The notes under the pieces were generated by a model, which saw only the letters and a program-made list of their open reading frames with translations, ran no database searches and had not been told where the DNA came from. Positions 1 through 64,000 of a stretch of 64,000 nucleotides of DNA are shown one piece after another. The position numbers and the translations under genes were made by a program. Position 1 is the first letter of the stretch. Each line of letters opens with the position of its first letter. This stretch comes from Halorubrum sp. CBA1229 (GTDB taxonomy: Archaea; Halobacteriota; Halobacteria; Halobacteriales; Haloferacaceae): the NCBI RefSeq assembly GCF_003721435.2, contig NZ_CP054585.1, positions 558,001 to 622,000 on the forward strand. The letters run 5' to 3'.

Positions 1-28
1 CGACTTCGAGAGACGGGTCGCCGACGAC

Positions 29-646
29 TTACTCCTCGCCGCGCGCGCGGAACCCGTCGATGCCGAGGTCGTGGAGGTCGGCGGAGTCGGCGGCGACGCC
101 GCCCTTGAGGTCCTCGTGGTACGCGACGAGTCGATCCTCGATCGCGTCGTGCTCGCGCGCGAGCACCTGCGCGGCCGAGAGGGCGGCGTTGAACGACTTC
201 CCGGCGTCGACGGCGACGATCGGGGCGCCGGTGGGCATCCCGATGACCGAGTCGACGGACTTCTCTTGGACCGGCACCCCGATGACGGGGATCGGGTACG
301 CGATCGACGCCGTCATGTTCGGGAGGTCGGCCGACTTCCCGCCCGCCCCGGCGATGATCACGTCGAGACCGCGAGCGCGGGCGGTCTCTCCGTACGCGTA
401 CATGAGCTCGGGGGTGCGGTGCGCGGAGACGACGTAGCTCTCGTAGGTGAACCGCGCGTCCGGGGCGTCGCCGAAGTCGGTCTGTTCGGCGAACCCGAGC
501 TCGTCGAGCGCCTCGTACGCGCCCTCCATGACGGGGAGGTCCGAGTCCGACCCCATGATGATCCCCACGTCCGGGGTGGTCTCCGGGTCGGCGTCCGCCG
601 CCGCCTCCGCTTCGATCCGGTCGATGAGGTCCTGCACCGTGGTCAT
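29..646 (-). CDS. purE: N5-carboxyaminoimidazole ribonucleotide mutase PurE
   Basis: PurE (205 aa) moves the carboxylate of N5-carboxyaminoimidazole ribonucleotide to carbon 4 in purine synthesis. The substrate-loop signature GSDSD lies near residue 32 and the catalytic-histidine motif SAHRTP near residue 73. The usual GAGGAAHLPGM stretch reads GAGGKSADLPNM, a divergent form that I believe is common in haloarchaea. About 30 acidic N-terminal residues precede the Rossmann-like core. It follows purK on the same strand with a 69-bp gap, so the two probably form one operon, PurK making the substrate of PurE. The ATG at 646 is the natural start. Confidence 0.96.
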   Translation of the reverse strand: MTTVQDLIDRIEAEAAADADPETTPDVGIIMGSDSDLPVMEGAYEALDELGFAEQTDFGDAPDARFTYESYVVSAHRTPELMYAYGETARARGLDVIIAGAGGKSADLPNMTASIAYPIPVIGVPVQEKSVDSVIGMPTGAPIVAVDAGKSFNAALSAAQVLAREHDAIEDRLVAYHEDLKGGVAADSADLHDLGIDGFRARGEE

Positions 647-715
647 GGGCGTGGGTTCGACGGAGGTCGGTAAGGAAGTGCCGGATATCGCGCGAGCGTC
701 GGGCGTCGCGGAACG

Positions 716-1897
716 TCAGGCGTCCCGAAACGTCAGCTCGTCGCGGAGCGCTCGGGCCCGCGAGAGCAGCGCGTCGCGGTCGACGTCACCGTCAGCGGTC
801 GCGTCGTCGCTTCCGACTGTCGCCGTCAGGTGCCCCATCTTCCGGAGCGGGCGCGCGTCGTCTTTCCCGTACCAGTGGAGGTCGGCGTCGGGCGCGGCGA
901 GGACGGCGTCGACCCCGCGGAGCGTCGCCGGCTCGGTCTCGTCCACGTCGCCCAGGACGTTGGCCGTGACCGCGGGCGCGACGAGGTCGGTCGGGCCGAG
1001 CGGCCAGCCGAGCACGGCCCGGACGTGGTTCTCGAACTGCGACGTGCGCGCGCCCTCGATCGTCCAGTGGCCGGAGTTGTGGGGGCGGGGCGCGATCTCG
1101 TTAACCAAGACCTCGCCCTCGCGGGTCTCGAACAGCTCGATCCCGTAGACGCCGCGGCCGTCGAGGAACTCCAACACGTCGCGGGCGACCGACTCCGCCT
1201 CGGCGACGACCGCGTCGTCGGCCCGGGCCGGGGCGACGCTCTCTCGGAGGATCTCCTCTCGGTGGATCGTCTCCGTGACCGGGTAGGTCCGCGTCTCGCC
1301 GTCTGCCCCCTTCAGGCCCATCACGGCGATCTCGCGCTCGAAGTCGAGGAGCTCCTCGGCCATCGCGTTCCCGCCGACCTCGTCGAGCGCGTCGGCGGCG
1401 TCGGCGGGGTTCTCGACGGGGACGTTCCCGCGGCCGTCGTAGCCGCCCTCGCGGGCCTTCAGCATGACGCCCCCGAACTCCTCGACGACGCGTTCGAGCC
1501 CCTCGGCGGTCGCGACTGCGACGAACTCCGGGACGGGGATGCCGGCGTCGGCGAGCGCCTCCTTCTGCACCAGCTTGTCCTGGATCGTCTCGAGGGTGCC
1601 GGGGTCCGGCTGCACCGGCACGTCGTGCTCCGCGCTCGCCACGGCCAGCAGCTCCGGATCGGCCAGCTCGATCTCGAAGGTCAGCGCGTCGACGCGGCTC
1701 GCCAGCTCGTGGACCGCGTCGGGGTCGTCGAAGTCCCCGACGATCTGGTCGCTCACGACGGGAGCGGCCGGGCAGTCCGGCGTCGGGTCGAGCACGACGA
1801 CCTCGACGCCGAGCCGCGCGACCGCCTCGCCTATCATCCGGCCCAGCTGTCCGCCGCCGACGACGCCGAGCGTCGGTCCCGGCAGAGTGATCGACAT
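716..1897 (-). CDS. purK: 5-(carboxyamino)imidazole ribonucleotide synthase PurK
   Basis: PurK (393 aa) is an ATP-grasp ligase that carboxylates aminoimidazole ribonucleotide with bicarbonate and ATP. The N-terminal nucleotide-binding motif is GVVGGGQLGRMIGEA. The ATP-grasp core includes KAREGGYDGRGN and, near the C-terminal third, the metal-binding segment NEIAPRPHNSGHWTIEG. The frame stays open 50 codons further upstream, but the ATG at 1897 is preferred: it begins directly before the conserved beta strand, and a TATA-like TATTTAT near 1925 is placed for a nearly leaderless transcript. It is the first gene of the purK-purE pair. Confidence 0.96.
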   Translation of the reverse strand: MSITLPGPTLGVVGGGQLGRMIGEAVARLGVEVVVLDPTPDCPAAPVVSDQIVGDFDDPDAVHELASRVDALTFEIELADPELLAVASAEHDVPVQPDPGTLETIQDKLVQKEALADAGIPVPEFVAVATAEGLERVVEEFGGVMLKAREGGYDGRGNVPVENPADAADALDEVGGNAMAEELLDFEREIAVMGLKGADGETRTYPVTETIHREEILRESVAPARADDAVVAEAESVARDVLEFLDGRGVYGIELFETREGEVLVNEIAPRPHNSGHWTIEGARTSQFENHVRAVLGWPLGPTDLVAPAVTANVLGDVDETEPATLRGVDAVLAAPDADLHWYGKDDARPLRKMGHLTATVGSDDATADGDVDRDALLSRARALRDELTFRDA

Positions 1898-1921
1898 GCG
1901 CGGCCGTACCCGACGTTGCTG

Positions 1922-1929
1922 CATAAATA
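1922..1929 (-). promoter_or_regulatory. TATA-like box of purK-purE
   Basis: On the minus strand the sequence reads ATATTTATG about 25-30 bp before the purK ATG, the haloarchaeal TATA spacing for a transcript with almost no leader. A second similar box (CTATTTATCC, near 1945-1952) lies 20 bp further upstream and could serve an alternative start. Confidence 0.5.
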
Positions 1930-2050
1930 TTCCCACATGGCACGGATAAATAGCCATGTTCGTGGATATGCCGTGCTGCGCTGTCGAGATTCCTCTCCCC
2001 CTAGATACGTTACGGTACGACCAAATACTTCTGAGCGACGGCGACACTCA

Positions 2051-2431
2051 TTTATAAATCCCGCCGCGGTGGCGCGTGCCTCCGAGTGGCCGCCCTTGGC
2101 GGCCACGAGGAGCGCGCGCGAGGGACGCCGCGAGCGCAGCGAGCGGCGAGGCTGGGGAGGTGTGAGGTGCGGTTGCTGTGCGGTCGGGGAGGCCTCAAAG
2201 GGGCAGTCGCGAGGGCGACGCACGGCGACGCAAGGACCGCAGGGAGGGAGCGAAGCGACTGACCGAGGACCGCAGCGAGCCGCGCGAGTCCTCGCGACTG
2301 GGGCTTTGGAGGTGTTCACCGGCGATCCGTTTGTAGTCGCATATGACCGAGCGGCTGGGGCTTTAGAGGCCTCACCGCGGTATCGTCAATCACACATAAA
2401 CAGCCGACGGGAACACCGCTTTTTATATAAA
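2051..2431 (-). repeat. Dispersed repeat, long copy A (TTTATAAA-bounded)
   Basis: A roughly 380-bp intergenic block bounded by TTTATAAAT at 2051 and TTTTATATAAA near 2421. On the minus strand it carries two CTCCAAAGCCCCAG-type boxes (2298-2312 and 2355-2369), then a GC-rich stretch, then CCCCTTTGAG and CTCCCCAGCCTCG, ending GCGCCACCGCGG next to the terminal TTTATAAA. The same order appears at 58516-58870, and the two-box part recurs at 24656-24775. The minus strand holds an open frame starting at 2319 (MNTSKAPVARTRA...), discussed under findings. I see no other gene between purK and the gene ending at 2562. Confidence 0.8.
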
Positions 2432-2561
2432 TGATCGACCTCCGCGACTCACTCCCGAGATCGATCGCAGTTATATCTGTACTGAACGATCGAGAATACG
2501 AGAACCGTCTCCCGCTGAGGATTTAAATAGCACTGAGTACGGACAGAAAGGCTCGGTATCC

Positions 2562-3314
2562 CTACAGCTCGACCGTCGCGAGGTCGCTCTCCAACTCTCC
2601 CACGAACTCGTTGTACGCGTCGACGAATCCGCGGAAGGAGTCGGCGTACTCGCGGACGTCGGCCGCGGAGGGCGCCTCGTACTGCGAGAGGAGATAGAGC
2701 CCGCCGGAGCCGCCTACCCGGAGATACGAGACGGTCCCCTCGTCCCACTTCAGCTCCCAGCGGTCGCCGTCGACGCGGGCGGTGTAGGTCCCGTAGTCGT
2801 CGCCCTCGTACCGGTGGATCTCGCCGGCCATGACGGTGCAGGCCTCGCGGATCGCGTCCAGCACGCGGTCGCGCTCGGCGACGACCCCGTCGGTCGAGGC
2901 GGGCTCCGGAAACTCGGCGCTCACGCCGTCGAGGACGCCCGACAGCGACGCGACGTACTCGTTCCAAGCGACGACGAAGTTCGCGTAGTCGTCGAGGGCG
3001 GCCGCGAGGTCCTCCGGGTCCGGCGGCTGCTTCGTCGAGATGACGTATACGTCGGAGCCGGACTTCGGCGAGAACAGCAGGAACTCCAGCTCTCCGGCCT
3101 CGTGTTTGACGGTCCACGTCCCGCCGGGCGTCGACAGCTCCCGACGGCCGTAGTCGCCCCCTTGGAGCTTGGCGAGTTGGTAGGCGATCGTTCCGGCGTG
3201 GTCGCGGACCGCGGCGACGAGCTCGTCGCGCCGGTCGGCGACCGCGTCCGTGTCGCGCACGTCGAGGTCGAGCCCGAGGTCGGCGTGGGTGGTCACGACC
3301 GATCTGGGCGCCAC
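2562..3314 (-). CDS. Uncharacterised haloarchaeal protein with internal duplication
   Basis: An acidic soluble protein of 250 aa with no family I recognise, no signal peptide and no membrane segment. It consists of two similar halves, about residues 28-130 and 147-247. Each half has a helix, a GGDYG or GDDYG turn, a strand set containing TWTVKHE or RWELKWD, a strand with SDVYVIS or GLYLLSQ, and a final helix with WNEYV or YNEFV. The pattern suggests a duplicated small alpha/beta domain. The start used is a GTG at 3314; a GTG a few codons further in is also possible. Confidence 0.75.
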   Translation of the reverse strand: MAPRSVVTTHADLGLDLDVRDTDAVADRRDELVAAVRDHAGTIAYQLAKLQGGDYGRRELSTPGGTWTVKHEAGELEFLLFSPKSGSDVYVISTKQPPDPEDLAAALDDYANFVVAWNEYVASLSGVLDGVSAEFPEPASTDGVVAERDRVLDAIREACTVMAGEIHRYEGDDYGTYTARVDGDRWELKWDEGTVSYLRVGGSGGLYLLSQYEAPSAADVREYADSFRGFVDAYNEFVGELESDLATVEL

Positions 3315-3373
3315 AAGCGGTTAATCGGTTCGGGTGGATGAAGTCCCCGCCGGCCCCGCCCGACGGGATGGGG

Positions 3374-4519
3374 TCACGCGATCGACTCCCGGATCTCCCG
3401 GATCCGCGCCGGTTCGTCGATCCCCGAGCGCAACACGACGGCGAACACCGCCTCGCCGTCCGGATCCGGCGCGTCCCCGCTCAGTATCGCGTCCGACCCG
3501 GTCTCCTCCGCGATCCATCGCCGGCCGTCGGCGATCGCCTGGCGGTTGAGCCACGGCGGCGGCCCGCCGACGACGAGCAGGGTCCGGTCCGCGCGCCCCT
3601 CGCGGACCTCGACCGTCGACTTCCCGCGGGTCGCCTTCCGGATCGCCGTCTCGATCGCCGACACCGCGGCGCTGGCGTCGACCTCGGCGGGCTCGTCCGA
3701 ACCGAACAGCCCGAGCCCGAACCGCGACCCCGACTCCGGCGGGTCGACCGCCTGCGCGGCGTGGCCGACCGCGGCGAGCTCCCCGTCGTCACCGAGCACG
3801 CGGGCGACGTCGCTCGCGTCGAGCACCTGCTGCGGGGTCGACGTCCCGGCGTCCGACTCGCCGGCCCCGAACAGCGCCGCGGTCCGCTCGACGACGACCT
3901 CGTTCAGCCGGTCCCGAGCGTCGGCGAGGGTCTCCCCCGGGCGGAGCCACGCGTCGTTGTCGAAGGGGAACACGGCCGCACAGCGGTCGGAGAGGGCGTC
4001 GAGCGTCCGGGCCGCGTTCTTCTCCGCGAGCGGTCGCCGGGGCTCGCGCTCCCCGGGATCAGTCGCGCTCCCGCGGACGGGGTCGACCTCGCTGGCCGCC
4101 GACTCCGCCGGCGTCGGGAGCAGCCCGACGGCGTACACCGGCGCGTCGTAGAGACGCGACAGTTCCTCCGCGAGCGCGGGTGCCGCGCCCGCGCCCGCGG
4201 CGCCGCCGAGGCCGACGACGAGCACGAACGCCTCCGCGATCGACGGGTTCTCGTCGTCCATGACGCGACCGAGCTCGCTCGCGTGGGCCTCGCCGAGCCG
4301 GCGGCCGGCGTGGAGATCGCCGTCGAGGCCGCTCCCGTCGGCGGCATCGCCGAAGCGGTAGCGGCGCGACTCGTCGAGCGACCGGAGAGAGTCGAGGGCC
4401 GCCGCGTCCGTGTCGAACGCGTTGATCCCCTGCAGGAACCGGTCGCCGCCGTGGTCGGCCGCGAGCCGGTCGGCGATCCGGCCACCGGCGCCGCCGAGAC
4501 CGATGACGTGAAGGCGCAT
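3374..4519 (-). CDS. CetZ-type tubulin/FtsZ superfamily protein, divergent nucleotide loop
   Basis: This 381-aa protein belongs to the archaeal tubulin-like CetZ group, cytoplasmic cytoskeletal GTPases that affect cell shape and motility. CetZ-like features run in order: N-terminal GLGGAGGRIADRL, strand INAFDTD, signature loop GLGGAAGAGAAP near residue 104, the pocket motif FPFDNDAW near residue 200, and LFGAGE after it. In canonical CetZ and FtsZ the signature loop is GGGTGSG; here Thr and Ser are replaced by Ala, so GTP binding or hydrolysis may be altered. The family fit is strong; I leave the symbol blank because I cannot place it among the numbered CetZ groups. Confidence 0.85.
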   Translation of the reverse strand: MRLHVIGLGGAGGRIADRLAADHGGDRFLQGINAFDTDAAALDSLRSLDESRRYRFGDAADGSGLDGDLHAGRRLGEAHASELGRVMDDENPSIAEAFVLVVGLGGAAGAGAAPALAEELSRLYDAPVYAVGLLPTPAESAASEVDPVRGSATDPGEREPRRPLAEKNAARTLDALSDRCAAVFPFDNDAWLRPGETLADARDRLNEVVVERTAALFGAGESDAGTSTPQQVLDASDVARVLGDDGELAAVGHAAQAVDPPESGSRFGLGLFGSDEPAEVDASAAVSAIETAIRKATRGKSTVEVREGRADRTLLVVGGPPPWLNRQAIADGRRWIAEETGSDAILSGDAPDPDGEAVFAVVLRSGIDEPARIREIRESIA

Positions 4520-4624
4520 ACGTCACCCCGGTCGGCGAGCGGGGGCTTATCTCTTCGGCTCGACGGCGCAGGCGTCCCTTCGGCTCGGTGACACGGGAGA
4601 CCCGCGCGCCAGCGCCGCCGTCGG

Positions 4625-5746
4625 TCAGAACTCGTCGAGCCGCCGTTGGCCTCGAGAGACCGCGGCGGAGCGACCGTCTGTACCGGTCTCGTCTGGGTCG
4701 GCGCCGAGCAACCGGATCAGCGCCGTGTCGGCGAACGTGAGCGCGAGCACCAACACGATCGGCGCGAGGAACAGGCCGTGGAAGCCGAAGACGACGGGGC
4801 CGAAGATGTACGCGAGCATGAGCAGCCCGACGTGAGTCGTCTTCCCGCTGAAGTACGGCCGGAGCACGATGTCGGGGATCGTGTCGACGACGACCGCCGC
4901 GACGACGAGGAAGCCGGCCACGTAGGCGAGCAGCGCGAAGTCGCCGCCGAGCACCGTCGGCACCGAGGCCGCCGCCGCCAGCGGGAGGTACACGATCTTC
5001 ATCCCGATCACCGGAATCAGGCTCGCGATTCCGGTGAGCGCGCCCGCGAGCGCCGGGTACGGGACCTCGACCGGCGCCGGCGCGATCACGTTGTAGGCGG
5101 TGTACGTGACGACCGCGATGATGGAGATGGCGATGACGTTGAGCAGGTTCCCGTACAGCACCGCCTCCAGCTCGGCGTCGACCGTTTCGAGATACTCGCG
5201 GACCACCGCGTCGTCGTCGAATCTGAGCAGCCACTCGTGGAACTTCGACCCGTCGAGCAGCAGGTAGTACGTGACGACGACGACGATCAGGAGGTTGAGC
5301 GCGAGCCCGCCGAGCGTGCTCGCCAGCAGCCCCGCCTGCTCTGAGACGAACTCGATCAGCGGGTCGAGCTGGCCGGAGCGGTAGGCGGCGACGACCCCCT
5401 CGAGCGTCGGATTCGAGAGCTGTGCCAAGTCCCCGACCCAGGAGTTCTCGGCGCCGACCGTCTCGGCGACCGGATACCGCTCGATGAACCGGCGTGCCTC
5501 GATCAGCGACAGCAGTACGGTGTAGCTCAACAGGCCGATCAGCGGGACCCCGATGAGCGACAGGGAGACGACGGCCCGGACGCGTGCGGGGAGCCGAAAC
5601 CGTTCCAACCGGTGAAAGAGCCGCCGCGTCGAGTAGTAGAGAAACACGGCGACCGTGAGCGGGGCGACGAACCGGTATCCGATGAATCCCACGATAAGCG
5701 CGACCGCGAGACCGAAGAGGGCGATGACGAACCGCTTCTCGTCCAT
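4625..5746 (-). CDS. AI-2E family (YdiK/PerM-like) membrane transporter
   Basis: A 373-aa polytopic membrane protein of the AI-2E/PerM permease family, whose members export small metabolites or ions; the substrate here is unknown. The architecture fits: two hydrophobic segments at the N-terminus, a soluble middle region of about 80 residues, then five or six membrane segments with the late motif FGFHGLFLAPIVLVLAL typical of the family. The frame extends upstream to 5779, but the ATG at 5746 (MDEKRFVIAL) begins right before the first membrane helix. A polar, acidic tail follows the last helix. Confidence 0.88.
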   Translation of the reverse strand: MDEKRFVIALFGLAVALIVGFIGYRFVAPLTVAVFLYYSTRRLFHRLERFRLPARVRAVVSLSLIGVPLIGLLSYTVLLSLIEARRFIERYPVAETVGAENSWVGDLAQLSNPTLEGVVAAYRSGQLDPLIEFVSEQAGLLASTLGGLALNLLIVVVVTYYLLLDGSKFHEWLLRFDDDAVVREYLETVDAELEAVLYGNLLNVIAISIIAVVTYTAYNVIAPAPVEVPYPALAGALTGIASLIPVIGMKIVYLPLAAAASVPTVLGGDFALLAYVAGFLVVAAVVVDTIPDIVLRPYFSGKTTHVGLLMLAYIFGPVVFGFHGLFLAPIVLVLALTFADTALIRLLGADPDETGTDGRSAAVSRGQRRLDEF

Positions 5747-5815
5747 GGCCGCTCGTCTCGGTCTCCCAACATAAACCATGCGCCTGATCCCGGACGAACC
5801 CCAGTCGCGGTCGCG

Positions 5816-5905
5816 GGCGACCGGCGGTCGGTCCCGGTCTTGTCGGACGATCGGCGGTCAGCCTCGGTCTCGTCGGACGATCGGCACCCGACCGGTCGTC
5901 AGTCG
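5816..5905. repeat. 30-bp tandem repeat, about 3 units
   Basis: Units start at 5816, 5846 and 5876 and share GACGATCGGCGGTC and CGGTCTCGTCG. The third is diverged and runs across the aglJ stop codon at 5899-5901. It fills the space downstream of aglJ. Confidence 0.75.
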
Positions 5906-6882
5906 TCGTCGGCGTCTGCCGACCGCCCGACCTCGTCGCCGTCGCGCCGGTCGTCGACCCCGCGGGCCTCGATCGCCCGCTCGAATCGGTCCACCTGTTC
6001 GCGGTGCAGCGAGAGGATCATGTCCGCCAGGAAGCCGAAGATCAGCAGTTGGACCCCGAGGATCGCCGCGCCCACGGCGCCGATGGAGACGATCTCGTGG
6101 GTGATCCCGTACGCGAACCACTCGTAGAGGACGTACGCGGTCATGAGCGCGCCCGCCGCCGTCGACACCACACCGACGCTGCCGAAGTAGAACAGGGGGT
6201 TGTTCGTCTTCGCCTTGCGGTATAGCTCGAGGAAGATCACGCCTCCGTCGCGGATCGGGTGGAGGTTGGTCGCGGAGCCGCCAGGGCGCTCGCGGTAGGT
6301 GATCGGGACGACGGCGACGGGGACTTGATTCTTCACGCACTCGACGGCCATCTCGGTCTCGATCCCGAACCCGTCGGCGGTGAGGTGGAGCCGGAGGAAC
6401 GACTCCCGGGTGAACGCCCGATATCCGGAGAGGATGTCTCGGTAGCCCTCGCCGTGGATCGTGCGGAAGGCGACGTTGATGATCCGGTTCCCGATCCGGT
6501 TCAGCCGGGTCATCGCTCCCGGGCGCATGTCGGCGAACCGGTTCCCGATGACGTGCTCGGCCTCGCCGTCGAACAGGGGGTCGAGCATCGCGTCGACGTC
6601 GCCCGCGTCGTACGTCGCGTCGGCGTCGGCCATCACGACGTACGGCGCGTCGATGTGGTCGCGCACCGCCTCGCGGACGGCCTGCCCCTTCCCGCGACCG
6701 GACTGCTCGGCGACGCGGGCGCCGGCCTCGCGGGCGGCCGCTCGCGTCCCGTCGGTGGAGCCGCCGTCGATCACGAGGACCTGCTCGATCCCGACGTCGC
6801 GGAAGGCGTCGACGACGCGCGCGACCGTCTCGGCCTCGTCCATCGTGGGCAGCAGGACGCAGACGTCGTCGTAGTCGCTCAT
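5899..6882 (-). CDS. aglJ: Dolichol-phosphate glycosyltransferase AglJ (N-glycosylation)
   Basis: A 327-aa GT2-family glycosyltransferase resembling AglJ, which loads the first hexose of the S-layer N-glycan onto dolichol phosphate on the cytoplasmic face of the membrane. The catalytic domain (residues 1-220) shows the nucleotide-binding LPTMDEAETV, VIDGGSTDGT, the DxD-type VMADADATY and the downstream GYRAF segment. Two hydrophobic segments follow (about 228-250 and 268-292), with a charged C-terminal tail. It stands alone here, transcribed away from the gene at 7096. The assignment to AglJ rather than another dolichol-P transferase is by length and overall sequence impression. Confidence 0.85.
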   Translation of the reverse strand: MSDYDDVCVLLPTMDEAETVARVVDAFRDVGIEQVLVIDGGSTDGTRAAAREAGARVAEQSGRGKGQAVREAVRDHIDAPYVVMADADATYDAGDVDAMLDPLFDGEAEHVIGNRFADMRPGAMTRLNRIGNRIINVAFRTIHGEGYRDILSGYRAFTRESFLRLHLTADGFGIETEMAVECVKNQVPVAVVPITYRERPGGSATNLHPIRDGGVIFLELYRKAKTNNPLFYFGSVGVVSTAAGALMTAYVLYEWFAYGITHEIVSIGAVGAAILGVQLLIFGFLADMILSLHREQVDRFERAIEARGVDDRRDGDEVGRSADADDD

Positions 6883-6926
6883 GGCGGGTTGACGGTGGGG
6901 GAGTTCCTAAACTCTGCCCTTCCGAC

Positions 6927-6994
6927 GCGAGGGACCCGCCGACCGAGCGGACCGTTCGGCGCGACGGACCCACCGACCGAGCGGACCGTTCGAC
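6927..6994. repeat. 34-bp tandem duplication
   Basis: Two units starting at 6927 and 6961 share GACCGAGCGGACCGTTCG. They sit between the divergent starts of aglJ and the gene at 7096, in the shared upstream region. Confidence 0.75.
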
Positions 6995-7095
6995 CTATCG
7001 CCCCCGCGGGGAGCGCTCGGGCCGGTCCGTCGACCCTCGTGGCCGGTCCTGCGGCCACCCATACGCTCATGTATCCGACGATAGATCGTGTGACT

Positions 7096-7476
7096 ATGTC
7101 GCAGCCACCCGACTCTCACGTCGACGAACTGCTCAGTGCGACGCGGACGGCGATCGGCGACGAACTCCGGAGTCTCACCTACTTCACCGAGGAGGACGTC
7201 ACGCAGCTGTACCTCCGCAGCGATCTGAGCCGGACCGCGGACCTCGTCGGCTTCGCTGAGAACGAGCGCCAGGGGTTCCACTCGCAGTCGCTGTACGCCA
7301 ACACGCAGCTCGGGGACTACCAGTTCACCGTTCGCGTGTTCGAGAACGGGTACCTCACGCGGGTCATCGCCGGGGAACACGGGGTGTGGGTGACGACCGA
7401 CTCGATGGAGATGGACCGGTTCGAGGAGCTCACCAGCGCGCTCTCCTCAATCCTCCAGTCGTTCGACCCCGCCTAA
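7096..7476 (+). CDS. Uncharacterised small haloarchaeal protein
   Basis: A 126-aa acidic cytoplasmic protein without membrane segments. It contains an N-terminal helix (HVDELLSATRTAIGDELRS), then LTYFTEEDVTQLYLRSDL and a strand-rich half with YQFTVRVFENGYLTRVI. I recognise the general type as a haloarchaea-restricted domain of unknown function and cannot assign a role. The ATG at 7096 is chosen; an in-frame ATG at 7069 (MYPTIDRVT...) is an alternative. It is divergent from aglJ. Confidence 0.8.
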   Translation: MSQPPDSHVDELLSATRTAIGDELRSLTYFTEEDVTQLYLRSDLSRTADLVGFAENERQGFHSQSLYANTQLGDYQFTVRVFENGYLTRVIAGEHGVWVTTDSMEMDRFEELTSALSSILQSFDPA

Positions 7477-7521
7477 GCGGGCGGCGCCGGATCCGGGCCC
7501 GCACCCGGCGGAGACGAGCGG

Positions 7522-7881
7522 TCACTGGAGGTGACTCCGCAGCTCCGGGACCAACTCGTCGGGGTCGACCGGCTTGGTGACGTAGCCGTCCGCGCCGGCC
7601 TTCACCGCCTCCATCATCTTCTCTTTCTGGTCGACGCTCGTGCACATCACGACCACGGCGTCCGGCCACCGGTCTTTGATCGCCTGCGTCGCCTCGATGC
7701 CGGTCATCTCCGGCATGACGACGTCCATCGACACGGCGTCCGGTTCGTACGCCTCGAACAGGTCGACCGCCTCTGCGCCGTTCTCCGCCTCGCCGACGAC
7801 GTCGAACGACCCCTCAAGCGCGTCCCGGACCACGGTCCGCTGGAACGAGGAGTCGTCGACGACGAGCACCCGCTCGGTCAT
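7522..7881 (-). CDS. CheY-like single-domain response regulator
   Basis: A stand-alone receiver domain of 119 aa. All signature residues are present: the acidic pair in VLVVDDSSF, the phospho-acceptor Asp in AVSMDVVMPEMTG near residue 54, a Thr/Ser in VVMCTSVDQ and the Lys in YVTKPVDP near residue 104. It has no output domain, so it acts by protein contact like CheY. No chemotaxis or archaellum genes are adjacent, so its partner kinase is unknown. The ATG at 7881 is chosen over an upstream in-frame ATG because the core starts at once. It is divergent from the AbrB-PhoU gene. Confidence 0.9.
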   Translation of the reverse strand: MTERVLVVDDSSFQRTVVRDALEGSFDVVGEAENGAEAVDLFEAYEPDAVSMDVVMPEMTGIEATQAIKDRWPDAVVVMCTSVDQKEKMMEAVKAGADGYVTKPVDPDELVPELRSHLQ

Positions 7882-8026
7882 GGCGATCGATCGGGGGGTG
7901 GACGGCATAAGCGCGCGGATCGATCGGCGATCCCTGGCGTGACCGTTTGGAATCCCTTGTATATTCGATCAAGCGTATAATGAACATAGGAACAACGTTA
8001 AGGTGGATCCCGCGGTACCGTCTTCC

Positions 8027-9058
8027 ATGGAAACGCGGAAGGTCCAACGGCTGGGTCCGTCCACGCTGGCGATGACGCTCCCCGCCGAGTGGGCACAGGA
8101 ACACGGCGTCAACAAGGGCGACGAGGTGTCGCTGCGGATGGGTGGAAAGGGAACGCTCACCGTCCTCCCCGAGTCGGTCAGCACGGAGGAGTCGGAGGCG
8201 GTCATCAACGCCGACGGGCTCGACGCGAGGTCGCTGGAGCGGGCCATCGTGGCGCAGTACGTCCTCGGGCGGCGCGTGATCCACGTCCGGAGCGAGGGCA
8301 CGCTCGACAGCGAGCACATCAACGCCGTCTACAAGGCCGAGACGCAGCTGATGGGACTCGGCGTCATCGAGGAGACGCCGGAGGACATCTCCATCCGCTG
8401 TTCGGTCGACCCGGAGGACTTCACCCTCGACAACCTGCTCGAGCGGCTGGAGAACACGGGGTCGACGATGCGCGGCGAGGCCGTGAAGGCGCTCGCCCAC
8501 GGCAACCCCGACCTCGCGCAGCGCGCGCTCAACCGCGAGCGGCAGGCGAACAAGATCTTCGTCCTCCTGCTCCGGCTCATCTTCACGGCGTACCAGAACC
8601 CGAACCTCGCCCGCGCGGTCGGCTTAGAGGAGGGGTTCCCGCTCATCGGCTACCGCTCCGTGGCGAAGAACCTGGAACTCACCGCCGACAACGCGGAGGA
8701 CATCGCCGACATCGTGATGGAGGCCGACGGCCACACGCTCGACGTCGACAGCGCGACGATGCGCCAGATCCGCGAGTTCACCGACCAGGTGGACGAGCTG
8801 ACGGCGCTCGCGGTCAGGGCGGTCGTCGAGCGCGACTACGACCTCACCGTCGAGTGCCGCGACCTGTTCGCCCGGCTGGAGGACCGCGAGCAGGAGATCC
8901 TCGGCGAGCTCCCGGACGACCTCGACAACGAGACGCTGCTGATGACTCGGGAGGTGCTCGTCAGCCTCCAGCACACCGCCGAGTACGCGATGCGGAACGC
9001 CGAGATCGCCGCGAACCTCGCCCTGAACGAGGAGTCGGAGCACGTCGAGATCATCTGA
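8027..9058 (+). CDS. PhoU-domain regulator with AbrB-like DNA-binding N-terminus
   Basis: A 343-aa haloarchaeal PhoU-family regulator. Residues 1-47 form a SpoVT/AbrB-like DNA-binding domain (METRKVQRLGPSTLAMTLP, then GDEVSLR). The remainder holds two PhoU-type helical bundles, about 115-215 and 225-330, with motifs such as TADNAEDIADIV. In this architecture PhoU modules are thought to link phosphate status to transcription. No pst transporter genes adjoin it, so the phosphate role is inferred from family only. The ATG at 8027 is preferred over 8003 because the AbrB strand begins directly after it. It ends just before a 23-bp tandem repeat. Confidence 0.88.
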   Translation: METRKVQRLGPSTLAMTLPAEWAQEHGVNKGDEVSLRMGGKGTLTVLPESVSTEESEAVINADGLDARSLERAIVAQYVLGRRVIHVRSEGTLDSEHINAVYKAETQLMGLGVIEETPEDISIRCSVDPEDFTLDNLLERLENTGSTMRGEAVKALAHGNPDLAQRALNRERQANKIFVLLLRLIFTAYQNPNLARAVGLEEGFPLIGYRSVAKNLELTADNAEDIADIVMEADGHTLDVDSATMRQIREFTDQVDELTALAVRAVVERDYDLTVECRDLFARLEDREQEILGELPDDLDNETLLMTREVLVSLQHTAEYAMRNAEIAANLALNEESEHVEII

Positions 9059-9063
9059 AAACG

Positions 9064-9132
9064 GTCGGTCGCGTCGGCGCGTTCACGTCGGTCGCGTCGC
9101 CGGGTTCTCGTCGGTCGCGTCCCCGCGTTCCC
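9064..9132. repeat. 23-bp tandem repeat, 3 units
   Basis: Units start at 9064, 9087 and 9110, each beginning GTCGGTCGCGTC and ending in GTTC followed by AC, TC or CC. The first starts 6 bp after the stop codon of the PhoU-family gene. Confidence 0.8.
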
Positions 9133-9211
9133 CCCGACGGCGTATCCGTCGCTCGATCGGCCGCATCGCGGGCTTCGCATGAACTAAGTAGTCGCCCGCG
9201 AAGCGTCAGGT

Positions 9212-9394
9212 ATGAGCGAGGCATCTATCGACTCTGACATGGAGATCGGCGTGGCGCTGGCGCTGGGAGCCGTCGCGCTCGTTGGCACGGTGTTGATGTT
9301 CGGGTACCCGTCGCAGCTCGGCCGCGCGTGGGGGTTCGCGGCGGCGTTCGTCTTCGCCCTCGGGGCGGTCGTCGCCGTGCAGGTGTTCGAGTAA
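9212..9394 (+). CDS. Small two-helix membrane protein
   Basis: A 60-aa protein with a short acidic N-terminus and two hydrophobic segments (about residues 11-31 and 40-58) joined by GYPSQLGRAWG. It belongs to the many small membrane proteins of haloarchaea with no known role. The ATG at 9212 follows a short spacer. The TnpB element's right end begins immediately after its TAA stop, so the transposon boundary touches this gene without truncating it visibly. Confidence 0.75.
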   Translation: MSEASIDSDMEIGVALALGAVALVGTVLMFGYPSQLGRAWGFAAAFVFALGAVVAVQVFE

Positions 9395-9395
9395 A

Positions 9396-9560
9396 CTACC
9401 CTACCCTACTCGCTCACGGCGTTGCCGTTCGCTTCGTTGAGGGTAGGGCTTTCGCGTGGACTCCCGTTCTGGCCATCGCTGGCAGGCTCGTAATCGCCGT
9501 TCACGTTCAACGTCCCGCGATTCAAGCGCACGTTTACGGGTGCGCCTCCGCCCGACGACG
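9396..9560 (-). ncRNA. Probable TnpB guide RNA (reRNA/omega RNA) region
   Basis: TnpB effectors use an RNA derived from the 3' end of tnpB plus the right-end hairpin of the element. Here that region contains the right-end stem-loop at 9399-9448 and upstream sequence that, in frame, still encodes the conserved C-terminal tail of TnpB (AKNIGLKHLRSAQTSSGGG). The guide portion would be the host DNA beyond 9396 on the minus strand, i.e. the end of the small membrane-protein gene. The boundaries are inferred, not seen. Confidence 0.45.
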
Positions 9561-9600
9561 TTTGCGCCGAGCGGAGATGCTTCAGGCCGATATTCTTCGC

Positions 9601-9652
9601 CGTCGCAAAGTCGCTACGCGACTTTGCTGCCCGCCGGACGCAGTCCGGCGAC
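9601..9652. repeat. 52-bp double-hairpin insertion inside tnpB
   Basis: The insert separates CTTCGC from CGCGTT, which together would restore the expected Ala-Ala-Lys junction of TnpB. It contains two perfect hairpins: GCAAAGTCGC (9605-9614) with GCGACTTTGC (9618-9627), and GCCGGAC (9633-9639) with GTCCGGC (9643-9649), each with a 3-nt loop. It shifts frame and introduces a TAG. Confidence 0.8.
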
Positions 9653-10741
9653 CGCGTTGTAGTCTGCGTGCGGTGAGTATCCGCACTTGAGACACGCAAA
9701 CACGTCCTGTCCGTTCGAGGTAGGGCGGTTGTCCTCGTGAGTGAACCCGCACTTCGAACACCGCTGACTCGTGTACGCAGGACTTACTTGTTCGACCGAG
9801 ATGCCGACGACTTCGGCTTTGTACTCGACGTACTCGAACAAGCGTCGGAACGCCCATGCGTGGAACTTCTTGGCGTTCGGCATCCGATCACGAATTCCCG
9901 TCAGGTTCTCGAATACGATCACGTCACAGTCGTGTTCGACGGCTTCTGCAACGAGTTCTTTCGAGACGGTGTGCAAGAAATGGTCGTAGCGTCCCGTCTC
10001 AGTCCGTCCAACCGACTGGATGGTTTCGTGAGCGGCCCGTGTCCCACGCTGTTGGAGCGATCCGCGTCGCTTCTCAAACTCGCGGTGCCAATGATTCAGC
10101 TCCGAGCCGTTCCAGAATGTCCCCGTTGACGTGACAGCGACGTTTTCGATGCCGAGGTCAACGCCGAGGACTGTGCTGTGCTCGGCGTTGCCTTCGTCGG
10201 CAGTCTCGAACTCCATGTCCGCCTTTGTGCGGACGTGAAGGTAGAACTCACCGTCGCGGTAGTGGAGTTCTGCACCCGTCACGTCGTAGTCGTCGTTGAA
10301 CAAATACTCCGAGTGAGGCGTCTCGCGGTCCTCGTCGGGGAGAATGTATCTAGCGGTGATACGTCCTTCAACGGTCGAAAGCGTCGCGTGGTCGTCGTTG
10401 AACGTGGCACACCGTTTGTCGTAGACGAGCGTCGGAGCGGAGAAGCGCGGCTTTCCCGCGTAGTCGCCCTGTTTCCAGCGGGCGACGACGCTCTGGACAG
10501 CGTCAGCAGCCTTGTTGCGGGCGTTCTGGACGAGGTTCGCTTGAAGTCGCGTCTCGGCTCGCACGTCGTCGTAGGTCTCGCGTTGGAGTTGGGCTTTGCT
10601 CGTGGTCTTGTACTCGCCTTGCCACGCGTGGTCGACGACGTAGTTGGCGGCCCACAGGAACTCGGAGATGGTTTCGCGGAGAAGGGCAGCGTCGCTGTCG
10701 GCCACGTCGAGTTTGACGGGGACCGTGCGACGTACCTCCAT
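9614..10741 (-). CDS. tnpB: RNA-guided endonuclease TnpB, C-terminus disrupted
   Basis: A 375-aa TnpB of the IS1341 type. The RuvC-like site is complete: [12 protein letters not shown] (Asp I), [10 protein letters not shown] (Glu II) and the zinc finger CSKCG...CLKCG followed by HADYNA (Asp III). The family normally continues after DYNA with AKNIGL and a variable tail of about 60 residues. Here a 52-bp insert changes the frame, adds [12 protein letters not shown] and stops at 9614; the normal tail persists downstream in another frame, down to 9406. Catalysis may survive because all three acids precede the break. The 3' coding part also feeds the guide RNA, so the insert may affect that as well. 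Confidence 0.88.
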
Positions 10742-10840
10742 CCGTACTTCAGACGTGTTTCTTATTTTTATATTAATAACGGTTCGGTGGGAGCCGGTCA
10801 GCCATCGAACGAGGAGCGTGCCATCCCATGTCGATTTCCT

Positions 10841-10883
10841 CCCCGACCTACTCGCTCCCTGCGGTCGCTCCTTGAGGTCGGGG
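10841..10883. repeat. Second TnpB-type end hairpin (solo)
   Basis: CCCCGACCT (10841-10849) pairs with AGGTCGGGG (10875-10883). The loop ACTCGCTCCCTGCGGTCGCT resembles the loop of the right end at 9399-9448 (ACTCGCTCACGGCGTTGCCG) in the same orientation, so it looks like an end of a related but different TnpB element. Confidence 0.6.
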
Positions 10884-10956
10884 GCTCATCTTGAATTGTG
10901 CTGAGCGACCGACAAACGAGAAACCGTTAAGGACGTCTGACACCTACCTTCGCGGT

Positions 10957-11184
10957 ATGAGCGAGTACACCGAGGAGGAGCAGCGCATCCTCGCGTACCT
11001 CACGGACAGCGTCACCCGTGGCGAGCGGTACGTCCGCTCGAAGACGATCGCCGACGCCATCGGTCTCACGGCCAAGCAGGTCGGCTCGCGGCTCCCCCGG
11101 CTCGCCGAGAAGTCCGACGACGTCGACATCGAGAAGTGGGGGCGAGCCCGGTCGACGACGTGGCGCGTGACGCCGCAGGGGTAG
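10957..11184 (+). CDS. Small winged-helix-like protein, paralogue of the gene at 62440
   Basis: A 75-aa acidic protein predicted to be a small winged-helix domain: EEEQRILAYLTDS, then KTIADAIGLTAKQVGSRL as recognition helix, and the wing DVDIEKWGRARSTTWRV. The gene at 62440 shares the same plan, including the SKxIADxxGLxxKxVG helix and the DIDVEKWG wing. Such short proteins are widespread in haloarchaea and of unknown function. The ATG at 10957 is preferred to 10891 because the upstream extension lies in the element hairpin and lacks conservation with the paralogue. Confidence 0.82.
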   Translation: MSEYTEEEQRILAYLTDSVTRGERYVRSKTIADAIGLTAKQVGSRLPRLAEKSDDVDIEKWGRARSTTWRVTPQG

Positions 11185-11278
11185 CGGCGGTTCGGACCGC
11201 GGTACGAGGCCCGCGTTCCGCTCGGTCGGCCCTGCCGGACTCGCGTGTTTTTAACCCCCGTGGCACCAACGGACGGGT

Positions 11279-11707
11279 ATGACCGTCCGAGTCTCCCGGA
11301 CGTTCGAGTTCGACGCGCCCGCCACGGACGTGTGGGCGTTCATCTCGGACGCCGAGAAGCGCGCCGGAGCGATCAGCGTGGTCGAGTCCTTCGAGGTCCA
11401 CGACGAACGGCGTGCGACCTGGCACGTCGCGCTCCCGATCCCGATGATCCGTTCGACGATCTCCGTCGAGACCGAGGAGGTCGAGCGCGACCCGCCGAAC
11501 CGGGTGAAGTTCGTCGGCAAGTCGAAGGCGTTCCGCGTGACCGGCGAGCACACGATCACCGAGACCGACGGCGGCTGTCGGCTGGCCAACGAGTTCGTCG
11601 TCGACGGTCGGCTCCCGGGGGTCGAGTCGTTCTTCGAGCGCAACTTCGACGCGGAGCTCGACAACCTGGAGGACGCGCTCCGCGCCTCGCTGGGCCCGAC
11701 GGCATGA
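11279..11707 (+). CDS. SRPBCC (START-like) superfamily protein
   Basis: A 142-aa helix-grip domain protein, of the polyketide-cyclase/CoxG type, that binds hydrophobic ligands. Typical features are the opening strand VRVSRTFEFDAPATDVWAFI, a central strand VKFVGKSKAFRVTGEHTI, and the long C-terminal helix ending LDNLEDALRAS. A TATA-like GTTTTTAA at about 11248-11255 lies 25-30 bp before the ATG, suggesting a leaderless mRNA. The stop overlaps the next gene's start (ATGA), so the two are co-transcribed and probably co-translated. Confidence 0.82.
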   Translation: MTVRVSRTFEFDAPATDVWAFISDAEKRAGAISVVESFEVHDERRATWHVALPIPMIRSTISVETEEVERDPPNRVKFVGKSKAFRVTGEHTITETDGGCRLANEFVVDGRLPGVESFFERNFDAELDNLEDALRASLGPTA

Positions 11708-12510
11708 GGGTCGCCTGCGTCCAGCTCGGCGTCGAGGGTGGCGCCGTCGCGGCCAACGTCGAGGGCGCGATCGAGCGGGTCCGAGCGGCCGCCGCCGACG
11801 GGGCGGACCTGGTGGTCCTCCCGGAGCTGTTCGACGTCGGCTACTTCGCGTTCGACTCGTACGCCCGGGCGGCGGAGAGCCTCGCCGGCGACCGGCTGTC
11901 GCGGTTCGCTGCGGTCGCCGCCGACGCCGACGTGAACGTCCTCGCAGGCACCGTCGTCGAGGACCTCGCGGCCTCCGCGGCGGACGGGGTCGACGTCCCG
12001 GCGCCGGAGGGGCTCGCGAACGCGGCGGTCCTCTTCGACCGCGATGGGGAGCGCCGGCTCGTCTACCGGAAGCACCACCTGTTCGGGTACGGCTCCGAGG
12101 AGACCGACCGGATGGTCCCCGGGGAGCGGGTCCCGGTCGTCGAGCTGGAGGGCGTGCGGGTCGGCGTCACGACGTGTTACGACCTCCGCTTCCCGGAGCA
12201 GTTCCGCGACATGGTCGAGGCCGGCGTCGAGTGCGTGCTCGTGCCGAGCGCGTGGCCGTACCCGCGCGTGGAGCACTGGCGGACGCTCGGTCGGGCACGG
12301 GCGATCGAGAACCTCGCGTACGTCGCCGCCGTCAACGGGAGCGGGGCGTTCGACGGCGACGCGCTCTGCGGCCGGACGACCGTCTACGACCCGTGGGGCA
12401 CCACGCTCGCGTCCGCGGGCGAGGAGCCGACGACCGTGACCGCCGAGGTCGACCCGGAGCGGGTCGCGGCGGTGCGTGACGAGTTCCCCGCGCTGCGGGA
12501 CCGACGTTGA
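11704..12510 (+). CDS. Carbon-nitrogen hydrolase (nitrilase superfamily amidase)
   Basis: A 268-aa nitrilase-fold amidohydrolase. The catalytic triad is visible: Glu in VVLPELFDVGY (near residue 43), Lys in YRKHHLFGYG (near residue 124) and Cys in VTTCYDLRFPEQF (near residue 159). These enzymes hydrolyse amides such as omega-amidated or carbamoyl substrates; the substrate cannot be read from sequence. It overlaps the upstream SRPBCC gene by 4 bp. Length and motifs are complete. Confidence 0.9.
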   Translation: MRVACVQLGVEGGAVAANVEGAIERVRAAAADGADLVVLPELFDVGYFAFDSYARAAESLAGDRLSRFAAVAADADVNVLAGTVVEDLAASAADGVDVPAPEGLANAAVLFDRDGERRLVYRKHHLFGYGSEETDRMVPGERVPVVELEGVRVGVTTCYDLRFPEQFRDMVEAGVECVLVPSAWPYPRVEHWRTLGRARAIENLAYVAAVNGSGAFDGDALCGRTTVYDPWGTTLASAGEEPTTVTAEVDPERVAAVRDEFPALRDRR

Positions 12511-13071
12511 CCGCCGGTCCCGATACTGCCCCGCCGTCCGAGCGCGGACCGTCTGGTTTATACCGGAGAAGCGACTAGCGTGTGTTGCCGAAGTCCGACG
12601 CTTTTCTCGTTGGAGTTCGGCGACAACACAACGCGCCCGTCCCGACCGCTCGGGCGGCGACGCCGACGACAGCCCGGGGGTCCGCTGTCCGGCCGCCGCC
12701 CGCCCGCCTCTCGTCCCACCTTCGCCTTTCGCCGCCTCTTCCCTTCCGTTTCATCACTTCCCTTCCGTTTCATCACTCACAACCGCACCCGCTGCCGGTA
12801 GGGTTGAGTATCGGCTGCGATAATTCGGGCGATAGCTTCTTATTTCGGATCGGGCTGGTGGAAAACGCCGCGGACGAACCCGGCCGGCTCGCCCGGTTTC
12901 GGACGGGCCGGCGGGACACTCGCTTCCACCGTCCGTCGTCCGTCGGCTCTCGGGTTCGGGTCCGACCCGCTCCCACACCGTACCCGAACCCGTTTCTGCG
13001 GCGCGCGGCCGCGACTCCCCGCCGAGCCGAAGCGCAAGCGAAAAACCCCCTGACGCCGAACCGTCGGTCGA
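12511..13071. other. Intergenic region with inverted and tandem repeat, no gene seen
   Basis: A 560-bp spacer. It contains an imperfect inverted repeat (TGTGTTGCCGAAGTCCGAC at 12581-12599 against GTTGGAGTTCGGCGACAACACA at about 12610-12631) around GCTTTTCTC, and a perfect 19-bp direct duplication at 12738-12775. Open frames here are GC-driven and match nothing I recognise. The promoter of the presenilin-like gene should lie near its 3' end. Confidence 0.6.
12738..12775. repeat. 19-bp perfect tandem duplication
   Basis: CTTCCCTTCCGTTTCATCA occurs twice without a gap (12738-12756 and 12757-12775), pyrimidine-rich, inside an otherwise empty spacer. Confidence 0.9.
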
Positions 13072-14064
13072 ATGTTCCCCCGCGAGTACCGCGGCGTCGC
13101 CTTCGTCGTCGGCCTGTTCCTCGCCGTCCAGCTCGGTGCGCTGGCGCTGGTCCCCGAGTTCGCCGAGAGCGGGTATCAGGCGGTCGAGAACCCGGACGAC
13201 CCGACGAACAGCGTCGTGTACGTCCTCGCAATCTTAGTCATGACGGGCGTGATGCTCGCGGCGTTTAAGTACAACTTCGACGGCGCGATCCGGCTCCTCA
13301 TCGTCGGAACCTCCGCGTGGCTCTCCTGGTACGTCTTCTCCGCGCTGGTGTCGCCGCTGGCGGCGGCCGTGCCGGCGGCCGCGGTGGGCGTCGGGCTGCT
13401 CGTCTACCCCGAGTGGTACGTCATCGACACGGCTGGGGTGTTGATGGGGGCCGGCGCGGCCGGGCTGTTCGGCATCTCCTTCGGGCTGCTCCCCGCGCTG
13501 ATCCTGCTCGCGTTCCTCGCCGTCTACGACGCGATCTCCGTCTACGGCACCGAGCACATGCTGTCGCTCGCGGAGGGCGTGATGGACCTGAACATCCCCG
13601 TCGTCCTCGTGATCCCGCTGTCGCTGTCGTACTCGCTGCTGGGCGCCGACGGGGAGGAGGCGGACGACGGAGGCGGCGACGGGGACGACGAAAGCGACGA
13701 GGCTGCCGACGCCGACGAAGACGGGGATGTCGACGTCTCGGACCCCACGCCCATCGAGGAGCGCGACGCGTTCTTCATCGGGCTCGGCGACGCCGTGATC
13801 CCGGCCGTGCTGGTCGCGAGCGCGGCGACGTTCTCCCCCGCGGCCGGGCTCGCGGTCCCGCTCGTCGGCGTCAACCTCCCCGCGCTGCTCGCGATGGTCG
13901 GGAGCCTCGCGGGGCTCCTCGTGCTGATGAGCTGGGTGATAAAGGGCCGACCGCACGCCGGGCTCCCGCTGTTGAACGGCGGCGCCATCGGTGGCTACCT
14001 GATCGGCTCCGTCGTCGCCGGCGTCCCGCTCGCGGACGCGATGGGGCTCGCCGCGTTCCTCTGA
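13072..14064 (+). CDS. Presenilin/signal-peptide-peptidase family intramembrane aspartyl protease
   Basis: A 330-aa polytopic membrane protein of the archaeal presenilin homologue (PSH) family, which cleaves peptides within the membrane. Both catalytic aspartates are present: the YD motif in LAVYDAISVYGT (Asp153) and the GLGD motif in FIGLGDAVIP (Asp240). The third conserved motif, usually PAL, reads LPLL near the C-terminus. About nine membrane segments are predicted. Between the two aspartates lies an acidic low-complexity loop of about 40 residues (193-232), longer than in characterised archaeal relatives. Physiological substrates are unknown. Confidence 0.9.
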   Translation: MFPREYRGVAFVVGLFLAVQLGALALVPEFAESGYQAVENPDDPTNSVVYVLAILVMTGVMLAAFKYNFDGAIRLLIVGTSAWLSWYVFSALVSPLAAAVPAAAVGVGLLVYPEWYVIDTAGVLMGAGAAGLFGISFGLLPALILLAFLAVYDAISVYGTEHMLSLAEGVMDLNIPVVLVIPLSLSYSLLGADGEEADDGGGDGDDESDEAADADEDGDVDVSDPTPIEERDAFFIGLGDAVIPAVLVASAATFSPAAGLAVPLVGVNLPALLAMVGSLAGLLVLMSWVIKGRPHAGLPLLNGGAIGGYLIGSVVAGVPLADAMGLAAFL

Positions 14065-14105
14065 GTCGCCCGCCGAGCGGGGGCGACGGGTACAGGCCGA
14101 CACGG

Positions 14106-14113
14106 TTTTTAAA
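14106..14113 (+). promoter_or_regulatory. TATA box of the VOC-family gene
   Basis: TTTTTAAAA lies centred 25 bp upstream of the GTG at 14135. This spacing supports a leaderless transcript and decides between the GTG starts at 14123 and 14135. Confidence 0.6.
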
Positions 14114-14134
14114 ACGGTCGCCGTGGGTCGAACC

Positions 14135-14566
14135 GTGTCCGATCCGACTCCCCACCACGTCGGCGTCACCGTCTCCGACCTCGACCGCGCCGTCGATTTT
14201 TATACCGAGACGTTCGACCTCACCGTCGCCGCCGAGTTCGCCGTGGGCGGCGAGGCGTTCGCGGACGCCGTCGCCGTCGACGGCGCGGCCGCCGACTTCG
14301 CGCACCTCGTCGCCGGCGGGGAGGGCGCCGAGACGATCGTGGAGCTCGTCGCGTACGAACCCGAGGGCGAACCGACGGAAGACCCGGCGCTGAACCGTCC
14401 GGGAGCGATTCACCTCGGGCTCTCCGTCGACGACGTGGAGGCGTTCTACCGCGGTCTCGACGACGGCGTGGAGACGCTCAGCGAGCCGCGAACGACCGAG
14501 AGCGGCACCACGATCCTGTTCGTCGTCGACCCCGACGGTAACCTGATCGAAGTGCTGGACGCCTGA
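14135..14566 (+). CDS. VOC (glyoxalase/bleomycin-resistance) family protein
   Basis: A 143-aa vicinal-oxygen-chelate fold protein with two beta-alpha-beta-beta-beta modules. Module one begins HHVGVTVSDLDRAVDFYTETF with a metal-ligand-type His; module two begins IHLGLSVDDVEAFYRGL and ends FVVDPDGNLIEVLDA, with the typical late Glu. This matches glyoxalase I or methylmalonyl-CoA epimerase-like enzymes; which reaction cannot be decided. The GTG at 14135 is chosen from TATA spacing. Confidence 0.85.
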   Translation: MSDPTPHHVGVTVSDLDRAVDFYTETFDLTVAAEFAVGGEAFADAVAVDGAAADFAHLVAGGEGAETIVELVAYEPEGEPTEDPALNRPGAIHLGLSVDDVEAFYRGLDDGVETLSEPRTTESGTTILFVVDPDGNLIEVLDA

Positions 14567-14590
14567 GAACGGAGGACAGCGGACGAGTTC

Positions 14591-16786
14591 TTACTTGACT
14601 TTCGTGCCCGGGCCGGCGTCCTCGTAGGTGGTGAGGAGGTCGGCCTCGTCGCCCGCGGCGAGCACCATCCCGTTCGACTCCACGCCGAACAGCTCCGCCT
14701 TCTCCATGTTGGCGAGCACGACGACCTTCGTTCCGGGCAGGTCGTCGACGTCGTGAAGCTGCTTCAGTCCCGCGACGATCGTTCGGGTCTCCGCGCCGAG
14801 GTCGACCCGGAGCTTCAGGAGGTCGTCGGCGCCCTCGATCCCCTCGGCCTTCTCGATCCGGCCGATCCGGATGTCCAGTTCCTGGAAGTCGTCGAAGCCG
14901 ATGCGGTCGTCGCTGAGGGGTTCGATGTCGGTCATGTCGGTGTCGTCGGTGGTGTCGGGGGTGTCGTCCGTGGTTTCGCCGTCCGCTTCTCCGCCGCTGT
15001 CGCCGTCGGCGTCGGCGTCACCGGTCTCGCCTTCCGCGGCCGCCTCCGCCTCGGCGACCCGCGACTCCAGCTTCTCGTTGAGCGCCTCGACGCGCTCGTC
15101 TTCGATCTGCTCGAACAGCTCGGTCGGCTCCGCGAGGTCGCCGGCGGGTCCTTCGCGGGCCGCGTCGACGGTGACCTCGTGGACGGAGCCACTCTCGCCG
15201 AGCTGGGCCCACAGGCGCTCGCACTTCTCGGGGGCGATGGGCTCGAAGAGGACGGCGATCGCCTTCGCGATCGCGACGCAGTCGTGGATGACCTGCGCGG
15301 CCTCGTCCGGGTCCTCGTCGACGAGGTTCCACGGCTCGCTGCGCTGGATGTACTCGTTGCCGAACCGCGCGAGGTCGGTGACGGCGTCGCCAAGCGCGCG
15401 CACGGAGTAGTCGTTGACCGCGGCCTCGACGTCGGCGATCGCCTCCTCGATGCGCGATTCGACCTCGTCGCTCGTCGCGTCCGCAATAGGCGCGTCGTCG
15501 TAGTTGCGGTGGGCGAACAGCAGGGAGCGGTAGAGGAAGTTGCCGACCGTGCCCACCAGCTCGGTGTTGACGCGGTCGCGGAACTTCTCCCACGAGAAGT
15601 CGACGTCCTGCTGGAAGCCGCCGTTGGTGGCGAGGTAGTAGCGCAGCGGGTCGGGGTGGAACCCCTCGTCGAGGTACTCGTCGGCCCAGACGGCGCGGTC
15701 GCGGCTGGTGGAAAAGCCCTTCCCGCCGAGAGTGACGAACCCGCTCGCCATCACCGCGCGCGGCTCGGCGTGGCCCGTCGCCTCCAGCATCGCGGGCCAG
15801 AAGATCGTGTGGTGCTGGATGATATCGCGGCCGATCACGTGGACGATCTCGCCGCCCTCGGGATGGGCGTCGCTGGCGCCCTCCAACCAGGCCGCCTCCC
15901 AGTCGAAGGCGTCCGCGCCGACGCGCTCGGAGTACTGCTTCGTCGAGGAGATGTACTCGATCGGGGCGTCGACCCAGACGTATAAGACGAGGTCGTGGCC
16001 GGCGGCTTCGCCGCCTTCCCGAGGCGACGGAGTCGCCTCGCCGCCGGGGTAGTCGATCCCCCAGTCCATGTCGCGGGTGATACACCAGTCTTGGAGCCCC
16101 TGCTCGATCCACTCGCGGGGCTGGTTCCGGGCGTTCGAGGTGCCCTCCAGCCGGTCGAGGAAGCCGGAGAGGTACTCCGAGAACGCCGAGACCTCGAAGA
16201 ACTTGTGGGTGCGCTCGCGGTACTCGGCTGGGTTGCCGGTGATCGTCGACTCGGGATCCTCGACCTCGCCGGGCTCGAGGTGGCGCTGGCATCCCTCGTC
16301 GCACTCGTCGCCGCGGGCGTGCGCGCCGCAGTACGGGCAGGTGCCCTCGACGTAGCGGTCGGGGAGGTACTGGTCGTCGACCGGGTCGTACGCGACCATG
16401 ATCTCCTTCTCGTAGACGTGGCCGCCGTCCGCTAAGTCGCGGACGAGCTCCTGGGTGACCGCGGTGTTCGTCTCGTCGTGGGTGTGGCCGTAGTTGTCGA
16501 ACTCGACGTTGAACTTCGGGAACGTCTCGGCGTACCGCTCGTGCCAGTCGAGCGCGAAGTCCTCGGGGGAGACGCCCTCCTGCTCGGCGTTGACCGCGAC
16601 CGGCGTCCCGTGCATGTCCGAGCCGGAGACGAACGCGGTCTCCTGCCCGAGTCGTTCGAGCGCGCGGCTGTACACGTCGCCGCCGACGTAGGTGCGCAGG
16701 TGGCCGATGTGGAGGTCGCCGTTGGCGTACGGCAGTCCACAGGTCACCACCGCCGGGTCGTCGGTGGGGAAGTCCTCGTGGCTCAT
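14591..16786 (-). CDS. metG: Methionyl-tRNA synthetase MetG
   Basis: A 731-aa MetRS that charges tRNA-Met. The class I motif HIGHLRTYVGGD follows PYANGD near the N-terminus. A Cys-rich zinc knuckle (GTCPYCGAHARGDECDEGC) sits near residue 145, and the KMSKS equivalent reads GGKGFSTSRD. An acidic Asp/Glu/Gly-rich linker then leads to a C-terminal tRNA-binding (EMAP/Trbp111-like) domain of about 110 residues with LDIRIGRIEKAEG and NMEKAELFGVESNGM. So the two modules, separate in some archaea, are fused. The frame extends far upstream, but the ATG at 16786 starts at the conserved core. Confidence 0.96.
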   Translation of the reverse strand: MSHEDFPTDDPAVVTCGLPYANGDLHIGHLRTYVGGDVYSRALERLGQETAFVSGSDMHGTPVAVNAEQEGVSPEDFALDWHERYAETFPKFNVEFDNYGHTHDETNTAVTQELVRDLADGGHVYEKEIMVAYDPVDDQYLPDRYVEGTCPYCGAHARGDECDEGCQRHLEPGEVEDPESTITGNPAEYRERTHKFFEVSAFSEYLSGFLDRLEGTSNARNQPREWIEQGLQDWCITRDMDWGIDYPGGEATPSPREGGEAAGHDLVLYVWVDAPIEYISSTKQYSERVGADAFDWEAAWLEGASDAHPEGGEIVHVIGRDIIQHHTIFWPAMLEATGHAEPRAVMASGFVTLGGKGFSTSRDRAVWADEYLDEGFHPDPLRYYLATNGGFQQDVDFSWEKFRDRVNTELVGTVGNFLYRSLLFAHRNYDDAPIADATSDEVESRIEEAIADVEAAVNDYSVRALGDAVTDLARFGNEYIQRSEPWNLVDEDPDEAAQVIHDCVAIAKAIAVLFEPIAPEKCERLWAQLGESGSVHEVTVDAAREGPAGDLAEPTELFEQIEDERVEALNEKLESRVAEAEAAAEGETGDADADGDSGGEADGETTDDTPDTTDDTDMTDIEPLSDDRIGFDDFQELDIRIGRIEKAEGIEGADDLLKLRVDLGAETRTIVAGLKQLHDVDDLPGTKVVVLANMEKAELFGVESNGMVLAAGDEADLLTTYEDAGPGTKVK

Positions 16787-16911
16787 GTGGTGTGTGTATC
16801 GAGTTGTCGTGGATACGGGCCTAAAGCCCGCTGGTTTTCGGGTGAGATCGAGACGGACGGATCGCGTCGGCGGAGCCACTCCCGCTCGCCCGAAACGGAT
16901 TTCGCACGGGG

Positions 16912-16991
16912 CCTCTCGGCGACGGCCCGGAGGAGGACCTCCCGGCGACGGCCCCCGAGGAGGACCTCCCGGCGACGATTCCGAGGGGACG
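16912..16991. repeat. 26/27-bp tandem repeat, 3 units
   Basis: Units start at 16912, 16938 and 16965. They share CCTCCCGGCGACGGCCC and CCGAGGAGGA. The array ends 4 bp before the stop codon of the minus-strand gene at 16996, so it lies directly in that gene's 3' flank. Confidence 0.8.
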
Positions 16992-16995
16992 CCGC

Positions 16996-17448
16996 TCAGG
17001 GGTCCATCGACCGCTCGACGCGGCCGGTGAGCCGGTCCGGGTCGAGCCGGTAAAACTCGAACTCCACTCGGCTCGTCGGCTCGCCGAACACGTCGACTAT
17101 CGGGATCTGCTCCGTCCGTTCGAGCCCGGCGAGCGACTCGGTTGACAGCGACTCGTCGGTCGTCGCCGTCAACCGCCCGCTCGCAACCACGCTCCGCCAC
17201 CGCCCGTCGCGCTCGCCGTAGGTGACGAACGTGATTCCGCGATCGGTGGGATTCGCCTTTCCGCTCTCTTGTCCGACGGCGAGACGGAAGTAAAACGCCT
17301 CCTCGACCGGGTCGTACCCGTACGACACCGGGACCGAGTGCGGGGGGTCGTCGCCGGCCGTCGACAGCGAGAGCACTCCCGTCCCCGACCGCCCGAGGAA
17401 CTCGTCGCGCTCGTCGTCCTCCATCCGAACCGCGTCGGGACCCGTCAT
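16996..17448 (-). CDS. Pyridoxamine 5'-phosphate oxidase-like flavin-binding protein
   Basis: A 150-aa split-barrel protein of the PNPOx-like family common in haloarchaea (HugZ/general stress type). It opens with DDERDEFLGRSGTGVLSLST and PPHSVPVSYGYDP, the usual flavin-binding strands, followed by FRLAVGQESGKANP and VTYGERDGRWRSVVASGRL. The size fits a single-domain flavin reductase or oxidase of unknown substrate. The ATG at 17448 is chosen; the open frame upstream is antisense to thiR. A three-unit tandem repeat follows its stop. Confidence 0.85.
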   Translation of the reverse strand: MTGPDAVRMEDDERDEFLGRSGTGVLSLSTAGDDPPHSVPVSYGYDPVEEAFYFRLAVGQESGKANPTDRGITFVTYGERDGRWRSVVASGRLTATTDESLSTESLAGLERTEQIPIVDVFGEPTSRVEFEFYRLDPDRLTGRVERSMDP

Positions 17449-17528
17449 ACGCGACGTTGGACCGCCGTGGTAATGAATACCTGCCACTGACCGGGACTGG
17501 AGCGACCGCGTCGGGCCGTGCGCCTCGC

Positions 17529-18428
17529 CTACACGATCTCGCGGACGATCGCGGCCGCCTCCGACGCCGTCGGCGCGAGGACGTACACGATCGGTTCGAT
17601 GCCGACCGCGCCGGTCTGGTAGAGGACGAGCGTGTCGTCCGGATCGGCGCCCGCGACCGCGTCGGCGACCGCCTCCTCGGTCGACCGCTCGGCGTCGAAC
17701 TCGACGGTCGGGTGCGACTCGGCGAGCGCCGCGACGGTGTCGGGCTCGTATCGGACGTTCACGGCGCCGCGGGCGGTCGACCCCGCCTCCCGGGCCACGA
17801 GCAGCACCGTCGCGACGTGTTCGCTTACGCCGAACTCGGGCTCGCCGGGGACCATCGCCTGCCCCTTCACGTCGACGAGGCGACCGGGGACGGCCGCCAC
17901 GTCGTCGATCGTCCGCGCGTCGTCGAGGCACTCGGCGACGTTGGCACCGACGTTCGGGATGAGCGCGGCGAAGCCGGAGGCGTTCGTCAGGGTACGGAGC
18001 CCGCGCCGCACCGAGCCGAGGACGCGCTCGCGCTCGCGGAGCCCGCTGTCCGGGTCGTGGACCGAGAACTCCACGTCGGCGTCGGCGAGCGCCGGCATCG
18101 CCTCCTCGTGGAGGTCCGCGAGGAGGTCGCCCTCCTCTAACCGCCGGATCAGCACCTCGATCTCGACGAGCGCGGCGACCGGGCTCAGGTCGCCGGCGGC
18201 GAGGCCCGCGCCAACCCGGTCGACCAAGTCGCGGACGCGGTCGTCGGCGACGATCCGCTCGTGGCGCGCCACGTCGCCGTGGGCGTACTTCGAGACGGCC
18301 GACTGCGAGATGCCCAGGGCGTCGGCGACCTCCCGCTGGGTGAAGCCGCGGTCGCGCAGGTCCTCCGCCAGCATCGAGCGGACCGTGGGGAGGAACTCGT
18401 CGACGACGACCTCCTCGATGAACCTCAC
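17529..18428 (-). CDS. thiR: Thiamine-responsive transcriptional regulator ThiR (HTH + ThiN)
   Basis: A 299-aa protein with an N-terminal Cro/C1-type helix-turn-helix ([21 protein letters not shown], about residues 28-48) and a C-terminal ThiN-like domain (about 130-299), the fold that binds thiamine phosphate. In archaea this fusion represses thiamine genes when thiamine phosphate is plentiful. ThiN landmarks include [32 protein letters not shown] and [20 protein letters not shown]. It overlaps dcd by 4 bp (ATGA). A clear candidate target is thi4 at 23644-24579, whose start is preceded by a palindrome. Confidence 0.9.
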
Positions 18429-19057
18429 GGGCGGTCCTCCGCGGGGGGGTCGCCCGCATCACTCGACGCGTCCGCCTCCCCCGCGAACTCCGGGTCGTCG
18501 CCGATCTTGGACGCCTGCGGGCCGTCTTGTTCCTGATACTTCGAGCCGCGCTCCGCGCCGTACGGGCGGTCGGCGGGCGACTTCAGTTCCGTGAACGTGA
18601 GCTGGGAGACGCGCATCCCCGGCGAGAGCGCGACGGGCGCGGTGCCGAGGTTCGACAGCTCGAGCGTGATTTGGCCCTTATACCCGGGGTCGCACAAGCC
18701 GGCGGTAGCGTGCACGACGATCGCGAGCCGCCCGAGCGACGAGCGCCCCTCGACGTGCGCGACGAGGTCGTCCGGAATCTCGACGCGCTCGGTCGTCGTC
18801 CCGAGCACGAAGTCGCCGGGGTGGAGGATGAACTCGTCGCCCTCCGAGACGGTCGTCTCCGTCACGTACTCGCCGACCTCGTCGGCCTCGGTCGGGTGGA
18901 TGCAGGGGATGTTGGTGCGCTGGAACTCCAGGAAGCGCTCGCCGAGCCGCAGGTCGACGCTCGCGGGCTGGACCTGCTGGTCGATGTCGTCCAAGGGCTC
19001 GACCACGAGGTCCCCGTCCGCGAGCCGGTCGAGGATGTCCGCGTCCGACAGGATCAT
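18425..19057 (-). CDS. dcd: dCTP deaminase
   Basis: Dcd (210 aa) deaminates dCTP to dUTP, or to dUMP in bifunctional forms, feeding dTMP synthesis. The trimeric dUTPase-like fold shows [11 protein letters not shown], the [10 protein letters not shown] substrate motif, [20 protein letters not shown] with the catalytic Glu, and GMRVSQLTF. The C-terminal tail after [10 protein letters not shown] is an acidic extension. Its stop overlaps the start of thiR, so the two are one transcription unit, although no functional link is known. Confidence 0.95.
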
Positions 19058-19125
19058 GTCGGGAGACGGAGCCCGCTCGGCTTAAAAACTCCCGAATGCG
19101 GCGTCGAGCCTCTCCCGGCCGTCGA

Positions 19126-19183
19126 CGCCGCGGTCGCGACAACACGACTCACACCGCCGCGGTCGCGACAACACGGCTCACAC
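19126..19183. repeat. 29-bp tandem duplication spanning a stop codon
   Basis: CGCCGCGGTCGCGACAACAC begins both units (19126 and 19155), which differ at one position; CGCCGCG begins a third. The second unit contains the stop codon (19178-19180) of the Yip1-like gene, so the repeat copies the end of that gene. Confidence 0.85.
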
Positions 19184-19924
19184 CGCCGCGAGCAGGAACC
19201 CGAGCACGGCGAACGCGCCGGCGACCGCCCCCGCCGTCCCGCGATCGAGGTCGTGGGCCGCTTCCAGGCCGCCCACCACGATCACCCACTGGACCGCGAT
19301 CACGAGCGCCGAGGCGACGATCAGGGGGACCTGCATCGTCCCGATCGCCGCGACGATCTCGTTCGCGATCGCCCGGATCGTCTCGCCGCCGACCGTCGCC
19401 GTCGAGAGCGCGTACCAGACCGCGGCGAGCCCGGTCGCCAGCCGGAGGATCTCCGGGACGAGCGCCCACGCCGCGATCACGAACGAGTCGCCCACGGAGC
19501 CGTCCCCGCCGGCGAGGCGCGCGCCGCCGTGGAGCGCGAGCGCGAAGATCCCCCACCAGATCGGCACGCCGAACAGGCCGTACGCGACGTAGTCGCCGGT
19601 CGCGCGACGAAGCTCCTCGCCGACGTCGACGTCGATCCGCTCCGGCCGGTCGCACTGCTCGCCGATGAGCGAGTCGTCGCCGAACGACTCGCAGGTCGTC
19701 TCGGACGGTCGGTCGGGGTTGTCGACGGTGACCTCGCGGTCGATCGTCGCGTCGAAGGCCGCGCCGAGCCCGACGATCCCGCCGACCGTCGCCAGAGTGA
19801 CGAGGAGGACGAGCCCGACCGCGACCGCGCCGGACCGCGAGCGCGACGTCTCGAAGTGGCGGCGGGAGCGGTCGAGGAGCGACCCGACGGCTGCGGAGAG
19901 CGCGGCGAGCGGGGAGGGCATCAT
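19178..19924 (-). CDS. Yip1-domain-like membrane protein
   Basis: A membrane protein of about 248 aa with five hydrophobic segments. The first (about residues 30-52) is followed by an outside loop with two Cys (ETTCESFGDDSLIGEQCDR), possibly a disulphide. The next four segments include VPIWWGIFALALHGGARLAGG and SFVIAAWALVPEILRL, resembling Yip1/DUF1282 proteins. Function is unknown. A weak TATA-like ATAAGAC favours the ATG at 19924; the next codon, 19921, is also ATG. Confidence 0.75.
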   Translation of the reverse strand: MMPSPLAALSAAVGSLLDRSRRHFETSRSRSGAVAVGLVLLVTLATVGGIVGLGAAFDATIDREVTVDNPDRPSETTCESFGDDSLIGEQCDRPERIDVDVGEELRRATGDYVAYGLFGVPIWWGIFALALHGGARLAGGDGSVGDSFVIAAWALVPEILRLATGLAAVWYALSTATVGGETIRAIANEIVAAIGTMQVPLIVASALVIAVQWVIVVGGLEAAHDLDRGTAGAVAGAFAVLGFLLAAV

Positions 19925-20027
19925 CGGGGTATCCGCGAGACCGCACAAATGTCTTATTCATCCGAACCGCGCCGGAGTCGGATCGGGTCCCGCTCGTTCG
20001 GACCGCGGTCGACTCCGCCGTGCGCGG

Positions 20028-20702
20028 TCACTCGCGTTCGGTCTCAGTCTCGGGGTCGGCCTCGCGTTCCCCGCCGGTCTCCGTCTCGGAGTCGTCACCG
20101 TCAGGCGCCTCGGCGGCCTCTGCGGCCTCCGCGGCCTCCTTCCGAGCGCGGTCCGCCGCGAGTTCCCGGTCGATATCGTCCTCGACGTACCCCATCGACT
20201 CCACGGTGACGACGTTGCCGCCGCCGGGGTCGACGACCATCACCTCCTCGCCCTCTTCGATCGTGCCCTCGATCGAACGCGCGGAGTAGTTGGGGTTGAA
20301 CCCGCCGCCGGTGAGTTTCACCTCGCCGCCCGAGGTCGTCACCGTCTCGGTGACGGTGCCGGTCTTCCCTTTTAACGAGTCGCTGTCGCTGGTCTGCTGT
20401 TGGCCCTTCCCGCCGTAGAGGTCGAACTCGTGGTAGCCGTAGAAGGCGGCCGCGCCGAAGGCGAGCGTCAGGAGGGCCATGATCAGCGTGAGACCCGCCC
20501 CCGCGACGCCGAGCGACGCCAGCAGGAGCCCGCCGAGCCCCGCGCCGATCAGCGCGATGCCGACGACGATGAAGTTCGCGCCCGGGGCGAGCGCCTCCGC
20601 CATCGAAAGCAGCAGACCGGCCGTCAACAGCAGGAGCGGCAGCGTGTCCGGCCCGATCAGCCCGGACTGGAGGAGCGACCCGAACCCGAAGAGCAGATCC
20701 AT
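20028..20702 (-). CDS. NfeD-family membrane protein
   Basis: A 224-aa NfeD-like protein: three hydrophobic segments in residues 15-90, then a soluble OB-fold domain (about 115-175) with LKGKTGTVTETV and EGEEVMVVDPGGGNVVTVE, and a charged Glu/Ala-rich tail. NfeD proteins usually work with SPFH/stomatin proteins on membrane quality control. The SPFH gene in this window is 43 kb away at the right edge, so the pair is not linked here. Confidence 0.88.
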   Translation of the reverse strand: MDLLFGFGSLLQSGLIGPDTLPLLLLTAGLLLSMAEALAPGANFIVVGIALIGAGLGGLLLASLGVAGAGLTLIMALLTLAFGAAAFYGYHEFDLYGGKGQQQTSDSDSLKGKTGTVTETVTTSGGEVKLTGGGFNPNYSARSIEGTIEEGEEVMVVDPGGGNVVTVESMGYVEDDIDRELAADRARKEAAEAAEAAEAPDGDDSETETGGEREADPETETERE

Positions 20703-20759
20703 GTCCGGACGTACGGCCGCGGCGGTATAAGTGATGGTACGAGCGCGGTCGGGCGGGAA

Positions 20760-20805
20760 GACCGACTCGGAAACCGAACGGGGACCGACTCAGAACCCGA
20801 ACAGC
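20760..20805. repeat. 23-bp duplication of a gene's 3' end
   Basis: Units at 20760-20782 and 20783-20805 (GACCGACTCGGAAACCGAAC and GACCGACTCAGAACCCGAAC). The second includes the stop codon and last codons of the gene at 20790; the first is a diverged copy beyond it. Confidence 0.8.
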
Positions 20806-21074
20806 AGCACGCCGACCGTGATCGCGACGCCGAGCGCGACGAGGGCGGCGTTCTCGAAGTCGATGGAGCCGGGCTCGATCGGTTCGTCTTCGGGAGTGCC
20901 GCTGTCCTCCGTGATGCCGTCCGGGCCGACGTCGTCGACGGCGAACCGCCACTGGCGCTCGTCGCTCTCCTCGGCGTCGGCCCGGGTCTCGTTCGCCCGG
21001 ATACGCGTGTCGCCGTCGGCGGCGTCGGCGCCATCGGTGACGTTGGCGTCGTCGTCGGCCTCGTCGCTCTGCAT
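20790..21074 (-). CDS. Small tail-anchored acidic membrane protein
   Basis: A 94-aa protein: about 70 strongly acidic residues with ESDERQWRFAVDDVG in the middle, then one C-terminal membrane segment (NAALVALGVAITVGVLLFGF). This looks like a tail-anchored haloarchaeal domain of unknown function. It lies upstream of nfeD and downstream of pyk on the same strand. The ATG at 21074 is the only reasonable start. Confidence 0.78.
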   Translation of the reverse strand: MQSDEADDDANVTDGADAADGDTRIRANETRADAEESDERQWRFAVDDVGPDGITEDSGTPEDEPIEPGSIDFENAALVALGVAITVGVLLFGF

Positions 21075-21142
21075 ACCCGAGGGTAGGCGCGTCGTCGGTA
21101 AATGGCTGGCGGGTGCGGAGGGCGGGAGGGCGAGAAGGCGGG

Positions 21143-22900
21143 TTACCGCTTGCGCGTCGCCGCGATCACGTCGCCGTCGTAGACGACGCCGCGCTCGCCG
21201 TCGAGCGTGATCACGTCGCCGTCGGCGACGCCCTCGGGGAGCGTCGCGTCGGAGACCATCGGGACGCCGATCTCGCGGGCGACGACCGCGGGGTAGCCGG
21301 TCATCCCCTCGTGGGCGTCGACGATGCCGGCGAGCACGTCGAGGTCGCCCGAGAACTCGCCCTCGAAGTCGGGACCGAGCGCGACGATCGACCCCGCGGG
21401 GATCTCGTCTAAGTCGCCGTCGTCGGTCCGATAGACGGGCGCCGCGACGCGGCCCGCGACGGTCGCCTTCCCCGTCACGAGCGTCTCGGCCGCGACGTGG
21501 ACCTTCAGCGTGTTCGTTGTGTTCGTCCCCTCGAACTCCGTCAGCATGCCGGAGAGCACGACCAGCGTGTCCCCGGAGGAGGCGCCGCCGGTGTCGAGCG
21601 CGGCGTCGACCGCGTTGTCGAGGATCGTCTCCATGTCGTGGGCGTACTCCGTCAGGACGGGGCGGACCCCCCACGAGAGCGCGAGCTGCCGCCGGACCCG
21701 GTCGTCCGGCGTCGTCGCGACCACGGGGACGCCCGGCCGGAACATCGCGGTCTTGCGAGCCGTGAAGCCGGACTCGGACACCGCGACGACGGTCGACGCG
21801 CCGATGTCGCGGGCGAGGTAGCGCGCCGAGCGCGCCAGCGCCTCGGTCCGGGAGCCCTCGGCGGCGGCCGGGACGCGCTGCTCGCGCGTCTCCGCGTACT
21901 CGTCGCTGGACTCGATCTCGCGGACGATGCGGTCCATCGTCTCCACGACGTTGACGGGGTCGTCGCCGATCGCGGTCTCGCCGGAGAGCATCACCGCGTC
22001 GGTGCCGTCGAGGACGGCGTTGGCGACGTCGGAGGCCTCGGCGCGGGTGGGGCGGCGCGAGTGGACCATCGAGTCGAGCATCTCCGTCGCGGTGATGACG
22101 GGGACGCCCGCGTTGACGCATTTCCGGATGATCCGCTTTTGAACGACGGGGACGTCCTCCAGCGGGCACTCCACGCCGAGGTCGCCGCGCGCGACCATCA
22201 CGCCGTCGGCGGCGTCGACGATGCCGTCGAGGTTCTCGACCGCCCCGGCCCGCTCGATCTTCGCGACGACGGGGATGTCGTCGCCGCCGCGCTGCTCCAA
22301 CTCGTCGGCGATCTCGTAGACGTCGTCGGCGTCGCGCACGAAGGAGGCCGCGACGAAGTCCGCGTTCGCCCGGACGGCCAGGTCGAGCTCGGCCTCGTCT
22401 TCCGGCGTGATCAGGTCGACGTCGATGGCGACCCCCGGGAGGTTGACGCCCTTTCGGGAGCTGAGCTTCCCGCCGGAGACGACCGTGGCGACGACCTCCT
22501 CGCCGTCGACCCGCTCGACGCGACACTCGATCCGCCCGTCGTCGAGGAGGACCGTGTCGCCCGGGCCGGCGGCCGCGATGGAGTGGGTGAGCCCCACGCG
22601 TTCGGGGGTGGCGTCGTCGCCCTCGACGAACGTCACCTCGGAGCCCGTCGCGAGCGAGATCGGGTCCTCGAGCTCGGCGGTGCGGACCTCCGGGCCCTTC
22701 AGGTCGACCATCACCGCGAGCGGGTCGTCGATGGCGTCGTCGACCGCGCGGGCCCGCTCGATGACCTTCTCGCGGTGGGCGGTCGTCCCGTGGCTGGCGT
22801 TCAGCCGGACGACGGACATCCCCGCGTCGGCGAGGGCGCGGATCGTGTCCCGGTCGTCCGAGGCGGGACCGATCGTACAGACGATCTTGGCGTTGCGCAT
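21143..22900 (-). CDS. pyk: Pyruvate kinase with C-terminal PEP-utilizing-like domain
   Basis: A 585-aa pyruvate kinase making pyruvate and ATP from PEP and ADP. Core motifs: RNAKIVCTIGPAS at the start, LNASHGT, MVDLKGPEVRT, VAKIERAGAVEN, the metal-binding MVARGDLGVE and ITATEMLDSM. After the usual C domain (to about residue 480) comes an extra swivel domain like the phosphohistidine domain of PEP synthase. Its motif reads EGMTGYPAVVAREIGVP where the catalytic form has TSHAAI, so the phosphorylatable His is absent. The ATG at 22900 is chosen at the conserved N-terminus. Confidence 0.95.
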   Translation of the reverse strand: MRNAKIVCTIGPASDDRDTIRALADAGMSVVRLNASHGTTAHREKVIERARAVDDAIDDPLAVMVDLKGPEVRTAELEDPISLATGSEVTFVEGDDATPERVGLTHSIAAAGPGDTVLLDDGRIECRVERVDGEEVVATVVSGGKLSSRKGVNLPGVAIDVDLITPEDEAELDLAVRANADFVAASFVRDADDVYEIADELEQRGGDDIPVVAKIERAGAVENLDGIVDAADGVMVARGDLGVECPLEDVPVVQKRIIRKCVNAGVPVITATEMLDSMVHSRRPTRAEASDVANAVLDGTDAVMLSGETAIGDDPVNVVETMDRIVREIESSDEYAETREQRVPAAAEGSRTEALARSARYLARDIGASTVVAVSESGFTARKTAMFRPGVPVVATTPDDRVRRQLALSWGVRPVLTEYAHDMETILDNAVDAALDTGGASSGDTLVVLSGMLTEFEGTNTTNTLKVHVAAETLVTGKATVAGRVAAPVYRTDDGDLDEIPAGSIVALGPDFEGEFSGDLDVLAGIVDAHEGMTGYPAVVAREIGVPMVSDATLPEGVADGDVITLDGERGVVYDGDVIAATRKR

Positions 22901-23027
22901 ACCGCCGCGTTCGACGCACGGGCGCAAAAAGGCACACGGTTGAGTCGGGATCGAGTGAACGTTCGTGACGTTCGCCGGGCGTCGGACGCGATCGCGTAGC
23001 CGGCACGCGACGCGACCTTGCGCCCGA

Positions 23028-23540
23028 TCAGGGGGTGAGCCCGACCGAGAGCGCGATCGCGGCGACACCGATCCCGAGGAACAGCCGGTTCGCGCTGGGG
23101 TTCGCCGCCGGCGTCAGGTCGAGCGTGAGGTGCCACCCCGAGAAGGGGCGAAACGGTCGGATCCCCATCGGCGTGATCGCGTCGCCGGCGACGTGCGAGC
23201 AGAGGGCGAGGGCCGCGACGCCGCCGGCGAAGACCGGGGTCCACGGCGGGAGGGCGGTGCCGGCCGGGGTGGCCGCGGCGAGGGCGAGCCCACCGCCCGC
23301 GAGGGAGGCGACCGCGGCCGCGAGCGCGACGAACGCACCTCCCACGACCGCGAACGCGACCGTGTGCGTCGGGCCGCGGTGCGCAACCGGCAGCCGGTGG
23401 TCGAGGTGGGGAAGCGTCGAGAACGCGACGGCGACCGCCGCGCCGAGGACCGTCAGCTCGGGCTCGCCGGCGAGGCGGACCGCGCCTGCGACCGGCGCGT
23501 ACGCGAACAGGGCGATCCCGACGTGGCCCCGCCAGTACAT
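23028..23540 (-). CDS. YdjM-type membrane-bound metal-dependent hydrolase
   Basis: A 170-aa membrane protein of the YdjM/LexA-regulated hydrolase family. Metal-ligand-like residues sit in FSTLPHLDHRLPVAHRGPTH (near residue 45) and in CSHVAGDAITPMG (near residue 113), between four or five hydrophobic segments. The biochemical activity of the family is not established. Its ATG at 23540 starts MYWRGHVGIALF, the usual family opening. It stands alone between pyk and thi4, all on the minus strand. Confidence 0.85.
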   Translation of the reverse strand: MYWRGHVGIALFAYAPVAGAVRLAGEPELTVLGAAVAVAFSTLPHLDHRLPVAHRGPTHTVAFAVVGGAFVALAAAVASLAGGGLALAAATPAGTALPPWTPVFAGGVAALALCSHVAGDAITPMGIRPFRPFSGWHLTLDLTPAANPSANRLFLGIGVAAIALSVGLTP

Positions 23541-23643
23541 GCGCGACGCTCCGGGGATACGGATAATAAATCCGTCGGGGGAGGGAGGAGGAAGAGCCGT
23601 CAGCGAGGGCGGCGGCTCGCGCGCAGGCCGGGCGGTCAGCGCC

Positions 23644-24579
23644 TCAGTCGTCGGCCGGCGCCGGCGCGTCGCCCGCGGAGAGCCGGACCTCGGGGCCGTC
23701 GACCTCCAGCTCGTCGAGCGCGGCCTGTGCGGCGCGCTTCCCGGAGACGAGCATCGCGCCGAACGTCGGCCCCATCCGCGGGAGACCGTGGGCCGTCGCG
23801 ACCGCCATGCCGGACGCGATCAGCCCGTCGTGGACGACGCCGGTGTGCTCGACGACCGCGTCCTCGCTCTCGCCGACCCACATCGAGTCGTGACCGGGCG
23901 AGTCGTGGCCGGGGGCGCCGTACTCGCCGTCGGCGGTCTGGTCCATCCCGGTGTTGTGCTCCTTCGCGTGCTCGATGCCGGGCGCCGAGAGGACGCCGCG
24001 CTCGTCGAGCTTGCTGATCGCGACCGCGTCGTGGCCGGTCGCGTCGATCACGAGGTCGGACTCGACCGCGATCGGGTCGACGCAGGTGATCTCGCGCGGG
24101 AGCGCGTGGACCGGCGTCCAGTTCATCACGATCCCGCCGACGCGGTGGTCCTCGCGGACGACCAGATCGGTGAACTCCGTCATGTTCTGGACGCGCGCGC
24201 CGGCGTCGCAGGCCGCCTTGATCAGCCCGGAGCAGGCCTCGGGACCGGGCGCCGTATAGAGCCCGTCGACGTCCTCGACCGGCTCGTAGTCGACGTCGAG
24301 GTCGTCGAGGATCTCCTGTGCGGGGTCCCGGACCGTCACCGTGTTCATCAGGAAGCCGCCGAGCCAGAAGCCGCCGCCGAGGTAGTTGTTCTTCTCGACG
24401 ATCATCACCTTCACGCCGCGCTCGGCCAGCTCCTTGGCGGCCATCAGCCCGGAGGGGCCGCCCCCGAGCACGATCACGTCGGAGTCGGTGAACTCGAGGA
24501 AGCCGTCGGTCCACTCGTTGCCGATAGCGCGGGTCACGTCGGTCTCGCTCACGTCGCTGAAGCCGTCGAATCCGTGCAT
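23644..24579 (-). CDS. thi4: Thiamine thiazole synthase Thi4
   Basis: Thi4 (311 aa) builds the thiazole moiety of thiamine from NAD and glycine. The FAD/NAD-binding motif is [21 protein letters not shown], followed by [19 protein letters not shown] and a C-terminal [16 protein letters not shown] Cys at residue 166 in REITCVDP corresponds to the cysteine reported as essential in the Haloferax Thi4 (Cys165), which suggests that the sulphur comes from the protein's own Cys rather than from free sulphide. A 26-bp palindrome directly precedes the ATG and is a likely ThiR operator. Confidence 0.94.
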
Positions 24580-24605
24580 ACAACTTAGTGATATTACTTA
24601 GTTGT
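24580..24605 (-). promoter_or_regulatory. 26-bp palindromic operator of thi4, probable ThiR site
   Basis: ACAACTTAGTGATATTACTTAGTTGT is an imperfect palindrome; the two halves match at all but four pairs and are centred on the ATAT at 24591-24594. It abuts the thi4 ATG and covers the stretch where a leaderless promoter's TATA box and start site would lie, the geometry of a repressor operator. (Sequence split here as ACAACTTAGTGAT / ATTACTTAGTTGT.). Confidence 0.65.
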
Positions 24606-24655
24606 GAAAGGCGTTGCGGTCGATACGCGGAGTACGGACCCGGCGATCCGGTCGA

Positions 24656-24775
24656 TTATTTATAAATAGTACCCGCTGGAACGGCAGCGAACGCCTCCAA
24701 AGCCCCAGCCACTCGGCTAGACGTGACTGGTACCGGATCGCCGGCGAACACCGCCAAAGCCCCAGCCTCGCGGTC
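24656..24775 (+). repeat. Dispersed repeat, truncated copy B
   Basis: Begins TTATTTATAAATAG and contains two boxes, CCTCCAAAGCCCCAG (24694-24708) and GCCAAAGCCCCAG (24753-24765). They are separated by CACTCGG...GGATCGCCGGCGAACACC, which aligns over about 80 bp with the reverse complement of copy A (2298-2369). The GC-rich body of the long copies is missing. The rest of the 24606-24969 spacer shows no gene. Confidence 0.75.
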
Positions 24776-24969
24776 GCCGATTGCGACCGCTCGGCGGCGC
24801 GCCGCCGCTTCAGTGTCGTAGTCGACCACCGACGCCAGACTCGCGAATCGAGCGCCCGAAGCGGGGTCGAAGCGTCGATATCTCCGCGCCTCTAGCTCGG
24901 TCGGCCCGTCCCCCTCGACGCCCCCGACTCGTAGCCTTTTTACCCGCGCTGGCGGTAGACGGACTCACT

Positions 24970-25236
24970 ATGGCTGAGGACAAGGCACGAAGCACCGGTA
25001 GTGCGGGCCGATTCGGCGCTCGCTACGGCCGGGTCTCCCGCAAGCGGGTCCAGGACATCGAAGCAGAGATGCGCAACGCGACCGTCGACGGCGACGACGT
25101 CACGCGCAAAGGCACCGGCATCTGGGTGAACGAGGAGACCGGCGAGACGTTCACGGGCGGCGCGTACCGCCCCGAGACGCCCGGCGGTCGCACCGTCCGC
25201 CGCTCCATCCGCGCCGCGCTCGCCGACGAGGAATAG
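24970..25236 (+). CDS. rpl37ae: 50S ribosomal protein L37Ae without zinc-ribbon cysteines
   Basis: An 88-aa L37Ae (eL43), which binds 23S rRNA in the large subunit. The N-terminal [19 protein letters not shown] and the C-terminal [21 protein letters not shown] match the family well. The middle normally folds as a zinc ribbon with CxxC...CxxC. Here that region reads [23 protein letters not shown] and the whole protein contains no cysteine. It is the first gene of the rpl37ae-rpoP-pcc1-pfdB cluster, 4 bp from rpoP, so it is presumably expressed and not a pseudogene. Confidence 0.93.
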
Positions 25237-25240
25237 GACG

Positions 25241-25375
25241 ATGAGCTACAAGTGCTCCCGCTGTAAGCGCGACGTCACCCTCGACGAGTACGGCGGCGTG
25301 CGCTGCCCGTACTGCGGCCACCGCGTCCTCCTGAAGGAGCGCGGCGGCGACGTGAAGGAAGTCAACGTCGAGTAA
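25241..25375 (+). CDS. rpoP: DNA-directed RNA polymerase subunit P (Rpb12-like)
   Basis: A 44-aa subunit of the archaeal RNA polymerase. It has the intact zinc ribbon CSRCKRDV...[13 protein letters not shown] and ends DVKEVNVE. It follows rpl37ae by 4 bp, the standard archaeal arrangement. The intact ribbon here contrasts with the cysteine loss in its neighbour. Confidence 0.95.
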
Positions 25376-25393
25376 CGTTCGGTTTCACCGACC

Positions 25394-25657
25394 GTGACGG
25401 CGTCCCGCGCACACGAGACCGTCCTCTCGTTCGCCTACCCCTCCCAGCGGCGCGCACGGCTCGTCGCCGACGCGCTCGCGCCCGAGATCGGCGAGATCGA
25501 CGACGCCCGCTCGGCCGCGACCGTCTCCCGCGACGGCGACGCCGTCAGGGTCCGCGTCGCGGCGGACGACCTCGTCGCCCTCCGCGCCGGGATCAACAGC
25601 TGGTCCCGGCTCGTCGAGGTCGCGGAGCGAGTCGCGGCCGCACCCGGTCGCGGGTAG
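25394..25657 (+). CDS. pcc1: KEOPS complex subunit Pcc1
   Basis: An 87-aa Pcc1-like protein, the dimerising subunit of KEOPS, which makes the t6A modification of ANN-decoding tRNAs. The strand-helix pattern and the segment [28 protein letters not shown] fit the family, as does its place between rpoP and prefoldin beta in haloarchaea. The start is the GTG at 25394, 18 bp after the rpoP stop. Confidence 0.9.
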
Positions 25658-25773
25658 CCGCCGACTCGATTCGAGGATCCCCTGCGGCCCGCCCGCTCGC
25701 GGTCCCTCTCCGACGGTACGGCCGACGGGGACGAAGACGTGGGTTTTTCCGTCCGGGTCGCCTCGCTTCGCCC

Positions 25774-26172
25774 ATGCAAGGGAACATGCCGCCCGAGGCA
25801 CAGGAGAAGATCGAGGAGCTGCAGGAGCTGCAGGAGACCGCACAGCAGGTCGCCGAGCAGAAGGAGCAGGCGCAGTCCGCGCTCAACGAGTCGAAGACGG
25901 CGCTCGACGCCCTCGAGGACGTCGACGAGGACGCTGGAATGTACCGCGAGATCGGCGAGGTCCTCGTCGAGACGGACTACGAGTCCGCCTACGACGACCT
26001 CGAGAACAAGGTCGACTCGCTCGAGGTCCGCGTCGAGCAGCTCCAGAAGCAGGAGGAGCGCGTCGAGGAGCAGTTCGACGACCTGCAGGGCGAACTCCAG
26101 CAGATGCTTCAGGGCGGCGCCGGCGGCGGCGGTCCGATGGGCCCGGGCGGTCCGGGCGCGGGCGGCGCGTAA
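25774..26172 (+). CDS. pfdB: Prefoldin subunit beta
   Basis: A 132-aa beta subunit of the hexameric prefoldin chaperone, which passes unfolded proteins to the thermosome. Two long coiled coils (about residues 5-50 and 75-115) flank the hairpin [21 protein letters not shown]. The tail is Gly/Pro-rich ([13 protein letters not shown]). It precedes a DUF3194 gene, the usual archaeal arrangement. Confidence 0.95.
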
Positions 26173-26179
26173 GCGAGCG

Positions 26180-26422
26180 ATGAGCGACGAGCCGACGGAC
26201 GACGAAGTGGTCCGCACCGCGGCCGAGGCCGCGGAGGGCGTCGTCTTCGCCCACTACGACCAGTCGGCGGTGACCGACCTCGACGTCACGGTGACGTTCG
26301 AGGAGGGCGTGCTCGACGTCGACGTCTACCTGAACGCCCCCGAGGACCCCGACCCCGACGCGGTCGCCCGCGAGGCGGCCGAGACCGCCGGCGAGGCGGT
26401 CGACGAGCTGTTCGCGGAGTAG
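26180..26422 (+). CDS. DUF3194-like protein
   Basis: An 80-aa acidic protein 8 bp downstream of pfdB, the position where archaeal DUF3194 proteins sit. It has an N-terminal helix, then strands VTDLDVTVTFEEGVLDVDVYLN and a C-terminal helix. The function is unknown; the constant linkage suggests a role near prefoldin or ribosome biogenesis. The ATG at 26180 is chosen by spacing. Confidence 0.85.
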   Translation: MSDEPTDDEVVRTAAEAAEGVVFAHYDQSAVTDLDVTVTFEEGVLDVDVYLNAPEDPDPDAVAREAAETAGEAVDELFAE

Positions 26423-26564
26423 GCGGCCGTTTCCTCCCGTTTTTCGACGCCCCCAGCGACAGCGTCGTCCGTACCCGACTCGCTACCGAGGGGTCTCCGG
26501 ACGAGCGGGCCGCACAGATCCCCCACCGATAACTATTAATCGTGCTATTGTGTACCGTTAGCAC

Positions 26565-26762
26565 ATGTCCTCTACCAGCGGCGGCAGGTCGGCGTTCGAG
26601 CGCCTTCGCGCGCGGCTGGACGAGCGGCCGCACGCCTGCGAGGAGTGCGGATTCGTCGACGACGCGAGCGAGTGGGAGGCGGCCACCACCGGCGCGACCG
26701 TCGAGTACCGCCGGGAGTGCCCGAGCTGCGGGACCGAGCACGTCCGGCGGTACCGGCTCTGA
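26565..26762 (+). CDS. Small two-CxxC zinc-ribbon protein
   Basis: A 65-aa protein with a basic N-terminal helix (FERLRARLDERP) and a zinc ribbon, CEECG (residues 25-29) and CPSCG (near residue 52), ending HVRRYRL. Small zinc-ribbon proteins of this kind are numerous in haloarchaea and mostly uncharacterised. A TATA-like TATTAAT at about 26533-26540 lies 25-30 bp upstream of the ATG, fitting a leaderless mRNA. Confidence 0.82.
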   Translation: MSSTSGGRSAFERLRARLDERPHACEECGFVDDASEWEAATTGATVEYRRECPSCGTEHVRRYRL

Positions 26763-26783
26763 GTTGAGACCGGGGGCGCCGCG

Positions 26784-27230
26784 ATGTACGACGAGATTCT
26801 CTGTCCGATCGACGGGAGCCCAGGGAGCGACGCGGCCGTGGAGCACGCCTGTTATCTCGCCGAGCTGGCGGACGCTCGCGTCCACGCGCTGTTCGTGGTG
26901 GACGAGACGATCGCGGGCGCCGACGGGTGGGACGTGGTCGTCGAGCGCGAGGAGGAGCGCGGCGAGGAGGCGCTCGACGCCGTCGCCGCGACCGGGGAAG
27001 CACGCGGCGTCCCGGTCGAGAGACACCTCCGGCGCGGCCGTCCGCACGAGGAGATCCTCGACGCGGCCAGCGACTACGAGGCCGACCTGATCGTGATGGG
27101 GACTCACGGTCGGACCGGGGTCGGCCGGTTCCTCGCGGCCGGCTCCGTCGCGGAGCGGGTCGTGCGACACAGCGAGGCGCCGGTGTTGACCGCGCGGCTG
27201 GGAGGGCGATCGGGGGGGCCGGAAGCGTAG
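26784..27230 (+). CDS. Universal stress protein (UspA family)
   Basis: A 148-aa single UspA domain. It opens MYDEILCPIDGSPGSDAAVEHA and carries the ATP-binding type signature GTHGRTGVGRFLAAGSVAE, then VVRHSEAPVLTAR. The precise role is unknown. It lies 21 bp after the zinc-ribbon gene on the same strand and may share its transcript. Confidence 0.93.
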   Translation: MYDEILCPIDGSPGSDAAVEHACYLAELADARVHALFVVDETIAGADGWDVVVEREEERGEEALDAVAATGEARGVPVERHLRRGRPHEEILDAASDYEADLIVMGTHGRTGVGRFLAAGSVAERVVRHSEAPVLTARLGGRSGGPEA

Positions 27231-27241
27231 AGCGGGCGGTC

Positions 27242-27796
27242 CTACGCCGACTCGCAGATTTCGACGAAGTTCTCGAAGACCTCGTCGCCGCGCTCGGTGT
27301 GGGCGACCTCCGGGTGCCACTGGACGCCGTACAGGTCCGCCTCGCGGTTCGACATCGCCTCGATGCCGCAGACGTCTGAGGTGGCGGCGCGGGTGAACCC
27401 CTCCGGGAGCTCCTTCACCTCGTCGGCGTGCGAGGCCCAGACGCGGGTCGACGGCGCGAGCGACCCGACGAGGGGGTCCTCGTCGTCGACGATCTCCACG
27501 TCGACGTCGGCGTAGCCGCCGTAGTCGCCGCCGCCGACCGTGCCCCCGAGCTCGGTCGCGATCAGCTGCATACCGAGACAGATGCCGAAGACGGGGACGT
27601 CCCGCTCGAGGTAGTCGGGCGCGTTGCCGACGCGGTCCATGTCGGGCCCGCCCGAGAGGACGACCCCGTCGGCCTCGACCTCGTCGGCGGGCGCGTCGGC
27701 GTCGACGATCTCGGTGTCGACGCCGAGGTCGCGGAGCGCGCGCCGCTCGAGGTGCGTGAACTGGCCGTGGAGGTCGACAACGACGATCCGAGTCAT
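27242..27796 (-). CDS. guaAA: GMP synthase glutamine amidotransferase subunit
   Basis: A 184-aa class I glutamine amidotransferase that supplies ammonia for XMP to GMP conversion; archaea split GMP synthase into this subunit and a separate synthetase. The triad is visible: Cys in VFGICLGMQLIA (near residue 75) and His/Glu in VQWHPEVAHTERG (near residue 162). The ATG at 27796 (MTRIVVVDLHGQFTH) matches the family start. The synthetase subunit is not in this window. Confidence 0.93.
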   Translation of the reverse strand: MTRIVVVDLHGQFTHLERRALRDLGVDTEIVDADAPADEVEADGVVLSGGPDMDRVGNAPDYLERDVPVFGICLGMQLIATELGGTVGGGDYGGYADVDVEIVDDEDPLVGSLAPSTRVWASHADEVKELPEGFTRAATSDVCGIEAMSNREADLYGVQWHPEVAHTERGDEVFENFVEICESA

Positions 27797-27940
27797 GGCC
27801 CCATTTGACGGCACCCGCACAAAAACGGCTCGGAATGGAACGCAGTATCGTGGTGGTTTCGGAATTTATAACGGTGGTTTAATGCACGAATGCGGATCGG
27901 ACGGCGTTCGACGGTCCGAATCGGGCGCGCCGCGCCCCGC

Positions 27941-29449
27941 TCACAGGTCGAGCGGTCCTTGCTTGAGGAACTCCCGGAGCAGCGCGGTCGCGTACGAGCC
28001 GCTCGGGAGCGCGAACGCGAACCGCGGGTCGCCGTCCGCGAACGTCACGTCGAGGTCGGTCCGCAGGAGGACCGCCCGCCGGGTGCCCGCGGAGTCGAAC
28101 TCCCCTGGGAGCGCGAAGTCGCCCGGTTCGATCCCCGCGTCCGCGAGGACCTCGCGCTCGATCTCGCCGGGCTCGCCGTCGCCGAGCTCGGTCTCCGTGC
28201 CGACGAGCGGGGCGGTGACGAACGCCCGCCCGCGCTCGCAGTGGCGCGAGACGACCGAGACGCGGTCGGCGTCGACCCGCTGGAGCCGGTCCGTGTCCGG
28301 CGCGTACAGCTCGTCCGGGGCGTCGGCGTCGGCGAAACAGACCACGTCGCCGGCGACGGGGCGATCGAAGGGGAGCCCGCGGCGGAGCCGCTCGCTGGCG
28401 ATCCGGTTGAAGAGGAACGACTGGGCGGCGTTGACGAACAGTCGCTGGAGGTTCGACGGCACCGCCTCCAGCGCGTGCCACCAGTCGTCGTGATCGGGCG
28501 GCGCGTCGGGGGCGACGCCGCGGTCGGCGAGCCGGTGGACCATCGAGCGCTCGAACCGGAGCTTGCCCGGGATCGCGTCGAGGCAGGCGCCCCAGTCGCC
28601 GTCGCCGGTGCCGTCGGCGGCGGAGCGCTCGGCGCCGGCGGCGGTTCCCCCGCCGGTGACGCCCTCGCCGGCGACGTCGGCGTCCACCCCGAACGCGGCG
28701 TCGACGCGGTCGCGCGCGGCCCGGGTGTCGTCCGGCTCCGTCTCCGCGGGATTGCCCGCGTACAGCCGGACCGCCTCGCGCGGGTCGTTCCGAGCGATCG
28801 CGAGCCCGACGACGTGGGTGACGGGCCGCCGGCTGCCGAAGCGCTGCTGGCCGAAGTAGTTCGGGACGCCGACGGTCGCGTCGGTTGCGAGGTCGCCAGC
28901 CGTCGCTTCCGCGTCGTCGCCTCCCTCGCTGCCCGCGAACGCCCGGAGGTCGCGCACCGCGTCGGCGACGCGTTCGGGGGCCTCCTCGACCGCGTCGGCG
29001 ACCCGGATCTCGAAGGCGTTGCCGGCGAGGTCGCCGAAGGAGAGCCGCCGGCCGGCCCGACCGAGCGGCTCGATGTCGGCGCCGCGGATCGCGGGGAGCT
29101 CGTCGGGGTCGACCTCGCGGAGCGTGAACAGCTGCGTGGTGACCGCCCGTTTGTCCTTCGTCCCGGCCCAGGAGACGCGCTCGCGGCTGATTCCGAGCGC
29201 GTCCGAGATCCGGCGTGCGAAGTCGTTCGTGTCCCAGTCGCGCAGCGTGACGCGGACGACCAGCTCGGGGTAGCTCCCGCGGTCGGCCCCGAACGGCTCC
29301 GGATCGAACGCCTCCAGCTCGCGGACCCGGAAGTCGTCGGGGGACTCCCGCAGTCGGCCGCCGATCCCTTCAGCGTCGGTGGCGTAGTACGCCATGCCGA
29401 CCGCGCGCTCGGTCGGGTGCGCCTCGCGGAGGGCGTGCTCGGAGGCCAT
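27941..29449 (-). CDS. truD: tRNA pseudouridine(13) synthase TruD
   Basis: A 502-aa TruD that makes pseudouridine 13 in tRNA. Landmarks are [17 protein letters not shown] with the catalytic Asp, [17 protein letters not shown], and the inserted TRUD domain (about residues 160-400), which here has an acidic and Ala/Gly-rich expansion. The start ATG at 29449 directly follows the stop of pth2, so the two are translated from one mRNA, as in other haloarchaea. An internal ATG ([10 protein letters not shown]) is an alternative start. Confidence 0.93.
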
Positions 29450-29788
29450 TTAATACAGCGAGAGGTCGCCGGTCACCCGGTCGACGCTGTCGTCGCGGGC
29501 GGGACCGACCGCGAGCGCGGTGACGGTCCCCGGCTCCAGTTGGGTGTGACCCGCGTCCCGGACGATCGCGTACGGGAGCCCCTCCGTCTCCGCCTTGTCG
29601 GCCAGCGCGAACAGCTGGCTCTCGGAGTCGCCCTTGAGCACGACCTTCTTCTGTCCCTCCCCCTGCCACTTCTTCCGGGCGCGCCGCCCCGCGTCCTGAT
29701 ACGCCGACAGCGACGCGTGCGCGACCTGCGCGGCGAGCTTCCCCTCGCCCATGCCGATGTCCGTCCGGGCGACGATGGCCTGTTTCAT
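29450..29788 (-). CDS. pth2: Peptidyl-tRNA hydrolase Pth2
   Basis: A 112-aa archaeal/eukaryotic type peptidyl-tRNA hydrolase that rescues tRNA from drop-off peptidyl-tRNA. The family pattern is clear: [39 protein letters not shown] and [22 protein letters not shown]. Length is standard. The ATG at 29788 is chosen; the longer frame upstream has no conservation. It precedes truD with no gap. Confidence 0.95.
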
Positions 29789-29906
29789 GTCCCGTTCCAC
29801 CGCCGCCGCGGGTTTAGCGCTTTGCTCTCGGGCGCCGCGCCGGAGGCTGACCGGCGTCGGCACCGATTGAAAAGAGACGGGTGAACGGGGAGCTTCGACC
29901 GCGTCG

Positions 29907-30761
29907 TCAGTCGTCGGCCGGGGCCGCGCCGCCGCGGGAGGCCGAGCCGAGGCCGGACGCCATGTCGGCGATCGTGCGCTCGTTGTCGACGACCCAGCGC
30001 AGCAGGAGGAACGCGAAGAGGTACTTCGCGATGATGTCCATCCCGCTGTAGGCCCACGAGGTGATGGCGACGTCGAGCACCGCGAGCCCCTCGGCGCCGA
30101 GCGCCCAGAAGATCGGGTAGCCGAGCCAGAGGACCACGGTGAGCACCTTTAGCGTGTTGAAGATCTCTGCGGTGCCGGCGACCTCGGCGTCCTCGGCCCA
30201 CTCGGCGAGCAGGATGTAGAGGACGACGACGAAGAACGCGCAGCTGATGACGTACCAGACCCAGCGGAGCATGTAGGAGGACGTGGTCAGGGCGGCCGCG
30301 AGCCCGGTGACGCACATCCCGATGTCGGCCGTGACGGCGGTGAACAGCTTCGTCACGTTCGTTCCGGCCAGGAGGCCGAGCGCGATGAGGATCATCGGCG
30401 TCGACAGCGCCCACGTGAGATACCGGCCCCACGGGGTGAGCACTTCCTGCCCCGCCAACGCGTGTCCGGCCGGCATCTCGAGGAAGCTGACCGTGAGCCC
30501 GGAGATGAGCCCGGTGTAGCTCGATATCGACACCAGCGGCACCATCAGCGCGGCGACGAAGATCAGCTGAGCGCGGGGGTCCTCCACGTTCCGCCCCATG
30601 TACACGAACAGGAGGATCGACAGGCCCGCGAGGGCGATGTTGATCCAGAGCGACGCGCTCAGAAGCGAGTCAGCTTGGATCGCCTGGAACACTTCGGTTT
30701 GAGTCATTTCGAGCGGGACCATACCGCTTGCGAGTACGTCGGCCGCTGCTGTTTCGATCAT
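29907..30761 (-). CDS. hop: Halorhodopsin (light-driven chloride pump)
   Basis: A 284-aa seven-helix retinal protein. The retinal Lys is K246 in [16 protein letters not shown]. Helix C reads [17 protein letters not shown], giving Thr116, Ser120 and Ala127 at the positions of bacteriorhodopsin Asp85, Thr89 and Asp96. This TSA motif marks an inward chloride pump, not a proton pump. The conserved BC loop and helices ([21 protein letters not shown]) are complete. The ATG at 30761 matches the family N-terminus; TATA and a UAS-like element lie upstream. A phytoene desaturase for carotenoid synthesis is encoded directly upstream. Confidence 0.95.
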
Positions 30762-30788
30762 GCGACGGACAGGAGTACGTGGTAATTC

Positions 30789-30819
30789 AATTAAAGGTCC
30801 AAACCTGACAAGTAAGGGT
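30789..30819 (-). promoter_or_regulatory. hop promoter: TATA box and opsin-UAS-like element
   Basis: On the minus strand TTTAATTG (near 30790-30797) lies about 30 bp before the hop ATG. Just upstream is ACCCTTACTTGTCAGG (30804-30819), 43-58 bp before the ATG. It resembles the bacterio-opsin activator UAS (ACCcnACTAGTTnGG) with one extra base and two mismatches at the same distance. Confidence 0.5.
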
Positions 30820-30964
30820 TTTTTGACGGATTGGGGTCTCGCGACGGATCGTTGGAAAGTTTTCGATTCTCCCTGATGAGGGTGAACGATCGTTTTTTGC
30901 GTGTCGTCCGCAGCGCTCGATCGACGGAATCGGCTCTGCATCGCCCAAACGGTGGGATCCACGC

Positions 30965-31020
30965 CTCACCGTCCGACCGGCGGGATCCGCTCTGCACCTC
31001 ACCGTCCGATCAGCGGGAGC
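30965..31020. repeat. 33-bp duplication spanning the crtI stop codon
   Basis: CTCACCGTCCGA occurs at 30965 and 30998, with GCGGGATCC/GCGGGAGCC following each. The second copy contains the stop codon (30999-31001) and last codons of the phytoene desaturase. Confidence 0.75.
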
Positions 31021-32522
31021 CGATCGAGGGGGCCGCCGGCGACGTCCGCCGCGACCGCGTCGGCGCAGTGCTCCCCGCTCAGCAGGCACATCGGGACGCC
31101 GATGCCGGGGTTGCTGCTCCCGCCGACGTAGTAGAGCCGGTCTACCCCTCTGACACGCGGGCCAGGTCGGAGCGGTCCCGTCTGAGTCACCGTGTGGGCG
31201 AGTCCGAGCGCGCTCCCGCCCGGCCGGTCGAACCGGTCCGCGAACTCGGAGACGCAGGCGGATTCCTCGACAACGATCCGGTCGCGGAGGTCGGACCCCG
31301 TGTACGACTCGACCGCGTCGAGGACGCGCTCCCGGAACGCGGCCCGGCGGTCCGGACCGTCGTCGAGTCCGGGCGCGAGCGGCACGAGCGTCACGACCGC
31401 CTCGTGGCCGTCGGGCGCGACCGACGGGTCGGTGCGCGAGGGGACGTTCACGTACACCGTGGGGTCCTCGGGCCACGCGGGCGACTCGAAGATCGCGTCG
31501 AAGTGCGGCTTCCAGTCCGTCGGCAGCGCGAGCGTGTGGTGCGCCAGCGAGTCGAGCGACCCCTCGACGCCGAGGTACAGCAGGTACGCGCTCGGGCCGT
31601 ACGTCCGGCGGCCCCAGTAGTCGCCGAGGCGCGACACCGCGCCGTCGGGGAGCAGCTCGCGCTCGACGTGCTCGGGCGGGGCGTTGCAGACGACCCGGTC
31701 GTGGACGTAGCGGTCGCCGCTCAGCTCGACGGCGACCTCGTCGGAGCCCGGCTCGATGCCCGTGACGCCGACGCCGGTGTGGACGTCCGCCCCACGCTCC
31801 GTCGCGACCGACTCGATCGCCTCGATCACCTCGTACATCCCGCCGAGCGGGTAGTACACCCCGAGCCCGAAGTCGACGTGGCTCATCAGCTGGTACAGCG
31901 CCGGGGTGTTGTACGGCGACCCGCCGAGGAAGACGAGCGTGTACTGGAGCAGCTGGCGGAGCTTCGGGTGCTCGACGTACGACGCCACGTGCTCGTCGAG
32001 CGTGTCGAGCAGGTCGAGCTTCCGCCCGCCCGCGAGGACGTCGGACGACAGGTAGTCGCGGAGCCGCGAGCGCCCCGGGAGCACGAACCGGTCCATCCCG
32101 ATCTCGTAGGCCGTCTCGGCGTCGTCGAGGTACCGGCGGAAGGCGTCGCCCGCGCCGGGCTCGTACGACTCGAACAGCTCCGCGGCCGCGTCCGGGTCGG
32201 CGGGGACGTCGGCCCGGTCCCCGTCGTCCCAGAACACGCGGTAGTGAGGGTCGAGCCGCTTCAGCTCGTAGAAGTCGCTCGGCTCGTGACCGAAGCGCTC
32301 GAAGAAGCGCTCGAACACGTCCGGCATCAGGTACCACGAGGGACCGGTGTCGAACCGGAACCCGTCCCGTTCGAGCCGGCCGGCTACCCCGCCGACGCGC
32401 TCCCGGCGCTCGTACAGCGTCACCTCGGCCCCGGCGTCGGCCAAGTGGGCGGCCGCCGAGAGCCCGCCGACGCCGCCCCCCACGATACCGATCGAGACCC
32501 CGTCGAGCCCTCGCGCTGTCAT
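30999..32522 (-). CDS. crtI: Phytoene desaturase family flavoprotein
   Basis: A 507-aa carotenoid desaturase. The FAD-binding motif is IGIVGGGVGGLSAAAHLADAG with RRERVGGVAGR after it, and DTGPSWYLMPDVF follows. The C-terminal flavin motif LYYVGGSSNPGIGVPMCLLSGE is typical. In haloarchaea such enzymes desaturate phytoene toward lycopene, which feeds bacterioruberin and retinal; the related 3,4-desaturase CrtD cannot be fully excluded. It lies upstream of the halorhodopsin gene on the same strand, so a pigment-related unit is likely. A TATA at 32574-32581 suggests a leader of about 30 nt. The start is the ATG at 32522. Confidence 0.87.
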   Translation of the reverse strand: MTARGLDGVSIGIVGGGVGGLSAAAHLADAGAEVTLYERRERVGGVAGRLERDGFRFDTGPSWYLMPDVFERFFERFGHEPSDFYELKRLDPHYRVFWDDGDRADVPADPDAAAELFESYEPGAGDAFRRYLDDAETAYEIGMDRFVLPGRSRLRDYLSSDVLAGGRKLDLLDTLDEHVASYVEHPKLRQLLQYTLVFLGGSPYNTPALYQLMSHVDFGLGVYYPLGGMYEVIEAIESVATERGADVHTGVGVTGIEPGSDEVAVELSGDRYVHDRVVCNAPPEHVERELLPDGAVSRLGDYWGRRTYGPSAYLLYLGVEGSLDSLAHHTLALPTDWKPHFDAIFESPAWPEDPTVYVNVPSRTDPSVAPDGHEAVVTLVPLAPGLDDGPDRRAAFRERVLDAVESYTGSDLRDRIVVEESACVSEFADRFDRPGGSALGLAHTVTQTGPLRPGPRVRGVDRLYYVGGSSNPGIGVPMCLLSGEHCADAVAADVAGGPLDRLPLIGR

Positions 32523-32573
32523 CGTCGGACCAACGGCTCCCGAGGGGGAGAGTCGTGTCCATCCCACGACGGG

Positions 32574-32634
32574 ACTTTATAACCCGGCCTGGCCGTGCGA
32601 CCGGGGGACGTACTCGTTCGGGACCGTTCTTTTA
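32574..32634. promoter_or_regulatory. Divergent promoter pair between crtI and the HTH-10 gene
   Basis: TTATAAAG (minus strand, 32574-32581) serves crtI. TTCTTTTACC (plus, about 32626-32635) is placed about 26 bp before the leaderless ATG at 32659. The 136-bp spacer therefore carries two back-to-back promoters. Confidence 0.5.
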
Positions 32635-32658
32635 CCGATCCGTGGGCTAGATTCGAAC

Positions 32659-33411
32659 ATGTCGCGGGGGTCACGTCGCTCGTCGTCGTCAGCGGAGGAC
32701 CTCGCCGATCCGTCCGGGGACGACGCCGCCGACTCCGCCGTCGACGACGAGTCGGACGAGGACGGCGCGGTCGCCGCGGGCCCCGCGGGTCGTTCTCGCG
32801 GCGTCCGCGCCCGCCTCGCCGTCCGCGACCCCCCGCACGCCCCGGTCGCGGAGGCGCTCCCCGACGGGTCGGTCGCCACGGACGTGGAGCGGGTCCGCCT
32901 CGACGACGCCGTGGTCTCGGAGTTCCGCACCGACCGGCTGATCGGCGCGGAGCCGGTGTTCGCGGCCGACGGCGAGTACGTCTACCGGGTCCGGAGCTCC
33001 CCCGCGGAGCCGTACCCCTGTCGATCGATCGAGTCGCTCGGTCACCCGGTCTCCGACGTCACGGTCCGGACGGCCCCCGACCGGATCCTGCTCACGCTCT
33101 CGCTGCCCTCGGTGGACCCGATCGACGAGATCGTCGAGACGGTCGAGGCCACCGGGGCGTCGGTCACGCTCGAACGGCTGACGCGCTCGGGCGCGTCGGG
33201 GAAGGGCGACCCCGTCGTCGTCGATCGGGGGCGGCTCACCGACCGACAGCGCGAGGTCGTCCGGACCGCCCAGCGGCTCGGCTACTTCGAGTACCCTCGA
33301 GAGACCGACGCTGAGGCGGTCGCGGCCGCCGTCGGGATCGCCCGCTCCACGTTCGCCGAGCACCTCGCGGCCGCGCAGCGCCGGGTGTTCGACGAGCTCG
33401 TGGACCCGTGA
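32659..33411 (+). CDS. HTH-10 (bacterio-opsin activator type) transcriptional regulator
   Basis: A 250-aa regulator. Its C-terminal 55 residues (about 193-248) form the HTH-10 domain named after the bacterio-opsin activator Bat: LTDRQREVVRTAQRLGYFEYPRE, then AVAAAVGIARSTFAEHLAAA. The middle resembles the Bat-associated strand-rich region. It lacks the PAS and GAF sensor domains of Bat; the first 55 residues are a Ser/Asp-rich disordered stretch. It is divergent from crtI and near hop, so it is a candidate regulator of these pigment genes, which is inference from position. Confidence 0.85.
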   Translation: MSRGSRRSSSSAEDLADPSGDDAADSAVDDESDEDGAVAAGPAGRSRGVRARLAVRDPPHAPVAEALPDGSVATDVERVRLDDAVVSEFRTDRLIGAEPVFAADGEYVYRVRSSPAEPYPCRSIESLGHPVSDVTVRTAPDRILLTLSLPSVDPIDEIVETVEATGASVTLERLTRSGASGKGDPVVVDRGRLTDRQREVVRTAQRLGYFEYPRETDAEAVAAAVGIARSTFAEHLAAAQRRVFDELVDP

Positions 33412-33475
33412 CCGATGGCCGGGAGCCGAGGCGGGGACTCGCGACCGATGGCCGGGAGCCGAGGCGGAACACCGC
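33410..33475. repeat. 33-bp tandem duplication at a stop codon
   Basis: Units at 33410 and 33443 share GACCGATGGCCGGGAGCC and GAGGCGG. The first starts with the GA of the TGA stop of the HTH-10 gene. Confidence 0.85.
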
Positions 33476-33543
33476 CGCCCTCGCGATTCCCGCGCGATGA
33501 GGCGAACCGCGGTATTGAAACGACCGAAGCCCCGAGTTGACGT

Positions 33544-33972
33544 ATGCACCGCAGACGGTTCCTCGGGCGGGTCGGCGCGGCCGGAATCGGTACCGGGGCG
33601 ACGGCGGTCCTCGCCGGCTGCGTGGGCGTCGGCGGCGACCCCGACTACGACGTCGGAATGCTCGCGGCCGCGTACCAGCCCGCGGAGCTGACCGTGTCCG
33701 TCGGCGACACCGTCGTCTGGGAGAACACGAGCTCGCGAGCGCACACGGTCACGGCGTACGAGGGGGCGATCCCCGACGCGGCCGACTACTTCGCCTCCGG
33801 CGGCTACGACGACGAGCAGACCGCCCGCGACGCCTGGGAGTCCGACTTCGGCGGCGGGTTGGAGAGCGGCGACCGCTTCTCGCACACCTTCGAGGTCGCC
33901 GGCCGCTACGACTACGTCTGTATTCCCCACGAGACGGGCGGGATGTACGCGACCGTCCTCGTGGAGGAGTGA
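33544..33972 (+). CDS. Lipid-anchored cupredoxin (halocyanin-like)
   Basis: A 142-aa blue-copper protein. The N-terminus has a twin-arginine motif (HRRRFLGRVG) and a lipobox (VLAGC, Cys near residue 26), so it should be Tat-exported and lipid-anchored outside. Copper ligands are His in SSRAHTV and Cys/His/Met in DYVCIPHETGGM. It precedes a SafE-like protein and a P1B copper ATPase, so it may pass electrons or copper to a terminal oxidase. Start ATG at 33544 is set by the Tat motif. Confidence 0.9.
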   Translation: MHRRRFLGRVGAAGIGTGATAVLAGCVGVGGDPDYDVGMLAAAYQPAELTVSVGDTVVWENTSSRAHTVTAYEGAIPDAADYFASGGYDDEQTARDAWESDFGGGLESGDRFSHTFEVAGRYDYVCIPHETGGMYATVLVEE

Positions 33973-34004
33973 CGTGTGCCGGCGGCGACGCGGGCGGTCG
34001 GTCT

Positions 34005-34064
34005 CGCTTCCGGCGAGCCAGTTCCGCGCCCGGCGAGCCAAACCCGCTCCCGACGAAACCCATT
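34005..34064. repeat. 20-bp tandem repeat, 3 degenerate units
   Basis: Units start at 34005, 34025 and 34045, with the common core CGCNNCCGGCGAGCCA. They begin 32 bp after the cupredoxin stop codon. Confidence 0.65.
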
Positions 34065-34102
34065 AAGCGCCCGCGACCCCAACTCACGGTAACAGACAGC
34101 TA

Positions 34103-34939
34103 ATGAACGTCTCGACGCTCCTGGGGACCGACGTCCTCCTGTTCCTCGCCATCGGGCTGCTCGGCGGCGCCCACTGCATCGGCATGTGCGGCCCGCTCGT
34201 GACGGTGTACGCCGGCCGGATGCGCGAGGGGAGCCGGACGGACGGCGGGGGCGCGACGGACGGCGGCGCCGCGTCCGCGACCGCCGACCGCCGCGGGAGC
34301 CACCTGACGACCTACGAGGTCCGCCAGCACGCGCTGTTCAACCTCGGTCGCGCGGCGAGTTACACGGTCATCGGCGCGGCGCTCGGCGCGCTCGGCGGGG
34401 TCGTCCTCGTCACGACGGCGACGCTGACGGGCGCGGCGGAGGTCGTCCGCGGCGTCGTCGGTCTCGGCGTGGGCGCGGCCGTGATCCTCGTCGGCGTCCG
34501 GTACGCGCTCGGCGGCGCCACGGGCGGGGTCCACCTCCCGGGGCTCGAACGGGTCACCGGGTGGCTCACCGGGCACGTCGACCGGCTCGCGAACGGCCCC
34601 GGCATCGTCGGGCTCGGCGCGGTCCACGGGCTGCTCCCCTGCCCGATCCTCTATCCGGCGTACCTCTACGCGTTCGCCAGCGGCTCGGCGGTCAGCGGCG
34701 GGGTCGCGCTCGCGGCGCTGGGAATCGGTACGATGCCCGCGGTGTTCCTCTACGGCACAGTGATCGAGGGGATCGACGCCGTCCACCGGCGCCGGGTCCA
34801 CCGGCTGCTCGGCGTCGCGTTCGTCGCGCTCGGCTACGTCCTGTTCGCGCACGGGCTGATGTCGGTCGGGATCCACGTCCCCCATCCGCGGCTCCCGTTC
34901 TGGAACCCGCTCGACGCCGGGATGATGGGGGGGATGTGA
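34103..34939 (+). CDS. SafE/DsbD-like membrane protein (sulfite exporter TauE/SafE family)
   Basis: A 278-aa membrane protein with about six segments. The opening GLLGGAHCIGMCGPLVT has the His-Cys-Met-Cys motif seen in the CcoH/SafE family encoded beside copper ATPases of cytochrome oxidase assembly. A second motif, VHGLLPCPILYPAYLYAF, lies near residue 175. An Asp/Gly-rich loop sits at residues 45-60. With the upstream cupredoxin and the downstream copper ATPase it forms a copper-handling block. The substrate is not certain; sulfite export is only the family label. Confidence 0.85.
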   Translation: MNVSTLLGTDVLLFLAIGLLGGAHCIGMCGPLVTVYAGRMREGSRTDGGGATDGGAASATADRRGSHLTTYEVRQHALFNLGRAASYTVIGAALGALGGVVLVTTATLTGAAEVVRGVVGLGVGAAVILVGVRYALGGATGGVHLPGLERVTGWLTGHVDRLANGPGIVGLGAVHGLLPCPILYPAYLYAFASGSAVSGGVALAALGIGTMPAVFLYGTVIEGIDAVHRRRVHRLLGVAFVALGYVLFAHGLMSVGIHVPHPRLPFWNPLDAGMMGGM

Positions 34940-34961
34940 CGATGACGGAGGCGATCGACCG

Positions 34962-37508
34962 ATGAGCGCGCCCGACTGCACCCTCTGCGAGCTCCCGACC
35001 GACGGCGTCGACGTGGTCGACGACGAGGGCAACGAGTTCTGCTGTCCGGGCTGCCGCGACGTGTACGCGGCCCTCGGCGACGTCGACGTCGACGCCGACG
35101 CGGTGCGCGAGCGGCGGCGCGCCGACGGCGAGGACGGGGACGACGCCGACGACTCCGACGACGTGCCCGCCGACCACGAGGCGACGTTCCTCGAAGTGGA
35201 CGGGATGCACTGCGCGACCTGCGAGGCGTTCATCGAGACGGTCGCCACCCGGACCGAGGGCGTCAGCGCCGCGAGCGCGAGCTACGTCACGGACACCGTC
35301 CGGATCGACCACGACCCGGATGGGGTCTCCACCGACGACCTCTCCGAGGCGGTGAGCGGGCTCGGCTACAGCGCGTACCCCCGCGACGACGCCTTCGCGC
35401 GCCGGCAGGCCGACAACATGGCGACGGCCCGGCTCGCGGCCGGCGTGCTCGTCGGGATGGCCGTCATGCTGCAGTACATCGTCATCATCTACCCGACCTA
35501 CTTCGCGTTCCCCTTCTACAACGAGCGCACCCTGGAATACCTCAACCAGGCGATGTCGTCGACCTCGGGGACGTACTTTTTCATCGTGATCGCGGTCCTG
35601 ACGACCGTCGTCCTCCTGTTCACCGGCAAGCCGATACTGCGGGGCGCGTACGTCAGCGCGAAGACGCGGTCGCCGAACATGGACCTCCTCGTCGCCATTG
35701 CGGCGGTGAGCGCCTACGTTTACAGCACGCTCGCGGTGATCTTCGTCGAGTCGCCGTCGATCTACTACGACGTGACGGTCGCGATCATCGTGATCGTCAC
35801 CGTCGGCAACAGCTACGAGGACGCGGTGAAAAAGCGCGCGACCGAACTCCTCTCCGACCTCACGGCGGTGCAGGTTGACAGCGCGCGGCGACTGACTGCC
35901 GAGAGCGACGCGGCCGGCGAGGCGAAGGCCGGCGAGACCGAGGAGGTCGCCATCGACGACCTCGCCCCGGGCGACCGGCTGCTGGTGCGGGCCGGCGAGC
36001 GCGTTCCGGTCGACGGCGAGGCTGTCGCGGGCGACGCGGCCGTCGACGAGTCGGTCGTCACGGGCGAGTCGATGCCGGTCCGGAAGACGCCCGGAGACGA
36101 GGTGGTCGGCGGCTCCGTCGTCGCGGACGGCTCGCTCACGGTCGCGGTCGGGCCGGACGCGAGCTCCAGCCTCGACCGCGTCGCGGAGCTCGTCTGGGAC
36201 CTCCAGAGCGGAAACCACGGTGTCCAGAAGCTCGCCGACCGGCTCGCGACCGTCTTCGTCCCGGTAGTCCTCGGGGTCGCGATCGTCGCCGCCGCGGCCA
36301 ACCTCGCGCTCGGGAACGGCGTGACGGAGGCGATGCTCGTCGGGCTCACGGTGCTCATCGTCTCGTGTCCCTGCGCGCTCGGACTCGCGACCCCGCTCGC
36401 GGTCGCCGCGGGGATCCGCGACGCGCTCGAACGCTCGATCGTGATCTTCGACGACACCGTCTTCGAGCGGATCCGCGACGCGACCACCGTCGTGTTCGAC
36501 AAGACGGGGACGCTCACCACCGGCGAGATGGAGGTGGTCTCGGCCGACGTCGACGACGACCTGCTCCGGCTCGCGGCCGCGCTGGAGGAGCGCTCGGCGC
36601 ACCCGGTCGGGCGGGCTATCGCCGCGGCCCGAGCGAGCGCGGGCGGGGGGCCGGGAGACACCGACGCGTCACCCGCTCCGTCCGCGGTTGCCGACGGCGG
36701 GACGGCCGAAGCGGCCGAGACCGGTGGCGGGCCCGAGGCGACCGCCGGAGACGACTCCGGCGAGCCGCTCGCCGTCGAGGGCTTCGAGAGCCACGCCCGC
36801 GGCGTCTCCGGGATGGTCGACGGGACCGAGATCGTCGTCGGCCACCCCGCCCTGTTCGACGAGCGCGGCTGGACGGTCCCCGACGCGATCCGCGAGGCGG
36901 TCGCCGAGGCGCGCGACGTGGGTCGCGTCCCCGTCGCGGTGGGGCGCGACGGCGCGGCCGAGGGCGTCGTCGTGGTCGGCGACGAGCTGCGCGAGGGGTG
37001 GGAGGAGACGGTGACCGCGCTCGACGACGAGGGCGTCGACGTGGTCGTCCTGACCGGGGACGACGAGCGCGCGGCGACCGTCTTCAGCGAGCACGACGCG
37101 GTCTCGTCGGTGTTCGCCGGCGTTCCCCCCGAGGGGAAAGCGGAGACCATCGAGCGGCTGAAGGCGAGCGGGCTCACGGTGATGGTCGGCGACGGGACCA
37201 ACGACGCGCCGGCGCTCGCCGCCGCGGACCTCGGCATCGCGCTCGGCGGGGGGACGGCGATGGCGGCCGACGCGGCCGACGTGGCCATCGTCGACGACGA
37301 CCTCGGCTCGGTCGCGACCGTCTTCGAGCTCTCGCGGGCGGCGGGCCGCCGCGTGAAGGGGAACATCGGCTGGGCGTTCCTTTATAATGCGGTCGCCATC
37401 CCGCTCGCGGTCACCGGCCTGCTCAACCCCCTGTTCGCCGCGGTCGCGATGGGCGCCTCCAGCCTGCTCGTCGTGACGAACTCCTCGCGGGCGCTGCTGG
37501 ACGATTAA
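34962..37508 (+). CDS. P1B-type copper-translocating ATPase (CcoI/CopA-like)
   Basis: An 848-aa heavy-metal P-type ATPase. The N-terminus has a Cys-rich segment (CTLCELP... FCCPGC, residues 5-31) as in CcoI/FixI pumps, then an HMA domain with GMHCATC near residue 86. Eight membrane segments are predicted; the transport site is SCPCALGLATP (Cys469-Cys471). The phosphorylation motif DKTGTLTTGEM starts at Asp513, with SAHPVGRAI and the hinge GDGTNDAPALAAADLG later. The N domain has a Gly/Ala/Glu-rich insertion. CcoI-like pumps load copper into terminal oxidases; CopA-like ones detoxify. The N-terminal CCPGC favours the former. Confidence 0.93.
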   Translation: MSAPDCTLCELPTDGVDVVDDEGNEFCCPGCRDVYAALGDVDVDADAVRERRRADGEDGDDADDSDDVPADHEATFLEVDGMHCATCEAFIETVATRTEGVSAASASYVTDTVRIDHDPDGVSTDDLSEAVSGLGYSAYPRDDAFARRQADNMATARLAAGVLVGMAVMLQYIVIIYPTYFAFPFYNERTLEYLNQAMSSTSGTYFFIVIAVLTTVVLLFTGKPILRGAYVSAKTRSPNMDLLVAIAAVSAYVYSTLAVIFVESPSIYYDVTVAIIVIVTVGNSYEDAVKKRATELLSDLTAVQVDSARRLTAESDAAGEAKAGETEEVAIDDLAPGDRLLVRAGERVPVDGEAVAGDAAVDESVVTGESMPVRKTPGDEVVGGSVVADGSLTVAVGPDASSSLDRVAELVWDLQSGNHGVQKLADRLATVFVPVVLGVAIVAAAANLALGNGVTEAMLVGLTVLIVSCPCALGLATPLAVAAGIRDALERSIVIFDDTVFERIRDATTVVFDKTGTLTTGEMEVVSADVDDDLLRLAAALEERSAHPVGRAIAAARASAGGGPGDTDASPAPSAVADGGTAEAAETGGGPEATAGDDSGEPLAVEGFESHARGVSGMVDGTEIVVGHPALFDERGWTVPDAIREAVAEARDVGRVPVAVGRDGAAEGVVVVGDELREGWEETVTALDDEGVDVVVLTGDDERAATVFSEHDAVSSVFAGVPPEGKAETIERLKASGLTVMVGDGTNDAPALAAADLGIALGGGTAMAADAADVAIVDDDLGSVATVFELSRAAGRRVKGNIGWAFLYNAVAIPLAVTGLLNPLFAAVAMGASSLLVVTNSSRALLDD

Positions 37509-37589
37509 CGCGGGCGTCGGGGTCGTCGGTCCCCCGCCCGACGCGCCGCGACCGCAACCGACTTTCCCCTCACGCGACTACCCTCAACC

Positions 37590-38423
37590 ATGTCACAGCG
37601 ACAGCAGTCCTTCGACGTTCCGACCCGCGACGGGATGCCCGTGCTCGGGCTCGGCACGTGGGAGAACGACGACCCCGCGCAGTGTACCGAGTCGGTGAAG
37701 ACGGCGCTGGAGACCGGCTACCGCCACGTCGACACCGCCCAGATCTACGGCAACGAGGCCGCCGTCGGCGACGGGATCGCCGCGGCCGACGTCGACCGCG
37801 ACGACGTCTTCCTCGCGACGAAGGTGTGGATCGACCAGCTCGCGCCCGAGGACGTGGCCGCGTCCACCCGCGAGAGCTTAGAGAAGCTCGGCACCGAGTA
37901 CGTCGACCTGCTGTACGTCCACTGGCCGGCGGGCGCGTACGACCCCGAAGAGACGCTGCCCGCGTTCGCCGAGCTCCGCGACGACGGGCTCGTCGACCGG
38001 ATCGGCGTCTCGAACTTCGAGCCGCACCACCTCGACGCCGCGACCGACGCGCTCGGCGAGGCGCCGTTCGCGAACCAGGTGGAGATGCACCCGCTGCTCC
38101 GACAGGAGGAGCTGCGCGAGTACGCCGACGCCAACGGCGTCGAGCTCGTCGCCTACTCCCCGCTGGCCCGCGGGAACGTGCTCGGCGACCCGGCGATCAC
38201 CCACATCGCCGAGAAGCACGGCGTCAGCGCGGCGCAGGTGAGCCTCGCGTGGCTCCGCGAGAAGGGCGTCACGGCCATCCCGAAGGCGACGGGCGAGGAC
38301 CACATCGCCGACAACTGGGCGAGTCTCGGGCTCGAATTGGACGCCGAGGACGTCGAGGAGATCGACACGCTCGGCCGGACCGACCGCCAGCTGAACCCGG
38401 ACTTCGGGCCGGACTGGGAGTAG
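37590..38423 (+). CDS. Aldo/keto reductase
   Basis: A 277-aa NADP-dependent aldo/keto reductase with a TIM-barrel fold. The catalytic tetrad is visible: Asp and Tyr in YRHVDTAQIYGNE, Lys in FLATKVWI and His in LYVHWPAGAY. The cofactor-binding C-terminal part includes TAIPKATGEDHIADNWASL. The substrate is unknown. It stands alone between the copper ATPase and a convergent histidine kinase. Confidence 0.93.
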   Translation: MSQRQQSFDVPTRDGMPVLGLGTWENDDPAQCTESVKTALETGYRHVDTAQIYGNEAAVGDGIAAADVDRDDVFLATKVWIDQLAPEDVAASTRESLEKLGTEYVDLLYVHWPAGAYDPEETLPAFAELRDDGLVDRIGVSNFEPHHLDAATDALGEAPFANQVEMHPLLRQEELREYADANGVELVAYSPLARGNVLGDPAITHIAEKHGVSAAQVSLAWLREKGVTAIPKATGEDHIADNWASLGLELDAEDVEEIDTLGRTDRQLNPDFGPDWE

Positions 38424-38476
38424 GGTCCGCTGCGGTCGGGTCCGACCCGCGACCCCGGCGGGATCCCGCCGTCAGG

Positions 38477-39871
38477 TCACTCGCTCGCCGCCGGGAGGAC
38501 GATCGTGATCTCGTTCCCGCGGTCGGAGGCCGAGTCCACGTCGATCCCGCCCTTCGACATCTCCACGGACCAGTAGACGAGCCAGAACCCCAGCCCGCTG
38601 CTGTGGTAGACGTCGGTCATGTCGTGGTCGCCGGTGAGGACGTTCGCCTCCACGGTCGGGATCGGCGCGTGGTCGTCGCTGACGACGAGCTCCGCGCCGC
38701 GGTCGGTCCGACTCAGGGCGACCCGCACCGTGGGTCTCCCGCCGGCGGCGTGCCGGACCGCGTTCTCGAGCAGCTCGATCACCGCCGACCGAAGCTCCGC
38801 GCGCCCCTCGATCGTGACCGCATCGAGGGAGGAGACCTCGATCGAGGCCTCCGGATGACGCTCCCGAACCGCCTCGACGCACTCGGCGACGGCCTCGCGG
38901 AGCTCGATACGCTCGGTTCCCTGTCGCTCGGTGATCAGGTCGATGATCTCGCGCTCCTTCTCGGCGGTCTCGAGGAGCCGTTCGCCCACCCGCCGGATCA
39001 CGGCGGTGTGTTCGGTCGACTCCGGCGCCTCGGACGCGATGAGCTCCGCCGTCCCGAGGATGACGTTGAGGTCGTTCCGGAGGTTGTGCCGGAGGAGGTT
39101 GTCCATTACGACCAGCTGGCGCTCGCGGCGCCGCCGGTCGGTGACGTCCTTGGCGAACCCCGTGATGCGGACGACCTCGCCGTCGCTTTCGATCGGTTCC
39201 GCCTGCACCCACACCCACCGATTGTAGTTCTCGTCGGGGTTCACCCGGTACTCCATGTCGACCGAGGTCCCGGCGGCGAGCCGCTCCATCGCCGCCTCGA
39301 CGGCCGGGACGTCGTCCGGGTGGATCGCGTCGAGAAACGTCCGCGGATCGGCTTCCAGCCCGTCGATCGATCCGCCGTATATCTCCTCGTAAGCGGGGTT
39401 CACGAAGAGCAGCTCCGTCCAGTCGGCGTCGAACATCCACAGCACGTCGCTCGAGACGGCCGCGATCTCTCGGAGGTACGAGGCCGTCTCCTCGTGATCG
39501 CGCTCGGCCCGCACCCGGTCGGTGACGTCGCGGGAGCTGACGACGTACCCCTCGATCAGGGCGTCGGTGAGGTTCGACATCCGGCTCTCCAGCCAGACCC
39601 ACGAGCCGTCCGCGGTCCGGTGCCGGTACTCGACCGACTCCTCGGTGAACTCGTCGTTCTCGACGGTGCGGTAGAACGCGTCCTCGACCGCCTCCCGCTC
39701 GCTCGGGTGGACGTACTCGAAGGCGATATCGCCGAGGAGCTCCGACGGGTCGAACCCGAGGATCCGTTCCGCCGCTCCGTTGACGTAGGTGAACCTCCCC
39801 TCCTCGTCGAGGAGGGCGATCTTGTCCTGCGCCTGATCGAGCAACAGCTCGAGCGGCTCGGACTCGTTCAT
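38477..39871 (-). CDS. Two-PAS-domain histidine kinase, soluble
   Basis: A 464-aa cytoplasmic sensor kinase without membrane segments. PAS domain one covers about residues 8-130 (EEGRFTYVNGAAERILGF), PAS two about 140-260 (DADWTELLFVNPAYEEIYG). The dimerisation/phospho-acceptor helix has MDNLLRHNLRNDLNVILG, a haloarchaeal H-box with His near residue 278. The ATPase part has the N-box LLENAVRHA, but the D-box reads VSDDHAPIPT without the usual DGPGIP, and the G2 box is SGLGFWLVYW. Kinase activity is therefore plausible but the nucleotide site is atypical. No response regulator adjoins it. Confidence 0.9.
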   Translation of the reverse strand: MNESEPLELLLDQAQDKIALLDEEGRFTYVNGAAERILGFDPSELLGDIAFEYVHPSEREAVEDAFYRTVENDEFTEESVEYRHRTADGSWVWLESRMSNLTDALIEGYVVSSRDVTDRVRAERDHEETASYLREIAAVSSDVLWMFDADWTELLFVNPAYEEIYGGSIDGLEADPRTFLDAIHPDDVPAVEAAMERLAAGTSVDMEYRVNPDENYNRWVWVQAEPIESDGEVVRITGFAKDVTDRRRRERQLVVMDNLLRHNLRNDLNVILGTAELIASEAPESTEHTAVIRRVGERLLETAEKEREIIDLITERQGTERIELREAVAECVEAVRERHPEASIEVSSLDAVTIEGRAELRSAVIELLENAVRHAAGGRPTVRVALSRTDRGAELVVSDDHAPIPTVEANVLTGDHDMTDVYHSSGLGFWLVYWSVEMSKGGIDVDSASDRGNEITIVLPAASE

Positions 39872-39929
39872 TTTCCCGTACTTACTTACGCGGAAACATA
39901 ACGGTCACGAAGTTTCACGCCCGTGTTTT

Positions 39930-40001
39930 GCGGCTTTTCGACCGACTCCGGGGCCGTCGGGTTCGGCGGCTTTTCGACCGACTTCGGGGGCGTCGGGTTC
40001 G
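39930..40001. repeat. 36-bp tandem duplication
   Basis: Units at 39930-39965 and 39966-40001 start GCGGCTTTTCGACCGACT and end GTCGGGTTCG, differing at only two or three positions. They lie in the spacer 40 bp downstream of the S9 peptidase stop. Confidence 0.88.
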
Positions 40002-40042
40002 GCCGCGGTTCCGACGGCTTCGTTCCGGGGCTCCTCCCGACT

Positions 40043-41896
40043 TCAGACGTGCTCCGCGAGGAAGTCGACGATATCGCGGTACGCCTCGATGCGGTTCTCC
40101 AGCTTCGCGAAGCCGTGGCCCTCGTCATCGAAGATCAGCTTGCGGACCGGGACGCCCTGCTCGCGCGCCTCCTCGACGATCTGCTCGGCCTCGCCCACGG
40201 GCACCCGCGGGTCGTTCTCGCCGTGGAGGACGAACAGCGGCGCGGCGATCTGCTCGATGTTGTTGATCGGCGAGATGGACTCGAGGAACTCCCGGTCCGC
40301 GTCGAGCGAGCCGTACTCGGCCTCTCGGAGCTCGCGACGCCAGTCGCCGGTGTTCTCCAGGAAGGTGACGAAGTTCGCGATGCCGACGATGTCGACGCCG
40401 GCCGCCCACAGGTCGGGGTACTCGGTCAGCGCGGCGAGCACCATGAACCCGCCGTAGGAGCCGCCCATCGCGACGACGCGGTCGGGGTCGACCTCGGGGT
40501 GGTCGTGGAGCCACTCGACGCCCGCCTCGATGTCGGCGACCGAGTCCATCCGCTTCTCCACGTCGTCGAGCGCGGAGTACGCCTTGCCGTACCCCGAGGA
40601 GCCGCGGACGTTCGGTTCGAAGACGGCGTACCCGTTGTTCAGCAGGTACTGCTTGACCGAGGCGAACGAGGGGCGGCGCTGCGACTCCGGCCCGCCGTGG
40701 ATGTCCACGACGACAGGGTAGCCGCCCGCGGGCGGTTCCGTCTCCGGGACGGAGAAGAACGCGGGGATCTCCCGCCCGTCGAAGGTGGGGTAGTGGACGA
40801 GCTCGGGCTCGACGAACGTGTCCGGCGGGATCCCGGCGGTCGAGGCGGCGGTCCAGCGCTCGGTCTCGCCGGTCATCGTCTCGACGACGTAGACGTTCGC
40901 GTTGTGGGTGCTCCCGGTCGCGGTGATCGCGAACCGGTCGCCGTCGGGCCCGAAGCTCACGCCGCCGGCGACGCCCTCGGGGAGGTCGGGGGCCGGGAAG
41001 GGGTCGATCCGGTCGGGCTCGACGAGCTCGCCGACCGTGATCTCGGTGTAGCCGTCGACGTTCCGGGAGTAGACGACGCGGCGGGACTCCTCGTGGACCG
41101 CGACGCCGTCGACGTTCCACCCGTCGTCGCCGCCCGGCTTCTCGGGCACATCGCTCGCCTCGCTCTCGTCATCGCCGGACGCGATCACCGAGAAGTCGCC
41201 GGTCTCGAGGTCGAGCCGCTCTAAGCGGAGCGTGTCGCTGTCGCGGTCGGTGACGAGGTACAGCGACTCCCCGTCCGGCCCCCACTCCGGGCTGCCGTAC
41301 CGCACGTCGCCCTCGTGGGGCGTGTGGTGGGTCAGGTCGCCGCTCGCGACGTCGAGCGTGTACACGTCGTGGTCGAACGAGGACTGCGCCTCGTGGACGA
41401 TCAGCCGGTCGTCGCTCGGCGACCAGCCGGCCACCGAGAGCCAGCCGTCGCCCTCGTACACCAGCTCCGCGTCGTCGCCGGTCGCGTCGCGCTCCTGCAC
41501 GTACACGTCGAACACGGACTCGTCGCGCCGGTTCGAGGCGAACGCGAAGCGGTCGCCCTCGGAGTCCCACCCCCCCCAGCGGTGCTTCGCCTCGGGGCGC
41601 TCGGTGAGGTCGACGATCTCGCCGGACTCGTAGTTGAGCCGGTACAGCTGCGCGCGCTCGTTGCCGCCCTCGTCCATGCCGAAGACGGCCTCCGCGCGCT
41701 CGGGCGAGGAGTCGGCGAACGAGACCGACTCCTCGAAGAACGTGTGCTGTTCGGGCCACCCCAGCGGCTCGTCGACCGACCACACCTGCCCCGTGCCGGT
41801 CGTGTTCAGCAGGAAGGAGAGGCGACCGTCGGGGCCGAGGTCGGCCCCGCCGGCGTTCCGCACGTTGAGGTACCGTTCGATGTCGTATCGGTGCAT
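40043..41896 (-). CDS. S9 family prolyl-oligopeptidase-like serine peptidase
   Basis: A 617-aa two-domain peptidase. The first 350 residues form a beta-propeller with repeated strands such as DRFAFASNRRDESVFDVYV and SLYLVTDRDSDTLRL. The C-terminal alpha/beta hydrolase has the nucleophile motif MGGSYGGFMVLAAL, the acid HGENDPRVPVGEAEQI and the His DEGHGFAKLEN. There is no signal peptide, so it should act in the cytoplasm on short peptides or acylated peptides. The start ATG at 41896 (MHRYDIERYLNVRNA) is typical for haloarchaeal members. Confidence 0.92.
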   Translation of the reverse strand: MHRYDIERYLNVRNAGGADLGPDGRLSFLLNTTGTGQVWSVDEPLGWPEQHTFFEESVSFADSSPERAEAVFGMDEGGNERAQLYRLNYESGEIVDLTERPEAKHRWGGWDSEGDRFAFASNRRDESVFDVYVQERDATGDDAELVYEGDGWLSVAGWSPSDDRLIVHEAQSSFDHDVYTLDVASGDLTHHTPHEGDVRYGSPEWGPDGESLYLVTDRDSDTLRLERLDLETGDFSVIASGDDESEASDVPEKPGGDDGWNVDGVAVHEESRRVVYSRNVDGYTEITVGELVEPDRIDPFPAPDLPEGVAGGVSFGPDGDRFAITATGSTHNANVYVVETMTGETERWTAASTAGIPPDTFVEPELVHYPTFDGREIPAFFSVPETEPPAGGYPVVVDIHGGPESQRRPSFASVKQYLLNNGYAVFEPNVRGSSGYGKAYSALDDVEKRMDSVADIEAGVEWLHDHPEVDPDRVVAMGGSYGGFMVLAALTEYPDLWAAGVDIVGIANFVTFLENTGDWRRELREAEYGSLDADREFLESISPINNIEQIAAPLFVLHGENDPRVPVGEAEQIVEEAREQGVPVRKLIFDDEGHGFAKLENRIEAYRDIVDFLAEHV

Positions 41897-42025
41897 GAGG
41901 TCCGATTCCGGCCGCGGTGGGAAACCGTTTCGGGTGGTGGAACGGGCGGTTCCCGACCGTTTCCGTCCGCCCGACCGCGCCGCGATGCCGTGTCTTTTTA
42001 TCCGGGCCCGCCGTCCGGTCGGCGT

Positions 42026-43072
42026 ATGCGCGTCGCGTTCGTCTCGCTTCTCGCCCCGGGTCACGGCGTCACGCCGGCCCGGGAGCGAACGCGACGGGTC
42101 GCCAGCGGGCTCGCCGACCGCGGCCACGAGGTCGTGTGGCTCTGCGCGCGGTGGTGGGGCGGCGACCACGACGTCTTCGAGGAGGACGGGATCGAGTACC
42201 GGTCGGTGGCGGCCGACCCGTCGCCGACGGCGTTCGCCGCGCGGCTCCCGCTCGCGCTCCGCCGGGTCGCCCCCGACGTCGTCCACGCGGTCAACAGCCC
42301 GCCGACGCCGGGGCTCGGCGCGACGGTCGCGGGGACGCTCGCGCGGACCCCGGTCGTCGTCGACTGGTGGCGCGACCACCCCGCGGACGCCGCCCGGCGG
42401 TACCGCTTCCTCGCCAAAGGCGCCGACAGGGTGACGACGCCCTCGCGGACGACGAAGACGCGGGTCCGCGAGCACGGGGCCGACGGCGACGACGTGCGGG
42501 TGGTCCCCGAGAGCGTCGACTTCGACCTCGTCGAGGCCGCCGACGTCGACGACCGGTTCGACGCGGTGTACGCGCGGCGGCTGGACCGCCACGCCAACGT
42601 CGAGACGTTCCTCCTCGGGCTCGCGGAGCTCCGCGGGCGCGACTGGACCGCCGCCGTCGTCGGCGACGGCCCCGAGCGCGAGCGGATCGAGGCGACCGCG
42701 AGCGACCTCCGGATCGCCGACCGGGTGTCGTTCCTCGGCGACCTCCCGCGCCGCGAGCGCGTCGAGTTATTTAAAGGGACCCACGTCGTCGCCGCGACGG
42801 CGACGTGGGAGACGTTCGCGACGGAGCTGTTGTGGGCGCTCGCGTGCGGCTGCGTCGCCCTCGTCGAGTACCAGGCGGACTCCAGCGCCCACGAGCTGGT
42901 AGAGGGCCGCGAGCGCGGGCGCCTCGTCACGAGCCCGGCCGAGCTCGCGGACGAATTCGTCGCCGTCGGCGACCTCCCGCGGCGGACCGTCGAGCCAGAC
43001 TTCGCGGGCTACGACCACGACGCCGTCTTGGACCGGTACGTCGAGACGTATCGGGAGCTCGTCAGCGACTGA
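42026..43072 (+). CDS. Glycosyltransferase, GT4-like (GT-B fold)
   Basis: A 348-aa retaining-type glycosyltransferase. The N-terminal acceptor domain opens MRVAFVSLLAPGHGVTPARERTRRVASGL. The C-terminal donor domain has WTAAVVGDGPERERIEA and RVSFLGDLPRRERVELFKGTH, with WETFATELLWALACGCVALVE as the donor-binding EX7E-like region. The acceptor and donor sugars are unknown, and no other glycan genes adjoin it. A TATA-like TTTTTAT at about 41995-42001 lies 25-30 bp before the ATG. Confidence 0.85.
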   Translation: MRVAFVSLLAPGHGVTPARERTRRVASGLADRGHEVVWLCARWWGGDHDVFEEDGIEYRSVAADPSPTAFAARLPLALRRVAPDVVHAVNSPPTPGLGATVAGTLARTPVVVDWWRDHPADAARRYRFLAKGADRVTTPSRTTKTRVREHGADGDDVRVVPESVDFDLVEAADVDDRFDAVYARRLDRHANVETFLLGLAELRGRDWTAAVVGDGPERERIEATASDLRIADRVSFLGDLPRRERVELFKGTHVVAATATWETFATELLWALACGCVALVEYQADSSAHELVEGRERGRLVTSPAELADEFVAVGDLPRRTVEPDFAGYDHDAVLDRYVETYRELVSD

Positions 43073-43138
43073 TACGTAGAGAACGGAAGCGAACGGCTCG
43101 AAACCGCGGGCCGCACCGCCGGAACCGCCGGACGCCGA

Positions 43139-43768
43139 CTACTCCTCTTGGGTGATCGTGCCGCCGTACTTCATGAAGACGAACGCCAGCCCGAGCGTGC
43201 TCACCATCGCGATGAACGTCGCGACGCCGAGCGCGCGGGCGCCCTGCGGGACGAAGACGGCGTTCGAGCCGCCCCCGCCGCCGGTCGACTCCGTCTCGAT
43301 GTCCTCGCCGACGGCGAGACCGGCGTGCATGCCGACGGCGGTGTGGGGCACGCAGTGGTAGTGGGTGATACCGACGTCCTCCTCGCTCGTCTCGTACTCG
43401 TAGGTCGCCCCCTCCTCGCCGACCGGGTCGCCGCTGTCGAGGGCGGCCGGGCCCTCGACGTTCTGCACGTTGTGCGCCCCGCCGTTCCCGGTCCACTCGA
43501 ACGTGATCGTCGTGCCCGTATCGACCCAAAGCAGGGTCGGGTCGAACGCGAGCCCCTGGTCGCCGGCGCCGACCGACACGGTCACCTCGCTCTGCCCGCG
43601 GGCGTCCTGGTACGACCCGACGTTCCCGCTACTGGCCCCGCTCGGCCAGACCGGCTGTTCCTCCTGTGCCGCCGCGGTCCCCGCCGTCACCGTCGCCGCC
43701 CCGGCGGCAGCGGTCGCGCCGCCTGCGGTCCGCATGAACGCGCGCCGGGAGACGTCGTCCGAGCTCAT
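43139..43768 (-). CDS. Tat-exported halocyanin with C-terminal membrane anchor
   Basis: A 209-aa blue-copper protein. The N-terminus has a Tat signal (SRRAFMRTAGGATAAAGAATV, ending TAAAQEEQP). The cupredoxin domain has His in NGGAHNV and the Cys/His/Met cluster HYHCVPHTAVGM. A Gly-rich linker leads to one C-terminal membrane segment (ALGVATFIAMVSTLGLAFVF). The topology places copper outside, held to the membrane, suited to shuttle electrons in the respiratory chain. It is independent of the second cupredoxin at 33544, which uses a lipid anchor instead. Confidence 0.92.
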   Translation of the reverse strand: MSSDDVSRRAFMRTAGGATAAAGAATVTAGTAAAQEEQPVWPSGASSGNVGSYQDARGQSEVTVSVGAGDQGLAFDPTLLWVDTGTTITFEWTGNGGAHNVQNVEGPAALDSGDPVGEEGATYEYETSEEDVGITHYHCVPHTAVGMHAGLAVGEDIETESTGGGGGSNAVFVPQGARALGVATFIAMVSTLGLAFVFMKYGGTITQEE

Positions 43769-43897
43769 ACCCCCCGGTTTGTGACGGGCTGTAGTGAATA
43801 TGTTGATCCGGTCGCGGGCGGCGTCGCCGTCCCGCCCCGCCCGCGAGGACCGACGTGTCGCCGATGAGCGTATAAAAACAGCGCCCGTAACTCCCGC

Positions 43898-44401
43898 ATG
43901 AGCTACCCGGTCACCTACTACTGCCCGCACTGCGGGACCCTCGTCGAGCTGGAGCGCGACGGCTACCTCGCGGACAAGTCGGTGACGCCGTACCCCCTCG
44001 ACGGGTGGACGTACGTCGCCCCTGCGGAGCCGTTCGAGGACGCGGCCGACGTCGACGGCGTCCGGTTCGTCTGCGGCGAGAGCGACGGGGTCGTCTGGGA
44101 CCCCCACGACGGAGTGCGCGGGACCGACGTCGGCGGCGAAGTCAGTGACGGCGGACAGACCGGCGAGGGCGCCGGCAGCGCCGGAGACGGTGACGACGGC
44201 GCCGCTGACGGCGAGGACCCCGGCTGCGGCGAGCCCTTCTACCTCTCGTTCGTCCGGTACGACGAGGGGCGCGAGATCGACCCGCGCGCCGAGAGCGAGC
44301 TGGTCGAGATCGACCCCGACCCGCGCCCGAGCGGGCCGCGGGGGCCGAGCGGACCGAGCGGCGTCGGGGACGACGGCGGCTCCGACGGCGGGTTCTGGTA
44401 G
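43898..44401 (+). CDS. Zinc-ribbon protein with acidic low-complexity insertion
   Basis: A 167-aa protein I cannot assign. It opens VTYYCPHCGTLVELERDGYL with a CxxC pair. Two more Cys appear in RFVCGESDG and in DPGCGEPFYLSFVRY. Between them lies an Asp/Gly/Ala-rich stretch of about 45 residues that looks like an insertion. The tail is Pro/Ser/Gly-rich (RGPSGPSGVG). A TATA-like TATAAAA at about 43870-43876 lies 25 bp before the ATG, supporting leaderless expression. Confidence 0.75.
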   Translation: MSYPVTYYCPHCGTLVELERDGYLADKSVTPYPLDGWTYVAPAEPFEDAADVDGVRFVCGESDGVVWDPHDGVRGTDVGGEVSDGGQTGEGAGSAGDGDDGAADGEDPGCGEPFYLSFVRYDEGREIDPRAESELVEIDPDPRPSGPRGPSGPSGVGDDGGSDGGFW

Positions 44402-44483
44402 CGCGACGCTGCGGGGCGGCGCTCGGAAGCAATCTGCCACGATCGACCGTACTATTATCTTCGCGAGGCGCGACGGGACAGGT

Positions 44484-44807
44484 ATGCCGGACACCAAGTC
44501 GGGACGTGACAAGCAGGCACGCGACGAGGAGCGCCGACGTATCGAGCGGGATATTACCGAGGCCCGCGAGCGCGGCGACGAAGCGGAACCGCCGGACAAC
44601 GGTCCGGAAGCGTGTTATCGGCGGGGCTGCGACGAGCCCGCCGCGTTCAGGGTCACCGAGCGGTATCAGGAGGACACCGGGAAGGGCGCCGTGGAGGCGA
44701 CCGCCCTCCTCTGTACAGACCACACGGTCGCGGAGGGGCCGGCCAACCTCGACAGCGCGTACGATGAGTACGTCTTCCGCATCGAGCCGATCTCGGCCGG
44801 TGACTGA
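44484..44807 (+). CDS. Uncharacterised protein with CxxxxC...CxxH motif
   Basis: A 107-aa haloarchaeal protein without a family I recognise. A charged helix (ARDEERRRIERDITEARERGD) is followed by a small metal-binding-like part: ACYRRGCDEPAAF and, 35 residues later, ALLCTDHTVAEG. The C-terminal part is strand-rich. The ATG at 44484 follows a TATA-like TATTATC at about 44452-44458. Confidence 0.75.
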   Translation: MPDTKSGRDKQARDEERRRIERDITEARERGDEAEPPDNGPEACYRRGCDEPAAFRVTERYQEDTGKGAVEATALLCTDHTVAEGPANLDSAYDEYVFRIEPISAGD

Positions 44808-44885
44808 CCGGAGCGGGCGACGGCGTCGCTCGCCGAACGACGCCAACAGACAAGCCCCTTAATGCGGGAGCGAGAAGGCTCGGGT

Positions 44886-45824
44886 ATGGAAAGCATCAAT
44901 CGGACCGCGATCGAGCTCGTCGACGAGGCGCTCGACTTCGCCGGCGAGCTCGACGTCGTCGGGTACGAGCTGGACAACGGCGCTACCGTCGTCGACTTCG
45001 GAGTCGACGCCGCCGGCGGCGTCGAGGCGGGGCTGCTGCTCGCCGAGATCCAGACCGCCGGCCTCGCGAACCTCCGCACCCGCATGGGCGAGGTCGCAGG
45101 CGCGCCGCGCCAGTACGTCGAGCTGTCGACTGACCACCCCGCGATCGCCCTGCTCTGTTCGCAGAAGGCCGGCTGGGAGCTCGCCTTCGAGTCCGGCTAC
45201 GAGGGGCTCGGCTCCGGGCCGGCCCGCGCGCTGGTCGGGCAGGAGGCGGAGTTCGAGCGCGTCGGCTACTACGACTCCTCGGAGTTCGCCACGCTCGCGG
45301 TCGAGTCGACCGCGCTCCCGACCGAGGAGGTCGCCGAGCACGTTGCCGACCTCGCCGAGGTCGACGCCGAGGGCGTCTTCCTGCCCGCGTACGCGACCGG
45401 CTCGACCGTCGGCTCGGTCGCCACCGCGGCCCGCGCCGCGGAGCTCGCCGTCTTCCGCCTGCTGGAGCTCGGCTACGAGCCGACCGACGTGCTCCACGCC
45501 TCGGGCGCCGCGCCCATGGCGCCCGTGACCCGCGACGAGGATCTCGCGATGGGGCGGACGAACGACGCCCTCGCGTACGGCGGCGAGGTCCACCTGCAGG
45601 TCGCGCGCGACGACGACCGCTTCGACCAGATCGTCTCGACCGCCCGCGAGGAGTACGGCACTCCCTTCGTCGAGGTGTTCGAGGACGCCGGCTGGGACTT
45701 CTACGAGGTCGACGAGCGCGTCTTCGCGCCCGCGAAGGTCACCGTCGACGTCGTCGACGGCCCCGTCTACGCCGTCGGCGAGACGGACGAGGAGCTGCTC
45801 GCCGAGTCGTTCGACTACCGCTGA
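44886..45824 (+). CDS. mch: Methenyltetrahydromethanopterin cyclohydrolase-like protein Mch
   Basis: A 312-aa protein of the Mch family, which in methanogens hydrolyses methenyl-H4MPT to formyl-H4MPT. Haloarchaea are thought to use it in folate-type C1 metabolism. The family features are GVDAAGGVEAGLLLAEIQTAGL at the N-terminus, the central PAYATGSTVGSVATAARAAELAVFRL, and HASGAAPMAPVTRDEDLAMGRTNDA. The length is normal. The ATG at 44886 is preferred over 44862 from the family start. Confidence 0.93.
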   Translation: MESINRTAIELVDEALDFAGELDVVGYELDNGATVVDFGVDAAGGVEAGLLLAEIQTAGLANLRTRMGEVAGAPRQYVELSTDHPAIALLCSQKAGWELAFESGYEGLGSGPARALVGQEAEFERVGYYDSSEFATLAVESTALPTEEVAEHVADLAEVDAEGVFLPAYATGSTVGSVATAARAAELAVFRLLELGYEPTDVLHASGAAPMAPVTRDEDLAMGRTNDALAYGGEVHLQVARDDDRFDQIVSTAREEYGTPFVEVFEDAGWDFYEVDERVFAPAKVTVDVVDGPVYAVGETDEELLAESFDYR

Positions 45825-45845
45825 TCCGGTCGCGGAGCGACTTCG

Positions 45846-46550
45846 ATGCGACTCAAACCCGTCCCCGACCCCCCGGCCGCCGTCGACGACCTCCGCGAGC
45901 TCCAGCGGGCGGTGCCGCTCGTGCCCGGACGCACCGACGACTGCTGCGCCCGCCTCCGCGACCGGTGTGACCTCCCCGACCGGCAGGTCGCGAACGACTG
46001 GCTCGCGTTCCTCCGCGCGCTCGGGCTCGTCCGAGAGACGTCGCGGGGGTTCGTCAGAACCGACGCCGAGCCGACCCCCGAACTGGTCCGCGAGGGGCTC
46101 CGCGAGGAGGTCCTGCTCGTGCCGGAGGCGCTCGCGGCCCTCGGGGCGGCGACGCCCGAGGACCCGCTCACGCCCGACGGGCTGTTCGAGGCGACCCGCG
46201 GGTCGGTCCCGCGGCACGACCGCGCCCGCGACCCGGAGTGGGAGGCGACGTGGCGCGACCGGGCGGCCCGGCTGTTGGCGTGGCTCGCGCTCGTCGACCT
46301 CGCGGAACGGGTCGAGCGGGAAGGGGACGACGACCGGGAGCGGGACGACGACCGGGAGCGGGACGACGACCGGGAGCGGGACGACGACCGGGAGCGGGAC
46401 GACGACCGGGAGCGGGACGACGACCGGGAGCGGGACGACGACCGGGAGCGGGACGACGACCGGGAGCGGGGCGACGACCGAGAGCGGGACGGCGCCCGAA
46501 CCGGCGAGCCCGCCTACGTCGCCGGCGACGCGGCCGGAACGACGGACTGA
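45846..46550 (+). CDS. Uncharacterised winged-helix-like protein with DDDRER repeat tail
   Basis: A 234-aa protein. The first 155 residues are a helical, perhaps winged-helix, domain (VANDWLAFLRALGLVRETSRGFVRT) of unknown role, located 22 bp after mch. The tail holds eight copies of the hexapeptide DDDRER followed by GDDRER, strongly charged and probably disordered or helical. The repeat is nearly identical at the DNA level (18-bp units), so its length may vary between strains. Confidence 0.8.
   Translation: MRLKPVPDPPAAVDDLRELQRAVPLVPGRTDDCCARLRDRCDLPDRQVANDWLAFLRALGLVRETSRGFVRTDAEPTPELVREGLREEVLLVPEALAALGAATPEDPLTPDGLFEATRGSVPRHDRARDPEWEATWRDRAARLLAWLALVDLAERVEREGDDDRERDDDRERDDDRERDDDRERDDDRERDDDRERDDDRERDDDRERGDDRERDGARTGEPAYVAGDAAGTTD
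46326..46487 (+). repeat. 18-bp in-frame minisatellite, 9 units
   Basis: GACGACGACCGGGAGCGG occurs eight times exactly, from 46326 on, followed by a ninth variant unit (46470-46487). It keeps the reading frame of the gene it lies in. Confidence 0.95.
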
Positions 46551-46622
46551 GCGCGTCTCGGGCGGAATCGGGGGAAACACCCCGTAACAAGCCTTTTACT
46601 CGGCGCCGGAGAGGGTGTTCCC

Positions 46623-47828
46623 ATGGGACGATTCGACCGGCGTGAGTCGCCGCTGTCGGTCACGTACGAGCCGACGAGCGTGAAGGATCTGCTCGTGGAG
46701 ATGAAAGACACCGCGGAGCTGCTTATCGACCTGTCGTACTCGGCGGTGCTCCACGGGAGCCCGACGATCGCCGAGGAGGTCGTCGAGCTCGAACACCGGA
46801 TGGACGTCCTCCAGATGCGCGCGCGGATGAGCCTCATGCTCGCGGCCCGGAGCCCGGACGAGGCGGAGACGCTCGCGCCGGTGCTCGGCGTGGTCGGCGC
46901 GGCCGACAAAATCTCCGACGCCGCGGGGGACATCGCGAAGATCGTCACCGAGGAGATCGGCCTCCCCGACGCGATGCGCGGCGCGCTGACCGAGGGCGTC
47001 GAGACGCTCGTCCGCGGCACCGTCTCGGCCGACTCCGGCTACGCCGGTCGCACGCTGAAGGACATCGACCTGGAGTCGAAGACGGGGGTCCGGGTGATCG
47101 CGATCCGGCGCGACGACGACTGGATCCTCAACCCCGGCCCGAAAACGCGGATCGAGGCCGGCGACGTGTCCCTCCTCCGCGGGCCGGAGACGGGCGTCGC
47201 CGAGGCGTACCCCGAGCTGGCGGGCGAGCCGTTCGAGCCGGACGAACCGGTCGAACCCGCGATCGACGACTTGGAGCGCGCGGTCGACTCCGTCGTGCTG
47301 ATGAAGAACCTCTCCGAGCTCGCGGTCGATCTCGCGTACGGTTCGGTCCTGTTCAACAACGAGGAGCTCGCCGAGGAGGTGCACAACTTGGAGATAGAGG
47401 TCGACGCGCTCCAGTCGCGGTTCGAGGCGTGGACCCTCCGGGCCGCGCGGGAGGCCGACGACCCCGTCTCGCTCCGCGGGCTGATCCACCTCGGCGTCGC
47501 GACCGAGGAGATCTCCGACGCCGCCGTGGAGATCACCGAGGGCGTCGCCCGCGACCTCGGCGTCCACCCGGTCGTGGAGATGGCGGTCCAGGAGTCCGAC
47601 GAGATCATCACCCGGACCGTGGTCCGGGAGGGGAGCGACCTCGCGGGCACGACCGTCGAAAACGGGATCCCGACGACCGACGTCTCGACGAGCGTGATCG
47701 CGATCCGCCGCCCCGACGAGGGGTGGCTGATCGGCCACGACATCGACACCGTCCTGCGCCCCGGCGACGCCGTCATCTCGAAGGGGACTCGCACCTCAGC
47801 CGAGGAGTTCGAGGCGCTCGCGTCGTGA
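46623..47828 (+). CDS. Duplicated PhoU/TrkA-C (RCK_C) protein, potassium-channel regulator type
   Basis: A 401-aa soluble protein made of two similar halves (about residues 15-190 and 215-400). Each has a PhoU-like helical bundle, TAELLIDLSYSAVL or LSELAVDLAYGSVL, then a TrkA-C domain, GVRVIAIRRDDDWILNPGP or STSVIAIRRPDEGWLIG. RCK_C domains bind small ligands such as nucleotides or ions and regulate potassium uptake. No channel is encoded next to it. Its stop overlaps the next gene's GTG. Confidence 0.88.
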   Translation: MGRFDRRESPLSVTYEPTSVKDLLVEMKDTAELLIDLSYSAVLHGSPTIAEEVVELEHRMDVLQMRARMSLMLAARSPDEAETLAPVLGVVGAADKISDAAGDIAKIVTEEIGLPDAMRGALTEGVETLVRGTVSADSGYAGRTLKDIDLESKTGVRVIAIRRDDDWILNPGPKTRIEAGDVSLLRGPETGVAEAYPELAGEPFEPDEPVEPAIDDLERAVDSVVLMKNLSELAVDLAYGSVLFNNEELAEEVHNLEIEVDALQSRFEAWTLRAAREADDPVSLRGLIHLGVATEEISDAAVEITEGVARDLGVHPVVEMAVQESDEIITRTVVREGSDLAGTTVENGIPTTDVSTSVIAIRRPDEGWLIGHDIDTVLRPGDAVISKGTRTSAEEFEALAS

Positions 47829-48181
47829 CCGCTCCCTCGACCGCGGACCGGGAACGCCTCGTCCGCGACTACTACGACGCGCTCGACGCCGGCGACTACG
47901 AGCGGCTCCGCGGCCTGCTGGACCCGGCGTTCGTCCAGCACCGCTCGGACCGGACGTTCGAGGGCCGCGACCGCTTCGTGGCGTTCATGCGCGACGAGCG
48001 GCCGATGACGGACACGACCCACGCCGTCGACGCGGTGTATCCGAAGGGCCCCGGCGTCGCGGTCCGCGGCCGGCTGCTGGACGCCGACGGCGACGAGCTG
48101 TTCGCGTTCGTTGACGCCTTCGACGTCGTCGACGGACGGCTCGCCGCACTGGAGACGTACGCCGCGGGCGGCGGGGAGTGA
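47825..48181 (+). CDS. SnoaL/NTF2-like protein
   Basis: A 118-aa protein with the cone-shaped NTF2-like fold: DRERLVRDYYDALDAGDYERLRGLL, then VQHRSDRTFEGRDRFVAFM and strand-rich VRGRLLDADGDELFAFVDAFDVVDGRL. These domains are isomerases, hydrolases or mere binders. The start is a GTG overlapping the preceding stop (GTGA), showing translational coupling with the PhoU/TrkA-C gene. Confidence 0.85.
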   Translation: MTAPSTADRERLVRDYYDALDAGDYERLRGLLDPAFVQHRSDRTFEGRDRFVAFMRDERPMTDTTHAVDAVYPKGPGVAVRGRLLDADGDELFAFVDAFDVVDGRLAALETYAAGGGE

Positions 48182-48202
48182 CTCGTCGCTACGAAGCCGC
48201 TC

Positions 48203-49270
48203 TCACGCCCGGATTCGGTCGAGATCGCCGACGAACGCCCGGAGCGCGTCGCGAGTCACGTGCGGCATGCAGACGACGCGGAGCTCACCCGCCGCCGTGC
48301 GCGACACCTTCCAGCCGGCCTCCCGGAGCGCGTCGAACTCGGACTCGGGGAGCGCGGCGGCGACGAGCGGGAGCGTCGGCTCGACGACGTCGCAGCCGCG
48401 GTCGGCGAGGGCGTCGGCGAGCCACGCGGCGTTCCCGGTCGCTCGCTCGGCCGCCCCGCGGTAGCCGTCGGGCCACAGCGCCTCCATCGCGGCGACCGCG
48501 CCGGCGACGCCCGCACCGCTTCGGGTGCCCGTCAGGGTCGCCTGCGACCGGGTCTCCAGGTAGGGCGTGTCGACCGCGAGCGCGTCGAGCGCGGCCGACT
48601 CGCGGGCGAGGAGCCCGCCGGCCGGCACCGGCGCCTGCCCGAACTTGTGGGGGTCGATCGTCAGCGTGTCGATCGGGGCGTCGCCGAACGACCACGCGCG
48701 GTCGGCGAAGGGGAGCACGAACCCGCCCCACGCGGCGTCGACGTGCATGCGCGCGCCGGCGTCGTGGGCGATCTCGGTCAGCGCCGGGATCGGGTCCACG
48801 CGGCCGTACTCCGTGCTGCCGGCGACGCCGACGACCAGCGCGGTGGCGTCGTCGACCGCGGCCGCGACGGCGTCCGTCCGCGCCCGATAGTCCTCGTCGA
48901 CCGGGACCGTCCGGAGCTCGACGTCGAGCAGCTCGGCCGCCTTGTGAAACGAGAAGTGGCCGCTCTCGGGGACGACGACGTTCACGTCGCTCCCGTCGTG
49001 GCGGTTGCGGGCGGACCGGACCGCCTGCACGTTCGCCTCGGTCCCGCCGGAGGTGACGTAGCCCGCCGCGTCGGTCGGCGTCGGGTGGTCCGCGAGCGTC
49101 GCCAGCAGCTCGACCGCGCGCTCCTCCAGCGACGCGACCGCCTCGTAGGTGGCCGGGTCGCCGGGGTTCGTCGCGAGGTAGCGCTCGGCCGCCTCCCGGG
49201 CCGCGGGATGCGGCTCGGTGCACATCGACGAGAGCACCCGGTCGAACGACTGCGGCTCGGGCTGCTGCAT
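48203..49270 (-). CDS. mfnA: PLP-dependent decarboxylase MfnA (tyrosine/aspartate)
   Basis: A 355-aa group II PLP decarboxylase. In haloarchaea this family is assigned to L-aspartate 1-decarboxylation for coenzyme A, or tyrosine decarboxylation in methanogens. The Schiff-base Lys lies in [16 protein letters not shown]; the PLP Asp/His-type residues are in [13 protein letters not shown] and the phosphate loop is [14 protein letters not shown]. The aspartate role is likely because haloarchaea lack methanofuran. It converges with the NTF2-like gene. Confidence 0.9.
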
Positions 49271-49357
49271 TCGACGGAACGTCGCCGCGGAGGGTCTTAC
49301 CCGTTCCGCTCTCGGGTGTCGGGCGAGAGAGAGCGACCGCTCCGTCGGTCGAGTAAG

Positions 49358-49400
49358 CCGAAACGCGTCGCGTCCGAACCGGAACGCGTCCCGTCCGCGG
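49358..49400. repeat. 21-bp tandem duplication after ppsA
   Basis: CCGAAACGCGTCGCGTCCGAA at 49358 (as CCGAAACGCG/TCGCGTCCGAA) is followed by a similar CCGGAACGCGTCCCGTCCG unit at 49379. The array ends at the ppsA stop codon (49401). Confidence 0.65.
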
Positions 49401-51758
49401 TCAGCGCACCGAGTCGAGGAGGAGCCGCTGTTCGGTGCGCTTCACCTCGTGTTGCACGTCGCGGACGGCGTCGATGTTCGCCGAGATGGAGGAGACGCCC
49501 TCCTCGACGAGGAAGTCGACCATCTCCGGCTTCGAGCCGGCCTGCCCGCAGATGCTCGTGTCGACGCCGAGCTCGCGGCACGTCTCGATCGTGTCGCCGA
49601 TCAGCTGGAGCACGGCCGGGTGGAGCTCGTCGAACCGGTCGGCGACGTGCTCGTTGTTACGGTCGACCGCCAGCGTGTACTGCGTGAGGTCGTTGGTGCC
49701 GAAGGAGGCGAAGTCGATGCCCTCGTTCGCCAGCTCCTCGATCTGCAGCGCGCTGGCGGGCGTCTCGATCATCACGCCCCACCGGTGCGTCTCAGGGTCG
49801 ATGCCGGCGTCGCGCATGTGGCCCTTTATGCCCTCGAGGTCGGCCGCGTCGTTGACTAAGGGGAACATCACCTCCAGGTTGTCGTACCCCATGTCGAAGA
49901 GGCGGGCGAACGCCGCGAGCTCCTGGCGGAACGGGTCGGGCTTGTCGAGGCTGCGGCGGATCCCGCGCCAGCCGAGCATCGGGTTGTGCTCGTTCGGCTC
50001 GCCCTCGCCGCCCTCCAGCTCGCGGAACTCGTCCGTGGGCGCGTCGATGGTCCGGACCCGGACCGGCCGCGGGTAGAACTCGTCGGCGACGCGGCGGACG
50101 CCCTCGATCAGCTCGTCCTGGTACGCGCGGGCGCCGTGCTCGTCGATGTACCGCTCCGGCGTCTTCCCGAGCGAGAGCACCATGTGCTCGATGCGGAGGA
50201 GCCCGACCCCGTCGGCGCCGGTCGCGGCCGCGCGCTCGGCCGCCTCGGGGATCGAGACGTTCACCTTCACCTCCGTCGCCGTCATCGGCTTCACCGGCGT
50301 CTCCGGGCGGGCCGCCTCCACGGGCTCGAACTCCTCGCCGGGCTCGGCCTCGTCGTCGACGCCGGCGCGGACGGTCCCCTTGTCGCCGTCGATCGTGACC
50401 TGCTGGCCGTCCTCGAGGAGCCGCGTCCCGTTCCCCGTCCCGACGACGGCCGGGACGCCGAGCTCCCGCGAGATGATCGCGGCGTGGCTCGTCATCCCGC
50501 CCTCGTCGGTGACGATCCCCGCGGCGCGCTTCATCGCCGGGACCATGTCGGGCATCGTCATCTCCGTGACCATCACGTCGCCCTCCTGGACCTGATCGAG
50601 GTGGTCGAGCTTGTGGACGATCCGGACCGCGCCGGAGACGACGCCGGGACTCGCGCCGAGCCCGTCGGCGAGGACGTCCTCGTCGTCTCCGGTGGATCCG
50701 CCGCCGGCCGCGCCGGGCTGGCCCGACGCCGCGTCCCCGACGGCTGACTTCCGCGGGGTCTCGCCGCCGGTTCCGCCCGCGTCGGCACCGTCTCCCTCGC
50801 CCGCGTCCTCCTGAATCGTCGTGATCGGGCGCGACTGGAGCATGTAGATCTCGCCCTCGTGGATCGCCCACTCGACGTCCTGCGGGGCTCCGTAGTGGTC
50901 CTCAACGCGCTCGCCGAGCGCGACCAGGTCATCGATCTCCGCGTCGGAGAGCACCCGGGCGGTGCGGCGCTCCTCGTCGACGTCGAGCTGGACGGTCTCG
51001 CCGGTGTCCGGGTCCTTCACCATCTCCACCTTCTTGTCCGCGACGGTGACGTCCTCGACGGCGCCGGCGCCGCGGTCGTACACGTAGTTGTCGGGTGAGA
51101 CCGTGCCGGAGACGACCGCCTCACCGAGCCCCCACGCAGCCTCGATGGTGATCTGCGGGTCGCCGGTCGAGGGGTGGCTGGTGAACATCACCCCGGACTT
51201 CTCGGCGTCGACCATCCGCTGGACGACGACCGCGATGTCGACGTCGGCGTGCGGGAACCCCCGCTGCTGGCGGTAGTAGATCGCCCGCTGGGTGAAAAGC
51301 GAGGCCCAGCACTCCTTCACCCGGCGGAGGAGATCGTCCTCGCGGACGTTGAGGAACGTCTCCTGCTGGCCGGCGAACGAGGAGTCGGGGAGGTCCTCGG
51401 CCGTCGCGGAGGAGCGCACGGCGACGAACGCCTCGTCGTCCTCGTCTCCCATCTTACGGTACCGCTCTACGATCTCCTCGCGGACCTCGTCGGGGAACGG
51501 GGTCTCGAGGATGAGCTCTTCCGCGCGCTCCTCGGCGGCGCGGAGCGCGGCGGAGTCCTCGGGGTCGACGTCGACGGCCGAGAACAGCTCCTCGTCGATT
51601 CCCGCCTCCTCGATGAAGGTCCGGTACGTGCCGGCGGTGACGGCGAATCCCGGCGGTACCGGGAGTCCGGCGCCGATGAGTTCACCAAGCGAAGCGGCCT
51701 TCCCGCCGACGGTCCCGACGTCGTCGGCGTCGACGTCCTCCAGCCAAAGTACTGCCAT
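49401..51758 (-). CDS. ppsA: Phosphoenolpyruvate synthase
   Basis: A 785-aa PEP synthase that makes PEP from pyruvate and ATP in gluconeogenesis. The N-terminal ATP-binding domain starts [15 protein letters not shown]. The phosphohistidine swivel has [21 protein letters not shown] with the catalytic His. The C-terminal TIM barrel has [20 protein letters not shown] and the Cys motif [14 protein letters not shown]. An Asp/Gly-rich linker (about 325-365) separates the first two domains. A TrmB-type sequence lies directly upstream of its TATA box, fitting activation under low sugar. Confidence 0.95.
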
Positions 51759-51815
51759 TCGTGTACCCGGAGGATCCGCGAGCCGACCTATGAAGCTTCC
51801 GGCCTATGCAACGCT

Positions 51816-51842
51816 GAATAAAAGATTACTCAGTCGCGAGTT
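51816..51842 (-). promoter_or_regulatory. ppsA promoter with TrmB-like site
   Basis: TACT (51827-51830), seven bases, then GAGTT (51838-51842) matches the Halobacterium TrmB motif TACT-N7-8-GAGTA except for one base. On the minus strand it sits directly upstream of a TATA-like TTTTATTC (51816-51823), the position used for activation. Confidence 0.55.
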
Positions 51843-51911
51843 ACGGGTCGGCCGGGGACCGTCGGATTCGGACCTCGCCCTCCTCGGGGCGACCAAACGC
51901 GGGAGAAGCGT

Positions 51912-52030
51912 CGAAGCAACCGAACGCGGCGAGGATGCCGAAACAACTGAACGGAAGGAACGCCGAAACGACCGAACGCAAAGCGCGTCGAAACGGTCAA
52001 ACGTAGAGAGGGCCGAAGCAGCCGGAACGA
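51912..52030. repeat. 25-bp degenerate tandem repeat, 5 units
   Basis: Units start at 51912, 51939, 51964, 51989 and 52014, each beginning CGAARCRRYC and continuing with a short AACG. Spacing is exactly 25 bp after the first unit of 27. It lies in the 393-bp spacer upstream of ppsA; no gene is seen there. Confidence 0.75.
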
Positions 52031-52114
52031 CGAACCGTCCGTCGGTTCGTACACCGACGTACGCACCTATTCAGTGTATACTTACTTTCTGACAGACGAA
52101 ACCGATCCGGTAAC

Positions 52115-52135
52115 GTGTTACAGCAGCTGTAACAC
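52115..52135. other. 21-bp palindrome
   Basis: GTGTTACAG and CTGTAACAC form perfect arms around CAG, 16 bp downstream of the stop codon at 52152 (minus strand). It could be a terminator hairpin or an operator; no T-run follows. Confidence 0.6.
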
Positions 52136-52151
52136 CGTTCACCGCGAGCGG

Positions 52152-52877
52152 TCACTCGGCGGCGAGCCGCTCGCGCTCCGCGCGGAGGAGCCGCTCCCAG
52201 ACGCCGAACAGCCGGCTGTTCAGGCCGTAGCGGTCGTTCACCCGGCGGACCCACGCGTCGTCCGCGAACAGGAGGCGCTGGAACCGCCGGACGCGCGGCG
52301 AGAGCGACTCACGGTCGCCGCCGTAGTACGACAGCGACTCCTCGCGCGTTTGCTCGACGAGAGCGGCCGGGACGTCGATCCCGTCGGCCGCGGCGGCGTG
52401 GGCGAACCACTCCAAGTGGAGCAGCGCGTCGGCCAGCAGGAAGCGGTCGCGGAACCCCGAGACGCCGGCGAGCGCCGGCCGCCCGTCGATCGTCACGTCC
52501 TGTGGTCGAGAGAACCGGGGCGCCGTCGCCGTCACGCCGGCCGTCCCCGCGATCACCGCGGCGACGCGTCGGAGCCGCCAGTCGCCGTACCGCACGGGCG
52601 GGAGCAGCGCGAGCTCGTACCACGTCGGAAGCCACTCGCAGTACGGTTCGGAGAAGGCGCCGTCGGCGAGGAGCGTCGCCGTCACCGACCGCGCCTCGGC
52701 CGGCGACAGGGTCGCGTGGTCGGTCCGGAGCCGGTCGGCGACCCGCACGCCGTCGAGCGCGTCGACGCCGTCGAAGCCCATGCCCTCGGCGACGTGACGG
52801 GTGTACGCGCGGCTCGCCGCGTACCAGTCGGCGAAGTCGGCGGGCGCCGTCAGCCGGAGGAGTTGAAGGACCGTGAT
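52152..52877 (-). CDS. Uncharacterised helical protein, start codon unclear
   Basis: A helix-rich protein of 211-242 aa with no family I recognise. It has many aromatic residues (PTWYELALLPPVRYGDWRLRR, LLHLEWFAHAAAADG, LFADDAWVRRVNDRYGLNSRLFG). Sequence character suggests that it begins ITVLQLLRLTAPADFADWYAAS, but the codon there (52875-52877) is ATC, and no ATG, GTG or TTG occurs nearby in frame. The first standard start is the ATG at 52781, which would remove 32 well-structured residues. It follows the ParA-linked gene on the same strand. Confidence 0.7.
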   Translation of the reverse strand: MTVLQLLRLTAPADFADWYAASRAYTRHVAEGMGFDGVDALDGVRVADRLRTDHATLSPAEARSVTATLLADGAFSEPYCEWLPTWYELALLPPVRYGDWRLRRVAAVIAGTAGVTATAPRFSRPQDVTIDGRPALAGVSGFRDRFLLADALLHLEWFAHAAAADGIDVPAALVEQTREESLSYYGGDRESLSPRVRRFQRLLFADDAWVRRVNDRYGLNSRLFGVWERLLRAERERLAAE

Positions 52878-52936
52878 GCTCGCGGTACGCCCGCGAGCGG
52901 CAAAACCGCTCCGTTCAGCGATTCGGCCCGCCTGGT

Positions 52937-53623
52937 TCAGCGGTCGAGTTCCCGGTCGGTTTCGGCCGCGAGGTCGGCGTCGGTGCCGCGAGCGGGGTCG
53001 TCCGCAGGGTCGGCGTCGCCGTCGGCGGGGTCGTCCGCGAGCGCCCCGTCGAGCCCCCACTCGTCGGCGCGCTCGGCCGCCTCCGCGCGGGCCTGCTCGC
53101 GGATCGCCTCGATCCGGTCGTCGTCCGCGAGGAACGCCGCGACGGCGTCGGCGTCGTCCGCCTCCAGGTCGGCCAATCGCTCGTCGGGCGCCGCCTCGCG
53201 GGTGCGGTCGGCGAGCGTCGGGTCGTCCGCGAGCTCCGTCGCCGCCGCGCCCGGCGCGACGCGGAGCGCGTCCGTCTCGTGGGCCGCCTCGAGGCCGTCG
53301 CCGTCGACCGCGTACAGCTCGACGCGGTACGGGCCGGGCACCGCGAGCTCCGCCAGCGCGTCGGGGCCACCGCTGTCGGTCACCGTGTTGTACGCGAGTA
53401 CCGGGACCCCGTCGGCGAACGTGAGGACGCCGCGCGCGTCCCCCTCCAGGAGGAGCGTCTCCTGCGGGACGAGCGTCGCGTACCCGGTCAGCCCGCGGTC
53501 CAGCGCCCGCGAGAGCGTCGTGGCCACGTCGGAGACGACCCGCGACCGGAGGAGGGTGCCGCGGGGGATCCGGAGCTCGGGCGCCTCGCCTGCCCCGCTC
53601 GTCCCGCCGGCTGGGCCGGTCAT
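52937..53623 (-). CDS. Uncharacterised partner of the ParA-type ATPase
   Basis: A 228-aa protein. Residues 15-115 look like a folded domain (IPRGTLLRSRVVSDVATTLSR, TGYATLVPQETLLLEGDARGVLTF, VELYAVDG). The rest is highly acidic and Ala/Asp-rich, probably disordered, with a helix DRIEAIREQARAEAAERADEWG. Its ATG overlaps the stop of the ATPase gene (ATGA), so the two are coupled and probably act together, for example as ATPase and adaptor. Function unknown. Confidence 0.8.
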   Translation of the reverse strand: MTGPAGGTSGAGEAPELRIPRGTLLRSRVVSDVATTLSRALDRGLTGYATLVPQETLLLEGDARGVLTFADGVPVLAYNTVTDSGGPDALAELAVPGPYRVELYAVDGDGLEAAHETDALRVAPGAAATELADDPTLADRTREAAPDERLADLEADDADAVAAFLADDDRIEAIREQARAEAAERADEWGLDGALADDPADGDADPADDPARGTDADLAAETDRELDR

Positions 53624-54387
53624 GGCGTGTCGGGCACGACCGCGCTCCGAAAGCGGTCCGCGACCGCGTCGCCATCGCCGTCGCGCACGTCGAGCCGGGC
53701 CGCCGCCCGCCGGTAGCGAGCGGCGGCGTCGCTCTCCGGCGCGTGCGCGAGGAGCGGCTTCCCGGCGCGGCGCGCCTCGCGGACCACGTCGCTGTCGGGA
53801 ACCCGCGCGAGCACCGGCCCGCCGAAGTGACGCTCTGCCTGCTCGGCCACGTCGGCGGCGTCGTCCCGGACCTTGTTGAACAGGACGCCGGCGGTCTCCG
53901 TGCCGTACGAGCGGGCGTACTCCTGAACCTTCAGGCCGTCCGAGAGCGCCGGGATCGTCGGCTCGACGACGACGACGACCCGGTCCGCGAGGACGACCGG
54001 GAGCACCGCCGACTTCGAGCCGAGCGCGGCCGGCGAGTCGAGCAGGAGCACGTCGGTGTCGCTCGCGAGCTCGGCGACCACGTCGCGGAGGCGACTCGGC
54101 TCCGCGGCCTCGAAGCCCGCGAGCGACGTGCCGCAGGGGACCACGGAGAGCCCGAACCGGTCGTACGTCGCCTCGGCGACGTCGGTCGCGGTCCCCTCGA
54201 CGAGCAGGTCGTGGAGGGTGACCGCCGCGTCGTCGAGCCCGGCGTGAAAGAGGAGGTTCGCCATCCCGGTGTCGGCGTCGACGACGGTGACGTCGTGCTC
54301 GTCGGCCAACGCCAATCCGAGCGCGAGCGTGCTCGTCGTCTTGCCCGTGCCGCCCTTTCCGCTGGCGACCGCGAACGCCTCGACCAT
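53620..54387 (-). CDS. MinD/ParA-family ATPase
   Basis: A 255-aa deviant Walker-A ATPase. The motif is AVASGKGGTGKTTSTLALGLAL, with VVDADTGMANLLFHAGL (A') and VLLLDSPAALGSKSA (Walker B) following. Haloarchaea hold several MinD paralogues that place archaella, chemoreceptors or other polar structures. The linked gene at 52937 would be its specific partner. A short amphipathic C-terminal helix is possible but not clear. The ATG at 54387 is at the conserved N-terminus. Confidence 0.9.
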   Translation of the reverse strand: MVEAFAVASGKGGTGKTTSTLALGLALADEHDVTVVDADTGMANLLFHAGLDDAAVTLHDLLVEGTATDVAEATYDRFGLSVVPCGTSLAGFEAAEPSRLRDVVAELASDTDVLLLDSPAALGSKSAVLPVVLADRVVVVVEPTIPALSDGLKVQEYARSYGTETAGVLFNKVRDDAADVAEQAERHFGGPVLARVPDSDVVREARRAGKPLLAHAPESDAAARYRRAAARLDVRDGDGDAVADRFRSAVVPDTP

Positions 54388-54502
54388 GCGCCCACCTGAC
54401 CGGGCGCTCGGCTAAAGCCTGTCCATCGCGGGAGCCGATCGCCGCGGAGCCGGTCCGGATCCCACGGGACAGCGTTTTGCCGTTCGGCACCGACGATCGA
54501 CC

Positions 54503-55798
54503 ATGTCGACCGTCATCGACGCGGACGCGTTCCGCGACAGGATCGACGAGCGTCGACGCGGCGAGCGCTCGTTCGCCCTCGTCGACACGCGGCCCCGCGA
54601 GAGCTACGAGAGCTGGCGGATCGCCGACTCGATCCACTACTTCTACAAGCCGTTCCACGAGTTCGACGTCGACGACTTCGAGGCCGAGACCGGGCTCGGG
54701 CCCGACGACGCGATCGTCACGGCCTGCGCGAAGGGGAAGGCCTCGCTCGACTTCGCCGAAAAGCTGGAAGCGGCTGGCTACGACGACGTCACGGTCGTCG
54801 CGGACGGGATGCGCGGCTGGTCGGGCGTGTACGACCGGACCGAAGTCCCGCTCCCCGACGCGGGCGACGACCCGCTCGATATCGTCCAGATCCAGCGGCG
54901 CGCGAAGGGGTGTCTCGGCTACCTCGTGGTGGGGGGACGGTCGACTGATGCGGAGGTAGGCTCCGATGGCTCCGACCGCGTCGCCATCGCCGTCGACGTC
55001 TCCCGGCACGGCGACGAGTGGCGGGAGGCGGCCGCCGAGCGCGACGCGACGATCGCGGCGGTCCTCGACACGCACGTCCACGCCGACCACCTCTCCGGCG
55101 GCCGGGACCTCGCCGACGAGCTCGGGGTGCCGTACCACCTCCCGGCGGCGGCCGCCGAGCGCGACGTGGCGTACGACTTCGAGCCGCTCGCGCGCAACGA
55201 GACGCTCGACGTCGGCGGCGTGGACGTGAAGGCGCTCGCGACCCCCGGCCACACCGACGACGGCGCGAGCTACCTCGTTGGCCGGTCGGCGCTGCTCACC
55301 GGCGACACGCTGTTCACTGACAGCGTCGGTCGAACGGAGCTGCAGTTCGCGGCGGGCGGCGAGGAGGAGGACGGCGACGACGCAGCGGGAGGCGGAGAGA
55401 AGGGCGGAAGCGAAACCGCCGGCGCGGCGACCGGCGCCGAACGCCTCTACGACTCCCTGCACGGGACGCTGCTCGCCGAGCCCGACGCGGTCGTCGTCTG
55501 TCCCGGTCACTTCGCGGTCGCGAACGACGGCACGACCGGCGACGTCGTGCCCGGCGAGCCGGTGACGACGACGGTGGGCGCGGCGCGCCGGGGGCTCGAC
55601 GTGCTCGGGCTCGACCGCGAGGCGTTCGTGGAGCGCATTACGGCGACGCTGCCGGAGAAGCCGCCGAACTACGAGTCGGTTATCGCCGCGAACCGCGGCG
55701 TCGAATCGCCCCCGGACGAGACCGCGGCCATCGAGTTAGAGCTGGGTCCGAACCGGTGCGCGGCGGACGCCGGCGGCGAGTCGACGGCGGACGACTGA
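54503..55798 (+). CDS. Rhodanese-metallo-beta-lactamase fusion hydrolase
   Basis: A 431-aa fusion. Residues 5-115 are a rhodanese domain with the sulphur-carrying Cys in VTACAKGKASLDFA. Residues 120-400 are an MBL-fold hydrolase of the persulfide-dioxygenase/glyoxalase II type with THVHADHLSGG, ATPGHTDDGASYLVG, TGDTLFTDSVGR and VCPGHFAVA. An Asp/Glu/Gly-rich insertion of about 35 residues interrupts the MBL domain near 290-325. The combination suggests persulfide handling; the order rhodanese-MBL is the reverse of many bacterial persulfide dioxygenase fusions. Confidence 0.9.
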   Translation: MSTVIDADAFRDRIDERRRGERSFALVDTRPRESYESWRIADSIHYFYKPFHEFDVDDFEAETGLGPDDAIVTACAKGKASLDFAEKLEAAGYDDVTVVADGMRGWSGVYDRTEVPLPDAGDDPLDIVQIQRRAKGCLGYLVVGGRSTDAEVGSDGSDRVAIAVDVSRHGDEWREAAAERDATIAAVLDTHVHADHLSGGRDLADELGVPYHLPAAAAERDVAYDFEPLARNETLDVGGVDVKALATPGHTDDGASYLVGRSALLTGDTLFTDSVGRTELQFAAGGEEEDGDDAAGGGEKGGSETAGAATGAERLYDSLHGTLLAEPDAVVVCPGHFAVANDGTTGDVVPGEPVTTTVGAARRGLDVLGLDREAFVERITATLPEKPPNYESVIAANRGVESPPDETAAIELELGPNRCAADAGGESTADD

Positions 55799-55813
55799 AC
55801 CGTCGGTCGTCAG

Positions 55814-56095
55814 TCACTCATCGTCCGGCCGGTTCGCGATCCGGTCCGCGAGCTCCCTCGCGGCGGCGACGTGGTCGTCGGCCTCGGCGTCGTCGGTCCC
55901 GTCGACCTCCGCGAGCAGCGTCCGGATCTCGCCCGCCCGTCGGACGACGGTTTCCTCGTCGGCCCCGGCGGCGATCTCCGCGGCCAGCGCCTGCGCCTCG
56001 CCGATTCGCCAGCCGGCCTCGCGCTCCACGGGGCGCTCCTCGGTGGCTGCGAGGTGCTCGTGTAGCGCCGCGACCGGATCGAACTCGTCGGTCAC
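55814..56095 (-). CDS. Small acidic helical protein
   Basis: A 93-aa acidic all-helical protein of unknown function: FDPVAALHEHLAATEE, RIGEAQALAAEIAAG, VVRRAGEIRTLLAEVDG, HVAAARELADRIANR. It has no Cys and no membrane segment. It converges with the rhodanese-MBL gene and follows the gene at 56111 by 15 bp on the same strand. Confidence 0.72.
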   Translation of the reverse strand: MTDEFDPVAALHEHLAATEERPVEREAGWRIGEAQALAAEIAAGADEETVVRRAGEIRTLLAEVDGTDDAEADDHVAAARELADRIANRPDDE

Positions 56096-56110
56096 TGCAC
56101 CGTCACCACG

Positions 56111-56383
56111 CTATTCGTCGTGGATGAAGACGAGCCGCTTCGTCTCGGTGTTACAGAGACAGAGGTCGATCCCGTCGCGGGTGGCGCCGATCTGCTGCCA
56201 GCCGTGGTCGCTGACGAACAGCGTCTGGAACACGCCGCGGTCACAGTCGGGGTTCGGGCAGCCGACGCCCGCGGCGTTCTTATAAACGGTCGTCCCCCCG
56301 CCGGAGCTCTGGCGCACCAGGCCGTCGCGCAGCGAGCGGAACTCCTCGGCAGACATCGGTCCGTCCGTGTCTTCGTCTCCCAT
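56111..56383 (-). CDS. Small zinc-binding-like protein
   Basis: A 90-aa protein with two Cys pairs, VGCPNPDCDRGVFQTL (near residue 42) and LCLCNTETKRLVFIHDE at the C-terminus, so a zinc-binding domain is likely. It begins with an acidic region (MGDEDTDGPMSAEEF). I know no function. The ATG at 56383 is chosen; MSAEEF is an alternative start nine codons on. Confidence 0.78.
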   Translation of the reverse strand: MGDEDTDGPMSAEEFRSLRDGLVRQSSGGGTTVYKNAAGVGCPNPDCDRGVFQTLFVSDHGWQQIGATRDGIDLCLCNTETKRLVFIHDE

Positions 56384-56444
56384 ACGTTCGCGTTCGCGGG
56401 CCACGATATATAAACCGACGGGCCGCGACGACCGGAGTCACAGC

Positions 56445-56526
56445 CGACGAGGAGACAGTCCGCCTCACCGACGAGGAGACAATCCGCCTCACCGACGAGG
56501 GGACAGTCCGCCTCACCGACGAGGGC
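56445..56526. repeat. 24-bp tandem repeat, 3 full units plus a part
   Basis: Units at 56445, 56469 and 56493 read CGACGAGGAGACAGTCCGCC then TCAC, with one or two changes; a partial fourth reaches the stop codon of endonuclease V at 56527. Confidence 0.9.
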
Positions 56527-57459
56527 TCAGTCGCGCTCGCGCTTCGCGACGTCCGCGTACGCGTCCGCGATCCGGGTCGGCTCGGGCAGCTTGTACCCCG
56601 CACACAGCGCCTCGACCAGGTCGGCGGCCGTCTCGGCCGAGACCCGGTGCCCGGGGCTCACGTACAGGGGGTTCACCCGACGGCTGTTCGGGTACTGGCG
56701 CGACTGGACGGCGTGGCCGATCACGGTTCCCGCGTCCGGGTCCGCCGTCTCCACCGACTCGTCCGCGCGGATCGGCGTCCGCCACCCCGCCGGCCGCTCG
56801 TCGGTCGGCTCGTCGGGCTCGCCGCACAGCAGGCTCTTCGCGACGCCGACGCTCGGGACGTCCAGCAGGACGCCGACGTGCGTCGCGATGCCGGCCTCCC
56901 GGAAGTGGATCCGGCCGGAGCCGTCACAGACCAACAGGTCGGGGTCGGCCTCCAGCGCGTCGAGCGCCGCCAGCATCGGCTCCCCCTCGCGGAACGCGAG
57001 GAGGCCCGGAACGTACGGGATCGAGAGCGGCGTGGTCGCGCTGGCGTACTCGATCACGTCGCCGTCGCGGATCGCGACCGCGGCGGAGACCGCCTCGTCC
57101 GCGCCGTCGTCCGGCGTCAGGAACGCCTGATCGATGCCGACGACCACGGGGGCGTCCGGGTCGGTGCCGGCGGACAGGCCGGGGTCGATCCGCGACTGCG
57201 ATCCGGCGTCACTCGCGCCCGCTTCCGGACGGACGGGCGGGAGACCGTCCGTGAGATCGGCGGGCTCGTCGACCGCGACCGCGGCCGGGTCGACGGCGTG
57301 GTCGTCCGCGAACGTCGCCGTCGCGGCCAGCTCGCGCTGGAGCGACTCCATCTCCGTCCGCGAGAGCGCGGGGTCCGGGAGGAACTCGGGGCGCGCGACG
57401 GCGTCCGGGTCGTTCGGCGTCGAGCGCGACGGAGTCGGCGACGAGTCCGGCGGCGTCAT
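56527..57459 (-). CDS. nfi: Endonuclease V
   Basis: A 310-aa endonuclease V that nicks DNA near deoxyinosine. Conserved blocks: VVVGIDQAFL (first Asp), SIPYVPGLLAFREGEPML, CDGSGRIHFREAGIATHVGVLL (second Asp, His), SVGVAKSLL and NPLYVSPGHRVS. The first 90 residues before the core are longer than in bacterial enzymes and acidic. The rhomboid gene lies upstream with the two coding regions touching (57459/57460), so both share a transcript. Confidence 0.92.
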   Translation of the reverse strand: MTPPDSSPTPSRSTPNDPDAVARPEFLPDPALSRTEMESLQRELAATATFADDHAVDPAAVAVDEPADLTDGLPPVRPEAGASDAGSQSRIDPGLSAGTDPDAPVVVGIDQAFLTPDDGADEAVSAAVAIRDGDVIEYASATTPLSIPYVPGLLAFREGEPMLAALDALEADPDLLVCDGSGRIHFREAGIATHVGVLLDVPSVGVAKSLLCGEPDEPTDERPAGWRTPIRADESVETADPDAGTVIGHAVQSRQYPNSRRVNPLYVSPGHRVSAETAADLVEALCAGYKLPEPTRIADAYADVAKRERD

Positions 57460-58431
57460 TTAAAAACGACCGCCGGGACCGCCCGGCCCGCCAGGCCCGC
57501 CGGGACCGCCCGGTCCGCGCACGCCGCCCATATTCATCCCGCCGGGACCGCCCGCGGACCGCGCGAGGCTCTCGTTGCGCTTCCCGAACGCGAGCCCGAT
57601 CGCGAAGCCGATCAGGTGCGCGAGATGCGCGATGCCGCCGACGCCGCCCGTGCCGGACTGGATCACGAGCACCGCCGAGACGATCGCGATCCCCCACGTC
57701 AGGTATTTGATCTTCATCGGAATCACGAAGAAGAGGAGGACCTGCATGTTCGGGCGCCACACGGTGAGCACGCCGAGGATCGCGAAGCCGGCGCCGCTGG
57801 CCCCGAGCACGCCCGTCGTCGGGGCGTTCGTCGCGATCGCGAACAGGACGTGGCCGAGGCCGGCGAGGATCCCGGCGCCGAAGAAGAACCCGACGAAGCG
57901 GCGGGAACCGACCGCGCGCTCGACGAGCGGGCCGAAGAACAGGATGACGATGCTGTTTCCGATGATGTGGAACAGCTGTATCCGGGAGTGGGAGAGGACG
58001 GAGGTGAACCACGTCCAGACGTTGCCGATCGCGTCCGACCGGAGGACGAAGATCTGGCTGTGGGCGGCCTCGCCGAGCGTGAGCGTCACGACCCACTGCG
58101 CGAGGAAGGTGATCCACATGGCCGCCAGCAGAGCGTACGTCGCGTTGCCGCGGACGTAGCTCACGATCCCGCCCGTGCTCGTCTCTCGGTCGATGCGTCG
58201 CTTGACGCGGTCCGTGATACCCGCGGACGCGTCGCCGGAGGCGCTCGCCCCGCCGGATTCGACGCTCTCGTCGAACCCGCTGTCGAACACGCCGCCCGGG
58301 TCGTTCCACTCGGCGAGCCCGGGGCAGTCGTGGTTCTCCGGCAGTCGGTGCTCGGCGCAGAACGTCTGGCCGCACCGGTCACACTGGTACGGGAGGTTCT
58401 CGTACTCCCCACACACGTCGCACGTCGCCAT
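57460..58431 (-). CDS. Rhomboid intramembrane serine protease with AN1-type zinc finger
   Basis: A 323-aa membrane protease. The N-terminus is an AN1-like zinc finger (CDVCGEYENLPYQCDRCGQTFC... HRLPENHDC). Six membrane segments follow from about residue 100; the catalytic Ser is in LGASGAGFAILG and the His in HLAHLIGFAIG, with HIIGNSIVILFFG as the oxyanion-type region. The tail repeats GGPGGPGG. Zinc-finger plus rhomboid is a frequent haloarchaeal arrangement; substrates are unknown. Confidence 0.93.
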   Translation of the reverse strand: MATCDVCGEYENLPYQCDRCGQTFCAEHRLPENHDCPGLAEWNDPGGVFDSGFDESVESGGASASGDASAGITDRVKRRIDRETSTGGIVSYVRGNATYALLAAMWITFLAQWVVTLTLGEAAHSQIFVLRSDAIGNVWTWFTSVLSHSRIQLFHIIGNSIVILFFGPLVERAVGSRRFVGFFFGAGILAGLGHVLFAIATNAPTTGVLGASGAGFAILGVLTVWRPNMQVLLFFVIPMKIKYLTWGIAIVSAVLVIQSGTGGVGGIAHLAHLIGFAIGLAFGKRNESLARSAGGPGGMNMGGVRGPGGPGGPGGPGGPGGRF

Positions 58432-58515
58432 TACCTCCCCTTACGGGGGCGCTCCTAAAGCGGTTTGGCTCTCGGACTTGGTCTGCGGAAAGTCGGACGG
58501 TGAGCGAGGCGCCCA

Positions 58516-58870
58516 TTTATAAATCCAGTACGGTGTTGCGTCGGCTGCTACTGGCGCGGGGCCGCCTCATCATTTATGAATCATCGATGACGCGGTGGAC
58601 ACCTCCAAAGCCCCAGCCGCGAGGGCTCGCGCGACTCGCTGCGCTCCTCGCTCGCTCGTTTCACTCGCTCTCTGCGGTGCTTACGTCGTCGTGCTTCGCC
58701 CTCGCAGCTGCCCCTTTGAGTCCCACCCCGCACGGCACCGCAGCCTCACGCCTCCCCAGCCTCGTCGGTGGTCCTCCGCTTCGCTCCGGACCACCGACTC
58801 CCTCGCGCGGGCGGTTCGCGCCGCTTCGCGGCGCTCACCGGCGCACGCCACCGCGGTCTATTTATAAATA
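58516..58870 (+). repeat. Dispersed repeat, long copy C (TTTATAAA-bounded)
   Basis: A roughly 355-bp intergenic block bounded by TTTATAAAT (58516) and ATTTATAAATAG (58860). On the plus strand it holds CTCCAAAGCCCCAGCC (58603-58618), the body CGCGACTCGCTGCGCTCCTCG, CCCCTTTGAG and CTCCCCAGCCTCG, and ends GCCACCGCGGTCTATTTATAAA. The order equals that of copy A in reverse. A frame from 58595 (MDTSKAPAARARAT...) matches the one in copy A over about 88 residues with a one-codon gap. No other gene is seen in the 440-bp spacer. Confidence 0.82.
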
Positions 58871-58872
58871 GT

Positions 58873-59577
58873 TCACTCGCCAGTCCCGCCCTCTCGCAGT
58901 CCGTCGACGAGCCGACGGAGCGTCGCGAGCGGGTACTGGCCGGGCGCGGTCGCGTTCGCGGGGTCGACGGGCGCGTAGCCGATCTTCGAGCCGTAGAGCG
59001 GCGTGACGGCGCGGGTGTGGCGGCCGGGCTCGCCCATGCACATCGTCGCGACGCGGTGGCCGGCCTCGGTCGCCTCGTGGGTCGCCTCGATCATCGCGAG
59101 CGCGTCCGTCGGCGCGCTCGCGGTCGTCGCCAGCTTCCCCACGTCGCCCTCGCTCGCCGCGTCGGCGAGGAGGTCGACGAGCGCCGCGGGCTCGGGCGTG
59201 GACTCGAAGTCGTGGACCGAGACGACGACGCTGACGTCCTCCTCGCGGGCCGTGTCGCGGAGCGCGGTCGCGTGCGACCGCTCGCCTTCGGGCGCGTTAC
59301 CGCGGAGGGCCGCGAGCTCGACGTCGACCGCGGCGACCGCGTCGTCTCCGAGCGCGGTCGAGAGCGCGTCGTACCGCCCCAGGTCCGCGGCCTCGCCGCC
59401 CTCCCACGACGCGCGGTTCGTGACGAGCAGCGGGAGCTCGCCGTCGTACGCGTCGAGCTGGACGAGCGGGGCGTCCGCGAGGTCCATCCGGAACTCCACG
59501 GCGTCGGCGTGCTCGCGGGCGCGCGGCTCCTCCGAGAGGTCGGCCGTGCTCGCGGTCAGGACGAACTCCTCGAACAT
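58873..59577 (-). CDS. aroD: 3-dehydroquinate dehydratase, type I
   Basis: A 234-aa type I dehydroquinase of the shikimate pathway. The Schiff-base Lys lies in GDVGKLATTASAP and the catalytic His in VVVSVHDFESTP; VEFRMDLAD and GSKIGYAPVDPA complete the substrate site. Its stop codon lies only 2 bp from the end of repeat copy C, so the repeat forms its direct 3' flank. Confidence 0.93.
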   Translation of the reverse strand: MFEEFVLTASTADLSEEPRAREHADAVEFRMDLADAPLVQLDAYDGELPLLVTNRASWEGGEAADLGRYDALSTALGDDAVAAVDVELAALRGNAPEGERSHATALRDTAREEDVSVVVSVHDFESTPEPAALVDLLADAASEGDVGKLATTASAPTDALAMIEATHEATEAGHRVATMCMGEPGRHTRAVTPLYGSKIGYAPVDPANATAPGQYPLATLRRLVDGLREGGTGE

Positions 59578-59661
59578 ACGCGAGGCTTCCGGGGGCGGGG
59601 AGTTAACTGTGTGCGTCCGGGGCGGAAACGGGGTCGCCGGACGAACGGAGAACGCGGGGCC

Positions 59662-60636
59662 TTACGCGACGAGGCCGTCCTCGGCCTCCAACAGCTCGTG
59701 GTACCGGTTCCGGATGGTGACCTCGGAGATGTCGGCGACCTCCGAGACGGCGGCCTGCGTCGTCTTCTCGTTGGTGAGGAGGGCGGCGGCGTAGACGGCG
59801 GCGGCCGCGAGGCCGACCGGCGACTTGCCCGAGTGGACGCCCTTCTCTTTGGCGTTGCGCAGGAGGCTCTTCGCGCGCATCTCGGACTCCTCGGAGAGCT
59901 CCAGGTCGGAGGCGAAGCGGGGGACGTACTGCTCGGGGTCGGCCGGCTTCACTTCGAGCTTGAGCTCGCGGACGACGTAGCGGTACGTCCGGGCGATCTC
60001 GGCCTTCTCGACGCGGGAGACGTCGGCGATCTCGTCGAGGCTGCGCGGGACGCCGGCCATCCGGGCGGCGGCGTACACGCAGGAGGTGGAGACGCCCTCG
60101 ATGGAGCGACCGGGGAGCAGGTCCTCGTCGAGCGCGCGGCGGTAGATGACCGAGGCGGTCTCGCGGACGTTGTCCGGGAGCCCCTGCGCGCTGGCCATGC
60201 GGTCGATCTCGCCGAGCGCCTGCTTCAGGTTCCGCTCCTTGGAGTCGCGGGTGCGGAACCGCTCGTTCCACTTGCGGAGCCGCTGCATCTTCTGGCGCTG
60301 GCGGGCGCCGAGCGACCGGCCGTACGCGTCCTTGTCGCGCCAGTCGATGTTCGTCGAGAGCCCCTTGTCGTGCATCGTGTTGGTCGTCGGGGCGCCGACG
60401 CGGCTCTTCTCGTCCTTCTCGCGGGAGTCGAACGCGCGCCACTCCGGCCCGCGGTCGACCGAGTCCGCCTCGACGACGAGCCCGCAGTCGGCGCAGACGC
60501 TCTCGCCGTGCTCCTCGTCGTTGATGACGTTCCCGTCGCATTCGGGACAGCTGAGCGTCTCGTCGGTCTGTTCCGATTCCTCCTCGTCCGTCTCGGTTCG
60601 GGAGCGACTCCCCCGCGTGTGTAATCGTTCACTCAT
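59662..60636 (-). CDS. tfb: Transcription initiation factor TFB
   Basis: A 324-aa archaeal TFIIB. The zinc ribbon is CPECDGNVINDEEHGESVCADCG (split by the finger loop), followed by the B-finger region GPEWRAFDSREKDEKSRVGAPTT. Two cyclin-like repeats follow (about 130-220 and 225-315), with SIEGVSTSCVYAAARMAG and SPVGLAAAAVYAAALL. Haloarchaea hold several tfb genes that pair with several TBPs for promoter choice; which paralogue this is cannot be told. The ATG at 60636 starts the conserved basic N-terminus. Confidence 0.95.
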   Translation of the reverse strand: MSERLHTRGSRSRTETDEEESEQTDETLSCPECDGNVINDEEHGESVCADCGLVVEADSVDRGPEWRAFDSREKDEKSRVGAPTTNTMHDKGLSTNIDWRDKDAYGRSLGARQRQKMQRLRKWNERFRTRDSKERNLKQALGEIDRMASAQGLPDNVRETASVIYRRALDEDLLPGRSIEGVSTSCVYAAARMAGVPRSLDEIADVSRVEKAEIARTYRYVVRELKLEVKPADPEQYVPRFASDLELSEESEMRAKSLLRNAKEKGVHSGKSPVGLAAAAVYAAALLTNEKTTQAAVSEVADISEVTIRNRYHELLEAEDGLVA

Positions 60637-60858
60637 GGCTAAACCCCCTCTCGGTAACTGAACACGGGCCGAGAGCGATCTTGTCCGATAGACGGCGGAA
60701 CCGAACTTAAAACGACCGGAACGTGTCGCCCGAAACCCGACGAAAGGACACGATCTATCACGCGGTTTCGGGCAGTGACACGATCGCCGAGCGACGGGTC
60801 GTCGGCATCGCCGCGCCGACCGAAACGCTTGGGCCGCCGGCGTCCCGAATGGAGGGCG

Positions 60859-61641
60859 ATGACCGCTCCCCGCGTCGTCTCGCTGGCTCCGAGCGCGACC
60901 GCGACCGTGACCGCCCTCGGCGCCGCCGAGACCCTCGTCGGCGTCACCCACCTCTGCGACCCGTCCGCCGCGGCGGGGTCGGCGCACGGGAGGGAGTCCC
61001 CGCTCGCCGTCGGCGGCTGGCTGAACCCCGACCTCGACCGCGTCGCCGACCTCGACCCCGATGTCGTCCTCACGAGTGACGGGCTTCAGGCCGACCTCGC
61101 CGACGAGTGCAGCGAGCGCGGGTTCGACGTCCGTCACCGCGAACCGGCGACGCTCGACGAGGCGGTCGAGGCGTTCGCCGCCCGCGGCGCCGACGTGGGT
61201 CGCCCCGAGGCGGGCGAGCGGCTCGCCGAGGAGTCCCGAGCGCGACTCGATCGAGTCGCCGAGGCGGTCGCGAACCGCTCGCGCCCGACGGTCTACTGCG
61301 AGGAGTGGTCGGACCCGCCGATGGCCGCCGGGAACTGGGTGCCCGACGCCGTGCGCGCCGCCGGCGGCCGCTACCCCTTCGTCGACCCGGGCGAGCGCTC
61401 CCGCGAGGTCGACCCCGCGAGCGTCGAGGCGGCCGACCCCGACCACCTCGTCGTCCACGTCTGCGGCCACGGCGACCGGATCGACCCCGCGACCGTCGCG
61501 GAGCGCGACTGGGCCGTCGACGCGCCCGTGCACGTGATCGACGACTCCCTGTTAAATCAGCCCAGCCCCGCGCTGATCGACGGCGTCGAGCGGCTGGCCG
61601 GGCTGTTTCACCACGAGGCGTTCCCGGAGACGGCCCCGTAG
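60859..61641 (+). CDS. BtuF-like cobalamin-binding protein without export signal
   Basis: A 260-aa protein of the periplasmic-binding (type III) fold used for vitamin B12 and iron chelates: RVVSLAPSATATVTALGAAETLVGVTHLCD, LNPDLDRVADLDPDVVLTS and VYCEEWSDPPMAAGNWVPD. It has no signal peptide, Tat motif or lipobox, and no BtuC or BtuD genes are adjacent. Such soluble forms occur in haloarchaea and may bind cobamides in the cytoplasm. The ATG at 60859 is chosen since the fold begins at once. Confidence 0.85.
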   Translation: MTAPRVVSLAPSATATVTALGAAETLVGVTHLCDPSAAAGSAHGRESPLAVGGWLNPDLDRVADLDPDVVLTSDGLQADLADECSERGFDVRHREPATLDEAVEAFAARGADVGRPEAGERLAEESRARLDRVAEAVANRSRPTVYCEEWSDPPMAAGNWVPDAVRAAGGRYPFVDPGERSREVDPASVEAADPDHLVVHVCGHGDRIDPATVAERDWAVDAPVHVIDDSLLNQPSPALIDGVERLAGLFHHEAFPETAP

Positions 61642-61680
61642 CCGCGCTGAGACGGCCCCGTAGCCGCGCGGAGACGACCC
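61627..61680. repeat. 22-bp tandem duplication spanning a stop codon
   Basis: GAGACGGCCCCGTAGCCGCG at 61627 and 61649, plus GAGACGACCC at 61671. The first unit contains the TAG (61639-61641) of the BtuF-like gene, which the second unit copies. Confidence 0.88.
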
Positions 61681-61716
61681 GACGCCTATTCGTGCCCCCA
61701 TCTCCCAACCCCCGGT

Positions 61717-62271
61717 ATGCGAGTCGGCGTCGGCAGCGGCAATCCGGTGAAGCGGCGCGCGGTCGAACGGGTCCTCGAGTCGTCGCGGGGGATCGACCTC
61801 GCCGACGAAATCGACGGCGACCCCGCGACCGTCGCAGTCGAGTCGGTCCCCGTCCCGTCGGGCGTGAGCGAGCAGCCGACGGGCCACGCCGAGACGGTCG
61901 CCGGCGCGGAGAACCGCGCCGAGGCGGTCCTCGACGCCGGCGACTACGACCTCGCGGTCGGGATCGAGGGGGGCGTGGCGCGGTTCGAGGGCGCCGACGG
62001 GCTCTTCCTCGTCATGTGGGCGGCGGTCTCGGACGGGTCGCGCACGGGACGCGGGAGCGGGCCGAGCCTCGAACTCCCCGCAGACGTCGCCGCGCGGATC
62101 GAGGACGGCGCGGAGCTCGGCCCCGTAATGGACGACCTCCTCGACACGACGGGAGTCGCGAGGCGCGGGGGCGCCGCGGGGGCGCTCACGGCCGGTCGCG
62201 TCGACCGCGCCGACGCGCTGTCGACGGCGGTCGCCGGGGCGCTCGGGCCGTTCGTCTCCGGACTGTACTGA
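61717..62271 (+). CDS. Inosine/xanthosine triphosphatase (DUF84, YjjX-like)
   Basis: A 184-aa NTPase that removes ITP and XTP from the nucleotide pool. Family signatures are VGVGSGNPVKRRAVERVL at the N-terminus, VPVPSGVSEQPTGHAETVAGAENRAEA, and AVGIEGGVARF. The C-terminal part has TTGVARRGGAAGALTAGRVDRADAL. The length is normal. It stands 75 bp after the BtuF-like gene on the same strand. Confidence 0.9.
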   Translation: MRVGVGSGNPVKRRAVERVLESSRGIDLADEIDGDPATVAVESVPVPSGVSEQPTGHAETVAGAENRAEAVLDAGDYDLAVGIEGGVARFEGADGLFLVMWAAVSDGSRTGRGSGPSLELPADVAARIEDGAELGPVMDDLLDTTGVARRGGAAGALTAGRVDRADALSTAVAGALGPFVSGLY

Positions 62272-62439
62272 GCCGGAGGGCGTCGGGCGGGCTCGGGGCG
62301 CCTCGCGGTTCGGTCATCGTACCGAAAGCGGGGACTGGGCCGGTATTCGGCGGGGCGCTCGTCGGCGAAAATCGCCCGACTGCGGCGTGTTAATCTGGTC
62401 TACCAACCCGCTTATGCACGGACACCGCCTGTATCGGGT

Positions 62440-62694
62440 ATGAGCACAGTCCAACCCGACGCGGTCGCTGCCGAGCCCGCCGGCCTCTCCGGGAAACAGG
62501 CGCGGATCCTGGGGTACCTGCGCGAGAACGCCGGCGACCGGACGTACTTCAAATCGCGACTGATCGCCGACGACCTCGGACTCTCCGCGAAGGAGGTCGG
62601 CGCGAACATGGGCGCCGTCGCCGACGCGGCCGTCGACATCGACGTCGAAAAGTGGGGGTACTCCTCCGGAACGACGTGGATGGTCACGGAGTGA
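62440..62694 (+). CDS. Small winged-helix-like protein, paralogue of the gene at 10957
   Basis: An 84-aa winged-helix-like protein. After a 16-residue N-terminal extension come SGKQARILGYLRENAGDRTYFKSRLIADDLGLSAKEVG and the wing VDIDVEKWGYSSGTTWMV. It shares the plan and several exact words with the protein at 10957. The function is unknown; such proteins could be DNA-binding. The ATG at 62440 is the only good start. Confidence 0.82.
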   Translation: MSTVQPDAVAAEPAGLSGKQARILGYLRENAGDRTYFKSRLIADDLGLSAKEVGANMGAVADAAVDIDVEKWGYSSGTTWMVTE

Positions 62695-62726
62695 GTCGAG
62701 ACGACGCGTAGGGGCGGCGTCGCCGA

Positions 62727-63344
62727 CTACGGGTCGTACGCGACGAGGTCGGCCGCGTCGTCCGCGAAGGCGACGGCGTCGGCGTCGAACGAGTCGGCGT
62801 ACCGGACCACGAGCGTGAGCAGCCGCTCCGGCTCGGTCAGCGCGTAGCCGTCGGTCCGGTCGAGCAGTCCGGCGTCGTCGAGCGCGGCGGCCGCGGCGCT
62901 GATCGTCGGCCGCGAGACGTCCAGCGCGGCCGCGAGCTCCGCGCCCGTCGCGTCCGGGTCGCGAAGCAGCGCGAGGACCATGCCGCGGGGGGTGTCGCGG
63001 CGGAGGTAGCCGAGCGCGCGCTTGTCGAGGTCGTCGAACCGGTCAGCCGGGAAGTACCGGCGGTAGTCGGCGTCCTTCGTCGACTCGATCTCGCCGGCCT
63101 CCGCTAACTTCCGGAGGTGGTACTGCGCCTCGCCAGTCCCGAGCCGGAGGTCGTCGCGGAGCTTCGAGAAGTGGGCGCCGGGGGTCGTCGGCACGTACCC
63201 GCGGATCGCCTCGCGGGTCTCGTTGGCGTCTTCCCCGCCGCTTCCGTCGTCCGCGCTCGCGGTCCCGACGAACGGCGCGGCCGCTCCGATGGCGGCGAAC
63301 CGCCGGAGCGTCTCCCGCTTTCGTCCGTCGAACCCCTCAGTCAC
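62727..63344 (-). CDS. Two-winged-helix regulator with signal-like N-terminus
   Basis: A 205-aa protein. After about 35 residues come an ArsR/MarR-like winged helix (HFSKLRDDLRLGTGEAQYHLRKLAEAGEIE, near 55-95) and a second one (DPDATGAELAAALDVSRPTISAAAAALDDAGLL, near 128-165). Unusually the N-terminus (KRETLRRFAAIGAAAPFVGTASADD) looks like a twin-arginine signal or membrane anchor. This suggests a membrane-tethered regulator. The start is a GTG at 63344; no later start keeps the first winged helix. Confidence 0.82.
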   Translation of the reverse strand: MTEGFDGRKRETLRRFAAIGAAAPFVGTASADDGSGGEDANETREAIRGYVPTTPGAHFSKLRDDLRLGTGEAQYHLRKLAEAGEIESTKDADYRRYFPADRFDDLDKRALGYLRRDTPRGMVLALLRDPDATGAELAAALDVSRPTISAAAAALDDAGLLDRTDGYALTEPERLLTLVVRYADSFDADAVAFADDAADLVAYDP

Positions 63345-63471
63345 GCGAAGGAATAGTCGGTGCCGCGACAAAAACACTTCGCTCGGGGCAGCGTCGGAAT
63401 ATCCGGTCGTTCGGGCGGCGATACGGGAAGATACGTATCGCGAGCGGCGGCGGTATCGGCGTCGCGGCCGA

Positions 63472-64000
63472 TCAGGTCTCTCGCTCGACCTCTTCGTCGA
63501 CCGGCTCCTCGTCCATCTCCTGGATGACCTCGTCCGCGGACTTGATGTCCGCGCCGGCGCCCCCGGCCTTGACCGCCTCGGCCTCCTTCTCCAACTCCTC
63601 GACGTCCATCTCAGCGGACTCCTCGATCTGGCCGAGGATCTCGTCGATGTCGTCAAGACCGAGCATCTTGCGGGTGTCGTCGTCGAACTCCTGTCCCTCC
63701 AACCCCTCCATCTGCTGGACGTCGGAGCCGGACAGCGCCTTGCCGTAGCGGCCGACGAGGCTGGTGAGTTCCTGCGGGAGGACGAACGTGGTGGACTCGC
63801 CTTTGCCGATCGCTTCGAGCGTCTCCATCCCGCGCTCGATGATGGCGCGCTCGCCCATCGACTCGGCGGAGCGCGCGCGCAGCACCGTCGAGATCGCGTC
63901 CCCCTGCGCCTCGAGGATCTGGCTCTGTTTCTCCCCCTGCGCGCGGATGATGTTCGACTGCTTGTCCCCCTCCGCCTGCTCGACCGCGGAGCGGCGTTCC
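63472..64000 (-). CDS. SPFH/stomatin-family membrane protein, 5' end outside window
   Basis: The C-terminal 175 residues of a stomatin/prohibitin-like protein. At the window edge the frame reads AVEQAEGDKQSNIIRAQGEKQSQILEAQG, the coiled-coil end of the SPFH domain, then TVLRARSAESMGERAIIERGMETLEAIGKGESTTFVLPQEL, the usual hydrophobic turn, and an acidic tail. The N-terminal membrane hairpin and start lie beyond position 64000. Such proteins form oligomeric scaffolds at the membrane and are linked to NfeD proteins and membrane proteases. Confidence 0.88.
   Translation of the reverse strand, partial: ERRSAVEQAEGDKQSNIIRAQGEKQSQILEAQGDAISTVLRARSAESMGERAIIERGMETLEAIGKGESTTFVLPQELTSLVGRYGKALSGSDVQQMEGLEGQEFDDDTRKMLGLDDIDEILGQIEESAEMDVEELEKEAEAVKAGGAGADIKSADEVIQEMDEEPVDEEVERET

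Follow-up and report, generated by a model that had tools for sequence, protein, structure and literature searches.

A dispersed hairpin repeat of haloarchaea as the probable source of an open frame shared by two copies in Halorubrum sp. CBA1229

An intergenic repeat of Halorubrum sp. CBA1229 consists of hairpin modules and conserved linkers, occurs in many copies, and occupies a given site in some species but not in others. Its stems evolve by matched substitutions and by the exchange of whole hairpins. The element is probably a dispersed foldback repeat of the class Halobacteria that is non-coding and lacks a transposase; an open frame first noticed in two of its copies is incidental. A false gene is thereby removed, and an apparently undescribed repeat family of a whole archaeal class is brought out. 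In addition, paired arms that diverge beyond their flanks, together with swapped modules, provide a clean natural test of stem covariation at the DNA level, which is relevant because covariation usually counts as proof of functional RNA.

Structure, copy number and placement

The element is an intergenic repeat of ~300 bp with three hairpins and tandem right-end units of ~57 bp. On its G-rich strand the order is a TTTATAAAT box, hairpin 3, hairpin 2, the linker GAGGCTGGGGAGG and a G-rich spacer, followed by hairpin 1, bounded by CAAAGGGG and GGGGCTTTG, and then by the right-end units, which number one to five per copy at a spacing of mostly 57 bp. This strand is the plus strand for copy A and the minus strand for copy C of the window, i.e. 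the whole stretch of 64,000 nucleotides that was analysed (Table 1). TTTATAAAT-type boxes flank most copies, and the place of hairpin 2 is taken by many unrelated but self-complementary stems, according to folds of individual copies. The third copy in the window, copy B, is truncated, and its orthologous site in genome G004 is without the element.

Table 1. Positions in the window of the parts of three copies and of the two open frames
Feature	Position	Strand	Remark
Copy A, TTTATAAAT box	2050..2059	.	left element boundary; TATA-like palindrome
Copy A, hairpin 3 (G-rich strand)	2071..2119	+	single-copy fold
Copy A, hairpin 2	2126..2148	+	
Copy A, conserved linker GAGGCTGGGGAGG	2148..2160	+	'TPPQPR' on opposite strand; near-invariant alignment columns
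Copy A, hairpin 1, class-wide core, CAAAGGGG-[arm]...[arm]-GGGGCTTTG	2196..2308	+	match 2194-2314, 127 bits
Copy A, two right-end units, each starting CTGGGGCTTT, at 2298 and 2355	2298..2411	+	57-bp period
Copy A, spurious open frame	1834..2319	-	161 codons; refuted as gene
Copy B, truncated: two right-end units and hairpin 3 remnant	24658..24830	-	without hairpins 1 and 2
Copy C, spurious open frame	58595..58867	+	90 codons
Copy C, hairpin 1 (core)	58606..58718	-	match 58600-58720, 128 bits
Copy C, conserved linker GAGGCTGGGGAGG	58751..58763	-	
Copy C (L091), hairpin 2	58764..58798	-	
Copy C, hairpin 3	58806..58850	-	
Copy C, TTTATAAAT box	58860..58869	.	at 3' end of aroD-like gene

A search with copy A as query gave 49 matches in its own genome, and the motif CTGGGGCTTTGGAGGNG with up to two mismatches occurs 176 times, versus six for the reversed control. 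A covariance model of the core found 96 matches, all on contig 1, the chromosome. None of the 96 lies on contig 2, the second replicon (0.36 Mb, 10% of the genome), a distribution with a chance of ~3e-5 and odd for a simple mobile repeat. Neighbouring genes were called by a simple codon model, which placed 93 copies between two genes; these pairs were convergent in 31 cases, tandem in 48 and divergent in 14. Since only 9 of 69 gene pairs in the window are convergent, the element favours the 3' ends of genes.

The shared open frame

The earlier note had asked whether a frame conserved between two copies of a repeat was a hidden gene or a by-product of GC bias. The repeat is real and copies A and C share the frame, but the genome holds ~96 copies of the element and not two. 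Both frames are open from a GTG triplet, that of copy A beginning V/M-N-T-S-K-A-P-V-A-R-T-R-A and that of copy C V/M-D-T-S-K-A-P-A-A-R-A-R-A, and both contain CPFE, LTPPQPRR and RATA/HATA, as had been observed. An end of the copy A frame at 2051 was an error; the frame stays open to 1834, running out of the repeat and entering the purK leader. In copy C, the stop codon falls within the TTTATAAAT box. The common residues correspond to landmarks of the DNA: TSKAP is translated CACCTCCAAAGCCCCAG, CPFE is translated TGCCCCTTTGAG, (L)TPPQPR is translated CACCTCCCCAGCCTC, and RATA/HATA is the translated foot of hairpin 3. The peptide therefore owes its conservation to conserved DNA, translated from the linkers and from the feet of the hairpins in a structured repeat.

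For a coding test, 95 distinct copies were gathered from the same genome through searches and targeted stretches, and the 62 complete ones were used for frame analysis. All three landmarks lie in one phase in only five of the 62, all nine phase combinations are found, and frameshifts are frequent, with a landmark spacing of 107 in 21 copies and 108 in 20. GTG stands as the start triplet in 32. Substitutions at codon positions 1, 2 and 3 number 3330, 3425 and 2076, so that position 3 is the least variable, the opposite of what coding sequences show. In the proposed frame, 0.218 of the changes are synonymous against 0.288 expected, and the other two frames of the same strand score higher (0.389 and 0.362). 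The proposed frame is open in 45 copies; the other frames are open in 34 and 13 on the same strand and in 21, 1 and 28 on the opposite strand. Among mononucleotide shuffles of 270 bases at this composition, 36% stay open. The open frame is thus not unusual at this composition, while the repeat itself is certainly beyond chance. Searches of Pfam and NCBIfam with both peptides gave noise only.

A translated gene for a small basic protein is hardly credible on these data. The openness of the frame in most complete copies and the residues common to copies A and C speak for it, but the frameshifts, the poorly conserved start triplet, the reversed codon-position pattern and the openness of other frames speak against it. 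We rejected a protein-coding gene since the frame is not kept among copies and changes are not concentrated at codon position 3; the hidden gene was thereby refuted by the very observations that the earlier note had named as decisive. That the frame is common to copies A and C is a coincidence. A by-product of GC bias was nearer the truth but incomplete, as the peptide stretches are conserved DNA linkers and hairpin feet.

Pairing and covariation of the arms

In hairpin 1 (69 copies), 19 of the 29 pairs show double changes that preserve pairing, with 1931 Watson-Crick cells versus 52 mismatched ones, and the hairpin 3 consensus (57 copies) has compensatory changes in 10 of 14 pairs. Such compensatory base changes in helices are expected of a structured RNA family. 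For an arm analysis beyond the genus, we extracted 117 core units, which carry 93 distinct 8-nt arms. Pairing is kept in 1113 of their 1170 arm cells (95%), versus a mean of 472 (40%) after random exchange of arms between units, and each of the ten arm positions shows all four Watson-Crick types.

The wobble pairs differ between the genus and the class. On the G-rich strand of the own-genome copies of hairpin 1, there are 36 G-U versus 7 A-C cells, mostly at one position. In the 117 units outside the genus, G-U and A-C are equal (14 versus 14), whereas in 27 tRNAs of the same genome, taken as a control, the acceptor and T stems have 313 Watson-Crick, 11 G-U and no A-C pairs. Assignment of an RNA strand through wobble pairs, which looked decisive within the genus, was gone class-wide and was dropped as proof of RNA. 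Because the class-wide equality is unlike the tRNAs, the comparison points to pairing that would be kept mainly at the DNA level and not as in an ordinary RNA, with which RNA would still be compatible. The window had no Rfam match at the gathering score, and searches with other copies up to E 1 gave sub-threshold matches only, bar one tRNA.

Evolution at orthologous sites

At the purK and aroD sites, species of the same genus have the element, lack it, or have it inverted (L155). In L155, at the purK site, the element is reversed in orientation together with flanking TTTATAAA boxes. Over 400 kb compared with G004, whose aligned DNA is ~90% identical, 12 sites are common to both genomes, five are occupied only in Halorubrum sp. 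CBA1229 and four only in G004. Aligned empty sites display the presence/absence variation itself and no sharp junction, and no target duplication, transposase or excision was demonstrated for the element.

Copies shared with G004 are mosaics, in which one hairpin is 100% identical and its neighbours are replaced. At site 681657, hairpin 1 is identical over ~140 bp and hairpins 2 and 3 are replaced; at site 616748, hairpin 3 is identical and the remainder is replaced. At site 882663, five arm pairs carry matched changes around a nearly unchanged interior. The arms at orthologous sites show 194 matched double changes, 79 one-sided changes and 7 unpaired doubles in 83 comparisons that are not independent of each other. 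Matched arm changes also occur at the f7 site, where a single core unit is common to eight genomes of six genera in one family, and at other sites, with flanks ~80-95% identical. The f7 genomes are L262, L265, L267, L269, L289, L337, L342 and L344, and their arms have changed in a matched way. By eye, the f7 flanking genes resemble cobalamin biosynthesis genes; they are encoded opposite to the G-rich strand, whereas the genes flanking another site run along it. The orientation of the element to transcription therefore varies.

The copies of the foldback repeat would spread and be homogenised at the DNA level through recombination between copies via the conserved linkers, with a trans-acting enzyme on the single-stranded hairpin as a possible further actor. 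Arm complementarity may be kept since pairing is needed, or because one arm corrects the other by template switching. Counting against a foldback repeat, the f7 copy keeps the same place in all its genomes, a pattern closer to retention for a function than to an element that roams, and the own-genome copies have the G-U excess on the G-rich strand, though few columns carry it. We suggest, tentatively, a class-wide element in which, at one and the same chromosomal site, hypervariable arms nearly always remain complementary. If this is true, either an unknown mechanism repeatedly recopies one arm from its partner, or a hairpin within a G-quadruplex loop is under diversifying selection.

Distribution

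Of 194 genomes sampled from the class Halobacteria, 151 matched the core model. Copy number ranges from 5 to 89 in 15 genomes searched more deeply, and from 1 to about 96 overall. Outside the genus many units are solitary, or stand head-to-head about a short spacer. With regard to a possible MITE, units paired in this way give inverted ends in other genera; no parent transposon or target duplication was found. GTDB contigs with the string GGGYGGGACTGAAAGGGGC were all halobacterial among the at least 80 matches listed, while the string was found in none of 2.9 million viral contigs. A phage search with the element gave no match, and the plasmid collection gave weak matches only, in Halobaculum and Halorussus. 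No description of the repeat was found in searches of open-access literature.

Comparison with known repeats and alternative explanations

The REP/BIME elements of bacteria are palindromic repeats of intergenic DNA that occur in tens to hundreds of copies, frequently close to the 3' ends of genes; REPs have a conserved stem sequence and a RAYT partner. The present element is likewise intergenic, palindromic and multi-copy, but its stem sequence is free. The double-hairpin elements of Allomyces mitochondria have compensatory stems. According to PMC7218506 and PMC7813641, which cite Paquin et al. 2000, they appear optional between relatives and are regarded as mobile. They resemble the present element as short hairpin elements optional between relatives, and differ in being organellar and much shorter; the small insertions within our hairpins are closer to them than the whole element is. 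The ~58 bp intergenic repeats with AT motifs of the Halorubrum virus HF2, which are promoters in the virus genome (PMC8707807), were set aside; the unit size is similar, but the conserved motifs differ and the element matches no phage.

The nearest described kind is the PATE and SMR repeats of Haloquadratum walsbyi (PMC3119063). Like PATE/SMR-A, the present element is haloarchaeal, transposase-free, palindromic, heterogeneous and in many copies, with small repeats within palindromes and repeats switched or inverted at one position. Unlike them, it has no seen link to IS605-type genes, is found across the class, and is multi-hairpin and modular, with tandem right-end units and hypervariable complementary arms. 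By analogy it may work like a PATE, i.e. a non-autonomous derivative of an IS605-type transposon mobilised single-stranded by TnpA. Palindromes in an element too short for a transposase, the absence of coding capacity, the many heterogeneous copies, the extra repeats inserted in hairpins and the opposite orientations at one site, all traits described for the Haloquadratum repeats, would fit. An actual PATE is nevertheless unlikely: a strong hairpin 1 match was found at only 2 of 30 TnpB loci, whose transposon termini were not defined, the own-genome match lies ~1.2 kb off the TnpB gene and not at its end, G070 has 89 copies without TnpB, and the ends of the element are not established. An IS605 end was thus unsupported near TnpB, and the element was not filed as a PATE. 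The window has a TnpB-like (PF07282) match at ~9653-9850 on the minus strand (G000:C1:567653).

A family of structured non-coding RNAs that is transcribed from the G-rich strand, folds into the hairpins and functions at the RNA level seems to us rather unlikely. The strong and repeated covariation, the conserved unpaired motifs, the G-U excess on one strand within the genus and the retention at orthologous sites favour such a family. It is opposed by the class-wide balance of G-U and A-C, by the variable orientation to neighbouring genes, by a central spacer of head-to-head units that at ~25-45 bp sometimes leaves scant promoter space, and by the lack of an Rfam match. The G-tracts suggest a putative quadruplex with a hairpin loop, and a chromosomal element could act as such a DNA structure, a hairpin-capped quadruplex of the form GGG-N-GGG-ACTGAAA-GGGG-[hairpin]-GGGG, in chromosome folding, transcription boundaries or replication. 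In Haloferax volcanii, quadruplexes are reported to have been predicted across the genome and predicted sequences to have been folded in vitro (PMC12873603). A G-tract pair lies upstream of the core in 94 of the 117 class units and downstream, as a control, in none, both hairpin feet carry GGGG on the same strand, the element is confined to the main chromosome, and its intergenic regions are often convergent. We still judge a quadruplex element distinctly unlikely, given that copy number swings so widely between genomes and that some related species lack the element at a given site with no obvious replacement.

Additional modules and repeats

Several smaller units accompany the repeat. Insertions of ~50 bp in hairpin 2 or its foot (L013, L097, L116, L063, L109, L119) consist of two hairpins linked by TGGCAG or TTGCA, whose stems vary between copies and remain complementary; one in an own copy near 526363 is missing from the G004 ortholog. 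A compound hairpin module of ~80 bp (GGAAGACG..CTTCC..CGGGACCG) sits inserted in the linker joining hairpins 1 and 2 (L062, L075, L099, L100, L106). Many copies (e.g. L153-L161) are flanked to the left and right by TTTATAAA-like boxes that recur at intervals of ~35-57 bp. In the window, positions 46277-46528 hold an 18-bp tandem repeat (CGACCGGGAGCGGGACGA) with ~10 copies in register.

Follow-up and report, generated by a model that had tools for sequence, protein, structure and literature searches.

The imperfect palindrome that lies against the start codon of the thiazole synthase gene thi4 in Halorubrum sp. CBA1229 is very probably an operator of the thiamine regulator ThiR on the thi4 promoter, a reading drawn from comparison of sequences. 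The element lies in a 64,000-nucleotide stretch of the genome, which we refer to as the window (contig NZ_CP054585.1, positions 558,001 to 622,000). The preliminary description had proposed it as a candidate ThiR operator, and the recurrence of the site at thi4 of relatives and at other thiamine genes supports that proposal. The inverted repeat (ACAACTTAGTGATATTACTTAGTTGT) has two gapless 13-nt arms in which 11 of 13 pairs match, and 19 of its 26 bases are A or T, in a window of 65-75% G+C. On the minus strand, from which thi4 is read, it runs ACAACTAAGTAATATCACTAAGTTGT and passes directly into the ATG (24579-24577), so that the 26-bp AT-rich palindrome abutting the start codon was described correctly. 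Coordinates are collected in Table 1.

Table 1. Positions of the candidate operator, its parts and associated features (window coordinates unless a genome is named).
Feature	Position	Strand	Basis
Candidate operator: imperfect palindrome of 26 bp, directly against the thi4 ATG	24580..24605		sequence, conservation
Start-proximal box ACTAAGT (consensus ACYNRGT), -10 to -4 from ATG	24583..24589	-	box counts
Distal box ACTAAGT, -23 to -17, spaced 13 bp from its proximal partner	24596..24602	-	box counts
Likely BRE/TATA region, conserved CGACCGCAACGCCTTTC at -43 to -27, directly upstream of the operator	24606..24622	-	position
thi4, thiazole synthase, 311 aa	23644..24579	-	Pfam Thi4, TIGR00292
thiR, HTH + ThiN regulator, 299 aa, GTG start	17529..18428	-	HTH_3, ThiN matches
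Second HTH-ThiN paralogue (relatives)	G014:C11:515017, G017:C59:22665, G033:C3:23082, G032:C59:20080, G025:C1:1139779		
Dispersed repeat	24699, 24756, 58607	+	
Dispersed repeat	2353	-	
Dispersed repeat, one mismatch	2296	-	

The preliminary description had also called the palindrome unusual for a GC-rich genome, and this was borne out for its base composition and not for its palindromy. Palindromes with 11 of 13 pairs occur at 15 places in the window, against 7.4 +/- 2.6 in 40 simulated first-order Markov sequences, and the presence of 15 equal palindromes led us to reject rarity as evidence in its own right. The other 14 are all GC-rich, and none of the 40 simulated sequences yielded such a palindrome with at least 18 A/T bases. 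Allowing up to three mismatches, the thi4 site pattern is found at a single place in the 3.58-Mb genome, and when the window was scanned with a thi4-site matrix the thi4 site scored 43.4 and the runner-up 8.5. Nevertheless, the strongest evidence that makes a chance origin unlikely is the recurrence of the site at the same place before thi4 in other species and at other thiamine genes.

Conservation at thi4 was followed in the best 80 of 592 confirmed Thi4 relatives in a collection of public genomes, and the counts accordingly apply to near relatives; the closest sequences among them come from Halorubrum species. One locus (L013) was dropped since it lies on the same contig as L012, reversed, which left 79 loci. 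On that contig (NZ_CVRT01000014.1) the thi4 region is present twice in mirror image, which is probably an artefact of assembly. At 51 of these 79 loci the best palindrome in the neighbourhood of the start sits exactly on it, at 7 it is 3 nt off and at 21 it lies elsewhere, a tally in which the start of L047 was placed 9 nt too late; the later counts use the corrected start. Two copies of ACYNRGT spaced 13 bp apart, with at most two mismatches, are present at 70 of the 79 loci and absent from 9. The proximal box is perfect at 67 loci and has at most one mismatch at 76, the corresponding figures for the distal box being 42 and 58, while 78 loci have T at -14 and 78 have A at -13. In six loci from Natronomonas (L035, L041-L045) the proximal box is retained with at most one mismatch and the distal one is not; all six have a ThiR match in the flank.

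Upstream of the operator, at about -43 to -27, the same set of thi4 loci shares a conserved CGACCGCAAC stretch that continues as TTT or TAAT. In leaderless haloarchaeal promoters this is the place of the BRE and TATA elements, and from its position the stretch is likely to be the BRE/TATA region of a leaderless thi4 promoter. The location of the palindrome between this likely TATA region and the start codon, the near-constant T and A at -14 and -13 and the stricter conservation of the start-proximal box could all be accommodated if the palindrome were a core-promoter or initiator feature of thi4 rather than a regulator site. We give that explanation very little chance, as thiC and thiB have the same pattern of two boxes 13 bp apart, which is absent from 30 thiR loci, and nothing else in the window comes near the score of the thi4 site. 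To our knowledge, core promoters are not known to require self-symmetric ACYNRGT boxes.

A degenerate form of the site pattern with up to two mismatches matched two places in the whole genome, thi4 and thiD, while the control pattern matched none. The thiD site (C1:1249570) lies 11 nt before thiD, which encodes the HMP-P kinase (TIGR00097), and its box reads ACTAAGT, identical to both thi4 boxes. A looser pattern added a third site (C1:1431876) that overlaps the ATG of thiB, the gene for the binding protein of a thiamine ABC transporter; the product matches the sfuA/thiB subfamily (TIGR01254) without reaching the threshold of the stricter thiB model. Because the looser pattern has 118 matches in the genome against 28 for its control, the thiB site rests on its matrix score (20.3), its position and its counterparts in relatives. 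Among the looser matches listed, 11 picked by eye were rescored, and the neighbouring genes were read at thiD and thiB only. The single 15-bp module with one mismatch was set aside as not specific in this genome (4 places, control 7).

The preliminary description had suggested a scan upstream of thiC, thiE and the transporter genes, and of these the transporter gene thiB has a site, in addition to thiD. The genome has a thiE, before which we found only a single box with one mismatch; a match scoring 15.8 nearby belongs to a different gene, and an operator at thiE was rejected. thiC was not found in this genome, nor is there a thiC match in 22 of the 39 genomes searched. Since thi4, thiD, thiE and thiB are retained without a detectable thiC, the organism possibly depends on an outside source of the pyrimidine precursor or of thiamine. 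Some Haloarcula likewise lack thiC, as stated in one passage of PMC12029414.

The other thiamine genes of the relatives were scored with matrices for which only thi4 sites had served as the training set. At thiC, the two-box pair with at most two mismatches is present at 16 of 17 loci, and the neighbouring module has its highest mean score when offset by exactly +13 bp (11.3, the second-best offset giving -2.7). These 17 loci were counted from 19 matches; two of the matches (L098 and L100) are pieces of one split gene in G018, where the best 26-bp score is 16.9. At thiB the pair is present at all 30 loci, our own included, and the start codon stands at the same offset from the site at 29 of them (a second copy in G024 and weak matches were left out of this set). 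The picture at thiD is less uniform. Matches to thiD occur in 38 of 39 genomes, 30 loci were taken and the 23 from Halorubrum, including our own, were counted: 15 have a perfect box, 10 have the 13-bp pair with at most two mismatches and 13 do not, with L133 and L144 showing no module at all. Among the seven further thiD loci, a module is found in L146-L148 and none in L141, L142, L143 or L145. Lastly, three relatives have a site at tenA, its centre 38-50 nt before the start; the gene was identified by family search for L223 and by visible likeness for L227 and L173. The idea would have been undermined by an element missing at thi4 of related species or at other thiamine genes, and it came through this check: the element is found at thi4 of near relatives (the box pair at 70 of 79 loci), at thiD and thiB of this genome and, in relatives, at thiC, thiB, some thiD and some tenA genes.

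These sites stand out from the background. Across 39 genomes including our own, the pattern with at most two mismatches occurs at 41 places, 33 of them at thi4, thiC, thiD or tenA and 8 elsewhere, the latter about the level of the reversed control pattern (7 matches in the same genomes). In this tally G008 C17 and the second G012 C14 place were called thi4 through sequence identity to L022 or contig symmetry; of the 8 places elsewhere, neighbours were read at two, G032 and G008 C11, and a third, G031, was checked for thi4 only. The background was taken from thi4-locus DNA outside the thi4 starts, 1.07 Mb in all, in which 6 matrix matches reach at least 15, one of them in the second, mirrored thi4 region of L012. 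Pairs of boxes 13 bp apart are commoner: the same background holds 279 with at most two mismatches, 38 of which have at most one, so that a chance pair with at most two mismatches is expected in about 2% of 66-nt stretches and 9% of 330-nt stretches. At thiB, therefore, the fixed offset to the start codon carries more weight than the pair alone. As a negative control, the surroundings of thiR in 30 loci contain no site (best score 4.3). We would like to note that, among the exact 15-bp modules of relatives whose neighbours were read, four (TAYYACYNRGTRRTA; L221, L230, L231 and L233, position 1501) have no recognised thiamine gene beside them; two more such modules were recorded.

The gene for a ThiR-type protein, which had been placed 6 kb from the palindrome, is indeed there, at a distance of about 6.15 kb. 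Its product has an N-terminal HTH domain (HTH_3, 28 bits, cut-off 23) and a C-terminal ThiN domain (153.9 bits, cut-off 25), and no other ThiN match was found in the genome. The predicted model has a mean pLDDT of 87.5 and a pTM of 0.59, and its ThiN part matches 2php and 2pb9 by fold. A sequence search of the PDB with ThiR returned 8 sequences at E up to 1, including two ThiN structures, and none of these matches spans both the HTH and the ThiN parts. Where 5 of 6 ThiDN proteins have a Met-bearing segment, our ThiR has a gap; the 2017 work of Hwang and colleagues (J Bacteriol 199:e00810-16) is said to have identified the loss of a Met on the extended helix of catalytic ThiN as the mark of a non-catalytic ThiR. 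The GTG start of thiR (window 18425-18428) overlaps the stop of the upstream gene, which we take to be a dCTP deaminase gene, and thiR is for this reason probably part of that operon. In some relatives there is a second HTH-ThiN paralogue beside a thiD/thiDN match or thiC, with 37-42% identity to our ThiR.

It could be that a different regulator binds the palindrome and controls the thiamine genes while ThiR acts elsewhere. Since 38 of 39 genomes have a ThiR-like match (G023 a weak partial one only), co-occurrence cannot single ThiR out, and G012 (94% complete) has a thi4 site and no ThiR match. The binding of ThiR to the palindrome is a prediction, and thiR itself has no site, self-regulation through a site of its own being rejected on the 30 thiR loci. 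We nevertheless regard a different regulator as improbable: the sites concentrate on genes of thiamine synthesis and uptake, with those elsewhere at about control level, no ThiN protein other than ThiR, which has an HTH domain, was found in the genome, and in Haloferax the repression of thi4 and thiC has reportedly been assigned to ThiR acting through an operator.

With the palindrome as a ThiR operator, regulation could proceed as follows, although we infer each of the leaderless promoter, ThiR as the binder, repression on binding and the ligand. ThiR would sense a thiamine phosphate with its C-terminal ThiN domain and, with its N-terminal HTH, bind the two ACYNRGT boxes between the TATA region and the start codon of leaderless thi4. 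When thiamine is plentiful, bound ThiR would block TBP, TFB and RNA polymerase, turning thi4 off. The same shut-off would apply to thiD and thiB in this genome and to thiC, thiB, thiD and tenA in relatives.

What the unit of the operator is can be asked separately. The preliminary description had taken it to be the 26-bp palindrome, which is present at thi4, but the unit shared among genes appears to be smaller: the common denominator of the thi4, thiC and thiB sites is two ACYNRGT copies with centres 13 bp apart. Pairing of AC with GT inside the boxes is high throughout (thi4 0.80, thiC 0.78, thiB 0.99). Symmetry about the centre of the whole site varies, with values for the outer arms and the spacer, respectively, of 0.64 and 0.67 at thi4, 0.88 and 0.44 at thiC (16 loci, L082 also left out) and 0.47 and 0.10 at thiB, where the boxes are nearly invariant. 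On the strength of the shared box pair, the self-symmetry of each box and the lack of spacer symmetry at thiB, the palindrome can be read as two adjacent small operators, and what the genes share seems to be a pair of 7-bp boxes, each symmetric in itself and set 13 bp apart, more than a 26-bp palindrome. The outer-arm symmetry at thi4 and thiC counts against a pure box reading. Column covariation was dropped as a means of choosing between whole-site and box symmetry, its signals being mixed and confounded by relatedness: z reached 2.9 for whole-site pairs outside the central TA pair and 3.3 for the direct repeat -20/-7, and within the proximal box it was 2.9 for -11/-3 but -4.3 for -8/-6.

We therefore offer a modular operator tentatively, as a proposal somewhat more likely to fail than to hold. 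Each ACYNRGT box, within TAYYAC-YNR-GTRRTA, might be the full site of one ThiR dimer, with one or two boxes per promoter at a strict 13-bp pitch and two adjacent dimers in the interval from TATA to start codon, and the long palindrome would be a by-product of two small ones. One dimer per box is what we infer; a single dimer spanning both boxes is possible. If the operator is modular, the number and quality of boxes would rank the genes, with uptake, thiazole and pyrimidine synthesis having two boxes and the kinase gene thiD often one main box.

The loss of pairing across the spacer at thiB, where the boxes are retained, also bears on an RNA-level switch, that is, a TPP riboswitch or leader hairpin. 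The thi4 palindrome could form a short hairpin if it were transcribed, and a TATA-like sequence lies further upstream (24657-24671). We consider such a switch next to negligible and rejected it: a scan of 24300-25000 against Rfam matched no family at E up to 1, the region folds no better than shuffled sequences (z -0.24) and a TATA-like string at -45 to -110 occurs in only 7 of 25 Halorubrum loci. The TATA-like sequence itself is strong, lies about 80 bp upstream of thi4 and is possibly the promoter of a neighbouring repeat element or of a divergent transcript. That repeat is dispersed and intergenic, with a core AAAGCCCCAGCC inside a conserved GAACACCTCCAAAGCCCCAGCCG. Neighbouring copies are 54-57 bp apart in 7 of 12 pairs, and by eye they often follow a TTTATAA-like sequence and are often followed by an inverted repeat. 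The repeat also occurs in 19 of the 80 thi4 loci (the best 80 of 592, the duplicate L013 included). No Rfam match was obtained at the two places scanned, and of the 7 papers containing one of three core strings, none is on haloarchaea, judged by title. The repeat may correspond to a small RNA or to a mobile element.

The candidate operator sequence is ready for the bench, and with it a small, checkable thiamine regulon (thi4, thiD and thiB) in a Halorubrum genome with no thiC found. Should the two-box reading hold, it would predict the number of ThiR dimers per promoter and provide a compact thiamine-responsive promoter for haloarchaeal genetics.

The ThiR operator system itself is already known from Haloferax. 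In Haloferax volcanii, the HTH-ThiN protein ThiR reportedly represses thi4 and thiC through an operator, and the same work of Hwang and colleagues is said to describe both genes as leaderless and the operator as conserved across archaea. Archaeal ThiR regulons were reportedly reconstructed by Rodionov and colleagues in 2017 (J Bacteriol 199:e00743-16) by comparative genomics, with genes of thiamine synthesis and transport under control. The system is thus in print, and the thi4 site is very probably a further case of it; the two-box layout is the sole part of the finding that may be new. In the literature, the Rodionov et al. 2017 regulon study is cited in PMC10746257 and PMC12029414, a passage of PMC12029414 states that ThiR was identified in all Haloarcula and Natrinema species studied, and the figure 3 legend of PMC4215014, for a drawing of the Haloferax thi4 region, names the HTH-ThiN gene HVO_0662.

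The system described here resembles that of Haloferax volcanii in its HTH-ThiN regulator, its candidate operator at the thi4 start and a ThiN part without the Met-bearing segment. The Haloferax system reportedly covers thi4 and thiC, whereas here thiC was not found and the sites are at thi4, thiD and thiB. The description in terms of boxes and spacing derives from the present analysis. Like the ThiR regulons reported by Rodionov and colleagues, the one predicted here takes in both synthesis and transport genes. TPP riboswitches also turn off thiamine genes on a thiamine compound, but they are RNA elements and have no match at the thi4 locus. The ThiDN thiamine-phosphate synthases (PDB 2php and 2pb9) have the ThiN fold in common with ThiR; unlike them, ThiR has an HTH domain where they have the kinase, and the Met-bearing segment found in 5 of 6 ThiDN proteins compared is missing from it.
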